Source: a virus | IMG/VR virus record: IMGVR_UViG_3300049911_000215 | Location: 1 to 41,358 of that record | Length of the DNA stretch: 41,358 nt | Reading direction: 5' to 3' (one strand) | Shown: positions 1-41,358 of the stretch, piece after piece | How positions within the stretch are numbered: position 1 is the first letter of the stretch | Layout: every line of letters begins with the position of its first letter | Translations under genes and position numbers: made by a program | The notes under the pieces: model-generated | Told to the model about the DNA's origin: nothing | The model's database searches: none | Seen by the model: only the letters and a program-made list of their open reading frames with translations

Positions 1-420
1 ATGGCAGCACGAAGGAAACAAAAGACAAGCCCTACCAGCATCGGCATAGCAGAGCGGAGAAAGAAAGCTCTTGCTATGCGCCTCCAACGTTGGGGTTATA
101 CCAAGATCGCCGAAGTTCTCGGCATTAGCGTTAGCACGGCCTTCGAGGATGTTCTCACTGCCCTCAAGGAAATCCCGAAGGACGAGGCAGACCGATTGCG
201 AGAGGCAGAAAAGGAAAGCCTGGACGGACTTGAGGCGAGGTTGTGGCGGGCGGTTGATGCCGGTGATACTTCTGCTGCTGACAAGATTCTCCGGGTGAAG
301 GAACGCCGGGCACGGATGCTGGGTCTTGATGCCCCGGCCTCGATTGCGTTTGAGGGCGAACCGCTTCGAGTCGTGTTGGAATACGTGAGCCGGAATGGAA
401 ACAGTAACCCTGAAAATTGA
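1..420 (+). CDS. terS: Terminase small subunit (DNA recognition)
   Basis: Small basic protein (139 aa) with a predicted helix-turn-helix near residues 31-55 (WGYTKIAEVLGIS then STAF), followed by a charged helical region rich in Glu, Arg and Lys (about 60-110). In small terminases the N-terminal helix-turn-helix binds the packaging site and the helical part oligomerises and recruits the large subunit. The gene overlaps the start of the large terminase gene by 26 nt, which is the main support for the call. The start codon is the first base of the window, so its ribosome site cannot be seen. Whether packaging is cos or pac cannot be decided from this sequence. Confidence 0.75.
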   Translation: MAARRKQKTSPTSIGIAERRKKALAMRLQRWGYTKIAEVLGISVSTAFEDVLTALKEIPKDEADRLREAEKESLDGLEARLWRAVDAGDTSAADKILRVKERRARMLGLDAPASIAFEGEPLRVVLEYVSRNGNSNPEN

Positions 421-1639
421 ACTCCTGCCGAAGCAACTTGCTTTCCTTGAGGCGAAGGAACAAGAGGTCTTGTTCTCGGGAGCCTTCGGGGCGGGAAAGA
501 CGCGGGCACTGTGTTACAAGGCGCTTGAGCATGCGCGGATACCAGGGAACTACGTCGGGCTGTGCCGGAAAGAACGGGCAGCGCTCATGCCGACAACCCT
601 CAAAACGCTCCTTGAGGAGATTCTTGACCCATTGCGAGACGAACTCCACGCCAGGGTTTATGAACACAAGCAGACCAGGAGCACGATTGCTCTGGAAGGC
701 GGCGGGGAAATCTATTACTTCGGTTTCGACGAGGAAACAAAGCTCGGCTCCCTCGCCTTTGGAGCTGTCGGGATAGACGAGGCAACGGAGATTGACGAGA
801 AGGAATACGACATGCTGCTCGGTCGCCTGCGGAAACCCGTGGACCCGAACCCGCAATTGTTCGGTGCCTGCAATCCATCGGGCCCGGCGCATTTCCTGTA
901 TCACAAATTCTTTGAGGAGAATAAACCCACTCGCAAGCTAATCCATACCCAATCCAGCGATAACGTGTTTTTGCCAGAGACGTACCGCACGATCTTGGAC
1001 GGCTTCACGGGACAGGCCCGGGCTCGTTACGTGGACGGGCAATGGGTCGCATTCGAGGGACTGGTGTATGACCGCTGGGATCGCGACATCTACGTCAGGG
1101 AGCGAAAGGACATATTCCCCTGGACGATATGTGGCGTGGATGATGGATATACGAACCCGTTCGCCGCGAGCCTGTGGGGAATGGATGCGGACGGGCGTCT
1201 GCATCTCATGCAAGAGGTCTATCGGAGCGGCCTTCTGCCGGCAACGAAGATTGAGATTCTTCGGGAGATAGAGGCGAACCTGTACGTGGTAGACCCATCA
1301 GCGGCGAGTCTAATTGGGGATATGCGAGCTGCAGGACTGAATGCGAGGCCAGGCGACAATGCCGTCCAGGATGGGATTCTATGCGTACAAGACCTGTTCA
1401 CGATTCCGGGAGATGGTATTCCCAGGTTCACCGTGTCTCCGGAGTGTGTGTCCTTCATTCGTGAGGTCGAGAGCTACGCCTGGATGAAGGGGAAGGACAA
1501 GCCGGAACCTGTAATGAATCACTTGATGGATTCCTGGCGGTATCTCGTGAAGTGGATACATGACAATTGGCGATATGCTCCAGGCATCGCCACAGCAATC
1601 ATCCACCAAGGGCGAGGCGATGGAACGTTTGCGATTTGA
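395..1639 (+). CDS. terL: Terminase large subunit (packaging ATPase and nuclease)
   Basis: Motor that translocates DNA into the prohead and cuts concatemers. The ATPase half has a Walker A motif GAFGAGKT (residues 29-36, Lys35), a Walker B motif GAVGIDEAT (Asp128, Glu129) and a coupling-type motif GACNPSGP (about 157-164). The nuclease half begins at ICGVDDGYTNP with acidic residues Asp249/Asp250, followed by VVDPS (Asp300) and a late Asp379 in HLMDSWRY, which fits the RNase H-like fold with three metal-binding acids. The length of 414 aa is normal for this family. It starts inside the small terminase gene with only a weak ribosome site, suggesting coupled translation. The portal gene follows 12 nt later. 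Confidence 0.95.
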   Translation: METVTLKIELLPKQLAFLEAKEQEVLFSGAFGAGKTRALCYKALEHARIPGNYVGLCRKERAALMPTTLKTLLEEILDPLRDELHARVYEHKQTRSTIALEGGGEIYYFGFDEETKLGSLAFGAVGIDEATEIDEKEYDMLLGRLRKPVDPNPQLFGACNPSGPAHFLYHKFFEENKPTRKLIHTQSSDNVFLPETYRTILDGFTGQARARYVDGQWVAFEGLVYDRWDRDIYVRERKDIFPWTICGVDDGYTNPFAASLWGMDADGRLHLMQEVYRSGLLPATKIEILREIEANLYVVDPSAASLIGDMRAAGLNARPGDNAVQDGILCVQDLFTIPGDGIPRFTVSPECVSFIREVESYAWMKGKDKPEPVMNHLMDSWRYLVKWIHDNWRYAPGIATAIIHQGRGDGTFAI

Positions 1640-1651
1640 GGAACATAACGA

Positions 1652-3088
1652 ATGAGCTTGTTCAAACGAAAACAGAGTGAGACAGACCCGGAAACGATGC
1701 GCATCGCTCGACTGATTGAAGGAGCAAACCTGCTGCGGGTTGAGACAGCAAAGCGCCTTCTCGAAGAGGTGTCAAAATATTACGAACCTGAGCCAGACGA
1801 GGCGGGCTGGACCCTCATTGCACAGGCAGGCAAAACCATTGCGGAGCGCGGTCTTGACCAAACAACGCTTGATGGGTTGCGAACTCTCTCCCGGAAACTC
1901 GCTCTTCAAAATTCACACATGAAGGCGCTACTCAGGAACTATCAGAAGTATATCCTGGGGCATGGAATAACAATCTCCGCCGCGAAAGATGATCCCCAGA
2001 GAGAAGCGAAGGATAAAGCGTGGCGAATGTTTCAATCGGTAAACCACTGGGATCGGCGGCAGAAGGAAATCGTGTTACGAGCGTTCCGAGACGGGGAGTG
2101 TTTCCTGCGATGTTTTGGCGACGGGCAGGATACGAAGGTGCGTTTCTTAGAGCCGGAGTGGGTACAGGACCCTCAAGGGCGAGTGCTGTTCGGCATTGAA
2201 ACCCAGACCGACCCTCCGGACAACGAAACAGTTGTCACCTATTGCTACAACCCGACCGGAATCGGGGCAGATAATGTCGAGAAAATTGAGGCGGGAGATG
2301 TGATCCACATCAAGCTTGGCGTGGATAGCGCCTGCTTGCGGGGGATTCCGTACCTCTATTCCGAATTCCAAAAGTGCAATGACTATGACACATGGCTGCA
2401 TTATCTGCTGGTCTATCTCAAGGTCGCCACAGCGATTGTGCTCCTGCGAAAACACGCTGGCATGGGGCCGACACAACTTGCCGCCTATGCTGACAAGCTC
2501 AAGACCAGCGATAAGGTGAACTCCACGGGCACGAGCACGCGGCAATGGAAAGTCAACCCAGGCACGGTCGTTGACATTCTTGAGGGCGAGGAATGGAACT
2601 ATCTCACTCCCAAGCTCGATGCTGGGCCCTTGACTAATGGCGGGCGAGCGATTCTGCTTGCGATTGCAGCGGGGGCAGGGCAGACGGAGCCGATGGTATC
2701 AGCAGACGCGAGCAACGCGAACTATGCCTCCACGATGGTTGCGGAGGCCCCGGCGATCCGGGAATACGAGGACTGGCAGGATTTCTTCTCTGAATATTTC
2801 GTGCAGGTCTGGCGAAGAGTCACAGGCACATCTGCCGATGAGGACTATGAGCCGAATGTAACTCTGCCGAGGATTGTTTCCCGCAATCGCCTCGAGGAGG
2901 CAAAGGCGGACGAGGTGCTGGCGGTGCAAGGGGTTATGAGCGTACAGACCTGGCGAGAGCGGGAAGGACTCGACCCTGACACGGAGAAGGAGAACCTCCA
3001 GAATGAAATGGCGGAAGCGCTGGGGCCAAAACGGAAAAGCGTGACGGGGGAAAATGAACCTCCACCGCAATACCAGGAGGAGACGTGA
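1652..3088 (+). CDS. Portal protein
   Basis: A 478-aa protein placed directly between the large terminase and MuF genes, the usual portal position. The central part contains a GDVIHIKLG segment followed by RGIPYLYSEF (about residues 213-235), reminiscent of lambda-type portals, and a long helical region follows. The C-terminal tail is charged and proline-rich. Portals form a dodecameric ring at one capsid vertex through which DNA enters and leaves and to which the terminase docks. The stop codon overlaps the GTG start of the next gene (GTGA), so the two are translationally coupled. Assignment rests on position, length and these sequence features. Confidence 0.88.
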   Translation: MSLFKRKQSETDPETMRIARLIEGANLLRVETAKRLLEEVSKYYEPEPDEAGWTLIAQAGKTIAERGLDQTTLDGLRTLSRKLALQNSHMKALLRNYQKYILGHGITISAAKDDPQREAKDKAWRMFQSVNHWDRRQKEIVLRAFRDGECFLRCFGDGQDTKVRFLEPEWVQDPQGRVLFGIETQTDPPDNETVVTYCYNPTGIGADNVEKIEAGDVIHIKLGVDSACLRGIPYLYSEFQKCNDYDTWLHYLLVYLKVATAIVLLRKHAGMGPTQLAAYADKLKTSDKVNSTGTSTRQWKVNPGTVVDILEGEEWNYLTPKLDAGPLTNGGRAILLAIAAGAGQTEPMVSADASNANYASTMVAEAPAIREYEDWQDFFSEYFVQVWRRVTGTSADEDYEPNVTLPRIVSRNRLEEAKADEVLAVQGVMSVQTWREREGLDPDTEKENLQNEMAEALGPKRKSVTGENEPPPQYQEET

Positions 3089-4200
3089 TCACCGAAGCCA
3101 TCAAAGGCACGAGCGGGAACGTCAGGATATTCGACCGGCTCCTCCGCCAAAGGATTGCTCTGGTCCGCGAGGAGAATGCCGTCGCTAAAGAGGCAACGTC
3201 GCTGAGCACACAGGGAGAGCGAGAGTTCAGGGAGCATTTCTACGGAACGTTTGCAGCCCAGCGACCGGACGCGGATGCGCCCGTGAATATGCCGCTTCTG
3301 AATACCCTGGCGAGGGACGTGCAGGACTGGACGGGGGAGAACATGGGGAGGGTGATAGTAACGCTCGACAGACGATTACGGGCACGGATTGAGGACGAAT
3401 ACCAGGTGATCACAAACACTTTCTTCCATGTGCTCCCGCATCCCTTTGAGGAAAAAACGCAGGCACAGTGGGCGCAGATCGCCTCCCGCCTCGGAATCTA
3501 CCGGCCCCTGCCGGAGGAGAGTTACGAGGAAATTCTCGACAACCCGGATATGTGGGATGGGTACTATTGGCGGGAACGGCTGGAGGATGCGAAGGATGGA
3601 GTATTCCTCTCGGCGAAGCGTTCTCTTGCCCGCTCGATGGGAGAGGGCGAGAGTATGCCGCAAGCATGGCGGCGGTTCAGGGAAATCCTCGATGGTGTAA
3701 CCCTAACCGCCGAGCTTGTTACGCGGACGGAGATTCAGCGGGTCAGCAACGAGATCGCCGAGCAGGTCTATCAAGCGAACTCCGATGTGGTGACTGGCGA
3801 ATCAGTTGTGGCGACGCTTGACGATCGATGTTGTTTGGCCTGCGCGGCAGACGATAGAACGGAATGGGCGTTGGATGACCCTAAGAGACCCGTGTTCCCG
3901 CGACACCCGCGTTGCCGATGTTTCTACGCTCCGATGACGAAGTTCTGGGAACGCCTGGGGGTTGAACCGCCGGAAGGGACACGGGCGGGCTGGTGGTCAG
4001 ATAAGGACGGCGAGCTTCACCGGAAGCAGGTCCCGGCGAACATGAACTTCTCGCAGTGGTTCGGTGAACAACCCGCGGCGTTTCAGAGGAGTTACCTCGG
4101 ACCCTCACGGTACGACGCCTATCACAAGGGCGATTACAGTCTCAAGGGCTTCGTGAATGACGGGAAAATTATCCCGCTCAAAAAGCTGAGTATGAACTGA
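3085..4200 (+). CDS. MuF-like head morphogenesis protein
   Basis: A 371-aa protein with a GTG start in a GTGA overlap with the portal gene. The MuF / SPP1 gp7-like domain is visible around residues 205-285: ELVTRTEIQRVSNEIAEQVY (about 210-229), a paired-Cys segment CCLACAADD (about 248-256) and the diagnostic HPRCRCFY motif (about 274-281). Such proteins are minor capsid components that bind the portal and are ejected or needed for infectious heads. The C-terminal 90 residues (GWWSDKDGELHRKQ onward) are an extension without a recognisable toxin or enzyme domain. It ends 11 nt before the next gene and is the last ordinary head gene before the unusual cassette. Confidence 0.88.
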   Translation: MITEAIKGTSGNVRIFDRLLRQRIALVREENAVAKEATSLSTQGEREFREHFYGTFAAQRPDADAPVNMPLLNTLARDVQDWTGENMGRVIVTLDRRLRARIEDEYQVITNTFFHVLPHPFEEKTQAQWAQIASRLGIYRPLPEESYEEILDNPDMWDGYYWRERLEDAKDGVFLSAKRSLARSMGEGESMPQAWRRFREILDGVTLTAELVTRTEIQRVSNEIAEQVYQANSDVVTGESVVATLDDRCCLACAADDRTEWALDDPKRPVFPRHPRCRCFYAPMTKFWERLGVEPPEGTRAGWWSDKDGELHRKQVPANMNFSQWFGEQPAAFQRSYLGPSRYDAYHKGDYSLKGFVNDGKIIPLKKLSMN

Positions 4201-4211
4201 ACGGAGGAAAA

Positions 4212-4691
4212 ATGGACACAGACAAATGCGACCTTAAAGTTCGACATGTCGTATTTCTGCTCGCGCTTGCCGTGATTGTTGCGTGGGCGTTGTTTCATGG
4301 CGAGATTGTGAAGCGAGTGAGTGCCGAGGGCACGGCGAACCAATTCTATCCGCACGTCGTTGGCCAGTCGGCTTGGTTTCAGACGCTCGGAAGCGCAATC
4401 ACCACAGAGGTGATAGAAGCCAATGCGACCCCGTTCCTCTCGGAAACAGGGATGATCCAGATTGCCGTCATCGTGAATAGCGGAAGTGCTACGGGAGGCA
4501 CAATCACGGTGTACACCAAAGTGTCGAGCACAGATACCGTCTATGTGGCAATTCCTTCGGCCACCTATACCCTCACGGCTTCGGCTTCTAAGGTCAGTGA
4601 CAAAATCACCGTGGGCCCCGGCTATCACAAGCTGGTTGTGACGACCCCAACAGGGACGTTCAACATTACCCTCAAGGTAAGAGACTTCTGA
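4212..4691 (+). CDS. Signal-anchored beta-rich protein, function unknown
   Basis: A 159-aa protein with strong ribosome site GGAGG a few bases before ATG. Residues 12-28 form a hydrophobic segment (VVFLLALAVIVAWALF) preceded by basic residues, so an uncleaved membrane anchor or signal peptide is likely. The remainder is rich in Thr, Ser and Val in a beta-strand pattern (ITVYTKVSSTDTVYVAIP, KLVVTTPTG), like a small beta-sandwich. I do not recognise the family. It is the first gene of the exported cassette and its stop codon lies one base from the start of the large deacetylase gene, so the two are probably coupled. A membrane anchor is odd for a protein coded between MuF and the prohead protease. 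Confidence 0.65.
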   Translation: MDTDKCDLKVRHVVFLLALAVIVAWALFHGEIVKRVSAEGTANQFYPHVVGQSAWFQTLGSAITTEVIEANATPFLSETGMIQIAVIVNSGSATGGTITVYTKVSSTDTVYVAIPSATYTLTASASKVSDKITVGPGYHKLVVTTPTGTFNITLKVRDF

Positions 4692-4692
4692 T

Positions 4693-7600
4693 ATGAGACG
4701 ATTTTTTGTCATCGTTCTTCTTCTGCTCATTGCCTTGCCTTTGCCGGCGGCAGAACAAAGCCGCAGGCGACGTGCAGACGACGATGCTGGTCTGTTGCTG
4801 GACGTGGACTTTACGGGTGAGGGCATCTACGTCAAGAAAGCGGCTCCGGACACGGTGCCTATAATCACGCGAGCCTCGTCTGCGCTCGAGTATTGGCGGC
4901 AGCCTGCGAGACTGGCAGCAACCAACATTCCTCGTTTCTGGCCCGGACAGGGCATTCTCATCGAGGGCGCCGATACCAACGTTCTAACGAGGAACACCGG
5001 GACGAGCCAGGAGGACATTGACCTCCGCTGGAACAACATGGACAACGGCTGCCTTCGGGCGTTCTTCTTCGAGAAGAACTGCAACGACGAGATGGCCGTG
5101 GCCAATGGGACAGCGACGGACATAACCTACACGGCAGCGTTCCGAGACTACACCAGGGGCACCAATTTCCGAAGCTACGCGGCGGAGTTCAACGGCACGT
5201 CGAGCAAGGTGAGCATCGGCTCGGCGGCGGACATAGACGACCTTGTTGAGTTCACCTTTGCGGCATGGATTTACCTGACGGATGCGGGCGGCAGTTCGGC
5301 GGGCAAGATTTTCTACAAGGCGGCGACTTCGGACGCCCTTTGGATTTCGTGCTCTGCCGCAGACGGCGGCAATGTGGGACTTAGTGCTAAGGTCGGCTAT
5401 GACACGACAAACGCCACGTCAACGATAGTCGGAGGCATGGGCAGTGGAAAACTCGAACAGTTCCGTTGGCATCCTGTAGCCTTCACCTACAGCGAGAGTG
5501 GCGACCGGAAAATCCATATTTTCATAGACGGCACGGAGATTCCGGTTTACACAACACAGGTTGCCAGCGTGGGGACGCGAACCGCTGACGCTGCTGACAC
5601 GGCATACATCGGCAATCAGGATGATGGGGCACGGGCGATTCATGGGATAATGACGGAAGCCCTCCTGTACAACCGGGCCCTCTCCGCAAACGAAATCAAG
5701 TGGCTTGCCCATGACTTCACCTATCTTGATTGGGGCGCTCCGCTCCGGGCGCACATCTTCCCCAAGAGCGCGAAAGTGGACCCGTCGAAACAATCGCACG
5801 GGATGCTCAGCTTCGAGTTCCATGATGGCTACGAATCTCACTACCTGCTTGCCAAGCCCGCGCTTGAAGGCAAAGGCGTTGTCGGCGTCATTGGCTGCCC
5901 GACGGACGCGGCACACTTGGGAGCGGTGGGACGGCTTAGCGTAGCACAGATGCAGGACTTCATCGCGGACGGATGGGAGATTGCCTCTCATTCCGTTGAC
6001 CACGGATGGCACGGTGACTATGACGAAGCAGGACTCCGGGCGCAGTTCGCAAACTCAAAGGCGACGCTGGAAGCCCTCGGCGCGACCGTCAATCACTACA
6101 TTTGGCCCGGCGGTTCGCCGCAGGAATGGGCCCGGGCAATCTGCTCTGAATACTACCTGTCTGCCAGCGATTCGGGATGCTGGAACGTCCCGCCCGTTCC
6201 GCTGTTTGGACTCGGCGGGGTGAACATTGACGATCCGGCCTATCTGACTACATATCAGGCCAACATTGACATGGCCTACACCAGCAACTCCTACCTGATA
6301 TTCCACATTCACGACGTGGACGCGGCGGACGTGACCTGTCTGGATGCGCTGATTGACTACGCACAGGCCAAGGGCATTCCCATTGTCACGCGGCACGGCG
6401 GATACCAGAACCTTGTTGAGATTCCCACGACCGGGCCGCTATATGACGATTACTCCATTCGCCTGCAAGAGACGAGCGGGGCCGCTCAACAGTTCTATCA
6501 GCCCAAGACCTTGACGGCAGTGAAATACATCATTTCCTTTCTTGCGTGCAACCCGGATGGCAGCGCTGTGACTTCCGCAAACGTCAAGGCTTTCGCGGAC
6601 ACGGCTCTGACAAATGAGATTACCACAACCTATTATGAGCCACTCGGGAATGGGGCGTATTTGTGCTGGGGCGTGTTCACGGGGACAGCCGCAACATGGA
6701 ATGTCGGCGTGGAGGTGCCCGCTGGTGGTGGATACATCTGGACGGAGAAAGCTCCAATGTTGGGGGGACAACCGGACATCTTCTCGCTGGAAGTGTACAA
6801 CGACAAACTCTATGGCGGTACAGACGCAAGCGGCAGGTTGTATGAATGGAACGGCACAGATGCTTGGGTACAGAAGGCCCCATACATCGCTTCTGAGACG
6901 CACATCTATTCTCTCAAGGCACGCACTGACGGCCTGTACGCGGGCACTTACCCGAACGGAAAACTTCTGAAATGGAATGGCGTTGACGCCTGGACTGTCA
7001 AGGCTCCGAAGCTTGGCAGCGAGACATTCATCTTTGCCCTTGAGGAAGATGATGACGGAAACCTATATGCCGGCACCGGCTTGAACGGGATGCTTTACCG
7101 CTGGAACGGGACGGACGCCTGGGTGCAAGTCGCGGGGACCTTTGGGAGCGAGACACAGATTCGCGCCCTGAAGTGGTACGAAGGCAAAATGTACGGAAGC
7201 ACCTATCCGCACGGGCTGCTGCTTGAGTGGAACGGGGTAGATGCGTGGACGCAGGTTGCTGGACAATACAGTGCCGAGACAGCGGTTTACGCTCTTGAGG
7301 TTCACAGGGGCAACCTCTACGGCGGATCGGGCCCGCATGGATTCCTTTTGGCATGGAACGGAATTGATACGTGGCTACAGCGCGCCCCTCAGTTGAGTGA
7401 AACGCTTATCTTTTCTCTTGAGGAGCACGAAGGAGAACTGTACGGCGGCACGTCGTCACATGGGATGCTCTACCGCTGGGATGGCGCATCCGCCTGGATA
7501 CAGAAGTGCCCGCAACTTGGCGAGACGCGGACGTACGCGCTGAAATCTTTCAACGGCAAACTCTACGGGGGCATGGGGAACGTCAACGGAAAGCTCTACG

Positions 7601-8232
7601 AGGCGGATGGCCCGAATGTCGTCTATGTTTCCGTGCCCACCTGCCACATCGCGGCCCCTGCCAGCGAGGGCGGCGACTTCCCTCGCAGTCCTATCCCCAA
7701 CACGACGGGGGCGAGCATCACGCGGGCGGCGGACGTGTTGACGATTCCGGCGGCGGGCAATATCGGGACGGCGGAGGGGACGATTGATGTGGAGTGCGTG
7801 GCGCCTTGTACCGAAGGCGAGGTCAGCTCTCCCTCGTTACAGCTTTTTCGATATTATAAGGATGTAAACAATGACATTGCCATTCGCACTGCCTCCGCAA
7901 CTGATAAGACGGGGTTTTTTGTGCGAATGGGAGGTCTAAGCGCTCCCTCGGAAGAGGCAGTATCGGGCTTTTCTCGAAACATCCTTTCCAAGTTTCGTTT
8001 GTCTCTTCGGCAAGCAAACACACTGGATGGTACTAATTATGTAATACTATATCATAACATAGGAACTGGATGGAGCACGCTGTGTGTATCTGCCACTCAG
8101 CCCAGCGGAGCCTTAGATGTTAGCGGGACAATCTATGTTGGTGAACAATATGATGGAACGCGCCACTGGGATTCCATCATCCGCCGCATCCGCATTTACC
8201 AAAACGCCATTGTGGGCGTTCCATCATTCTAA
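4693..8232 (+). CDS. Exported LamG / polysaccharide deacetylase / beta-propeller protein
   Basis: A 1179-aa multidomain protein. Residues 1-20 are a typical Sec signal peptide (RRFFVIVLLLLIALPLPAA). About 110-341 form a LamG-like lectin fold (FNGTSSKVSIG, then EALLYNRALSANEIKWL). About 365-575 form a CE4/NodB deacetylase-like domain: FEFHDGY (His377, metal-type Asp378), HSVDH (His433, His437), WPGG (471-474) and FHIHD (537-541). About 680-975 hold seven repeats of roughly 45 aa built on G-LY-WNG-DAW, fitting a seven-bladed propeller. The last 180 residues resemble another LamG-like domain. CE4 enzymes remove acetyl groups from chitin, peptidoglycan or capsular sugars. The canonical catalytic-base Asp is His here, so activity is uncertain. 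The product is probably exported and may modify or bind the host surface glycan; a virion role is the alternative. Confidence 0.85.
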   Translation: MRRFFVIVLLLLIALPLPAAEQSRRRRADDDAGLLLDVDFTGEGIYVKKAAPDTVPIITRASSALEYWRQPARLAATNIPRFWPGQGILIEGADTNVLTRNTGTSQEDIDLRWNNMDNGCLRAFFFEKNCNDEMAVANGTATDITYTAAFRDYTRGTNFRSYAAEFNGTSSKVSIGSAADIDDLVEFTFAAWIYLTDAGGSSAGKIFYKAATSDALWISCSAADGGNVGLSAKVGYDTTNATSTIVGGMGSGKLEQFRWHPVAFTYSESGDRKIHIFIDGTEIPVYTTQVASVGTRTADAADTAYIGNQDDGARAIHGIMTEALLYNRALSANEIKWLAHDFTYLDWGAPLRAHIFPKSAKVDPSKQSHGMLSFEFHDGYESHYLLAKPALEGKGVVGVIGCPTDAAHLGAVGRLSVAQMQDFIADGWEIASHSVDHGWHGDYDEAGLRAQFANSKATLEALGATVNHYIWPGGSPQEWARAICSEYYLSASDSGCWNVPPVPLFGLGGVNIDDPAYLTTYQANIDMAYTSNSYLIFHIHDVDAADVTCLDALIDYAQAKGIPIVTRHGGYQNLVEIPTTGPLYDDYSIRLQETSGAAQQFYQPKTLTAVKYIISFLACNPDGSAVTSANVKAFADTALTNEITTTYYEPLGNGAYLCWGVFTGTAATWNVGVEVPAGGGYIWTEKAPMLGGQPDIFSLEVYNDKLYGGTDASGRLYEWNGTDAWVQKAPYIASETHIYSLKARTDGLYAGTYPNGKLLKWNGVDAWTVKAPKLGSETFIFALEEDDDGNLYAGTGLNGMLYRWNGTDAWVQVAGTFGSETQIRALKWYEGKMYGSTYPHGLLLEWNGVDAWTQVAGQYSAETAVYALEVHRGNLYGGSGPHGFLLAWNGIDTWLQRAPQLSETLIFSLEEHEGELYGGTSSHGMLYRWDGASAWIQKCPQLGETRTYALKSFNGKLYGGMGNVNGKLYEADGPNVVYVSVPTCHIAAPASEGGDFPRSPIPNTTGASITRAADVLTIPAAGNIGTAEGTIDVECVAPCTEGEVSSPSLQLFRYYKDVNNDIAIRTASATDKTGFFVRMGGLSAPSEEAVSGFSRNILSKFRLSLRQANTLDGTNYVILYHNIGTGWSTLCVSATQPSGALDVSGTIYVGEQYDGTRHWDSIIRRIRIYQNAIVGVPSF
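6724..7611 (+). repeat. Seven tandem propeller repeats within the exported protein gene
   Basis: Seven in-frame imperfect repeats of about 125-140 bp. Each encodes a blade with a Tyr-Gly-Gly/Ala-Gly start, a short loop, L-Y/L-x-W-N-G and D-A-W, then a variable linker ending near S-E-T. The signatures are GRLYEWNGTDAW, GKLLKWNGVDAW, GMLYRWNGTDAW, GLLLEWNGVDAW, GFLLAWNGIDTW, GMLYRWDGASAW and GKLYEADG. The first blade is preceded by a GYIWTEKAP strand that can close the ring with the degenerate last blade. DNA identity between units is moderate, so the array is old rather than freshly amplified. Confidence 0.85.
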
Positions 8233-8243
8233 GGAGATAGAGC

Positions 8244-8678
8244 ATGTCAGACATAACAGACCTCGGCGGCTTCCTCGGCGGCGACGAAGCGCCGGGATAC
8301 GCGACGCTGTACGTTGTGGCAACTGCCAAGAAAGTGATTGACGTGCCTGCGGATGGCAAGGAACCGGAACAGTCGCACATCGGCTACGACTTCCCCGAAC
8401 CTCCTGCGGGCTTGCATGTGCCGCCAGAGATAACGCCAGCCGCAGGAGACAAGGTTGCCTGTCTGGTGCGGGTGCCCATCGCCAAGAAGGAACTCTGGAT
8501 AAAGTATGCCAAGATGAGCCTTGTAGGTGACAGCAAGACAGCGGCAGAGGCGGCATGGCCGACAAAAAAAGCCGAGGCGAACTTTCTGCCGGAGACTGCC
8601 GCAGGAAAACCCAGAGCATGGAAACGAGTCAAGCCCACGCCTGTGCCAATACCGGAGGAAAAGGAGACTCCAAAGTGA
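8244..8678 (+). CDS. Small unknown protein of the exported cassette
   Basis: A 144-aa protein with a good ribosome site (AAGGAGA, then ATG). It has no signal peptide or membrane segment. The C-terminus is Pro/Lys/Glu-rich (TPVPIPEEKETPK) and probably disordered; the middle is beta-like (DKVACLVRVPIAKKELWIKYAKMSL). I do not recognise it. Its last codons overlap the GTG start of the next gene (GTGA), tying it to the signal-peptide protein that follows. It could be a virion component or a partner of the two exported proteins. Confidence 0.65.
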   Translation: MSDITDLGGFLGGDEAPGYATLYVVATAKKVIDVPADGKEPEQSHIGYDFPEPPAGLHVPPEITPAAGDKVACLVRVPIAKKELWIKYAKMSLVGDSKTAAEAAWPTKKAEANFLPETAAGKPRAWKRVKPTPVPIPEEKETPK

Positions 8679-9043
8679 AACGACTTCTCATTCTGCTCGC
8701 AACGATGCTGCCGCTCGCGGCCTTTGCCGCGGCCCCGACCGTTACAGTGCAGATTGCAGACACGCGAGACGCGGCAGGGCAGTTCACCAACTGGACGACT
8801 CTTGCCGGACTCGTCTGGGATAGCACAAGCCTTACTGTGATCCCGGACCCCTCCGCAGTTGACAGAGACTTCACCCAGGATTGGTTTGTGCCGGACGGCG
8901 ACGTGTTCTGGCATTTCACCTTCAAGCGAATCAAGCAGGGCGAATATGCCCTGCGATATTGCCTCGGGCCCGCGACAGCGGACAGTATTTGGAGCGAGGT
9001 CGCAGTCGTGACCATCGTAAGGCCGGGCGCGCCCCGGCACTGA
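8675..9043 (+). CDS. Signal-peptide protein, beta-sandwich-like, unknown
   Basis: The chosen start is the GTG in the GTGA overlap with the preceding gene, preceded by AGGAG at good spacing. This gives a 122-aa protein beginning MKRLLILLATMLPLAAFAAA, a clear Sec signal peptide. An upstream in-frame ATG would bury the signal sequence and is rejected. The mature part (VTVQIADTRDAAGQFT, then VFWHFTFKRIKQGEYALRY) has a fibronectin-like beta-strand pattern, with a motif like those describing how a quantity differs between bodies of a sandwich fold. No family is recognised. It closes the exported cassette, 16 nt before the prohead protease gene. Confidence 0.7.
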   Translation: MKRLLILLATMLPLAAFAAAPTVTVQIADTRDAAGQFTNWTTLAGLVWDSTSLTVIPDPSAVDRDFTQDWFVPDGDVFWHFTFKRIKQGEYALRYCLGPATADSIWSEVAVVTIVRPGAPRH

Positions 9044-9059
9044 ATAGGAGACTGACAAT

Positions 9060-10568
9060 ATGCCGGAGACAACTGAAAACTACCATCGGGTGCCATTCGA
9101 GGCGGATACAAAGTTCGTCTCGGACAGCATCAAGACAATCACCATTTCAGCGGGTGACGGGATTAAAGCTCTCATCGGAAAGTACACCAGCGATTCTGGT
9201 GGTTCAAGTCACGTTATGACGTACCTCTTTGACGTGGATAAGTGGAGCATGGCGGAGGCAAAGGCATGGGTGCGAGACCACAAGGCCAAAGAAAGCGCCA
9301 GCGGCCTGTGGGAGGCGGTCTGGACAGCGGCATATATCAACGACCTGCCAGACAGTTCCTTCATTTTCATCGAGTCAGGCGGTGAGAAGGATGAGGATGG
9401 AAAGATGAAACCGAGGAGTCTGCGGCACTTGCCCGTCAAGGGTATGGACGGGAAGTACGACCCGGTCCATGTGAGGAACGCGCTGGCGAGGGCTCCTCAG
9501 TTGGCAAAGACGTTGCCCGCGTCGGCGGTCTCGAAACTCAATGCGATAGCAAAGCAGCTTAAAGTCGGGGAACCTGCCACAGAATCGAAGGAGTGTTTCC
9601 TGAGAGAGACTTATGCTCCTGGTTCAGGAATTATGGACAGATGCCAGGTTGACAGAGAGGCGGGGACCGTACGGAACGTGGCACTTTTCCGTCCGCATAG
9701 CCTACACAAACGAGATTACAGTCCGACCGCTGTGGGACAAATGTTCGAGCATCTCAAGGGGGCAAGAATCTACCTCGATCATGTGCCATCAACGAAAGAC
9801 GAGGAAAGCCGGGACCCGGCAGATTTGTTGGGCATAACTGAGAACCCTCATCGTGAGGGTGATGCGATCTTCGGGGATTTGAGGGTGAACCGGGGAAACA
9901 AAAAGTTCGATCTATTAGAGGCGGCAGCTTCTGTCCCTGACGCGATAGGAATGAGCACATCATCACAGGGCATCAAGCGACAGCAAGGCGGGCGGGAATT
10001 GGTCGAGAGCCTGACCCGGTTTTTTTCCGTGGACGTAGTGAGCACGCCAGCTACGACAACAAACCTGTTGGAATCAGAAGGAGGTGACGATGTGAAGTGG
10101 GATGACGTAACACTGGCAGAACTAAAAGAGCAACGGGCAGACCTCGTTGCTCAGATAACACAGGAGGCAAAGAACACGATGGATGAAACCAAGAAAATCG
10201 AGGAATTGACCGAGCAGGTCAAGGCACGAGAGAACGAGTTGCGGGAGGCGAAAACGAAGCTCGATGAGCTTCAGGCAAAGGAGTCCCTCCGGGAGAAACG
10301 GGAGAAAGCCCTGACGATGGTACAGGACGCCAAGCTCCCGGCAGAGGCAGTCACGGACATCTTCAAGGAGTCCCTTGAGAATGCTCCGGATGAGGCGGCC
10401 ATGAAACGGCTCATCGACGACAGGAAGGCGCTCGTCGAGGGAATCAAAAACAGGCCCACAAGCCGAGGACGGGACCCGCTGAGAGACCTCAACAAAGAAG
10501 GCGGCGCCCTGACGGAGGATCAGAAAACACAGAAGGCGATGGAACTGAAGGAAGTGCTGACAGGCTAA
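9060..10568 (+). CDS. Prohead protease fused to scaffold-like coiled coil
   Basis: A 502-aa protein. Residues about 60-170 contain YLFDVDKWSMAEAKAWVRDHK-type and VKGMDGKYDPVHVRNALAR-type segments seen beside XkdF-like phage protease domains. About 185-335 form the protease-like domain, with candidate catalytic His241 in YLDHVPS and Ser299 in IGMSTSSQG, followed by FFSVDVVSTPATT. From about 345 to 430 a charged coiled coil (AELKEQRADLVAQITQEA onward) resembles a capsid scaffold. Such fusions organise major capsid protein assembly and then cleave scaffold and capsid N-termini during maturation. Position just before the decoration and major capsid genes supports this. The ribosome site is AGGAG upstream of ATG. 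Confidence 0.8.
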   Translation: MPETTENYHRVPFEADTKFVSDSIKTITISAGDGIKALIGKYTSDSGGSSHVMTYLFDVDKWSMAEAKAWVRDHKAKESASGLWEAVWTAAYINDLPDSSFIFIESGGEKDEDGKMKPRSLRHLPVKGMDGKYDPVHVRNALARAPQLAKTLPASAVSKLNAIAKQLKVGEPATESKECFLRETYAPGSGIMDRCQVDREAGTVRNVALFRPHSLHKRDYSPTAVGQMFEHLKGARIYLDHVPSTKDEESRDPADLLGITENPHREGDAIFGDLRVNRGNKKFDLLEAAASVPDAIGMSTSSQGIKRQQGGRELVESLTRFFSVDVVSTPATTTNLLESEGGDDVKWDDVTLAELKEQRADLVAQITQEAKNTMDETKKIEELTEQVKARENELREAKTKLDELQAKESLREKREKALTMVQDAKLPAEAVTDIFKESLENAPDEAAMKRLIDDRKALVEGIKNRPTSRGRDPLRDLNKEGGALTEDQKTQKAMELKEVLTG

Positions 10569-10583
10569 GCTCGGATGCGAGCT
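10568..10583 (+). other. Perfect 6-bp hairpin after the protease gene
   Basis: AGCTCG, loop GATG, CGAGCT directly after the stop codon. There is no T-tract, so it is not a standard terminator. It may be an RNA processing or stability element separating protease and capsid expression levels. Confidence 0.4.
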
Positions 10584-10624
10584 TGATGAAGTGAACACAT
10601 CGAGAACAGGAGGTAAAAGAACCA

Positions 10625-11092
10625 ATGGCAAACGTGATGCGATACAGAAGGAGTGACGATTACATCACCGCTCCTGTGGCGACGGGAGACCTAATCGAAC
10701 GAGGCGACATCGTCGGCCTCGTTAGCGGTGCGGTGAAGAACGCGGAGGACACGACATGGGACACCAACATTGCGACGACCCAGTTGGCGTTTGGGAAGCT
10801 CTTTGCGGGCGTGGCGATGGAGGATTCCCAGGTTGGTGAGACGGCGGAGATTCTCATCCGGACGAAGGGAGTGTTTGAGTTCGCCTGCGCAGCTGCAACC
10901 TTCGCGCAGGGCGCCCTGGTAGGCCCGGCGAAACAGACAGGGAATCTCATGGAGAACCAGACGGTTGTCGCGGTGGCGACAATTGACCTGGCAATCGGGC
11001 GAGTGGCAAAGACCTACGCGGCGAACACGACCACAGTACTCGTGCAGATATTCAGCGCAACGGCTGGCTATCGCGCGAAGGCAGAACTGTAA
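10625..11092 (+). CDS. Capsid decoration protein (DUF2190-like)
   Basis: A 155-aa protein, beta-rich, starting MANVMRYRRSDDYITAP, with VATGDLIERGDIVGLVSGAV and later GVFEFACAAATFAQGALVGP. This order (a polar start, a permissive GDLV-type strand, then FEF/A-x-x-F-AQGALV) is typical of DUF2190 capsid cement proteins that trimerise on the capsid surface. It lies between the protease/scaffold gene and the major capsid gene, as is common. A strong AGGAGG ribosome site precedes the ATG. High expression is expected because the number of copies should match the capsid protein. Confidence 0.8.
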   Translation: MANVMRYRRSDDYITAPVATGDLIERGDIVGLVSGAVKNAEDTTWDTNIATTQLAFGKLFAGVAMEDSQVGETAEILIRTKGVFEFACAAATFAQGALVGPAKQTGNLMENQTVVAVATIDLAIGRVAKTYAANTTTVLVQIFSATAGYRAKAEL

Positions 11093-11109
11093 GAGAAGAC
11101 CGAGCAATT

Positions 11110-11133
11110 TCCTTTGCGGGATGCTGCGAAGGA
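11110..11133 (+). other. Hairpin in the leader of the major capsid gene
   Basis: TCCTTTGC and GCGAAGGA pair over 8 bp (one T-G wobble) around an 8-nt loop, about 36 nt before the major capsid start and upstream of its GAAGGAGG ribosome site. It could mark an mRNA 5' end or protect the capsid message. No T-tract follows. Confidence 0.4.
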
Positions 11134-11169
11134 TGTGAAAAACTCATTCCGTAGAAGGAGGACAAGAGA

Positions 11170-12357
11170 ATGTTGGACTTAACAAGACGATGGGAAAACA
11201 TGACGGCCGCAGAGATTGAGGGCGAAGTCGCGTCCCTCTGTGAGGCAGTCGTGAACTACAACAAACCGGAGAAGAAAACAGACCTGAAAATTTCACCGGA
11301 CGAACTGGTTGCGGGAATGCGGGGCCTGCGCGGCTTGTGGTTCGGGATACACGGCAGACGGGCCTTCGACAAGCTCGACGAATCCCAGGGGAAGCTCGTT
11401 TTCCATCCTGGGGCGGAGAGCACCCTGAAAGAACAGGTCATGTCGGCAGCGTTCCCGCAGATCACGTCAGCGCTGATTGCGAGCAAGGTTCTCGCTGGCT
11501 ACAACGAGCCGCAACTCATCGGAGACAGTCTCGTGACTGTCATGCCGAGCAATCGCCGAAACGAGACGATTGTCGGATTCACGGAAGCTGAGGGTCTGAA
11601 GGAAGTCAAGGAAGGCATGGAGTACGAATACGCTGGCCTCTCCGAGAAGTACGTCCTGGCCAAGGCGAAGAAATTCGGTCGGCTCATCGCAATCACTGCG
11701 GAGGCAATTCTGGAAGACCAGACAGGACAGATTCTCACGCGGGCGCAGCGCTTCGGCAAGGAGGCGAGGATCCACAGGGAGAAGTTGATCCTCGGCTGCA
11801 TCATTGACCTGGCAGGATACACGTGCCACTGGCCGAATGGAGTCTCCACCGCGGTATATGCTGCTGGGAATACCACGGCGGCGAATGCTCTTGTGGACTG
11901 GTCGGACCTCGAAGTTGCAAGGGCGAAGTTGGCGGCTCAGGTGGACAGCAACGGCGATCCGATTTTCGCTCCGAATGCCTCAATCCTGGTTCCGGATGCG
12001 TTGTGGGCGACCGCGATGTACATTCTCACTTCAGTCAAGAAGGGTGAAGTTCGGGCCGCGACGGCAGTGCATATCGTCTCTGGCGGACAGGCAGGAGCCT
12101 TTGTCCCCATCGCCGACGTGTTTGCGTCCCCGTTCCTCGACCTTGCGGCCTTCGGCAATAGCGCCTCAACCTGGTACTACGGGGCCTTCAAGGACGGTTT
12201 CATCTACCAGGAAGTGTGGCCGATCCAGGTAATGAGCCGCACGGGTGACAGCGACGCGAAGTGGATGCGCGACATCGAGGCGGAATACAAAGTCCGGCTC
12301 TTAGGCGGCGCCGCTTGCATTGACAACAAGTACGTGGTCAAGTGCCCCGCTGCGTAA
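11170..12357 (+). CDS. Major capsid protein
   Basis: A 395-aa protein in the major capsid position after protease and decoration genes. The N-terminal 85 residues are helical and charged (possible maturation-cleaved or delta-domain region). From about residue 90 the protein has HK97-like features: LKEQVMSAAFPQITSALIASK, a long stretch SLVTVMPSNRRNETIVGF, FGRLIAITAEAILEDQTG-type strand/helix and a C-terminal DFIYQEVWPIQVMSR-like strand before the end. The ribosome site GAAGGAGG lies 8 nt before ATG, one of the strongest in the window, as expected for the most abundant virion protein. No Ig-like or other extra domain is attached. Confidence 0.85.
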   Translation: MLDLTRRWENMTAAEIEGEVASLCEAVVNYNKPEKKTDLKISPDELVAGMRGLRGLWFGIHGRRAFDKLDESQGKLVFHPGAESTLKEQVMSAAFPQITSALIASKVLAGYNEPQLIGDSLVTVMPSNRRNETIVGFTEAEGLKEVKEGMEYEYAGLSEKYVLAKAKKFGRLIAITAEAILEDQTGQILTRAQRFGKEARIHREKLILGCIIDLAGYTCHWPNGVSTAVYAAGNTTAANALVDWSDLEVARAKLAAQVDSNGDPIFAPNASILVPDALWATAMYILTSVKKGEVRAATAVHIVSGGQAGAFVPIADVFASPFLDLAAFGNSASTWYYGAFKDGFIYQEVWPIQVMSRTGDSDAKWMRDIEAEYKVRLLGGAACIDNKYVVKCPAA

Positions 12358-12385
12358 GCCGGGCAACAAATGAGGTGATTCACCA

Positions 12386-12607
12386 ATGGCCAGAACGGAA
12401 GCGCAAATCCAGGTTGAGATCGCACAGATTGACGCGACACTGAGTAGCATGTCGAGCGACCCCAAACCGAGCTATCGCATCGGCGACAGGAGTTTCGACT
12501 GGAACGCATACTACAACGTGTTGATGCAGCGGCGAGAACAGCTTGCGAAAGAGCTTTCGCATCTGCCTGCGGTGGAGATCACCGAATACGACGCTGAAGA
12601 CCGGTAG
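12386..12607 (+). CDS. Small neck-region protein (gpW-like candidate)
   Basis: A 73-aa helical protein. The pattern AQIQVEIAQIDATLSSM, then YRIGDRSFDWNAYYNVL and QRREQLAKEL resembles small head-tail joining proteins of the gpW type (helix, a GRS-like hairpin, helix). It sits directly after the major capsid gene and before the head-closure candidate. A virion or assembly role is inferred from position and this pattern only. Confidence 0.55.
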   Translation: MARTEAQIQVEIAQIDATLSSMSSDPKPSYRIGDRSFDWNAYYNVLMQRREQLAKELSHLPAVEITEYDAEDR

Positions 12608-12627
12608 GTCAGAGAGGATTCTCAGGA

Positions 12628-12993
12628 ATGACGCTCAAGGATGGAATCACCAGCGACCTGACAATACCACTTTCTGACCTGCCGGCCTCAATCACGTACA
12701 GAAGCCGGGCAGAGGAGCCGACATTCAATCCGGAGACGGGAACAGTTCTCGAGGCGTTCACGGATTTTGCGATTCAAGTTGTGCGTGGCATGTACAGCGC
12801 TCGGGAAGTGGGCACGTCCGGGGGAGTTTTAGAGGTCGGCGATGTGTACTTCCACATCCGCGTCAGCGACCTGACTGCAACCGTACCCAAAAAGACGGAC
12901 CGGGTTGTGGACGGGAGCGAGGCCTTCAACGTGATCGCGTGGGAACTCGACGACGCAGAAATGCTCTACAAGGTGACTGCGAGGAAAATCTGA
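12628..12993 (+). CDS. Head-closure / stopper protein candidate
   Basis: A 121-aa beta-rich protein (ITYRSRAEEPTFNPETG, then VYFHIRVSDLTATVPKKTDRV and VIAWELDDAEMLYKVTARKI). The pattern of a date-like sequence-to-barrel strands ending in a strand that describes how a quantity is measured resembles gpFII / SPP1 gp16-like stoppers that plug the portal after packaging. Position between the gpW-like gene and the HK97 gp10-like gene supports this. It ends 1 nt before the next ATG, so translation is coupled. Confidence 0.6.
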   Translation: MTLKDGITSDLTIPLSDLPASITYRSRAEEPTFNPETGTVLEAFTDFAIQVVRGMYSAREVGTSGGVLEVGDVYFHIRVSDLTATVPKKTDRVVDGSEAFNVIAWELDDAEMLYKVTARKI

Positions 12994-12994
12994 G

Positions 12995-13480
12995 ATGGCC
13001 CAGTGGCGTGAAAAAGACGGGATGCTCATCCTCGAGACGAAGGCGTTCAACCGCAACATGGACAAAGTCCTCAAGACGTTTGACCAGGAGCAGGTCCCGA
13101 CAGTGATGAGGGAAGCGATGTTTGAGCTTCTCAAATACACCATCCTCGGCAATCCCGTTGACACTGGCAGGTCAAGAGCCGGATGGACAGCCTGGACGGA
13201 CAAGATGGGGTATGAGACGGCAAGCCTCATTCGGCAAGGCGGCAATGCAACAGAGACGGCGATTCGGGAAGGCAAGGCGGCGAGTTCCTTCACAGAAGAC
13301 CTAAAGGGGCCCAACAAATTCATCGAGGTGCTCAACGCGGTAGTCTACACGCTGTTTTTGGAGGTCGGGACCTGCAAAATGGAAGCCTTCGGGATGTTGA
13401 GGGAAGCCTTCTCGACGATGGAACGAGGACTCGCGGCGGCAGTCAAGAAGCAGACTGACAAGTTGAAAGAGGTCAAATGA
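12995..13480 (+). CDS. HK97 gp10-like tail completion / neck protein
   Basis: A 161-aa protein with the recognisable HK97 gp10 pattern: a helical N-terminal half, then NPVDTGRSRAGWTAW (about 53-67), a variable middle, VVYTLFLEVGT (about 115-125) and a final FGMLREAFSTM helix (about 130-140). These proteins lie at the head-tail interface of siphoviruses. The GT-R-S/L-R motif after VDTG is the most diagnostic feature. The stop codon overlaps the ATG start of the tail terminator (ATGA), and neighbours on both sides are neck genes. Confidence 0.8.
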   Translation: MAQWREKDGMLILETKAFNRNMDKVLKTFDQEQVPTVMREAMFELLKYTILGNPVDTGRSRAGWTAWTDKMGYETASLIRQGGNATETAIREGKAASSFTEDLKGPNKFIEVLNAVVYTLFLEVGTCKMEAFGMLREAFSTMERGLAAAVKKQTDKLKEVK

Positions 13481-14538
13481 CGATACCTGACAAGGAAATC
13501 GAGGCGGCGTTCTACACATACCTCAAGGCGAACTTCTCTGCCTGCGCGATAGACTATCCTGGTGTGGAGTTCTCCACGAAGGAAAAGACAGAGTGGATAC
13601 AGCCTCGCATTTTTGCAGTCGGTCGGAAACCGGCTCGGAGAGGACAGGGATTTTCAACGTACCTCGTCAACATCAACGTCTTTGTAAAACACGGGACGAA
13701 CGCCTATCGCATCATGGAAATCGTGGACCTGCTGTACGCGCTGTTTGACCAGAAGGACGTGCTGGTCCCTTATCCCGGGCCCCTATCAGGGCTACTGCGC
13801 TGGTACAACTTCGAGGGGAACTGCTACGACAAGATGAAACTCGGAGACGGGACGCCGACGGATGTGACCTATGCCGCCAGCCAATCTCACTTCGGACAGG
13901 CCGGGAACTTCAACGGCTCAACAAGCAAGGTGGTTGTGGCGAAAGCGGCGGACATCAACAACCTTGCGGAACTGACAGTGACAGCCCTGATGAACGCCAG
14001 AAGCGACGGGCAAGGTGACGGAGGGAAGATTCTCGCAAAGACGTATTGGCGTTTTGAGGTGTCTCTCGAGGTCGGCGGGAAAGTTTGCATCTATGGCAGA
14101 GTGAACCACGCGACCACGAATGCTGAATCTCTGAGTTACAACCTCGACGCGCAGAAGATTCCCTTGAATGCCTGGCAGCCTGTTGCGATGACATTCACAG
14201 CGGCAGACGCGAAAGTCCGGCTCTTCTGGAAGGGGGTCGAGATGAACTATTCCTACCAATACGCAGGCGTAGGAGCCCGAGTTGATGACTCCGCAGAGAA
14301 CATGGGCATCGGGAACTACGCCACGGCAACGCGGACATTCGACGGATACCTCGATGACGTGCGGCTATACAACCGCGCGCTGACAACGGCAGAACTTCGG
14401 GTGATTGCCAGGGGACTCCCCTTTCAATTCACGGAGATGGAACATCGGCGGATTCCCCAAGTCTCGGCTGGTAGGGAGTTGGGGACCATCGAATCGCTTG
14501 ATCAAGTAAACATCGAATGTCGGTTTTTCATAACCTGA
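13477..14538 (+). CDS. Tail terminator-like protein with inserted LamG domain
   Basis: A 353-aa protein split by an insertion. Residues 1-95 (IPDKEIEAAFYTYLKANF, FAVGRKPARRGQGF, YLVNINVFVKHGTNAYRIM and IVDLLYALF) and 315-353 (FTEMEHRRIPQVS, then DQVNIECRFFIT) together look like a standard tail-terminator fold of about 135 aa. Residues about 101-312 are a LamG-like domain: RWYNFEGNCYDKM, GTPTDVTY, FNGSTSKVVV, AADINNLAELTV and RLYNRALTTAELRVIA. These match LamG 1 of the exported deacetylase protein line by line. The insertion lies between the last helix and last strand, where the fold can tolerate it. Tail terminators cap the tail tube and join it to the head. The LamG domain would decorate the neck. 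Confidence 0.75.
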   Translation: MTIPDKEIEAAFYTYLKANFSACAIDYPGVEFSTKEKTEWIQPRIFAVGRKPARRGQGFSTYLVNINVFVKHGTNAYRIMEIVDLLYALFDQKDVLVPYPGPLSGLLRWYNFEGNCYDKMKLGDGTPTDVTYAASQSHFGQAGNFNGSTSKVVVAKAADINNLAELTVTALMNARSDGQGDGGKILAKTYWRFEVSLEVGGKVCIYGRVNHATTNAESLSYNLDAQKIPLNAWQPVAMTFTAADAKVRLFWKGVEMNYSYQYAGVGARVDDSAENMGIGNYATATRTFDGYLDDVRLYNRALTTAELRVIARGLPFQFTEMEHRRIPQVSAGRELGTIESLDQVNIECRFFIT

Positions 14539-14558
14539 CAGAAGGAGGATAGACAGCG

Positions 14559-15083
14559 ATGAGTGTAAACACAGCTAAGGCAACGAGAAACCTTCGGCAC
14601 GCGACGATTGTGCTGACAGACGGGACCCCCACGACGCCGAAGACGATTACGCTGTTCGGCGAGTCGGGCGACTTGACCTGGACGACACAACTTGCCGACA
14701 CGAAGATCGTCCGGGATAGGGGGGAAATATGGCACGCGGCGCCTGGGGATGCGGTTCCTATTACCGGCCGCTTCACCTTGCAGTTCGTGGAGTTCATCAA
14801 GCAAGCCGCCGACACGGATGCGACGGCCTATGAGTTCCTCACGAGAACAGGAACAGCCGTCGCCTATGTGAAGAAGAACTCTGGCATTGACGACTGGAAC
14901 ATCGAGGTCAAGGTGACCATCGCCAATGCACAGATGGTTCCTGCGACAGACAAGGACGAAATTATCACCTTCGGGAAGTTCATTCCGCAGAGTGTGGAGT
15001 TTTCCGAGGGTGACGACACCAACACCTTGAGCTTCGACTTCATGGACTTTGAGACAAAGCCGACGATTGCAAAGGCTACATAA
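14559..15083 (+). CDS. Major tail tube protein
   Basis: A 174-aa protein with the pattern of phage tail tube subunits: mostly beta-strands, GDAVPITGRFTLQFVEFI (about 63-80) and a C-terminal SFDFMDFETKP. Tail tube subunits stack as hexamers around the tape measure. It sits between the tail terminator and the tail assembly chaperone genes, the normal siphovirus order. The ribosome site is GAAGGAGG upstream of ATG. No added Ig-like domain is present. Confidence 0.8.
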   Translation: MSVNTAKATRNLRHATIVLTDGTPTTPKTITLFGESGDLTWTTQLADTKIVRDRGEIWHAAPGDAVPITGRFTLQFVEFIKQAADTDATAYEFLTRTGTAVAYVKKNSGIDDWNIEVKVTIANAQMVPATDKDEIITFGKFIPQSVEFSEGDDTNTLSFDFMDFETKPTIAKAT

Positions 15084-15106
15084 CCCCTAACATCGAGGAG
15101 CGTCAG

Positions 15107-15694
15107 ATGAAAATCGCTGGATTCGACGGAGACACATTCCGCGAGCAGGGAGAGGTCACTATCGCCCGGACGGATGGCCGGATAGTGACTCTCAAACTCA
15201 AGGCCCTACCGCTGGGCTTTGAACAGACCATCGCAGAGAGAATACCTGCGCCGTCCCCGCCGATAGGGGGCGCCCTCTACGGCAAGGACGGGAAACCCAT
15301 CAAGGACCCGCAGACCGGGAAGATTGTCCCCTGGTTCAACGAGAAAGAGCCCGCCTTCATCAAAGCCCAGGCCGAGGCGAATCGCCTTGAGATGGCGGCA
15401 ATGATCCACATGGCGGTCGAGGGAGACGAGAATATCCGGTTTGACACGCCGTGGACCTGCCAGGTAACGTCTGACCCGAAAGAGTGGCGGACGTTCTACG
15501 AAGGGATATTCCGGGAACTCCGCGACTTCGGCTTCTCGCCAGGGGACATGCTGACAGTGGTGGAGGAGATGATGCGCCTCAGTCGGCTTGACCCAGCAAG
15601 CATCGAGGAGGCGAAAAAGGGTTTTTTGCGAGCGGTTCCGGCGGAGGAGAGCGCAGTCAACTCTACTGGATTTTCCGAGTCTGCGAGAGACTGA
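15107..15694 (+). CDS. Tail assembly chaperone, unshifted (G-type) product
   Basis: A 195-aa protein made by normal translation. The N-terminal part is beta-like (VTIARTDGRIVTLKLKALP, as in many G-type chaperones), the middle is helical and charged, and the C-terminus is a short tail (AVPAEESAVNSTGFSESARD) that would be lost on frameshifting. Such proteins bind the tape measure during tail assembly and are absent from the virion. It lies between the tail tube and tape measure genes. The ribosome site GAGGAG precedes the ATG. Confidence 0.75.
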   Translation: MKIAGFDGDTFREQGEVTIARTDGRIVTLKLKALPLGFEQTIAERIPAPSPPIGGALYGKDGKPIKDPQTGKIVPWFNEKEPAFIKAQAEANRLEMAAMIHMAVEGDENIRFDTPWTCQVTSDPKEWRTFYEGIFRELRDFGFSPGDMLTVVEEMMRLSRLDPASIEEAKKGFLRAVPAEESAVNSTGFSESARD

Positions 15695-15828
15695 GAATCA
15701 CAGAGCAGGACTTCTACCGGATGCCGCGAGAGAGACAGATGCTGTGGCTCGCCTACGAGATGATCCGCGAGGAGGACGACGAAAGAGAGTGGTATGAGCG
15801 CTGGAGCAAGTTGTTCAGGAGAGAATAG
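15107..15828 (+). CDS. Tail assembly chaperone, -1 frameshift (GT-type) product
   Basis: A -1 shift at GGGTTTT joins the first 173 codons to an open frame that runs without a stop until TAG at 15826-15828, one base before the tape measure ATG. The extension is 67 residues, giving about 240 aa in total, with RLRITEQDFYRMPRE, then LWLAYEMIREE and EWYERWSKLF. This acidic, aromatic helix pattern is typical of T-type extensions. In lambda and many relatives, both G and GT forms are needed in a fixed ratio for tail assembly. The extension frame has no start codon or ribosome site of its own, so frameshifting is the simplest way to express it. Confidence 0.8.
15619..15625 (+). promoter_or_regulatory. 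Programmed -1 ribosomal frameshift site GGGTTTT
   Basis: The heptamer reads G GGT TTT in the zero frame, the canonical X XXY YYZ form. It is followed by two more T and a G, so T TTT TTG (15622-15628) could also slip. The site lies 70 nt before the zero-frame stop. In the -1 frame the sequence stays open to the tape measure start. The position near the 3' end of the chaperone gene matches lambda-type G/GT. Confidence 0.8.
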
Positions 15829-17565
15829 ATGGCGACGATAGTTCAAGGGCTTGTGGCGCGCATGGGCTTCGACAACACGGCCTACAAGAAGGGGATGGGC
15901 GAAGTGCAGTCCATTGCTCACCGGACGGGAACAACCATCGGGTCCATCGGGCGCACCATGCGAAACGTCTTTGCGGGCTACGGGGCTTTTCGTCTTATGA
16001 AGGGGGCGATTTCCACAGCCTCACAGTTTGAACGGGGCATGGCAGAAGTTGCAACGGCAGTTGATACTTCTCAGGTGGATATGCGCGGGCTGAGCAAAGA
16101 GGTTCTCAATCTTGCGAAGTCGGTTGGCCTATCCCCGAGAGGATTGACGAAGGCATACAACCTGGCGGTGCAGTCCGGGATCAAGGCGGCGGATGCCACA
16201 GAGTTTGTGCGCGCATCTGCGAAGGCGGGGATCGCGGGATTCACGGACACTTCGGTCGCCGTTGATGTTCTTACTTCACTTCTCGCGTCCTACGCAGAGA
16301 CGACGGACAAGGCGACGAAGTACAGTGACATCATGTTTGAGACTGTCAGGCTCGGAAAAACCACCTTCCCTGAGTTAGCAAACACCGTCGGGCGTGTTGC
16401 TCCCATTGCCGCACAAATGAAGATTCCCTTCGAGCAAGTCGCTGCCGCGCTTAGTGCGATGACAATCAAGGGAATTGACACTGACGAGGCGGTGACAAGT
16501 CTGAGACAGATTCTCGTCGCCATTCTCAATCCAACATCGGAAGCGGCAAAGGTGGCGGCAGCATTGGGATTGCAGTTCAACGCGACCGCTCTGGCTTCAA
16601 AAGGAATGGCGCGGTTCATGCGCGAAGTGATGACCGCGACAAGGGGCAATGCAGAGCTTTTGGGGGGGCTATTTGGAAGCGTGCGGGCATTGTCAGGAAT
16701 CATGGCATCGTTCACGGGGGAGACGTTCGTAAAGCACTTGGCCTCCATGAATACGGCAGCCGGAGCGAGCGAAACGGCGTTGGCAAAGGTGAATGACACG
16801 CTGGGGAGGAAATTTGAGGAGGCGAAGGCGAGACTTGAGGTTGCTGCGATAGACCTGGCGACGAGGGTCTTTCCTACGCTGATAAAGGTTTTGCAAGATG
16901 TGAATCAAGCAATGGAGGGACCAATTGCCGCGAGGGAACCGATGGGCACTGCTGCGTATGAGAAAGAGCGGAAGCGGTATGAAGCGGGACTGTTGAGCTA
17001 TGCCATGCCGAAGATTCCGGGGATGGAACGGGAAAAGGCCGTCATTTCGGGCAAAGAAGGAATCTTGAAACGGGGTGCCCTGGGGGCCGCAAGTTGGATT
17101 CCCATCTACGGAAAGGAAATGCTTCAGGAGAGACAATTCATCGCCAGAGAGCGCCTGATGGCGGCGATTCCGTTTGACGTCGTGAAGCGTTACAGGGAGA
17201 CAGCGGGCGCCGCAGAATGGAAAACGATGCAGACTATAGCTGGCGCAGGCCGCGGCACAGCCGGACGGGCACTTACGGCTGGTTGGCAGTACGGAGTGGA
17301 CATAGGGCGGTTGCCCGCCTTGGGGCCGAAGTATCCCTGGGCGAAAACATTCGGGCAATCAGATTGGGCGACGGGGACAATGGGAAAGGGGATAACTGCC
17401 CCGCAAGAATGGGCAGCGAGAGCGGGACAACAGACTGTTGACGCGGTTGAATCCGTGGATACCCAAATAGGGAAGACGTTTGGTACCTTATCGCAGGTGC
17501 TTTACAGAATCACCAAACGACTGACCCAGATTGAGGACGACCTGCGAACGCAGAATGCGAGGTAA
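15829..17565 (+). CDS. Tail tape measure protein (TP901-like)
   Basis: A 578-aa protein. The N-terminal 60 residues are amphipathic, and from about 75 to 330 the sequence follows the TP901 / PhageMin_Tail pattern: VDMRGLSKEVLNLAKSVGLS, FVRASAKAGIAGFTD, TFPELANTVGRVAPIAAQM, KGIDTDEAVTSLRQIL and GGLFGSVRALSGIMA. Tape measures set tail length and are threaded inside the tube. By the rough rule of 0.15 nm per residue this predicts a short tail of under 90 nm. No peptidoglycan hydrolase domain is visible, which is notable because no lysozyme or amidase is seen elsewhere either. It begins immediately after the frameshift product's stop, with AGGAGA as ribosome site. Confidence 0.9.
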   Translation: MATIVQGLVARMGFDNTAYKKGMGEVQSIAHRTGTTIGSIGRTMRNVFAGYGAFRLMKGAISTASQFERGMAEVATAVDTSQVDMRGLSKEVLNLAKSVGLSPRGLTKAYNLAVQSGIKAADATEFVRASAKAGIAGFTDTSVAVDVLTSLLASYAETTDKATKYSDIMFETVRLGKTTFPELANTVGRVAPIAAQMKIPFEQVAAALSAMTIKGIDTDEAVTSLRQILVAILNPTSEAAKVAAALGLQFNATALASKGMARFMREVMTATRGNAELLGGLFGSVRALSGIMASFTGETFVKHLASMNTAAGASETALAKVNDTLGRKFEEAKARLEVAAIDLATRVFPTLIKVLQDVNQAMEGPIAAREPMGTAAYEKERKRYEAGLLSYAMPKIPGMEREKAVISGKEGILKRGALGAASWIPIYGKEMLQERQFIARERLMAAIPFDVVKRYRETAGAAEWKTMQTIAGAGRGTAGRALTAGWQYGVDIGRLPALGPKYPWAKTFGQSDWATGTMGKGITAPQEWAARAGQQTVDAVESVDTQIGKTFGTLSQVLYRITKRLTQIEDDLRTQNAR

Positions 17566-17568
17566 AGA

Positions 17569-17988
17569 ATGGCGGACATCACGGCAACGTATGAGAGTGT
17601 GAGCCTGGGCGACTATGTGGGGGATGAGTCCCGAAAGGACCTCACGTCCTGGATCAGTGTCAGCATCAACTCCGAAGTACAGACCGATGCGCCCTACGAT
17701 GAGTCCGGGCATTGGCGAATTATTCACGGACGGGCGGGAATGCTGACGACCATCCGGCTTACCTGCGTCAAGAAATCCCTCACTTCCTTTCTCGCGTCGG
17801 CGGGATACCTGATTACTCTGGCGAACAGTCTTGAGGCCAAACGTCAGGGTACTCTCACAATCACTGACGGCACAACGCCCTTGTCCTGGACGAATGCGAG
17901 CTTCCGGCATCTGGACCCTCAGAAGCTAACAGAACAAGGTTTGTTTTTCTCTATCGAATTCGAGGCTGGGAAGGGAACCACTGCGTGA
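17569..17988 (+). CDS. Tail protein next to the tape measure, unknown
   Basis: A 139-aa beta-rich protein without a clear family. It starts MADITATYESVSLGDYVG and contains WISVSINSEVQTD, GRAGMLTTIRLTC and FRHLDPQKLTEQGLFFSIEFEAG. The place directly after the tape measure is where distal tail or small baseplate proteins are usually coded, so a tail-tip role is likely. The stop overlaps the GTG start of the following large gene (GTGA). Confidence 0.6.
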   Translation: MADITATYESVSLGDYVGDESRKDLTSWISVSINSEVQTDAPYDESGHWRIIHGRAGMLTTIRLTCVKKSLTSFLASAGYLITLANSLEAKRQGTLTITDGTTPLSWTNASFRHLDPQKLTEQGLFFSIEFEAGKGTTA

Positions 17989-20573
17989 GTCTGTGGCTAA
18001 GGAAATGGGACCCGAGCACGGAAACGTGGGTCGAGGTACAGACCTGGCGGCCACAGGAACTTGTCACGAACGCAGGAATTGAAACAGCCAGCCCTCTCGG
18101 ATGGACTGGAGCGGGATTCAATGAAGGTGGGGGACCCGCAACGGGTTCTATTGCGAGAGACACTACGGAACACTTCGGCGGGGCGGCATCGCTGAAGGTC
18201 ACGCAGACCAATACCGTCGGATATTACTTCGCCAATCAGACTTGCATACTGGCGAATGCGCATTACACCGTCCGGGCGAAAATCAAAATCCAGACTGGGA
18301 ATGTGCCCTCCGTAAGGGCTTCTGTATTCCTGGGGGCTTTTTCCAACAATCTCACGCTGAATGCCAACCTCAACATCGTCGGCGAATGGCAGACGGTCGA
18401 GTGTTTTGACTGGTGCCCGGGGGCGGATGCGGGAGGAGCGCTCAACCTTGAGGTCAAGACGACCAGCGCGACGGACGCGGTTGTCTTTTTCGATGACATT
18501 AGCATCGTGCCGATGGGGAAGGAAAGCGATCTGAAACCGTTGCAACTGACCGTTGACGAGCAAGAGGGGCGGCGACTGACCCTCGAGGAAATCGTTGAGA
18601 AGTTCTACGACAACTCCTGGAATGCGGAGACAGAGTTGCAGTTGTGGGATGACGATCGGCTCATCTTCCAGGGGAAAATCGTTGACCCGGAGTGTGCCTG
18701 GGAAGGGGCACGCCGGATCACCTACATGGCAATCGGGCTGAAACTCATGCTATCGGAGATCGCCGTGAGATTCCCGGACACGGACACCGGGGAACTCCGG
18801 CGGGTGTACAACGCCCCCCGAGGAGACTTTGAATACGTCGCGGGCAGATATGAGAGAAGCGTCGGGCAGATCGCGGCGGACATCCTCGACACGATGGACT
18901 CGGAAATCCGCGAGGTGTTGAGGAAATCCAGCGGCAGGACTTACACGACCAACATCATGCAGATGACAGTGATCCCGCCGATGACGGAGTTCTCGTCAGA
19001 GAACGTGAAGGGCGCCCTCGACAAGGTAATGCAGTTCATCCCGGAGTGGGGCTGGCGGGTGAACCCGGCGTTCACGGAGATAGGATTCGGGGGGGATGGG
19101 TACGGGGACATTCCCTACGGTTCCCCGACGGAACGCATCATTGAGTTCTATCCCGTGACGAGCTCGCCTGTGAGAAAAGTGAGTCTCCTCAAGGAAGCGG
19201 AGACACAGTACGGTTTCGGTGAAGACGGATTCGGGGACATTGGTTTTGGGTCCCCTCCACCGCTGCCAAACGTGGACAAGATTCTCGGAATCAGTATCAG
19301 CGACTCGACGGAGATGTGCTACACGGCAGTGGAGCTCCAGGGGGATGACGAAATCGAGACGTATGCGATATGGAATCCGAACGATGAGGCGGGGTCCTAC
19401 ATCGAGCCGGACTGGGACGAGAATCTCGAACCAAGCTGGACTCTTACGAAAGCCTTCACGCCGGGGCTTGCCGGGACCTACGGGCGGGTGTTCCGATTCT
19501 TCAAACTGAAAGTGGGGACGTTCGCCTTTCCCGAAGGGGCCCGGGTTCTGCCGACGCGGGCGTTCGGGCAAGAGATTTGCCTGCTGACACATTTCAGTTT
19601 TGCCGAGGTGCAGAGTGTTGAATCGCTCAACGTGGCTATCCCCGGATCGGTAAGCCCGGACGGACACATTCGCCTGAACTCTCCGATATGGGAGTACAAT
19701 ACCCAGGGGCAGCCTTCCAGCGGATGCCGCTCGAAATACCTCTTGATGCGATTCATGCGGCGCGACTCCTCCTCAGCGGCAATGACAGTTCGGGTACCAG
19801 CGTCCAGTTATGAAGGCACGGCTTACAGCCTCCGGGGAAAGGAGCGATTGTTTACCTGGTACTGTGCAGCATGGAAACATCGGGACATCTACGGGGCGGC
19901 ATGGGAAATCCCGGCAGAGATAAAAGCGCATCTTCCCTATCCCTGGAATGGGGACGGTGTTTTGTACGATCCGTACCTGCAACTCCCGGACTGGTACGAT
20001 CCGGTCACGGGCACGGACGCTCTCGAGCTGATTGGCAAATCAGTGACCGTCAGCGGCGTAGGAAACTACACCATCCGCCGATACCTGGGGGATGCTCTGC
20101 TTCTGTGGAACTTCCCAGGGTGCGTTGCCGGCACGGTCTATCAGATTCATCTGGAAGACGACTCACCAAAAGTCACCACACTGGCGGAGCGTCTCCTCGA
20201 GCTGTTCAAGAACATTCGCTACCTGGGGCAGTTCACGGAGAGTTTCTTAGACTACGGATTCGACCTCGGCGACAGAATCGAGATCACGGACGGCAAGGCG
20301 CAGTGGGAAGACCTGACGAATCCTATGCGGGCGCCGGTCTATCGGGTCGAGTTCGACTTCCTTCGGCGGACAACGACCGTGTATCTGACTCCGCAAAGCA
20401 CGATCAGCCCGGATGAACTGGCGAGGCGACTATTTCGAGAGGATAGGACGCGGCTCTTTGAACTTGAGCACTTTACGACCACCGGACCCGGAATATCTCC
20501 AGAGACTAGCGGAGGACCGGGTGGCGAGCCGAATACGGACATAGACAAAACCGCGTTGAACATCTGGCTGTAG
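17985..20573 (+). CDS. Tail hub / baseplate candidate with carbohydrate-binding-like domain
   Basis: An 862-aa protein with a GTG start in a GTGA overlap. After a short N-terminal strand (LWLRKWDPSTETWVEVQTW), residues about 25-177 look like a CBM4/9-type jelly roll: LVTNAGIETASPLGW, HFGGAASLKVTQ, YTVRAKIKIQTG, and the closing VVFFDDISIVPMG. The rest (for example LTLEEIVEKFYDNSWNAETELQLW, then IAADILDTM) resembles a hub or baseplate component of the siphovirus tail tip. Two short related segments with GFGxDGxGDI-x-x-GSP occur at about 367-382 and 410-425. CBM4/9 folds bind linear glycans, so the protein may help in host polysaccharide recognition. Confidence 0.65.
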   Translation: MSLWLRKWDPSTETWVEVQTWRPQELVTNAGIETASPLGWTGAGFNEGGGPATGSIARDTTEHFGGAASLKVTQTNTVGYYFANQTCILANAHYTVRAKIKIQTGNVPSVRASVFLGAFSNNLTLNANLNIVGEWQTVECFDWCPGADAGGALNLEVKTTSATDAVVFFDDISIVPMGKESDLKPLQLTVDEQEGRRLTLEEIVEKFYDNSWNAETELQLWDDDRLIFQGKIVDPECAWEGARRITYMAIGLKLMLSEIAVRFPDTDTGELRRVYNAPRGDFEYVAGRYERSVGQIAADILDTMDSEIREVLRKSSGRTYTTNIMQMTVIPPMTEFSSENVKGALDKVMQFIPEWGWRVNPAFTEIGFGGDGYGDIPYGSPTERIIEFYPVTSSPVRKVSLLKEAETQYGFGEDGFGDIGFGSPPPLPNVDKILGISISDSTEMCYTAVELQGDDEIETYAIWNPNDEAGSYIEPDWDENLEPSWTLTKAFTPGLAGTYGRVFRFFKLKVGTFAFPEGARVLPTRAFGQEICLLTHFSFAEVQSVESLNVAIPGSVSPDGHIRLNSPIWEYNTQGQPSSGCRSKYLLMRFMRRDSSSAAMTVRVPASSYEGTAYSLRGKERLFTWYCAAWKHRDIYGAAWEIPAEIKAHLPYPWNGDGVLYDPYLQLPDWYDPVTGTDALELIGKSVTVSGVGNYTIRRYLGDALLLWNFPGCVAGTVYQIHLEDDSPKVTTLAERLLELFKNIRYLGQFTESFLDYGFDLGDRIEITDGKAQWEDLTNPMRAPVYRVEFDFLRRTTTVYLTPQSTISPDELARRLFREDRTRLFELEHFTTTGPGISPETSGGPGGEPNTDIDKTALNIWL

Positions 20574-20577
20574 CAAT

Positions 20578-22509
20578 ATGGCAGGAAAATGGACAAAAGG
20601 CAACTGGCCGAAGGGTGAACCGAAACTCGCGGCGATCGTCGAGGAGGCTGTTATGCAGCTCGTCGAGGTGCAGCGGTTCGCCTGGGGATACTACACCGGA
20701 CATGTCACCGCGGCGGGGGCCAACACGCTCACGGACGCGGACGCGAAATGGTTGTGGGGAGTCGGCACTGCTGGTCGCTGGGGAGTGAAGGACGTAGGAA
20801 CCTACTGGCGCGTGTACAACGTCGCCGTGCGGCACTGCATTGACCCTGTGAACCACATCTACGTCTGGGAGTGGCAGCCGATTTACAATCACACCGCGAA
20901 CACGTTGACATTATTCACCAATTGGAAGCGAGTGCCTGCCGTGGGGTCCCCCTATCTGATCACGCGCGAGACGCCCTGGGTCGCGTGGATGTGGGATGAG
21001 CCGATCAAGACACTGGCGACGGAAGGGGCGGACAAAGACACCATTCAACTTGCGGCGAATAAGAGAAGGACCTACCAGACCAACTACCACAGCATCGTCG
21101 AGAATCCCGGTTTCGGCGTCACGGGGCCCGGCTGGCTTCCTCAGATACGAGAGGGCAGTTTCGGATTGTTCGGCGGAAGACAGAAAGCTCACTTCTACGG
21201 AGGCAATACCGACAAAGTCTTTGAAACCGAAGTCGCGGGGGTGCCAGCGGCGAAGGGCGAATACCACGTGGACTATGCCCTCTGCCGCGTGACGATCTAC
21301 GAAAACTCGCAACGTCCCTCCGGCGTCAAAGCGAGGTACGCTTGCGGACTGTGGCCGCCAGGGTATCACGGGCAGGGCGACGAACTGACCGAGCACACCT
21401 TCAACGGCATCGAGGATTTCTACGGGGCATTGTGGCATTTCTCCGTCAAGGGGGACACGGACTCAGAGGGGGACTGGGCGCCTGGGTTGCCGAAACTCGG
21501 AAGCGCCTCTGGGAATCCAAGCGGCTTACTCAACCCCGTTGACACGTTCACGGAACTGAGAAGGGGAATTCAGGGTTTGTGCACGGCGGGAATGATTTGG
21601 GACCCGCTCACGTACAGCAAGTTCACGTTTGCCGGGCTTTACAACCGCGCGATGGGGGCCGGAAGCACATGGCAGGGGGACCTCTCTCGCGGGGTCGGCA
21701 GGGACATCCCAGAGGGGAGTTTACTCAACTATGGGCGGACGTGGGTCGTCTGCATCGGGGAAATCCTCAAGTGCTTGGAACAGATGCGATGGATCGTGAT
21801 CAAACCTCTTGACGTGACACCGAGCGTGTACGATGCAGAGACAGTATTCTGCCGCGTCGGGGACGATTGGGGCCCTGATTTTGCGACAGTAAAGGCCGCT
21901 ACCTATGCCGAATATCTCGCGGACGCATGGGGCGCAGGCAGTGGCATCGGGGTATCCGGACGAACATACGAGGACATGGGCATATACTACTGCTCAGAGA
22001 GCATGTACGGTTCGCCTGCTGATTATCCTGGCCGCTACGTGGTAGCCTTTGACACCCAGGACAGGAAGGATTTCGAGATTCAGGAGACCGCGGGCTATGG
22101 CGGGCCCATCGTGTGGTTGTTGCAATGGTGGTGTCCGGACGAATTCGAGTCCTTCAACATCCAGGTCTATCTCGCGGCGTGGAGTTACGACAACCCCCTC
22201 ACGGAGAGTTCCGGCGACACGCTGGCGATGTTCCGGATAGACGGGGTTGTGACAGACCACATCGAAATGGACGGCCCGCCAGGAGCTACCGTGAACATCT
22301 CCTGCGTACCAATCAACGCCGGAATCTGGCAGACGGACGCACCTATCGTGTTCCGTTTTCAGAGCACAAATGAGAGCGAGAACTTGATACCCGACCCCGT
22401 TGTGGGAACCGTTGTCTCTCGGGCGAAAGCCGTCATTGATACCGTTCTAATGGAAGCAATTCTCGCAGTACAACCGATCTTCACATTCACCTTTGGCACA
22501 CTGCCATAG
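20578..22509 (+). CDS. Large tail protein, unknown
   Basis: A 643-aa protein unusually rich in Trp, Gly and Tyr (for example WTKGNWPKGEP, VYNVAVRHCIDPVNHIYVWEW, then WLLQWWCPDEFESF). No membrane segment or known enzymatic motif is visible. It lies between the hub candidate and the fibre gene, so a baseplate or tail-tip role is the best guess. The ribosome site is weak; coupling with the preceding gene, which ends 4 nt upstream, is likely. Confidence 0.6.
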   Translation: MAGKWTKGNWPKGEPKLAAIVEEAVMQLVEVQRFAWGYYTGHVTAAGANTLTDADAKWLWGVGTAGRWGVKDVGTYWRVYNVAVRHCIDPVNHIYVWEWQPIYNHTANTLTLFTNWKRVPAVGSPYLITRETPWVAWMWDEPIKTLATEGADKDTIQLAANKRRTYQTNYHSIVENPGFGVTGPGWLPQIREGSFGLFGGRQKAHFYGGNTDKVFETEVAGVPAAKGEYHVDYALCRVTIYENSQRPSGVKARYACGLWPPGYHGQGDELTEHTFNGIEDFYGALWHFSVKGDTDSEGDWAPGLPKLGSASGNPSGLLNPVDTFTELRRGIQGLCTAGMIWDPLTYSKFTFAGLYNRAMGAGSTWQGDLSRGVGRDIPEGSLLNYGRTWVVCIGEILKCLEQMRWIVIKPLDVTPSVYDAETVFCRVGDDWGPDFATVKAATYAEYLADAWGAGSGIGVSGRTYEDMGIYYCSESMYGSPADYPGRYVVAFDTQDRKDFEIQETAGYGGPIVWLLQWWCPDEFESFNIQVYLAAWSYDNPLTESSGDTLAMFRIDGVVTDHIEMDGPPGATVNISCVPINAGIWQTDAPIVFRFQSTNESENLIPDPVVGTVVSRAKAVIDTVLMEAILAVQPIFTFTFGTLP

Positions 22510-22524
22510 AGGAGGCACAACATC

Positions 22525-23655
22525 ATGGGAACGAGCACACCGCAAATGGCATTATCAAAACCCACGAAGGGGGAGGCTGATTGGGACGACGATCTCAACA
22601 CCAACTGCGACAAAATTGACCCGCTGGGTGTGGATCACTACACCGGGGCGGCAGGAACGGGCTACCACAAAAACACCCTGCACGTCGGGGACGGAGCGGC
22701 CAGCGACAAGAGAATCAGCGCTGAGAATGATCACGCCAACAAACCGTACCTCGGCTTCGATGACGGGACCTCAAAATGGGTGTTCTCGAATGACGGCACA
22801 ACGGAACTCGAGGTCGCAAATCACGTCAAGATGGCCGATCTATGGGTCGTCTCTCAGCAGTCCGGGGACGACACGAACGGCGACGGGTCGTGGAACAAAC
22901 CCTATGCGACAATCTCGAAGGCCGTCACGGAAGCGGGGACAGGGGACGTGATTCTTGTGTTGCCCGGTGCCTATGCTCTCGGCGGGTCCACGCTGACAAT
23001 CAACAAGGTCGTGCATATCCTCGGACTCGGGCCCCGAGAGGGGGTAGTGATCAGCGGGACTGGTGCCACGTATGTATTTGATCTCCAAGCGGCGGCAACC
23101 CTTGAGGGTATTTACGTGCTGATGACCGGAAGCACCGGCGGCCAAATCGCCGTGCGGATCGGGGCCTACGGAGTCAGGATGCGGAATGTCGAGATCCGGA
23201 ACAATAGTACGGGAGCGAATTCACACGCCCTGCTCTGTGCTTTCGGAGCGAATACCGAAGTCGAAGATTGCGAGGTCTATGCGTACAATGGCTATGCCCT
23301 GAAACTCGCAATGGGGACAGAGACTGGCGGGGCGAAATTCCGTTTGTGCAAATTCACCTCGGGAACTTCCGTTGGGGTGTACCTCGCGGACACATACTGC
23401 CTCAACATGGTGTTTGATCGGTGCAATATCACCGGCGGAACCGGGACGTTCGGAATCCAACTTGCCGCAGTGATCACAGGGACAATCGTGAAATACTGCG
23501 TTGTGAAGGGAGGGGGTAGCGGCGCAGAGACCATCCACGTCTCGGAAGCCATGACGTTAGCGATTTTCTTCTGTGCCTTCAACGAGATTCTCGACACGGA
23601 CATCACAAACAGCATCGGGACTCCGTACAACGTCGTGGACGCGGACGTGACTTAA
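22525..23655 (+). CDS. Tail fibre / spike with parallel beta-helix
   Basis: A 376-aa protein. The first 60 residues (STPQMALSKPTKGEADWDDD, then NTNCDKIDPLG) resemble N-terminal attachment regions of phage fibres. From about 115 it turns into a right-handed beta-helix, a pectin-lyase-like fold: GDGSWNKPYATISKAVTEA (a common start), VILVLPGAYALGG, HILGLGPREGVVISGTG and successive rungs such as MRNVEIRNNSTG, VEDCEVYAYNGYALKL, MVFDRCNITGG and VKYCVVKGGGSG. This is the typical body of receptor-binding spikes, sometimes with depolymerase activity, but no catalytic residues can be picked out. The ribosome site GAGGAGG precedes the ATG. Confidence 0.8.
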   Translation: MGTSTPQMALSKPTKGEADWDDDLNTNCDKIDPLGVDHYTGAAGTGYHKNTLHVGDGAASDKRISAENDHANKPYLGFDDGTSKWVFSNDGTTELEVANHVKMADLWVVSQQSGDDTNGDGSWNKPYATISKAVTEAGTGDVILVLPGAYALGGSTLTINKVVHILGLGPREGVVISGTGATYVFDLQAAATLEGIYVLMTGSTGGQIAVRIGAYGVRMRNVEIRNNSTGANSHALLCAFGANTEVEDCEVYAYNGYALKLAMGTETGGAKFRLCKFTSGTSVGVYLADTYCLNMVFDRCNITGGTGTFGIQLAAVITGTIVKYCVVKGGGSGAETIHVSEAMTLAIFFCAFNEILDTDITNSIGTPYNVVDADVT

Positions 23656-23671
23656 TAGAAAGGCGGGTAAA

Positions 23672-23914
23672 TTGGGAACAGAAACTAAAATCATACGGAA
23701 TGGAGCCCTGACATTCGCGGTCCCGATGATTGTCATTCTCTCAGCCGCAGCCGCGATTTTGCTTTCGCATGAGCGAGCAATCGCAGACCTCCGAGCCTGC
23801 GACGGAGAACAGAAGGTTGAAATCCGCATGCTTTCGGAGAATGTGAATGAAATGCGGATAGATGTGAAAGAACTTCTTCGGCGCATTCCGCGCATCTCTG
23901 AAAATTCTCCTTGA
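23672..23914 (+). CDS. Membrane-anchored coiled-coil protein (XhlA-like candidate)
   Basis: An 80-aa protein beginning at TTG with AAAGGCGGG upstream. Residues 12-31 are a single membrane helix (ALTFAVPMIVILSAAAAILL), and 33-72 form an acidic/basic coiled coil with heptad hydrophobics (IADLRACDGEQKVEIRMLSE onward). Small proteins with this plan next to holins include XhlA-like hemolysin proteins, though the membrane helix is usually C-terminal there. A role in lysis is suggested by the holin-like gene downstream. The stop lies inside the -35 box of a promoter. Confidence 0.5.
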   Translation: MGTETKIIRNGALTFAVPMIVILSAAAAILLSHERAIADLRACDGEQKVEIRMLSENVNEMRIDVKELLRRIPRISENSP

Positions 23915-23940
23915 CAGGCGGAGGCGCGAGGTTGTATCAT
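23911..23940 (+). promoter_or_regulatory. Sigma-70-like promoter for the lysis/accessory region
   Basis: A perfect -35 box TTGACA (23911-23916), an 18-nt spacer and a -10 box TATCAT (23935-23940, 5 of 6 to consensus). It would start transcription near 23947 and drive the holin-like gene and the genes downstream independently of the late operon. Confidence 0.6.
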
Positions 23941-23941
23941 G

Positions 23942-24002
23942 AGCGCCGACAATTTAGAAACGAATCATGCCGAGCCTGTGATGCCAGATAACTGTCGGCG
24001 TT
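23942..24002 (+). other. Structured leader with a long-range stem, possible Cys-rich small ORF
   Basis: CGCCGACA (23944-23951) pairs perfectly with TGTCGGCG (23993-24000), extendable to 10 bp with a wobble, enclosing 41 nt. It lies at the predicted 5' end of the promoter's transcript. An ATG at 23939 preceded by GAGG would encode a 57-aa peptide with CRRCRFGC, overlapping the holin-like gene in another frame; since that ATG overlaps the -10 box, it could be read only from upstream transcripts. I favour a leader RNA over a peptide. Confidence 0.4.
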
Positions 24003-24045
24003 GCAGGTTCGGTTGTTTTTTGCGCGGGAAGAAGGAGACACGACA

Positions 24046-24243
24046 ATGGTTGAACAGAACGAATCTTGGTTCAAATCCAACGCAATGCAAATCAGTCTGC
24101 TGTTCTGCGTGACCGCGACGGTTTGGTTCCTGGGTGGACTCGCCTTTGGGCTGACTATTGATGACCTCAAGGTGGCGCTGGGCATTCTGATTGCCGGGCT
24201 GACGGGTGCCGGTATCCGTGTGGCAATGGGGAAACAGAAGTGA
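24046..24243 (+). CDS. Holin-like small membrane protein
   Basis: The chosen start is the ATG after GAAGGAGA; an in-frame TTG 45 nt upstream lacks a ribosome site. The 65-aa product has two hydrophobic helices (about 14-36 and 42-58) joined by a short acidic turn (TIDD) and a basic C-terminus (MGKQK), as in many small phage holins that form membrane holes to time lysis. It lies just after the tail genes and behind a dedicated promoter. Other small two-helix membrane proteins cannot be excluded. Confidence 0.6.
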   Translation: MVEQNESWFKSNAMQISLLFCVTATVWFLGGLAFGLTIDDLKVALGILIAGLTGAGIRVAMGKQK

Positions 24244-24247
24244 ACAA

Positions 24248-24305
24248 GAGGGAGGCCCTCTTGCCCAAGCCCTTCCTTCCGAGACACCGCAGCGGGGCCT
24301 CCCTC
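24248..24305 (+). other. Long inverted repeat between holin-like gene and next gene
   Basis: GAGGGAGGCCC (24248-24258) is the exact reverse complement of GGGCCTCCCTC (24295-24305): 11 bp, enclosing 36 nt. There is no T-tract, so it is not a clear intrinsic terminator. It ends 22 nt before the next start codon, close to the ribosome site (GGAGGAG), and could tune translation or stabilise the message. Confidence 0.5.
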
Positions 24306-24327
24306 CTATTCTGGAGGAGAACGAGAG

Positions 24328-25038
24328 ATGAAACACCTTAGTCCACTGAAGGCTATCCGAAAAGAATGCTTATCATGCTGTGGCGGCAGTAGGCAAATGG
24401 TTGCCGCATGTAATTCTAAAACGTGCGCCTTTGTTCCGTATCGGGTTGGGCATCGCCCTTCATCGGAGGAACTTGGCGGGGAACGGCCTTCTCCGTTAGG
24501 CGCTATCCGGGAACACTGCCGGGAATGCGTTGGCGAGGAGCTTACGGAAATACCGAAATGCACAGCCGGAGAGTCCTGTTTCGTTTTTTCTTATCGGATG
24601 GGCCGGAATCCGGCCCGGCAGGGCAAAGGTGGGAATCCCAACATACGAGAAATCTCTCAGAAAAGGACAACTCACGTAGCGAATGGATTTTTGGGGCAAG
24701 CACAAAAGGTGGGGGCCGCACTCCTGGCCCTGGTCGTGCTTTTGACGGGTTGCGTAGTTGAGATCGGGCACTACCAGGCCCGGGGGATTGTCGAGCCGGA
24801 GACGGCTCCTGTTGTTGCCACGATGAAGGGTTTGCCCTGGGCTCCCATCGTGGACTTCCTGATGAAGCTCATGCCGCTGGCAGGGCAGACGCGGCGGCTG
24901 GCGATTGAGAAGGGACGGGGATACACGGAAGAGCGGAGCATATCCCTGTTCCGGGTTGAGAAGGCGAGCATGTCTGAGATCAAGACCGGGAAACAGGGGG
25001 AGAACTACTCTAGCGAGAAACGGCAGGAGTTGAAATGA
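24328..25038 (+). CDS. Twin Cys-motif protein fused to lipoprotein-like domain
   Basis: A 236-aa protein. The N-terminal 95 residues hold two copies of a probable zinc-binding unit: LKAIRKECLSCCGGSRQMV with CNSKTCAFVPYRVGHRP, then LGAIREHCRECVGEELTEI with CTAGESCFVFSYRMGRNP (Cys14, 17, 18, 28, 33 and Cys64, 67, 78, 84). Such cysteine-rich twins are found in phages, often as stand-alone genes of unknown function. Residues 127-142 (KVGAALLALVVLLTGC) form a signal-like helix ending in a lipobox, and the rest is helical. A cytoplasmic zinc unit joined to a lipoprotein signal in the middle is odd. Internal initiation at a GTG (24709) could make a separate lipoprotein, but no good ribosome site is seen there. 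Confidence 0.65.
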   Translation: MKHLSPLKAIRKECLSCCGGSRQMVAACNSKTCAFVPYRVGHRPSSEELGGERPSPLGAIREHCRECVGEELTEIPKCTAGESCFVFSYRMGRNPARQGKGGNPNIREISQKRTTHVANGFLGQAQKVGAALLALVVLLTGCVVEIGHYQARGIVEPETAPVVATMKGLPWAPIVDFLMKLMPLAGQTRRLAIEKGRGYTEERSISLFRVEKASMSEIKTGKQGENYSSEKRQELK

Positions 25039-25253
25039 CGGTTACCGGAATCCTGGAAAAGATGAGCCGATGCAGTCTTGTCATGTCCGGTCTTATTGGG
25101 CAAATTGTACGCCACGATGGCAATGTCAGTTCACCAATACTTGCCTGTTCAACAGCAATCGAATTGCGGGATAGGGCAGTAGCCACTCTTGAAGAGGAAT
25201 ATCGAGACTATGGCAAATTCCTGCAGCAGTTGAAGGAGGCATTGAAGAAGTGA
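25035..25253 (+). CDS. Small helical protein, unknown
   Basis: A 72-aa protein in an ATGA overlap with the preceding gene and a GTGA overlap with the patatin gene after it. The sequence is helical, with a charged C-terminus (LEEEYRDYGKFLQQLKEALKK). No family is recognised. The tight coupling on both sides suggests it is a partner in the same pathway as the patatin-like enzyme or lysis proteins. Confidence 0.6.
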   Translation: MTVTGILEKMSRCSLVMSGLIGQIVRHDGNVSSPILACSTAIELRDRAVATLEEEYRDYGKFLQQLKEALKK

Positions 25254-26131
25254 GAAAGGTTGCGGCGGTATTCTCCGGCGGCGGAGCGAAGATCGGGTTC
25301 CACAACGGGGCAAAAGACTATCTCATGCAGAAACTCGGTTATCGTTTTGACGTGGTTGCGGGCGTCTCTGCAGGTGCCCTCGTGGCGGCAATGGTGGCTC
25401 AGGAGAAGGGGGATTTGCTGACAGAGATATGCGAAGGGCTGAGCAATGAAGACGTCTATACGGGCAGCCTCAACGCCTGGAGGTTGTTCAGGATCGCCCT
25501 TGGCGCAGACAGTATCTTCGGGAACAAACCCTTACAGAAACTCATTGCCGACAATGTGGACGTTTCGCAGTTCAAAATCCCGTGCATCATCGGCGCCGTT
25601 GACCTCGTGGACGGAGAATATGGAACATTCTCGCCGCAGGAAATCTTTTTCAAACAAGCCCTTCTCGCCTCGACCGCGATCCCCGTTGTGTGGCCCCCCG
25701 TGAAATTCCTTGCCGGGCAGTGGGTGGACGGCGGCGTTCGCAACATCTCGCCTATTGCCGATGTGCTCTGGTACGAGCCGGACGAGGTTGTGATTGTCAA
25801 CTGCTCAAGCCGGGAGCCAATGCCAGCGGCGGGGTCCCTCAACAACGGCGTGAAAATTGGAATGCGGGCGCTGGACATCGCCTGCCAGGAAATCTTCGAG
25901 AATGACGTGGAAACCTTTTTGCGGATGAACCGCCTGGTGGAGGAGGCGGCCGCGGCTGGGGTGACTCTCCACCATAGCGACGGCCACCCCTATAAATGCT
26001 ACCAGTGCCTCGTGATCGAACCGACGGAGGACTTGGGCCCAACGTTAGAGTTCTCGCCGGAGTTGAATCGGCGGAGATATGAGCATGGGTGGCAAAGGGC
26101 GAAGGAGGTCTGCGATGCCGCTGTCGCTTGA
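25250..26131 (+). CDS. Patatin-like phospholipase
   Basis: A 293-aa protein with all hallmarks of bacterial patatins: an oxyanion loop SGGGAK (residues 9-14), the nucleophile elbow GVSAG (38-42, Ser40) and the catalytic Asp in WVDGG (Asp160). These enzymes hydrolyse acyl ester bonds of membrane phospholipids through a Ser-Asp dyad and are used by bacteria as effectors or anti-phage nucleases' partners. It has no signal peptide or membrane helix and would act from the cytoplasm on the inner leaflet. GTG start, GTGA overlap with the small gene upstream. It overlaps the methyltransferase by 17 nt. Its place two genes after the holin-like gene suggests lysis or membrane damage, but an accessory defence role is equally possible. 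Confidence 0.88.
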   Translation: MRKVAAVFSGGGAKIGFHNGAKDYLMQKLGYRFDVVAGVSAGALVAAMVAQEKGDLLTEICEGLSNEDVYTGSLNAWRLFRIALGADSIFGNKPLQKLIADNVDVSQFKIPCIIGAVDLVDGEYGTFSPQEIFFKQALLASTAIPVVWPPVKFLAGQWVDGGVRNISPIADVLWYEPDEVVIVNCSSREPMPAAGSLNNGVKIGMRALDIACQEIFENDVETFLRMNRLVEEAAAAGVTLHHSDGHPYKCYQCLVIEPTEDLGPTLEFSPELNRRRYEHGWQRAKEVCDAAVA

Positions 26132-27566
26132 CCAGATAATCTGCGGCGACTGCCTTGAGGTTATGGCGGGCATGGAGGAGAACTCCGTTGATAGCATCAT
26201 TACTGACCCGCCTTATGGTTTTGCCTTTATGGGAAAGGAATGGGATACTTTTGCGCCGGAATATATTGAAAGACATCGAGATGAGCGACGATATGCAAAG
26301 GGAAAGGCTACAGGAAGTCCAGCAAAAACTGCTGGAACTTATGACCAGTCTATGGAAGGGCATATCAAGTTCTACGATGCAATGATTCCCTGGGCGAAGG
26401 CCGCTCTCCGCGTGGCCAAGCCGGGGGCCATGCTTCTTGCCTTTGGCGGAACCCGTACCCATCATCGCCTCATGTGCGCAATCGAGGACGCGGGATGGGA
26501 GATTAGGGATATCCTGATGTGGCTACACGGGCAGGGATTCCCCAAGAGCCTGAATCACTTTTGGCCAGGTTATGGCACAGCTCTCAAACCCGCCTTCGAG
26601 CCTATCGTGCTGGCGATGAAACCGCTGGACGGGACGTTCGCGCAGAACGCAGAGAAATGGGGCGTCGCGGGGCTGTGGATTGAGGGGGGAAGAATCAATT
26701 ACTCAGGCGAAGTCAAGAGAACAACAAGGATGTCAGATGAGAAAGATTTTCATATAAACCCTTCTGGCTGGCCTGAGTGTTCTCGTCCTGCAAATAGGCT
26801 ATCAACTCCTCCATCCTCCGGTCGCTGGCCTGCGAACGTGCTGCTGGGGCACCACGAGGAGTGCGTGTGCGTGGGGGAAAAAGAAATTCATAGCAAAGAC
26901 GGATATAGCCCAATTGATTTCAGACCAACTGGGAAACAAGGGGCGGTGGCGGTGACGAGGAACGTGAAACGGGGCATACATTTCGGCGGGCCCGACGGCA
27001 CGGAGACCGTTCCCGACTGGCGATGCCATCCCGACTGCCCCGTAAGGTTGCTCGATGAGATGAGCGGGGAGTTAACAAGCGGAGCGATACTGCCACATTA
27101 TCACAATCGTGGTGGACGTCCGCCCATAGGTACTTTTGAAATCCGAGACAGAAGCGGGGAACATAACATCCCTGCGAGCTCCGGCGGCGCATCCCGCTTC
27201 TTCTACTGCGGCAAGGCGCCATCCGGCGAGCGCTTCTTTCTCTGCCGCGACTGCGATGCCGTGTTTCCTGCCAAGCAACGCGAGGCCCATTCTCACGGAA
27301 AAGACGGGAAAGAAGCCTGGAGTCACCTTGTCTATCATCCGACACAGAAACCCCTTCACCTGATGGAATATCTCTGTCGGCTGACCAAGACGCCGACGGG
27401 CGGGATCGTCCTGGACCCGTTCGCGGGCACGGGCACAACGTGTCTTGCGGCTCGCAACGTGGGGCGGCCTTTTATCGGGATAGAAAAGGACACTGAGTAT
27501 TGCCGGATCGACGAGCATCGGCTATCCCTGCGGGAACATCAACTCCAATTCGCGGAGGCCCCGTGA
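26115..27566 (+). CDS. DNA methyltransferase (N6-adenine or N4-cytosine)
   Basis: The start at the ATG 5 nt after GGAGG is preferred over an in-frame ATG 36 nt upstream, giving 483 aa. The catalytic motif DPPY (31-34) precedes the AdoMet-binding DPFAGTGTT (434-442), an order typical of the beta class; YHPTQKPLHLMEYLCRLT is the usual region before motif I. GGASRFFYCGKAPSGE is shared by many phage methyltransferases. No restriction nuclease is next to it, so it probably protects phage DNA from host restriction. A Cys-rich insert (FLCRDCDAVF) is seen near 370. Base composition alternates between AT-rich and GC-rich blocks along the gene, suggesting recombination in its variable parts. Confidence 0.88.
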   Translation: MPLSLDQIICGDCLEVMAGMEENSVDSIITDPPYGFAFMGKEWDTFAPEYIERHRDERRYAKGKATGSPAKTAGTYDQSMEGHIKFYDAMIPWAKAALRVAKPGAMLLAFGGTRTHHRLMCAIEDAGWEIRDILMWLHGQGFPKSLNHFWPGYGTALKPAFEPIVLAMKPLDGTFAQNAEKWGVAGLWIEGGRINYSGEVKRTTRMSDEKDFHINPSGWPECSRPANRLSTPPSSGRWPANVLLGHHEECVCVGEKEIHSKDGYSPIDFRPTGKQGAVAVTRNVKRGIHFGGPDGTETVPDWRCHPDCPVRLLDEMSGELTSGAILPHYHNRGGRPPIGTFEIRDRSGEHNIPASSGGASRFFYCGKAPSGERFFLCRDCDAVFPAKQREAHSHGKDGKEAWSHLVYHPTQKPLHLMEYLCRLTKTPTGGIVLDPFAGTGTTCLAARNVGRPFIGIEKDTEYCRIDEHRLSLREHQLQFAEAP

Positions 27567-27784
27567 AGCTGTGGCATAAAGGGCAACGATTCAAGGGTTG
27601 CTGGCGGAAACATTCTGGCGGAACTCTGACCGACCTGCGCCTCTGTGCCTTCTGCGTTTTCCACCGGCATCCAGGATGCGAGCACGTATGCCCTGGCTAT
27701 CGCTACGGCGATGTGTCGGTACGGGTGAAAGAGAACAACGGCAAGAAGTTCAAAGCGAAAACAGAGAGGATTTGGACAGGATGA
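27563..27784 (+). CDS. Small Cys/His-rich protein
   Basis: GTG start in a GTGA overlap with the methyltransferase stop, with GGAGG just upstream; a longer version from an ATG inside the methyltransferase gene is unlikely. The 73-aa product is basic, with CAFCVFHRHPGCEHVCPGY-like spacing of Cys and His that may bind zinc. No function is recognised. Its stop overlaps the start of the lipoprotein gene (ATGA). Confidence 0.6.
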   Translation: MKLWHKGQRFKGCWRKHSGGTLTDLRLCAFCVFHRHPGCEHVCPGYRYGDVSVRVKENNGKKFKAKTERIWTG

Positions 27785-28170
27785 AAAAGATACTGCTACT
27801 CATTCTTCTGGCGAGCGGTCTCCTCGCGGGCTGCAACGGGGGGCCGGAGCCCAAGCCAGACATAGACTATCCCTGGGAGCAGTTCATCAGGGAAGTCGAG
27901 GAATTTGAAAAGTGGTTCCCCGAAGGTGCGGACTTCGGGTTCTCCTATGGCAAGGTGACTGCGACCGGGCAGGTGGAGTTCAAGCATCCGCCGGAGACAT
28001 GGGAGAGTTTGACGTTGAGCACCACAACGACCGGGCAATGGGAACGGGTAATGGAGAAGACGACGCTTGCGCCAGAGACCTTTTACGCGGCGGAGCCGGA
28101 TGGCGTGTGGGTACTGACAACCTATTCAGGGCAAGGCGTGTTCTGCGCCTGGCTTGAGGAGGGCAAGTAA
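27781..28170 (+). CDS. Lipoprotein, unknown function
   Basis: The chosen start in the ATGA overlap gives a 129-aa protein with a classic lipoprotein signal: MKKILLLILLASGLLAGC (lipobox LAGC, Cys18), then GGPEPKP linker. The mature part has no known family (YPWEQFIREVEEFEKWFPEG, TTTTGQWERVMEKTTL). A longer start would hide the signal. Phage lipoproteins can act as superinfection exclusion proteins or as outer spanin subunits; the length is large for an Rz1-type spanin. Its stop shares a base with the ATG of the papain-like gene (TAATG). Confidence 0.7.
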   Translation: MKKILLLILLASGLLAGCNGGPEPKPDIDYPWEQFIREVEEFEKWFPEGADFGFSYGKVTATGQVEFKHPPETWESLTLSTTTTGQWERVMEKTTLAPETFYAAEPDGVWVLTTYSGQGVFCAWLEEGK

Positions 28171-28997
28171 TGACATCATATCTCAAGAGCATCAAGAACG
28201 AAGCAGACCTTCGGGATAACCTCAAACGCTTCGGCCTACGGCCTGACAGACCGGATCGCCACCGCTTTCATGCGCCCCGGATAACGGCAGACTTGCCGGG
28301 ATCCGCAGACCATCAGGACCTTGTCGGCTGGGTGCTCGACCAGGGCAGTGAGGGCTCCTGCGGCGGGCACATGCAGTGCAAACTCAGCAGCGTCCTCGAA
28401 ACGTCCCTGGGTGAGATTATGCCGCCGAAGGACTTTTCAGCACGCTACGCCTACGACCTGGCGAAGATTGCCGATGACCCGGAAGGACTTGCTGGCGAGG
28501 AGTATCTTGAGCAGTCAGGCACGACGTTGGCAGCTCTCGCATGGGTAGCGCGACGGCTTGGGGCATTGCCGGAAGGCTACTGGCCTTATGCCCCCGGCGA
28601 GGTGGACCCGAAGACGCTGTGGGAGAATGAGGAGTTGAAGGAACATGCGAAACCGTTTCGCGTCAGCGCCTACTACGATTTGACCAGAGGGCAGAACGCC
28701 GCGGCGGAAATTGACATTCTGAGGAACATCAAGGCGGCCATCGTGGAGACCGGGGCTTGCGGCCTGGGCCTTCTCATTTCCTATGGTTGGCTTGATACTC
28801 CCGCGAGCGGGATCATCCCCGAGAGCGAATCACAGGCGGGCGGGCACGCGGTGCTGTGCTGCGGGTATGATGACAAGACGCAGATGTTGACTCTGTTGAA
28901 CTCCTGGGGGGCGGGCTGGGGCAGGTCGGGTTTGGGATTTTATCGGTACGAATACCTGGCGAAGCATCTTCTCGGAGCTTACAGAGAGGAACGCTGA
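28170..28997 (+). CDS. Papain-like (C1A-type) cysteine protease
   Basis: A 275-aa protein with the full catalytic set of papain enzymes in order: oxyanion Gln58 in VLDQGSEGSCGGH, nucleophile Cys64, His226 in GGHAVLCCGYDD and Asn244 in LLNSWGAGWG. There is no signal peptide and no long N-terminal inhibitory propeptide; the first 50 residues may serve as a short one. C1-type proteases cut proteins; phage copies are rare. It is translationally coupled to the lipoprotein gene (TAATG, with GAGGAGG as ribosome site), so the two may work together. Possible roles are lysis, inactivation of a host protein or virion entry. It is the last rightward gene before the lysogeny operon. Confidence 0.85.
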   Translation: MTSYLKSIKNEADLRDNLKRFGLRPDRPDRHRFHAPRITADLPGSADHQDLVGWVLDQGSEGSCGGHMQCKLSSVLETSLGEIMPPKDFSARYAYDLAKIADDPEGLAGEEYLEQSGTTLAALAWVARRLGALPEGYWPYAPGEVDPKTLWENEELKEHAKPFRVSAYYDLTRGQNAAAEIDILRNIKAAIVETGACGLGLLISYGWLDTPASGIIPESESQAGGHAVLCCGYDDKTQMLTLLNSWGAGWGRSGLGFYRYEYLAKHLLGAYREER

Positions 28998-29051
28998 TTT
29001 CCGGCGCCTTGACTGATTCAGCATCCCGGCGGGCTTCTTGGGTTTGCTCAT
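28830..29051 (-). CDS. Possible small basic protein at end of the lysogeny operon (doubtful)
   Basis: A 73-aa reading frame on the reverse strand with an excellent ribosome site (AAAGGAGGG, 3 nt, ATG). It starts MSKPKKPAGMLNQSRRRKSA, basic like a nucleic acid-binding peptide. Most of it lies antisense to the papain-like gene, and its codon pattern looks like that of a shadow. It would be the third gene of the leftward operon. I list it only because its ribosome site is as good as those of real genes. Confidence 0.25.
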   Translation of the reverse strand: MSKPKKPAGMLNQSRRRKSAFLSVSSEKMLRQVFVPIKSQTRPAPARPPGVQQSQHLRLVIIPAAQHRVPARL

Positions 29052-29083
29052 GGACCCTCCTTTCCCCCGTCGGGCGTTCGGGC

Positions 29084-29118
29084 GGGGAGTCTCGTTGCCC
29101 CGACTGGCGAGACTCCCC
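29084..29118. other. Perfect 11-bp hairpin between convergent operons
   Basis: GGGGAGTCTCG and CGAGACTCCCC form a perfect 11-bp stem with a 13-nt loop. It sits between the convergent ends of the papain-like gene and the membrane protein gene, where a bidirectional terminator is expected. No T-tract follows on either strand, so it may work with Rho or as an RNA end protector. On the forward strand a second weak hairpin (CGCAG, CTGCG) followed by GGCTTTTTC lies near 29130-29155. Confidence 0.5.
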
Positions 29119-29135
29119 CACTGTTTCAGGCGCAG

Positions 29136-29588
29136 TCACTTCGCTGCGGGCTTTTTCTTTGCGATGAAAGGACGAAGTTCCACGCCGCACTCGCGGCAGT
29201 AGCGTTCATCTTTCCCTGTGTGAATCTTCTGGCAGATGGGGCACTCCATTGCGATCGGATGAGAGCTGTCGGTTTTCTCCTTGAGGAAATCCTGAAACCA
29301 GGCGAGGCGATGGTCAATCGAGGCGAGTTTATCGTGCGATTTCCGTGTCCATTCCTTGATTGCGAAGACGATGAAGGGCAGGATGAAAAGAAGGATAGCC
29401 CAAGCAATCAGGAAAACGAGAAGAGGAGTCCCGAGAAGGCCGGAGACAGAATCTCCGAAGGATTCGCCATACTCAAGCGGTCTGTCAAGAATCCGAATCA
29501 AAATTGCGGATACGACTCCGGCAATGATGACAGCCAGAATGATCTTCGCTATCTGATTAGCGATTCCCTGGATGACTTCGTCTTTCAT
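29136..29588 (-). CDS. Two-helix membrane protein with zinc ribbon (exclusion candidate)
   Basis: A 150-aa protein with membrane helices at about 13-34 (IAKIILAVIIAGVVSAILI) and 53-77 (GTPLLVFLIAWAILLFILPF), then a cytosolic tail with a short coiled coil and a zinc ribbon CPICQ-11-CRECG (Cys116, 119, 131, 134). It is coupled to the repressor gene by an ATGA overlap and so should be expressed in the lysogen. In other temperate phages this position holds superinfection exclusion or lysogenic conversion genes. The function is inferred only. The C-terminus is Lys/Ala-rich (AKKKPAAK). Confidence 0.7.
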   Translation of the reverse strand: MKDEVIQGIANQIAKIILAVIIAGVVSAILIRILDRPLEYGESFGDSVSGLLGTPLLVFLIAWAILLFILPFIVFAIKEWTRKSHDKLASIDHRLAWFQDFLKEKTDSSHPIAMECPICQKIHTGKDERYCRECGVELRPFIAKKKPAAK

Positions 29589-30022
29589 TTTCCCGTTTCC
29601 TCCTTCTCGTTGAGTTTCCTGTCCTGAGTCCGCCTATGCTCGATGATGACGCGGCATAGTTCATGGCAAAGACTCTGCACTTCTTCGGGCACGTTCGCAA
29701 GAAAAAGGCGCGAACCGTATTCTGCGGAGTCCTCTGGGGCAACAGATGTCATTGATGAGTCGAGAACATAATCTGGTGGAAGCAACCCGGTTTCTGATAG
29801 GAACCGTTCCAAAGACATGCGGAAATATTTCGCCATTTTGCAGCAGGTCTCGATCCGTGGTTGTCTTGGTTTCTTGCCGGAAAGAAGGCCGCTGAAATGC
29901 TCGCGCGATAAGCCAAGACGCTCGGCAAAAGCTTTTCTCGTTAGCCGGATACTCCCAGCTCTTGCTTCAGCAAATTTCCGTTCCAGGAAGGCTTGAAGTA
30001 GGTTTTCGCAGTTGCCTTTCAT
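29585..30022 (-). CDS. Phage repressor (CI-like, Xre-type helix-turn-helix)
   Basis: A 145-aa protein with an N-terminal helix-turn-helix (about 26-75: RLTRKAFAERLGLSREHFSG, then LLSGKKPRQPRIETCC). The start at MKGNCENLL is chosen; a TTG further upstream has no ribosome site. No LexA-type Ser/Lys protease domain is seen in the C-terminal half, so induction would not be by RecA-stimulated self-cleavage. It is divergent from the Cro-like gene and separated by the promoter/operator. Upstream on its strand, TGGTACGAT resembles an extended -10 close to the ATG, so a short or absent leader as in lambda cI is possible. It is coupled to the membrane protein gene. Confidence 0.8.
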   Translation of the reverse strand: MKGNCENLLQAFLERKFAEARAGSIRLTRKAFAERLGLSREHFSGLLSGKKPRQPRIETCCKMAKYFRMSLERFLSETGLLPPDYVLDSSMTSVAPEDSAEYGSRLFLANVPEEVQSLCHELCRVIIEHRRTQDRKLNEKEETGK

Positions 30023-30091
30023 GTTGCCCAATATCGTACCATGTTGTTTTGAGGCAATAAAGACAGAACAAAAAAAAGACAAAGAAATATG

Positions 30092-30120
30092 TTGACAAGT
30101 TTCCGCAACGGAAATATACT
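30092..30120 (+). promoter_or_regulatory. Rightward early promoter with palindromic operator in its spacer
   Basis: A perfect -35 box TTGACA (30092-30097), a 17-nt spacer and -10 box TATACT (30115-30120). The spacer holds TTTCCGCAACGGAAA (30100-30114), a perfect 6-bp inverted repeat with a 3-nt centre, ending at the -10 box. A repressor bound here would block RNA polymerase. Start of transcription is expected near 30127, 24 nt before the Cro-like ATG. Confidence 0.85.
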
Positions 30121-30150
30121 TACGTCAAGAAAGTGAGGAAGTAAGTCTCG

Positions 30151-30543
30151 ATGAAGGTTCAGTGGTACATCCGAACACAGGCTTTTTTGACCCTCCTGGG
30201 CATCCGGGGGCTGAACCAAACCGACCTTGCTGGTTTGACGAAAATCCATTCCAGCGACCTTTCCCTATTCATTAACCGTGAGAAATCCATCGGCGTCGGA
30301 AGAATGAGCCGGATCAAGTCCCGGCTCGGAATCTCCGATGAAGCCTTACTTGATTTTTTTGAACCTGTTGGCGGTGACGAATCACCGTTTCGGAAAAACG
30401 CTTACGGAAACGGCTCTGCCTTCGCTCCAGGCGAGCGACCTATCCCCGGCGAGGGTGAAGACACCCCTCGGCCCGAGATCGCAGTTCCTGGGGCAGTTTC
30501 GGCGGGGAGAACGGACAACACCATCTCAGGATGCAATTCCTGA
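30151..30543 (+). CDS. Cro-like early regulator
   Basis: A 130-aa protein and first gene of the rightward early operon. Residues about 20-70 form a helix-turn-helix (LNQTDLAGLTKIHSSDLSLF, then MSRIKSRLGISDEALLDFF). The C-terminal 55 residues are Gly/Pro-rich and probably disordered. It is divergent to the repressor, as Cro is in lambdoid phages, so it likely represses the lysogeny operon. The ribosome site is GAGGAAG. Within the gene, CCGTTT and AAACGG with two CGGAAA half-sites (30385-30413) echo the operator, but spacing differs. Confidence 0.75.
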   Translation: MKVQWYIRTQAFLTLLGIRGLNQTDLAGLTKIHSSDLSLFINREKSIGVGRMSRIKSRLGISDEALLDFFEPVGGDESPFRKNAYGNGSAFAPGERPIPGEGEDTPRPEIAVPGAVSAGRTDNTISGCNS

Positions 30544-30558
30544 GCCAAAGGAACGCAG

Positions 30559-30726
30559 ATGCAGGTCAAAACGCCTTTCATTACGGCATGGTTGCCGGAC
30601 ACAGAGCACAAGTTCCAGAGTCAATACGGCATGGTGACGAACCGCCAGTGGCTTGAGCTTGAACGTAAGCGCATCCCTGGTTCCCGGATTATTGAGGATA
30701 AGGGACAAATTGCGCTGAGATACTAA
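30559..30726 (+). CDS. Small protein of 55 aa, unknown
   Basis: Short gene with AAAGGA ribosome site 15 nt after the Cro-like stop. It begins MQVKTPFITAWLPDTEHK and ends KGQIALRY. The composition is protein-like and the frame is uninterrupted. There are no known motifs. It lies in the early operon. Confidence 0.55.
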   Translation: MQVKTPFITAWLPDTEHKFQSQYGMVTNRQWLELERKRIPGSRIIEDKGQIALRY

Positions 30727-30747
30727 ACAAGAGCAGGAGGGCAAGCA

Positions 30748-30996
30748 ATGACAGAGAAGAACATCAACGGCACGGTTCACGAGACGGGGCCGGACCCGGA
30801 GCAGATCGAGGAGGTGGAGACAACCAAACCCGAAACAATCTATTTCGTGGTCGTCTATAGAGCCGACGAACATGGCCAGCGAGAAGAGAAAATTGACGGA
30901 GCATATCGCAACCTAAAAACCGCTCAGGAACGAGCAACGTTCTTTCGGGACATGAGTGCAAATGTGGAGATTTTGGATGCGCCGATAAAGGGTTGA
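30748..30996 (+). CDS. Small acidic protein, unknown
   Basis: An 82-aa protein with AGGAGG ribosome site. The N-terminal third is acidic and likely flexible (GPDPEQIEEVETTKPE); the rest has a strand-helix pattern (IYFVVVYRADEHGQREEK, then NLKTAQERATFFRDM). Its stop is followed by a long gene-free stretch. Function unknown. Confidence 0.6.
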   Translation: MTEKNINGTVHETGPDPEQIEEVETTKPETIYFVVVYRADEHGQREEKIDGAYRNLKTAQERATFFRDMSANVEILDAPIKG

Positions 30997-31007
30997 GCCT
31001 CCAGCGA

Positions 31008-31692
31008 CGGGGCCCTACGGGGCTCCGAACTGGATGCTTGACTCCGGTTGCGTTGCTGCGACAAGCACCGAGTATCAGGCAATAGGAGTAGCCCTGGCGA
31101 TCACGAAATTAGAGCCACCTGCACCGTTCGCACAGCGGCGGCCCGGATGGCACGCCAGGGGTTGAAAATGCGTGGCCTGACGGCAGACGCTGGACAAGTA
31201 ATATAAAAAAGAAGACCCCGACTAGTAACATGCGGGGGCGCCGTTCGGAGTTAGGCAGCGAGGGAATCCGAGTTTCAGGCCACGCAGGAATACAAGGTGG
31301 GCGTAACTCAGATGCCCGTGAGCCGAGTAAGTGCGGCGGAAAAAAGAGCACCGGCGTTGGAGGGCGAACTATCTCCACAATCGGAGGTCGCGGTCTGGCA
31401 AGCCGCCGCCCGCCGCAACTCGTAAGCAACGTTTACAAGTTCAACTGAATACATGCTGCCTCGCCGAGGTGGGGCCTGTAACGTCTGAAAAAGACACAAC
31501 GCACAGGCAAACAGAGGTGGCTCAGCATACAGTACCGTCTCGCAAGCGGGCTGTGTAGTTCCTTGGTGAACGTTCTCCAGTAGGACACGTTGAGACCAGA
31601 GCTGGCCATGGCAGTGATGGGAAGAAGGCGAGGCGGCAGAGATAACAAGGGCAGGCGTCGGCACTCACAGGCTCGGCGAGAAACAGACGCGC
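31008..31692 (+). ncRNA. Candidate large structured RNA in a 723-bp gene-free region
   Basis: From 30997 to 31719 no frame looks coding, although almost every other gap in the window is under 100 bp. The stretch is full of complementary segments: an 8-bp hairpin with UACG tetraloop (31008-31027); CCCTGGCG/CGCCAGGG (31092-31099 with 31153-31160); a perfect 12-bp stem (31169-31180 with 31275-31286); a 25-nt hairpin at 31417-31441 whose loop GCAACG can pair with CGTTGC at 31051-31056; a possible 8-bp link between 31135-31142 and 31402-31409; and GCGTC/GACGC near the 3' end (31655-31690). It should be transcribed from the early promoter. Size and complexity recall large phage RNAs such as GOLLD or ROOL, but I cannot match it to either. 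No group I or II intron core was recognised. Confidence 0.5.
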
Positions 31693-31719
31693 CCTCGAAA
31701 TAGAGTCAGGAGGGAAACA

Positions 31720-32070
31720 GTGAACCACGACAGTCAACCTCAAATGGAATGCAGCGCGGAGGAGCCTCTTTCTTCTCAACAGGTGAACCCCTCCTGCGAG
31801 GTGTCCTCCGCCGGAATCAATCGAGGAGGCGGGGCCCCGGCCCATCCGTCCTACCCCCACGGAAAAGGCCACCAACAACCCGCCCTCTCGTCTATTAGCG
31901 GGGCTCCCGAGGGTTCTCAGAAAATGGAAGAAGCTGAAGTGGCAAGGGAGCCCCGCGTTCTTTCTCTCGGCGAGGCGCTGCATCGCGCTCTGAATCAAGC
32001 CTCGGAACTGGACCAGGATGTTGAACTCAACAACTGCTGGTATGCGGCGACGTTTGGAATAGTCGAATAG
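31720..32070 (+). CDS. Small protein with disordered N-terminus, unknown
   Basis: A 116-aa protein beginning at GTG with AGGAGGG 6 nt upstream. Residues 1-68 are rich in Ser, Pro, Gly and Gln and probably disordered; residues 70-116 look folded (PRVLSLGEALHRALNQASEL, then NNCWYAATFGIVE). The N-terminal coding DNA has GC-rich self-complementary patches, so the structured RNA may extend into this gene. Function unknown. Confidence 0.5.
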   Translation: MNHDSQPQMECSAEEPLSSQQVNPSCEVSSAGINRGGGAPAHPSYPHGKGHQQPALSSISGAPEGSQKMEEAEVAREPRVLSLGEALHRALNQASELDQDVELNNCWYAATFGIVE

Positions 32071-32088
32071 GAGTTGTAGGGTGATAGC

Positions 32089-32331
32089 ATGAAAACGGTT
32101 CTCGATATGTGCCCATTCGTCGGGCTGAAATACAAAGAAAACGGCGTAGAACACTGCAAAGGGAACGGACTGACGGAAGCAGAAAATCAGCGTCTTGATT
32201 CGTACTTTGCGAAGTTCTACGGACAACGATTTCACCGAGAACAGGCAATTGAACTCGCACAAATGGCTCTTGACGATGTGCCGATTCCACAGGGTTGGAC
32301 GCCATGGCCCAAAGAAATGCCCGAACGCTGA
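32089..32331 (+). CDS. Small protein, unknown
   Basis: An 80-aa protein (MKTVLDMCPFVGLKYKENG, ending PIPQGWTPWPKEMPER) with a modest ribosome site (AGGGTGA). Conserved-looking Cys and Trp but no known motif. The gene is more AT-rich than its neighbours. Its first 12 bases recur at 37902 as the start of a short frame that ends after 13 codons. Confidence 0.55.
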   Translation: MKTVLDMCPFVGLKYKENGVEHCKGNGLTEAENQRLDSYFAKFYGQRFHREQAIELAQMALDDVPIPQGWTPWPKEMPER

Positions 32332-32350
32332 TTGAGTGAAAGGAGAAATT

Positions 32351-32569
32351 GTGAACGAATTCAAATCCGCATGTCCGTTTGACCATGAACAAGCGAGAGG
32401 TTGCCCCAAAAAGAAAGAAGGCCTTTCGGGAGATTGGGGTTGCCAATGGTGGAATGAACACCAGCAACATTGTGCGATTGAGGACATTGCCGAGAGCTTA
32501 TCGGCCTTGTGCGGTTGCCTGCGGGACAACAAGGGCACTTGTTTCGATGTGCATATCGTTGGGCCATAG
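32351..32569 (+). CDS. Small Cys-rich protein
   Basis: GTG start 5 nt after AGGAG is chosen over another in-frame GTG 15 nt upstream. The 72-aa product has eight Cys residues (CPFDHEQARGCPKKK, WGCQWWNEHQQHC, LCGCLRDNKGTC), so metal binding is plausible. Function unknown; early operon. Confidence 0.55.
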   Translation: MNEFKSACPFDHEQARGCPKKKEGLSGDWGCQWWNEHQQHCAIEDIAESLSALCGCLRDNKGTCFDVHIVGP

Positions 32570-32599
32570 AGAACGGTACTGACGGGAAAGGAGGAAGCA

Positions 32600-32962
32600 A
32601 TGACCGAGGAATCGAAAAACGTCATCTGCTCCGGCTGCGGCGAGCAGGTATTAGTCGAGGCGAACGGGCAGAAGGATGATACATGCGCCTGCGATCCGGT
32701 GTGCATTGTGTGCAGGCGGCAGTTCAAACCGTGGACGATGGAAGGGGTTGCAGGAATCACTGCGATTGAACGAAACGTTTGTGAGGATTGTTTGGATGCC
32801 GCCATGCAAGAAACCTGCGGACGGCTGTTCTATTGGCTAACTGATGACCTTTCTATTGCGCCGTCGCTCCAAAAGGATGAGAGATGGAAGCACGCAAGAC
32901 ACTCAGCGTTGATCCTATTTCGGCTTGATGTGCATGAAAAACTCGTGCGAGATAACCGATAA
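32600..32962 (+). CDS. Zinc-finger-like small protein
   Basis: A 120-aa protein with GGAGG ribosome site. The N-terminal half has paired Cys motifs: ICSGCGEQ, DTCACDPVCIVCRRQF and NVCEDCLDAA, which fit one or two zinc-binding knuckles. The C-terminal half is helical. The gene extends 22 nt past no neighbour's start; the ATPase gene begins 22 nt after its stop. A nucleic acid-related role is possible. Confidence 0.6.
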   Translation: MTEESKNVICSGCGEQVLVEANGQKDDTCACDPVCIVCRRQFKPWTMEGVAGITAIERNVCEDCLDAAMQETCGRLFYWLTDDLSIAPSLQKDERWKHARHSALILFRLDVHEKLVRDNR

Positions 32963-32984
32963 CAACAAAGGAAAGGAGAAGGAC

Positions 32985-34223
32985 GTGAGAATCATTCAAC
33001 TGACTGCATCGAACGTCAAGCGGCTCAAGGCCATTGACATTACCCCGGAGGGGGACATCGTGGAGATCGCCGGACGGAATGACCAGGGCAAGACTTCTGT
33101 TCTGGACTCAATCTGGTGGGCGCTTGGCGGCAAACGAGCGATCCAACGGTCGCCGGTGAGAGAGGGCGAGGAGCAGGCCGAGGTCGTGATTGACCTCGGC
33201 GACATTATGGTCAAACGAAGCTGGGACACTTCCGGGGACACGAAACTGAAAGTCTTCGCGGCGAATGGCGCAGAGCAGACGAGTCCGCAGAGTATCCTCG
33301 ACAATCTGGTCGGGCGGCTGGCATTCGACCCGCTCGAGTTCGCCAGAATGGACGCGAGGACCCAGCGGGACATGCTTCTGCGAATCGTTGGCCTCGAGGA
33401 CAATCTCCTCGCATTGCAAGTCGAGCGAGAAGGCTTGACGGAGAAACGCAAGGACGCCGGGAAAGACGTGAAACGGCTGGAAATGGAGTTCGCGTCTCTT
33501 GAGGCGGTGCCAAAAGATACCCCCAGAACCGAGGTTGACCTGGATGGATTGACGATGGAATTGCAGTCGGCAATGGATGCAAAAGGCGCACTTATCCGGC
33601 AACAAGAGAGTCTCAAGGCAGCCTATGTCGAGCGCGAAAATCTCCAGACGCGACTGAATGTGCTGAATCATTCCATTGAAGAGGCGGAAGTTTTACTCGA
33701 CGGCAAAAAGGTCCCGGATGTTGACGGAATCCGACAGAGGATGGGAGAGGTTCAGGAGCTCAACCGCCTGGTCCGGCAGAGAGTGAGACGGGAGGAAATC
33801 ACAGAGTCTGTGAAAGAGGCTCGGCGGCGGCATGACGTCCTGGACGGGAAAATTCAGGATGTGGACAGGAAAAAAGAAAAGGCCCTTCGGGCAGCCGCAT
33901 TTCCTGTCGAGGGCCTGGGCGTGGATTTCGAGGGCGTGACATTCAACGGGCTGCCCTTCGAGCAAGCATCGAACTCGCAGCAATTGAAGGTTTCGATGGC
34001 CGTGGCGATGGCCATGAACCCGAAACTTCGAGTGCTTCGCATCAACGATGGGAGCCTCCTTGATATGGAGAACATGAAGCTCATTGCGCAGATGGCGGCG
34101 GAGTATGACTATCAGGTGTGGGTTGAGAGGGTCGAGCCGTCATCGGAGAGTGCAGTCATCATCGAAGACGGAACCGTGAAAGGGAAAGGAGAGCAGTCAG
34201 ATGGCAGAACAGAAAGCAAGTAA
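32985..34223 (+). CDS. SMC/Rad50-like ATPase
   Basis: The GTG start after GGAAAGGAGAAGG is chosen, because the family begins exactly there (MRIIQLTASNVKRLKAIDI); an upstream ATG adds an unrelated leader. Of 412 aa, the head has Walker A GRNDQGKTS (30-38), the middle (about 145-315) is a coiled coil, and the C-terminal head has a degenerate signature/Walker B region (QASNSQQLKVSMAVAMA, then LRVLRINDGSLLD). This plan fits short Rad50/SbcC-like or RecN-like ATPases that handle DNA ends. It is followed, with a 23-nt overlap, by the annealing protein gene, so the two likely form a phage recombination module. Confidence 0.8.
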   Translation: MRIIQLTASNVKRLKAIDITPEGDIVEIAGRNDQGKTSVLDSIWWALGGKRAIQRSPVREGEEQAEVVIDLGDIMVKRSWDTSGDTKLKVFAANGAEQTSPQSILDNLVGRLAFDPLEFARMDARTQRDMLLRIVGLEDNLLALQVEREGLTEKRKDAGKDVKRLEMEFASLEAVPKDTPRTEVDLDGLTMELQSAMDAKGALIRQQESLKAAYVERENLQTRLNVLNHSIEEAEVLLDGKKVPDVDGIRQRMGEVQELNRLVRQRVRREEITESVKEARRRHDVLDGKIQDVDRKKEKALRAAAFPVEGLGVDFEGVTFNGLPFEQASNSQQLKVSMAVAMAMNPKLRVLRINDGSLLDMENMKLIAQMAAEYDYQVWVERVEPSSESAVIIEDGTVKGKGEQSDGRTESK

Positions 34224-35097
34224 GGCTATCGCAAAAACGGGCGTGCAGGGCGAAGCCCTCCCGACGGAGCATAGAGCGGAGATCGCCAAACAGCACACGG
34301 AAATGGCGGCGGCTCTCTGGCCGCAAAAGCTCACTCTCGCAGAAAAGGCGGCTGTCGCGGCGGTAGCAGAAGCCTATGGACTGGACCCTCTGATGGGAGA
34401 GCTACGGATTCTCGGCGGGAATCTGTACGTCACGAAACCGGGATTGAATCGGATGGCATACGAGGATGCAAACCCGCCCGTGTCAATTCAGGTGACGCCA
34501 TGTTCAGAACAGGAACGCACGGCCCTGGGATTGACCCATGACGATCCTAGCGAAAAGACGGCCTACCAGTATGCTTTCCGTTGCGAGTTGTGGAAGCAGG
34601 ACACGCCAGAGAACCGTCCGTTCCGGGAATGGGGGATCGCATCTTGGGATACTGTCGGCATGGCCGAGAAAACGAAGAACCACAAGACGCTTTCGGCGAC
34701 AGCGGCAACGCGGGCCTTCTGCCGATGTATCCGGGTTGCCTACAAAATCGGGTTGCCCTCTCTTGAGGAAACAGAGCATGACACAGCAAACGTACCGAAC
34801 AACAAAGACGTGGTGAATGTGTCCCCGATTACAGAGACGCAACGCCGGAAGCTCTTTGCGCAGGCGAAAGAGGTCAACGTGGAATTGGATGCGCTGAGGG
34901 TACACCTGGAAAACGCATACGGTTCACCGCATACCTCGGAACTGACGAAAGACCAGTGGGCAGAAACGATTGAGTGGTTGCAGAATCAAGCAGGAAAGAC
35001 CCCGGAGGCAAAGCCAGACAATGGTGAGAAGTCGGAATCTCCGGAGAATGGAGAACTCGCCTTTGCGGGAGAGCGTGACCCTGGGCAGGAGGGCTGA
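34201..35097 (+). CDS. Single-strand annealing protein (RecT/Bet-like candidate)
   Basis: A 298-aa protein. Residues about 38-190 follow the RecT/Redbeta-like pattern: LTLAEKAAVAAVAEAYGLDPL, MGELRILGGNLYVTKPGLNRMA and TLSATAATRAFCRCIRVAYKIG. A conserved-looking C-terminal module (ITETQRRKLFAQAKEVNVEL, then SELTKDQWAETIEWL) is often fused to such proteins. The end is acidic and disordered. Annealing proteins pair complementary single strands during phage recombination. It overlaps the ATPase gene by 23 nt with its own GGAG ribosome site. Confidence 0.7.
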   Translation: MAEQKASKAIAKTGVQGEALPTEHRAEIAKQHTEMAAALWPQKLTLAEKAAVAAVAEAYGLDPLMGELRILGGNLYVTKPGLNRMAYEDANPPVSIQVTPCSEQERTALGLTHDDPSEKTAYQYAFRCELWKQDTPENRPFREWGIASWDTVGMAEKTKNHKTLSATAATRAFCRCIRVAYKIGLPSLEETEHDTANVPNNKDVVNVSPITETQRRKLFAQAKEVNVELDALRVHLENAYGSPHTSELTKDQWAETIEWLQNQAGKTPEAKPDNGEKSESPENGELAFAGERDPGQEG

Positions 35098-35099
35098 GC

Positions 35100-35372
35100 A
35101 TGTCCGGCACGCACATTGTTCACGATCAGTTCTATGGCGACGAGGAAAGATTTGCAGTGCCTCGAATCATAGTAGAAACCGAAGACGCAGAAAGGAGCAG
35201 CGAAGCAATGACGGATCAGGTCGAAACACAGTTAATAGCCTTTAGGGTCAAAGTCAGAAAGCCGGGACATGAACGGCTCTCTTCCTTCGAGTTCCACGCC
35301 GCCAGTTGGGGGCAGGCTATCGAATATGCTGCGACAAAGGGCGTGCTTGTTTCGATTGCGCTGGCAAATTGA
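35100..35372 (+). CDS. Small protein, unknown
   Basis: A 90-aa protein with GGAGGG ribosome site before ATG. The C-terminal part (LIAFRVKVRKPGHERLSSFE, then AASWGQAIEYAATKG) looks folded; the N-terminal third is acidic. An internal ATG at 35208 after AAAGGAG could give a 54-aa form. Function unknown. Confidence 0.5.
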   Translation: MSGTHIVHDQFYGDEERFAVPRIIVETEDAERSSEAMTDQVETQLIAFRVKVRKPGHERLSSFEFHAASWGQAIEYAATKGVLVSIALAN

Positions 35373-35391
35373 TCAGGCAGGAGAATTGAGC

Positions 35392-35931
35392 ATGGCAGAC
35401 AAAAAGCACGACACGAAGGTGCGCATGTCCATTGCCTCAATGATGTCTCTCATGGGGAAGGTCGTTACCGTAACCCACGAACTCAGGCGGAGGTACTCAG
35501 ACAAAATTGGGGCGGAACATAGTGGCGAGGAGCAGGGGTATGACTATGCGTTCAAAACCGACCAATGGAAGGTGAGTTGGCAATCCGTGAAGCGAGATAC
35601 ACCACGCGCCGGATGGATTGTTGGGTTCCGATTTCTTGCCTTCGGTACTCGCAAGGATAATGGAACAGGAGCGTACTTGGAGGAGGCGGGACGTATCGTT
35701 TCGGTGTTGGTCAGCTACAGCCCGATTATGCGTTCTGTTCGCATTGCCTTGGACGGTTATTTTGTGGGCGGCACACCTGAGCCTCGTCTGGCGAAAACAA
35801 ATGGAGCACCGGCCCCATCACTTGTTTGTACTGAGGAAGAAGCGAATGAGGTCGAAGAACTGAACAGGTCGCGTGGTAGTGTTGACACAGTTGCCCCGAA
35901 GGATTGGCAACGGGAAATGCTTCCATGGTAA
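35392..35931 (+). CDS. Conserved-looking phage protein, unknown
   Basis: The ATG after CAGGAG is chosen, giving 179 aa (MADKKHDTKVRMSIASMMS start). It has a mixed strand/helix pattern (YDYAFKTDQWKVSWQSV, GWIVGFRFLAFGTRKDNGTG, IVSVLVSYSPIMRSVRIAL). No family recognised. Its first 30 bases are repeated (26 of 30) at 35925, at the start of a 16-codon frame that overlaps its own end. Confidence 0.6.
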   Translation: MADKKHDTKVRMSIASMMSLMGKVVTVTHELRRRYSDKIGAEHSGEEQGYDYAFKTDQWKVSWQSVKRDTPRAGWIVGFRFLAFGTRKDNGTGAYLEEAGRIVSVLVSYSPIMRSVRIALDGYFVGGTPEPRLAKTNGAPAPSLVCTEEEANEVEELNRSRGSVDTVAPKDWQREMLPW

Positions 35932-35975
35932 ACAAAGAACACGACACGAAGGTGGAAGGAGGGAAGCAACCGTGA
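35925..35975 (+). CDS. Mini-ORF of 16 codons, copy of the upstream gene's start
   Basis: ATG to TGA, peptide MVNKEHDTKVEGGKQP, overlapping the end of the previous gene and joined to the next by GTGA. Its first 10 codons match the start of the gene at 35392 (26 of 30 bases). It may act only to carry ribosomes to the next start, or be a recombination remnant. Confidence 0.35.
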   Translation: MVNKEHDTKVEGGKQP

Positions 35976-36178
35976 CGCGCAAGGAAAAGATTGCCAGCAT
36001 CAAGCCGGAGTATAGGTGGATTTGGGCATACCGTGATGGGCGAACTTGGAGGATGTGTCCAAGACTTACAGCGATGACTCGCGCATCTATGGGTATTCAA
36101 TTGCAACGTCCATTAAACGTTGAGGTTATCCCCGTCCGCGTCCTGCTGACGCCGGTGACAGGAAAGGAGAAGCCGTGA
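35972..36178 (+). CDS. Small basic protein, unknown
   Basis: GTG start after GGAGGG, 68 aa (MTRKEKIASIKPEYRWIW start; ends TPVTGKEKP). It is basic with several Trp and Arg residues, suggesting nucleic acid contact, but no motif is known. Its end carries a GAAAGGAGAAGCCGTGA junction similar to those described for the genes near 38600-39700. Confidence 0.5.
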   Translation: MTRKEKIASIKPEYRWIWAYRDGRTWRMCPRLTAMTRASMGIQLQRPLNVEVIPVRVLLTPVTGKEKP

Positions 36179-36402
36179 AAGCAAAAGAACGACCGGACCT
36201 GGCACAGGATAATGGCGAAAGCCTCTATCCGTTGACGCTGAATTCATACGGTTTCACCTGGGGCCCTATGACGGTTGAACGCACCACTTCAGGTAAGCGC
36301 TTCGGCGTCATCCTCAGCATCAAAACAAAATACAAGTTGCTTGAGGTTAGAGTCTCGCCGAATGGAGAAAGCCTCAAGACAACAGAAAGGATGATTCGAT
36401 GA
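36175..36402 (+). CDS. Small protein, unknown
   Basis: A 75-aa protein, GTG start in a GTGA overlap. A compact beta pattern is visible (SYGFTWGPMTVERTTSGKRF, then GVILSIKTKYKLLEVRVSPN). The stop overlaps the ATG of the following membrane protein (ATGA). Function unknown. Confidence 0.6.
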   Translation: MKAKERPDLAQDNGESLYPLTLNSYGFTWGPMTVERTTSGKRFGVILSIKTKYKLLEVRVSPNGESLKTTERMIR

Positions 36403-36572
36403 ATCTCTGGATTGTCCTCAGTACTGGCGCCGGTCTTGTCGCTGGATTCATTCTCGGCGTGATTGTGGAGCGCCGCCAATGGCAGGCCTGGGCAGCCTGG
36501 CGAGCGGATGAAGTGCAGCACGAGGCAGCAACGCGGATTGCCCATCTGCCGAAGGCATTCAAGGAAAACTGA
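36399..36572 (+). CDS. Small single-helix membrane protein
   Basis: A 57-aa protein starting in an ATGA overlap. Residues about 3-22 are a membrane helix (LWIVLSTGAGLVAGFILGVIV) followed by a basic and Trp-rich stretch and a cytosolic helix. Small one-helix proteins in early operons can act in exclusion or host takeover. No specific family. Confidence 0.55.
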   Translation: MNLWIVLSTGAGLVAGFILGVIVERRQWQAWAAWRADEVQHEAATRIAHLPKAFKEN

Positions 36573-36602
36573 ATCACCGTCCGCCGGGAATGAAGGGGTC
36601 CC

Positions 36603-37460
36603 ATGTACGCCAAAATCTTCTCGCAAATCTATGATTCCAGCATCGCTGAGGATTATCTAACAAGGCTTGTTTTCATGGATTTTATCGTGTTGGCTAATTC
36701 CGATGGCGTTATTGACATGACGCGAGACGCATTGGCTCGGCGCACAAATGTCCCCCTCAAGATCATAAATCGTGCAATCGAACGATTAGAATCCCCCGAC
36801 CCTCAGAGTCGTTCCGAAAATGAGGTTGGTCGCCGGATTGTTCGGCTTGATGAACATCGAGACTGGGGTTGGCAAATTGTGAACTTCAGACACTTTGATC
36901 GATTGCGGACAGAACAGGAGCGTCGGGAGTATCAGCGGGACTTGATGCGCCGACGGCGGGCAGCCACAAGGGACAAAAATACAGTCAGCGTCGCTGACAC
37001 CGAGTCTGTTAGCACTGTGTTAGCACCTGTTAGCAACAGTGAGCAGTCGTTAGCAATGTTAGCCCCCGCATCCGCATCCGCATCCGCATCCGCAACCACA
37101 TCCGCAACAAGAGAGGAGGAAGGGGAGTCCATCCCTTCTTTCGGAACTAACACCTCGGAGAATTTCCTGGTCTCGGAATATCAGAGGCTTCATGGAGTTA
37201 CCCGGAGTCAACCGACGGTACTTGCCAAAATTCAGTCCGCCTTGAGTTATCGCGTCCGGGCGGACGCGATAGAAACGGCAATGAACGATCTCCACCAGCG
37301 GGGAATCAAGGCGGAAATATGGGATGTGCTGGACCCGCTGGTGCGAACGATGAAAGACCCGGACAGAAAAGAAACGCCTGCCGAGAAAGAGTTCCGCAAA
37401 CAGAAAATGATTGAGGCAATGAAGGATGCCAGACAAAGAGCCGAATCTGAAGGACTATGA
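36603..37460 (+). CDS. Replication initiator with winged-helix N-terminus
   Basis: A 285-aa protein. The N-terminal 110 residues fit a winged-helix domain found in phage replication initiators and DnaD-like proteins: KIFSQIYDSSIAEDYLTRLV, DGVIDMTRDALARRTNVPL, then IINRAIERLESPDP and WGWQIVNFRHFDRLR. A basic patch (RRRRAATRDK) follows. Residues about 130-170 form a low-complexity Ala/Ser/Val linker coded by the iteron array. A C-terminal helical domain follows (VRADAIETAMNDLHQRGIK). Like lambda O, it would bind iterons inside its own gene and recruit the helicase loader coded next. The next gene overlaps it by 35 nt. Confidence 0.75.
   Translation: MYAKIFSQIYDSSIAEDYLTRLVFMDFIVLANSDGVIDMTRDALARRTNVPLKIINRAIERLESPDPQSRSENEVGRRIVRLDEHRDWGWQIVNFRHFDRLRTEQERREYQRDLMRRRRAATRDKNTVSVADTESVSTVLAPVSNSEQSLAMLAPASASASASATTSATREEEGESIPSFGTNTSENFLVSEYQRLHGVTRSQPTVLAKIQSALSYRVRADAIETAMNDLHQRGIKAEIWDVLDPLVRTMKDPDRKETPAEKEFRKQKMIEAMKDARQRAESEGL
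36984..37107 (+). repeat. Candidate replication origin: palindrome, six iterons and hexamer array
   Basis: A perfect 15-bp palindrome GTCAGCGTCGCTGAC (36984-36998) is followed by six copies of GTTAGCA-like iterons starting at 37008, 37019, 37029, 37039 (GTGAGCA), 37049 and 37058 (GTTAGCC), spaced 11, 10, 10, 10 and 9 bp. Then come seven CCGCAT-like hexamers (37066-37107). The 10-bp step puts iterons in all three reading frames and on one DNA face, so the constraint is on DNA, not on protein. Placement inside the initiator gene mirrors lambda ori in gene O. Confidence 0.75.
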
Positions 37461-37899
37461 ATTTTGGGAACAACTCGATCGCCTTGAAGTGGCGTTTGGT
37501 GTGAAGCTACAAGACGGCAAACAAGTCGGGGAATGGTATCAGGCGATCCAGTGGATGCACGCGGGACGGCTTCGGAAGCTCGTGGGAGAGCTAATCAAGC
37601 GACATGAGAAATGGCCGCGAACGGCAAACGTGGCGGGAATGCTCACGGCCCTCAACAAGATCGTGCCTTATTCCCCGAACCCGAACATTATCGAAACATC
37701 AGTTGCGGAGGTATTGGAACGAGTGCCAATGCCAGAGAAGTGGCAGCCTTTCTGGCAACACATGAAACAACATAGCTATTGTTCGGCGTTGGAAGCGTTT
37801 CCTGCCCTCGTGTTAGAACTGTATCCGCCGGGGAAGCCCGTGCCGCCAGAGTACAAGGAGATTGTTGAACGGGTATGCTTGAAGGACGTGCCATTCTAA
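37426..37899 (+). CDS. Helicase loader candidate (P-like position)
   Basis: A 157-aa helical protein following the initiator with a 35-nt overlap, as P follows O in lambda. Segments include YEFWEQLDRLEVAFGVKL, WYQAIQWMHAGRLRKLVGEL and VPMPEKWQPFWQHMKQHS. There is no ATPase motif. The call is from position and helical nature; other replication-associated functions are possible. Confidence 0.5.
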   Translation: MPDKEPNLKDYEFWEQLDRLEVAFGVKLQDGKQVGEWYQAIQWMHAGRLRKLVGELIKRHEKWPRTANVAGMLTALNKIVPYSPNPNIIETSVAEVLERVPMPEKWQPFWQHMKQHSYCSALEAFPALVLELYPPGKPVPPEYKEIVERVCLKDVPF

Positions 37900-37932
37900 A
37901 CATGAAAACGGTTATGGAGGAGGAGCAAGGCG

Positions 37933-37983
37933 ATGCTGAATAACCGAGTTGATGTCAACATTGGTATAGAGGTGCAATCATGA
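37933..37983 (+). CDS. Mini-ORF of 16 codons coupled to the next gene
   Basis: ATG to TGA behind GAGGAGGAGCAAGGCG, peptide MLNNRVDVNIGIEVQS, ending in an ATGA overlap with the next gene. Probably a translational lead-in rather than a functional peptide. Its ribosome site recurs almost exactly (18 of 19 bases) before the gene at 38312. Confidence 0.35.
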   Translation: MLNNRVDVNIGIEVQS

Positions 37984-38183
37984 AGGTCAAGATTGAGGCG
38001 GTGCTGACACTAAGTCAACCTAAGAGAAAAATCGTATGCTTGAACTGTGGGGACTGGACGGCGCGAGAGGGATATTGGAGTTCTGAGGGATTCCTGTGCG
38101 ATTTGTGCGTCCAAGCAATAATAGGGATACTCGGCGCCACGCGGACGGAAATCAAAGAGGACGGCGATGAGCATGATGCGTGA
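37980..38183 (+). CDS. Small zinc-ribbon protein
   Basis: A 67-aa protein with CLNCGDWTAREGYW and FLCDLCVQAI, that is two CxxC knuckles about 19 residues apart, fitting a zinc ribbon. The C-terminus is acidic. Start in an ATGA overlap with the mini-ORF. Role unknown, possibly transcription- or replication-related. Confidence 0.6.
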   Translation: MKVKIEAVLTLSQPKRKIVCLNCGDWTAREGYWSSEGFLCDLCVQAIIGILGATRTEIKEDGDEHDA

Positions 38184-38337
38184 AATGGCGGAGAACCTGT
38201 TAGAGATGGCGGAATGGACAGCGGAAACATCCCGGGATGATGCAAAGGTTAGTTGTGCTGGCGTTCTCGCAAATGCACTTCGTGATTGGTTGAAAGAGGA
38301 GGAACAAGGCGATGAAACTGACAAGAAAGCAAGTTGA
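38167..38337 (+). CDS. Small helical acidic protein
   Basis: A 56-aa frame beginning MSMMREMAENLLEMAEW and ending GDETDKKAS, overlapping the preceding gene by 17 nt and the next by 26 nt. GAGGACGGCG serves as ribosome site, similar to those of its neighbours. The sequence forms a plausible amphipathic helix pair. Function unknown. Confidence 0.5.
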   Translation: MSMMREMAENLLEMAEWTAETSRDDAKVSCAGVLANALRDWLKEEEQGDETDKKAS

Positions 38338-38623
38338 GGATATTCTGTCGGCGGCGAAATGGAGGCTGGAAGGACTTCGTGAAACCTGCCTTGCCCTCTG
38401 GCACATGCAGGAGGGTCTGGTGACACTCAGGGACAAACTGCAAAAAAGGGTCCGCGAGCTTGAGGCGGCACTGTCGAAGGCGTTGGCGAAGACTCAGTGC
38501 CGAAAACCACAGCAGAGATATGACAAACGCGCGAGACCCATAGTGGGCTGGTTTGACTGCGGCGAGTGCGATACGTGCCTCGCGCGGAAGGAACTGGCAG
38601 TGGCGAAAGGAGAGAAGGCGTGA
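38312..38623 (+). CDS. Coiled-coil protein with C-terminal Cys motif
   Basis: A 103-aa protein. Residues about 15-60 form a coiled coil (LEGLRETCLALWHMQEGLV, then DKLQKRVRELEAALSKAL), and the C-terminal part has FDCGECDTCLARKELAV, a possible metal site. It ends in KGEKA, encoded by the repeated junction sequence. Its stop overlaps the GTG start of the DUF5131 gene. Confidence 0.55.
   Translation: MKLTRKQVEDILSAAKWRLEGLRETCLALWHMQEGLVTLRDKLQKRVRELEAALSKALAKTQCRKPQQRYDKRARPIVGWFDCGECDTCLARKELAVAKGEKA
38605..38623 (+). repeat. Repeated gene junction GAAAGGAGAGAAGGCGTGA, copy 1
   Basis: Exact 19-base sequence found three times, each ending at the stop codon of one gene and containing the ribosome site and GTG start of the next. 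It codes KGEKA and the stop in the upstream frame. This copy joins the coiled-coil gene to DUF5131. Confidence 0.9.
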
Positions 38624-39363
38624 ATAAGACAAAGATTGATTGGTGCGATTACACGTGGAACCCTTTCGTTGGTTGTAGCAACGGCTGCGAGTGGTGCTAC
38701 GCACGGAAAACGGCCAAGCGCTGGGGTGGCACCACGCATTGTGAGAAGTGCAGTCGGTTTGAGTTCCATCTTCACCCGGAACGGATGGATGCTCCGCTGA
38801 AGGTCAAGAAGCCAAGCATCGTATTCCTCGGCAGCATGTGCGATCTGTTCTGTGAGGCAGCCCTGCGATTTTATGAAACCAATGGTCACGGAATGCGCTG
38901 GCCCTATTTTCTGAACGGATCACCGCACCAATTCGTTGTCCTGACGAAACAGCCAGGGAACATTCCGAGGGGCTGGAACGATGACGTGCCGAATCTGTGG
39001 GTCGGGGTGAGCGTGACGCGGGAGCATGAGCAACCGGATTACAAGCGGGCAATGACGCTGCTCGATAGAATCCAGGAACGGCGGATTCTGTGCATTGAGC
39101 CGATGTTGGGGCCTCCCGTAGTGATCTATCCGCTGACGGAGTTTCCCTGGATAATCCTCGGCGGACTGACGGGGGCAAGGTATCCGCACGCATGGGGTGC
39201 GCCCGGGTTGGATGCCGTAGAGAAAATCGTGGATGAAGCGGAACGAGCTGACGTTCCCGTGTTCCTGAAAAAGAACCTCTCGCCGCGTATCCCACTGAGT
39301 TATGTCATGGCTCACAGAGAATACCCGCCGGAACTGGCGGCGGTGAAAGGAGAGAAGGCGTGA
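38620..39363 (+). CDS. DUF5131 (phage Gp37/Gp68-type) radical-SAM-like protein
   Basis: The GTG start in the GTGA overlap is chosen; the family begins MNKTKIDWCDYTWNPFVGCS, and this match fixes the start. The 247-aa protein has a CX3CX2C cluster (Cys19, Cys23, Cys26 in CSNGCEWCY), the iron-sulfur motif of radical SAM enzymes, followed by FLGSMCDLF, VVLTKQP, LWVGVSVT and ILCIEPMLGPP, all characteristic of this family. The biochemical function is not established in my knowledge; related genes are widespread in phages and mobile elements. The last residues KGEKA come from the repeated junction. Confidence 0.85.
   Translation: MNKTKIDWCDYTWNPFVGCSNGCEWCYARKTAKRWGGTTHCEKCSRFEFHLHPERMDAPLKVKKPSIVFLGSMCDLFCEAALRFYETNGHGMRWPYFLNGSPHQFVVLTKQPGNIPRGWNDDVPNLWVGVSVTREHEQPDYKRAMTLLDRIQERRILCIEPMLGPPVVIYPLTEFPWIILGGLTGARYPHAWGAPGLDAVEKIVDEAERADVPVFLKKNLSPRIPLSYVMAHREYPPELAAVKGEKA
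39345..39363 (+). repeat. Repeated gene junction, copy 2
   Basis: Identical 19 bases joining the DUF5131 gene to the ASCH gene, again supplying ribosome site and GTG. Confidence 0.9.
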
Positions 39364-39698
39364 GAGTCCTGCATCTGACCCTGAAACGCGAACCGTTTGA
39401 CGCCATCGCTCTTGGCAAGAAGCGAGTGGAATTCCGTGCTCGCACTGCGTATTGGAAAGCGCGTTTGTTTTTCTGGAGGCTTGAACAGGTCTCAGAATAT
39501 GGAGGGCGCGAAAAATTGTGGTGGCCACGGGTATTTGATGAAGTGAATTTTCGGAATGGGTATCGGAAGGACTCCCTGTTCATGCGGGTTGAATGGAAGG
39601 GCGTGCGAATCGGTCTCCGAAAGGACAACTACGAAATTCTCTTGGGTAAGGTGCTTGAGATAAGAAACTGGTCAGGGCCGAAAGGAGAGAAGGCGTGA
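39360..39698 (+). CDS. ASCH-domain protein
   Basis: A 112-aa protein, GTG start in a GTGA overlap. The N-terminus VLHLTLKREPFDAIALGKKRVEFR is the standard entry of ASCH/PUA-like domains, in which a loop and the Lys/Glu residues contact RNA. The strand near the middle (SLFMRVEWKGVRIG) and ILLGKVLEIRNW complete a small barrel. ASCH proteins are thought to bind RNA or modified nucleotides. It lies between the DUF5131 and RuvC-like genes and ends in GPKGEKA. Confidence 0.75.
   Translation: MRVLHLTLKREPFDAIALGKKRVEFRARTAYWKARLFFWRLEQVSEYGGREKLWWPRVFDEVNFRNGYRKDSLFMRVEWKGVRIGLRKDNYEILLGKVLEIRNWSGPKGEKA
39680..39698 (+). repeat. Repeated gene junction, copy 3
   Basis: Identical 19 bases joining the ASCH gene to the RuvC-like gene. 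A shorter relative is found at the end of the gene at 35972. Confidence 0.9.
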
Positions 39699-40207
39699 AC
39701 ATCTTCATCGGAATTGACCCCGGCAAGACTGGCGGGATCGCCAGCATCAAAGACGGACACGCGGCGACGGTGAGAATGCCCAAGACACGGCACCTGATTG
39801 AAGAAACACTGCATTGCCTGTGTCAACATGCCGGGACCTTCTGCACGGTCGAGATTCAACACGTCATGGGAATAGAAGGGCGCAAGACGGCGTTCACTAT
39901 CGGGTTCAACTACGGCTTTCTCCTCGGCATCCTTGAGGCGCTTGGCGTCCGCTTTCAGGAGGTGCGAGCCGTGGACTGGCAGGCAGAGATGTTCCGGGGA
40001 CTCCCGAAGGCCAAGACGCGGCCGGAACGTAAGGCGCGAAGTAAGGAGATTGCCGAACAGCTTTACCGTCTCGGCAAGATCACAGACGGCGAAAGCGATG
40101 CCCTGCTGATTGCTGAATTTGGCAGGCGGACGTGGCAGGGAAACCATGCGGCGCGGAGGAGGTTGCATTGCAGGAGACGATTGCGTGAGGCTGTCAAAGG
40201 CCGTTGA
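39695..40207 (+). CDS. RuvC-like Holliday junction resolvase
   Basis: A 170-aa protein, GTG start in a GTGA overlap. The RNase H-like fold shows its acidic residues in order: Asp8 in FIGIDPGKTGG, Glu53 in CTVEIQHV and a final cluster DGESDALLIAEF (Asp131, Asp135). YGFLLGILEALGV and VDWQAEMF fit the RuvC family helix region. Phage enzymes of this type resolve branched DNA before packaging. The last 25 residues are Arg-rich. It overlaps the next gene by 23 nt. Confidence 0.8.
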   Translation: MNIFIGIDPGKTGGIASIKDGHAATVRMPKTRHLIEETLHCLCQHAGTFCTVEIQHVMGIEGRKTAFTIGFNYGFLLGILEALGVRFQEVRAVDWQAEMFRGLPKAKTRPERKARSKEIAEQLYRLGKITDGESDALLIAEFGRRTWQGNHAARRRLHCRRRLREAVKGR

Positions 40208-40214
40208 CCAACAC
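40185..40214 (+). repeat. Duplicated integrase start, upstream copy
   Basis: Matches 40468-40497 at 26 of 30 bases. The three mismatches in codons 2 and 5 (AGG/CGA, AAG/AAA) are silent; the fourth changes His to Tyr at codon 10. The repeat begins exactly at GTG in both places. Confidence 0.85.
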
Positions 40215-40490
40215 GAACCAATATTGATGATATGGCCTCAAATGCTGATTCCAGGGTCGGACGGCAGGGGTGCCTTCTCGTTTCCAAGATTGTATTTCAG
40301 AAATCTGGAAGATGCCACGAATGCAGTGCGAGAATGGGAATCACGAGGCGAAGAATGTTTCGCCGAGATGATTATGATACCCGTAAAACCCGGCAAATTT
40401 CTATTAAGGAAATCCGGCAAATTGCCATCACAAACGGCTGTAAACTCGATTCGGAATAGGTTTAAGAGTGCGACTGTCAAAAGCCGTTGA
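40185..40490 (+). CDS. Small protein sharing its first nine residues with the integrase
   Basis: The GTG start after CAGGAGA gives 101 aa beginning MRLSKAVDQ, the same nine residues as the integrase. The rest (AFSFPRLYFRNLEDATNAV, then ECFAEMIMIPVKPGKFLLRK) looks like a small folded protein of unknown family. A competing frame (40232-40459) gives a less natural product. It overlaps the RuvC-like gene by 23 nt and ends inside the integrase start. It may be a regulator of integration or a remnant joined to a duplicated integrase start. Confidence 0.5.
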   Translation: MRLSKAVDQHEPILMIWPQMLIPGSDGRGAFSFPRLYFRNLEDATNAVREWESRGEECFAEMIMIPVKPGKFLLRKSGKLPSQTAVNSIRNRFKSATVKSR

Positions 40491-40497
40491 CCAATAC
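40468..40497 (+). repeat. Duplicated integrase start, integrase copy
   Basis: Second copy of the 30-base repeat, at the real integrase start, 283 bp after the first. The sequences upstream of the two GTG codons differ. Confidence 0.85.
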
Positions 40498-41358
40498 CTT
40501 GCCTACGTCCGGGGTGAGCGCACGGTCGCCTCGTGGAAGCGATACCGATGCGCCCTATTCCCGTTTCTCCGGGTTGCCGGGAACAAAGACCTGAGCAACA
40601 TCGGGCCTCCGGACGTGACCGCCTATCGTCAATGCTGTGCTGAGAAGGGCAACAGCCTTTCGACGATCCTGTCAAATGTCAAACTCCTCTCCGGGTTTTG
40701 GAAGTGGCTCATTGACCAGGGCTACACCGAGAAATACCCGATTCGGCAGATTCACCGGAAGAAAGCTCCCCCTCCGGCGCCGCCGAGGATTCTCACAGGA
40801 GAGGAATGGGATCGCCTCGAGGCGGCCTGCCAGCGGGTTGTTTACAAGCGCTCCTGCGTCATGGCGGCGGGATTTCTGGCAATGCTCCGGTACATGGGTT
40901 TGAGAAAGGGCGAGATACAAGGAGCTCTTATCGCAGACCTGGACGTGGTGAACCTGACCTTGCGGGTCATGGGGAAGGGAAGAAAGGTTCGCATCATGCC
41001 CATGCCGGAGCGGGCATTGCCGGTGATCACCGCGGCGGCGGAGGAGTCGCGGCACTCCGGAAGTGAGTTCATCCTGTCCTCCCGGACCGGGGAGCAGATC
41101 GGGCAGGCGGCATTGCACCGGTTCTGGAAGGAGCTCCTGCACCTGGCAGGGCTGCCGTCCACGATCCGGATACACGACGGGCGACATTCCTACGCGGTGC
41201 TGGCGGCGGAATCTGAGGTCCCGGTGCCGATCGTGCAGGCTCTTCTCGGGCACGCTCGGATAGACACGACGCAGCGTTATCTCGTTGGCTTGGACGTGGA
41301 GAGGGCGAAGCCCGGAGCGGTGAAGAAGATGTTCGGAGAGAAGAAAGGTGGAAAATGA
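40468..41358 (+). CDS. int: Tyrosine recombinase / integrase
   Basis: A 296-aa protein with GTG start. The N-terminal 95 residues form a SAM-like core-binding domain (AVDQYLAYVRGERTVASWKR, then LSNVKLLSGFWKWLIDQG). The catalytic domain has the full set: Arg146 in GLRKGEI, Lys170 in MGKGRKVR, His236 and Arg239 in HDGRHS, His262 in LLGHA and the nucleophile Tyr271 in TTQRYL. It lacks a long arm-binding domain, like XerC/D-type or simple phage integrases. It would insert and excise the phage genome at att sites. No attP core was identified. It is the last gene of the window; if the genome circularises, terminase genes follow. Confidence 0.93.
   Translation: MRLSKAVDQYLAYVRGERTVASWKRYRCALFPFLRVAGNKDLSNIGPPDVTAYRQCCAEKGNSLSTILSNVKLLSGFWKWLIDQGYTEKYPIRQIHRKKAPPPAPPRILTGEEWDRLEAACQRVVYKRSCVMAAGFLAMLRYMGLRKGEIQGALIADLDVVNLTLRVMGKGRKVRIMPMPERALPVITAAAEESRHSGSEFILSSRTGEQIGQAALHRFWKELLHLAGLPSTIRIHDGRHSYAVLAAESEVPVPIVQALLGHARIDTTQRYLVGLDVERAKPGAVKKMFGEKKGGK

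What the first reader, a model, noticed from the sequence alone, without database searches (positions are those of the whole stretch)
30997..31719. Large structured non-coding region in a tightly packed phage genome
This is the only gap above 300 bp. It contains a 12-bp perfect long-range stem, an 8-bp long-range stem, an 8-bp hairpin closed by a UACG tetraloop, a 25-nt hairpin whose loop can kiss an upstream segment, and more. None of the six frames looks coding. It should be transcribed early, ahead of recombination and replication genes. It may be a new large phage RNA, comparable in size to GOLLD or ROOL but not recognised as either, or a divergent ribozyme.
Basis: partly seen in the sequence, partly recalled or inferred. 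Interest (0 to 1): 0.85.

Follow-up and report, generated by a model that had tools for sequence, protein, structure and literature searches.

The report
Orphan structured gap in phage early operon
A previously unsampled temperate phage carries about 720 bases of apparently untranslated, moderately well-folding sequence early in its lytic operon; it may be a new large phage RNA, but no relative could be found to prove that its structure is conserved.

Summary
It lies about 0.9 kb downstream of a near-consensus sigma-70-like promoter (30092-30120), placed between a CI-like repressor gene (-) and a Cro-like gene (+), so early lytic transcription is a reasonable inference. Structure is better than chance, but modestly: full-length fold z about -2.2 (3 of 240 shuffles reach it), 8 perfect stems of 8 bp or more against about 3 expected, and local fold bias on the + strand. 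A genuine ROOL RNA run the same way gives z -1.3, so a modest z does not count against a large RNA; coding windows elsewhere in this phage fold even better, so z does not prove one either. Nothing in Rfam matches. No homologue turned up in phage, plasmid, IMG/VR or GTDB searches or in about 100 related phage records; the closest non-identical terminase is 49% identical. The covariation test that would decide could therefore not be run. Best reading: a large untranslated structured early RNA, unclassified and not ROOL or GOLLD. A functionless or cis-acting spacer remains a serious rival.

The parts
30092..30120 (+). Sigma-70-like early rightward promoter (TTGACA, 17 nt, TATACT; 11 of 12)
   Evidence: lies between the CI-like (-) and Cro-like (+) genes
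29585..30082 (-). CI-like HTH repressor gene
   Evidence: PHROG transcriptional regulator families, best E 4.8e-6
30151..30543 (+). Cro-like HTH gene, first gene of the early operon
   Evidence: sequence reads as a helix-turn-helix protein (inference, no PHROG match)
30748..30996 (+). Small protein gene upstream of the gap
   Evidence: codon score 0.342; no PHROG or Pfam match
30997..31719 (+). Untranslated region, putative structured early RNA
31008..31027 (+). 8-pair hairpin with UACG tetraloop
   Evidence: P 0.98; z -3.4 for 31004-31030 on +
30998..31363 (+). 5' domain closed by a 9-pair stem CCUCCAGCG/CGUUGGAGG
   Evidence: P 0.71
31092..31160 (+). Helix 31092-31099/31153-31160 (8 bp)
   Evidence: P 0.96
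31169..31286 (+). 12-bp perfect stem 31169-31180/31275-31286
   Evidence: P 0.76
31392..31673 (+). 3' domain, including helix 31454-31465/31627-31638 (12 pairs, one G-U)
   Evidence: P 0.99 for the 12-pair helix; 31451-31641 z -2.5 on +
31720..32070 (+). Next gene downstream, preceded by a strong Shine-Dalgarno (AGGAGG)
   Evidence: period-3 power 3.4-4.3; codon score weak, -0.02
32925..34223 (+). SbcC/RecF-like AAA ATPase (recombination)
   Evidence: PHROG 1499 E 8.8e-92; Pfam AAA_23

Best explanation
30997-31719 is an untranslated, structured stretch of the early lytic transcript of an unsampled temperate siphophage. RNA polymerase starting at the promoter near 30092 transcribes it shortly after the CI-like repressor is lifted (inferred). 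The RNA folds into two successive domains: a 5' domain of about 365 nt closed by a 9-pair stem, and a 3' domain of about 280 nt built on a 12-pair helix (predicted). The most likely role is that of a large stable noncoding RNA, released from the early message by processing and acting in trans as a scaffold or decoy, in the manner one may suppose for ROOL, GOLLD and the ICP1 800-nt RNA, whose functions are themselves unknown. It is not a member of the ROOL or GOLLD families. Shown: absence of coding signal, the stems, above-chance folding, the position. Inferred: transcription, processing, stability and function.
For: No coding periodicity or codon bias over the gap, with coding signal on both sides. 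Excess of long stems. Fold z -2.2 to -2.7 on +, stronger than a genuine ROOL tested the same way (-1.3) and similar to the ICP1 orf-less RNA gap (-2.4). Local fold bias is on the + strand: mean z -1.37 against -0.10 on the - strand and -0.24 for + strand windows of the whole phage. Early promoter. Other phages devote 0.6-1 kb to abundant large noncoding RNAs (PMC7567579, PMC12286853).
Against: No homologue anywhere, so no covariation and no evidence of selection on the fold. The z is modest, and two coding windows of the same phage fold better. No promoter-like or terminator-like site of its own was found on the + strand. No tRNA genes are present, unlike many ROOL and GOLLD loci. There is no transcript evidence.
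Confidence: 0.4

Rival explanations
1. Ordinary spacer: the remnant of a lost or decayed gene, or acquired filler, that happens to fold because it is G+C-rich. It has no function as an RNA.
For: No homologue and no demonstrable conservation. Significance of the fold is only about 1%, and coding windows of the same phage exceed it.
Against: It is the largest empty stretch in a tightly packed genome. Stem excess and + strand bias. No recognisable protein remnant in the ORFs of the region.
Confidence: 0.3
2. A cis-acting region of the early message: a long structured leader that sets translation of the 31720 gene, or that keeps RNA polymerase running through the operon (antitermination or protection from Rho).
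For: It sits within the early operon in front of a gene with a strong Shine-Dalgarno. No terminator-like site on the + strand between 29900 and 32200. It has more G than C and is structured, unlike a Rho loading site (established knowledge of Rho).
Against: Known phage cis elements of this kind (put, nut) are around 100 nt or less (own knowledge); 723 nt is far more than needed. No matching Rfam cis element.
Confidence: 0.2
3. A DNA element, such as a replication origin or a protein-binding region.
For: Early region near recombination and replication genes.
Against: No iterons or tandem direct repeats. The features are long-range inverted repeats that make sense in RNA, and the local fold bias is strand-specific.
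Confidence: 0.06
4. A divergent self-splicing intron or other ribozyme.
For: Large and structured.
Against: No intron or other ribozyme match in Rfam even at E up to 5. It lies between genes rather than inside one.
Confidence: 0.03

Closest known systems
ROOL RNA (Rfam RF03087)
   Same: Large, phage-borne, of similar length (model 574 positions), ornate predicted fold.
   Different: No match to the ROOL model here although the same search finds ROOL in plasmid pMP118. No neighbouring tRNAs. U-poor, G-rich composition.
GOLLD RNA
   Same: Phage-borne, 0.8-kb class, expression rises during lysis (PMC12286853).
   Different: No Rfam match, no tRNA island, and an early-operon rather than tRNA-array location.
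ICP1 orf-less ~800-nt RNA between gp139 and gp140
   Same: A gap of about 0.7-1 kb without ORF in a phage lacking tRNAs; similar fold z (-2.4). Reported as the most abundant ICP1 transcript (PMC7567579).
   Different: The ICP1 RNA is seen by RNA-seq, lies at the start of the lysis cluster and its gap is A+T-rich. This one is untested, early-operon and G-rich. Common origin was not tested.
Phage K lncRNAs
   Same: Large phage noncoding transcripts of unknown function (PMC9241854).
   Different: Those are placed relative to tRNA genes as ROOL and GOLLD are, and are known from RNA-seq.

Membership tests
ROOL (RF03087) | Scores above the Rfam gathering cut-off | tested here: not met
   positive control found
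ROOL (RF03087) | Assembles into a homomeric nanocage | not testable with these tools
   needs cryo-EM
GOLLD | Scores above the Rfam gathering cut-off | tested here: not met
   (no GOLLD positive control was run)
GOLLD | Often beside phage tRNAs | tested here: not met
   no tRNA in the window; common but not required
Large phage noncoding RNA (general kind) | Several hundred nt without a coding signal | tested here: met
Large phage noncoding RNA (general kind) | Abundant discrete transcript | not testable with these tools
   no RNA-seq
Large phage noncoding RNA (general kind) | Secondary structure conserved by covariation | tested here: inconclusive
   no homologue to align
Self-splicing introns and known ribozymes | Match to the family model | tested here: not met

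The most novel reading that the evidence does not exclude
A new class of large structured phage RNA, unrelated to ROOL and GOLLD, made in the early lytic phase of a temperate phage from the immunity-region promoter.
Probability: 0.3. Interest if true: 0.7.

Novelty: new member of a known kind. Interest (0 to 1): 0.4.

Why it matters
Large phage RNAs such as ROOL and GOLLD are structurally spectacular but have no known function. One placed just behind the CI/Cro switch of a temperate phage would tie such an RNA to a defined time of infection and to a simple deletion test. It would also suggest that orf-less RNAs are more widespread and diverse in phages than Rfam shows.

Tried and rejected
Extension of the RNA past 31719: the whole 1.1-kb fold shows strong helices to 31983, including an 11-bp repeat, but that stretch has period-3 coding signal and 31720-32088 as a whole folds like its shuffles (z -0.6), so I kept it as a gene. 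A 41-nt match in L023 (window 31565-31605, 78%) is in a coding start and was rejected as chance. Recurrent 15-nt matches around window 31398-31412 are a G+C-rich low-complexity string. Exact-pattern scans: one 21-mer in genome contigs (0 hits) and a 16-mer and a 17-mer in viral contigs (30 and 3 hits, none extending). Single-protein scans with the ATPase and the RecT-like protein found no relatives. A covariance model of 31163-31292, built from the one sequence, found only itself in 1.33 Mb of the window and related loci. Fold z as proof of an RNA: rejected, because coding windows exceed it and a real ROOL falls below it. A scan of syntenic loci for low period-3 gaps was uninformative, because low-period-3 runs are common in coding regions too. 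Failed calls: relatives of a virus record (14), phylum search from L204 (92).

Full report
Setting. The window is a single virus record of 41,358 bases. Terminase, portal, head, tape-measure, integrase and repressor genes show a temperate tailed phage, probably of siphovirus type. The immunity region reads: zinc-ribbon membrane protein 29136-29588 (-), CI-like repressor 29585-30082 (-), promoter TTGACA-17-TATACT at 30092-30120 (+), Cro-like gene 30151-30543 (+), a small gene 30748-30996, the gap 30997-31719, a small gene 31720-32070, then further small genes, an SbcC/RecF-like ATPase 32925-34223 and later a Holliday-junction resolvase and the integrase. The gap therefore lies in the early rightward operon, by inference from position.

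The gap is real and noncoding. A codon model trained on 17 long genes of this phage gives negative scores in all six frames throughout. Period-3 power is near noise (0.6-1.9) from 30970 to about 31700 and recovers to 3.4-4.3 in the next ORF. This statistic alone is weak, since low-period-3 runs also occur in genes. ORFs inside match neither PHROGs nor Pfam convincingly.

The structure is above chance, modestly. The 12-bp and 8-bp stems are exact. Eight perfect stems of at least 8 bp compare with 3.0 in dinucleotide shuffles (0.7% reach 8), and a 12-bp stem appears in 1.3%. The 723-nt fold has z -2.2 on the + strand (3/240) and -1.9 on the - strand (7/240), and ranks third of 56 windows in the phage. 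Local 180-nt windows favour the + strand (mean -1.37 against -0.10). Most predicted helices have probability above 0.7. The kissing interaction is at most 5 nt.

Yardstick. ROOL was located in plasmid pMP118 by the same search tool. Its own z is -1.3 and its antisense 0.0; the orf-less ICP1 gap gives -2.4. So a modest z is normal for large phage RNAs and is not evidence against one. But two coding windows of this phage score -4.6 and -5.3, so z is not proof either.

Relatives. The gap matches no Rfam family; the few matches listed at relaxed thresholds are at chance level. It has no significant similarity in 50,697 phage or 72,556 plasmid records. Whole-record searches of 48 terminase relatives and 50 ATPase relatives gave only chance matches, and a covariance model of the 12-bp-stem domain found only itself.

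Interpretation. The facts fit a large untranslated early RNA. By its length, lack of ORF and fold statistics it resembles the unclassified ICP1 RNA (PMC7567579) more than ROOL or GOLLD, whose models it fails and whose tRNA neighbourhood it lacks. I put a functional large noncoding RNA at 0.4, a functionless spacer at 0.3, and a cis-acting region of the early message at 0.2. That it is a new class of RNA is possible (0.3) but unproven.

Noticed in passing
15121-15300 (+): Strongest local fold of the whole window (z -5.8), inside coding gene 15107-15694, with a long hairpin around GGTCACTATC...GATAGTGACTCTC.
   Followed up: partly
31898-31908 / 31946-31956: 11-bp perfect inverted repeat inside ORF 31720-32070; hairpin z -3.6 on + and -4.6 on -.
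   Followed up: partly
25936-26658 (+): 723-nt window with z -4.6 across the end of the patatin-like gene and the start of the methyltransferase-like gene.
   Followed up: no
28170-28997 (+): Papain-like C1 peptidase gene in the phage (Pfam E 7.2e-6).
   Followed up: no
38566-39363 (+): DUF5131 protein of unknown role (Pfam E 7e-33).
   Followed up: no
29136-29588 (-): Membrane protein with a C-terminal zinc-ribbon-like pair of CxxC motifs directly downstream of the repressor gene (sequence; weak Pfam matches).
   Followed up: no
L002 1-7663: A 7.7-kb IMG/VR contig with a terminase 100% identical to this phage's, so the phage (or its terminase module) was assembled more than once.
   Followed up: no
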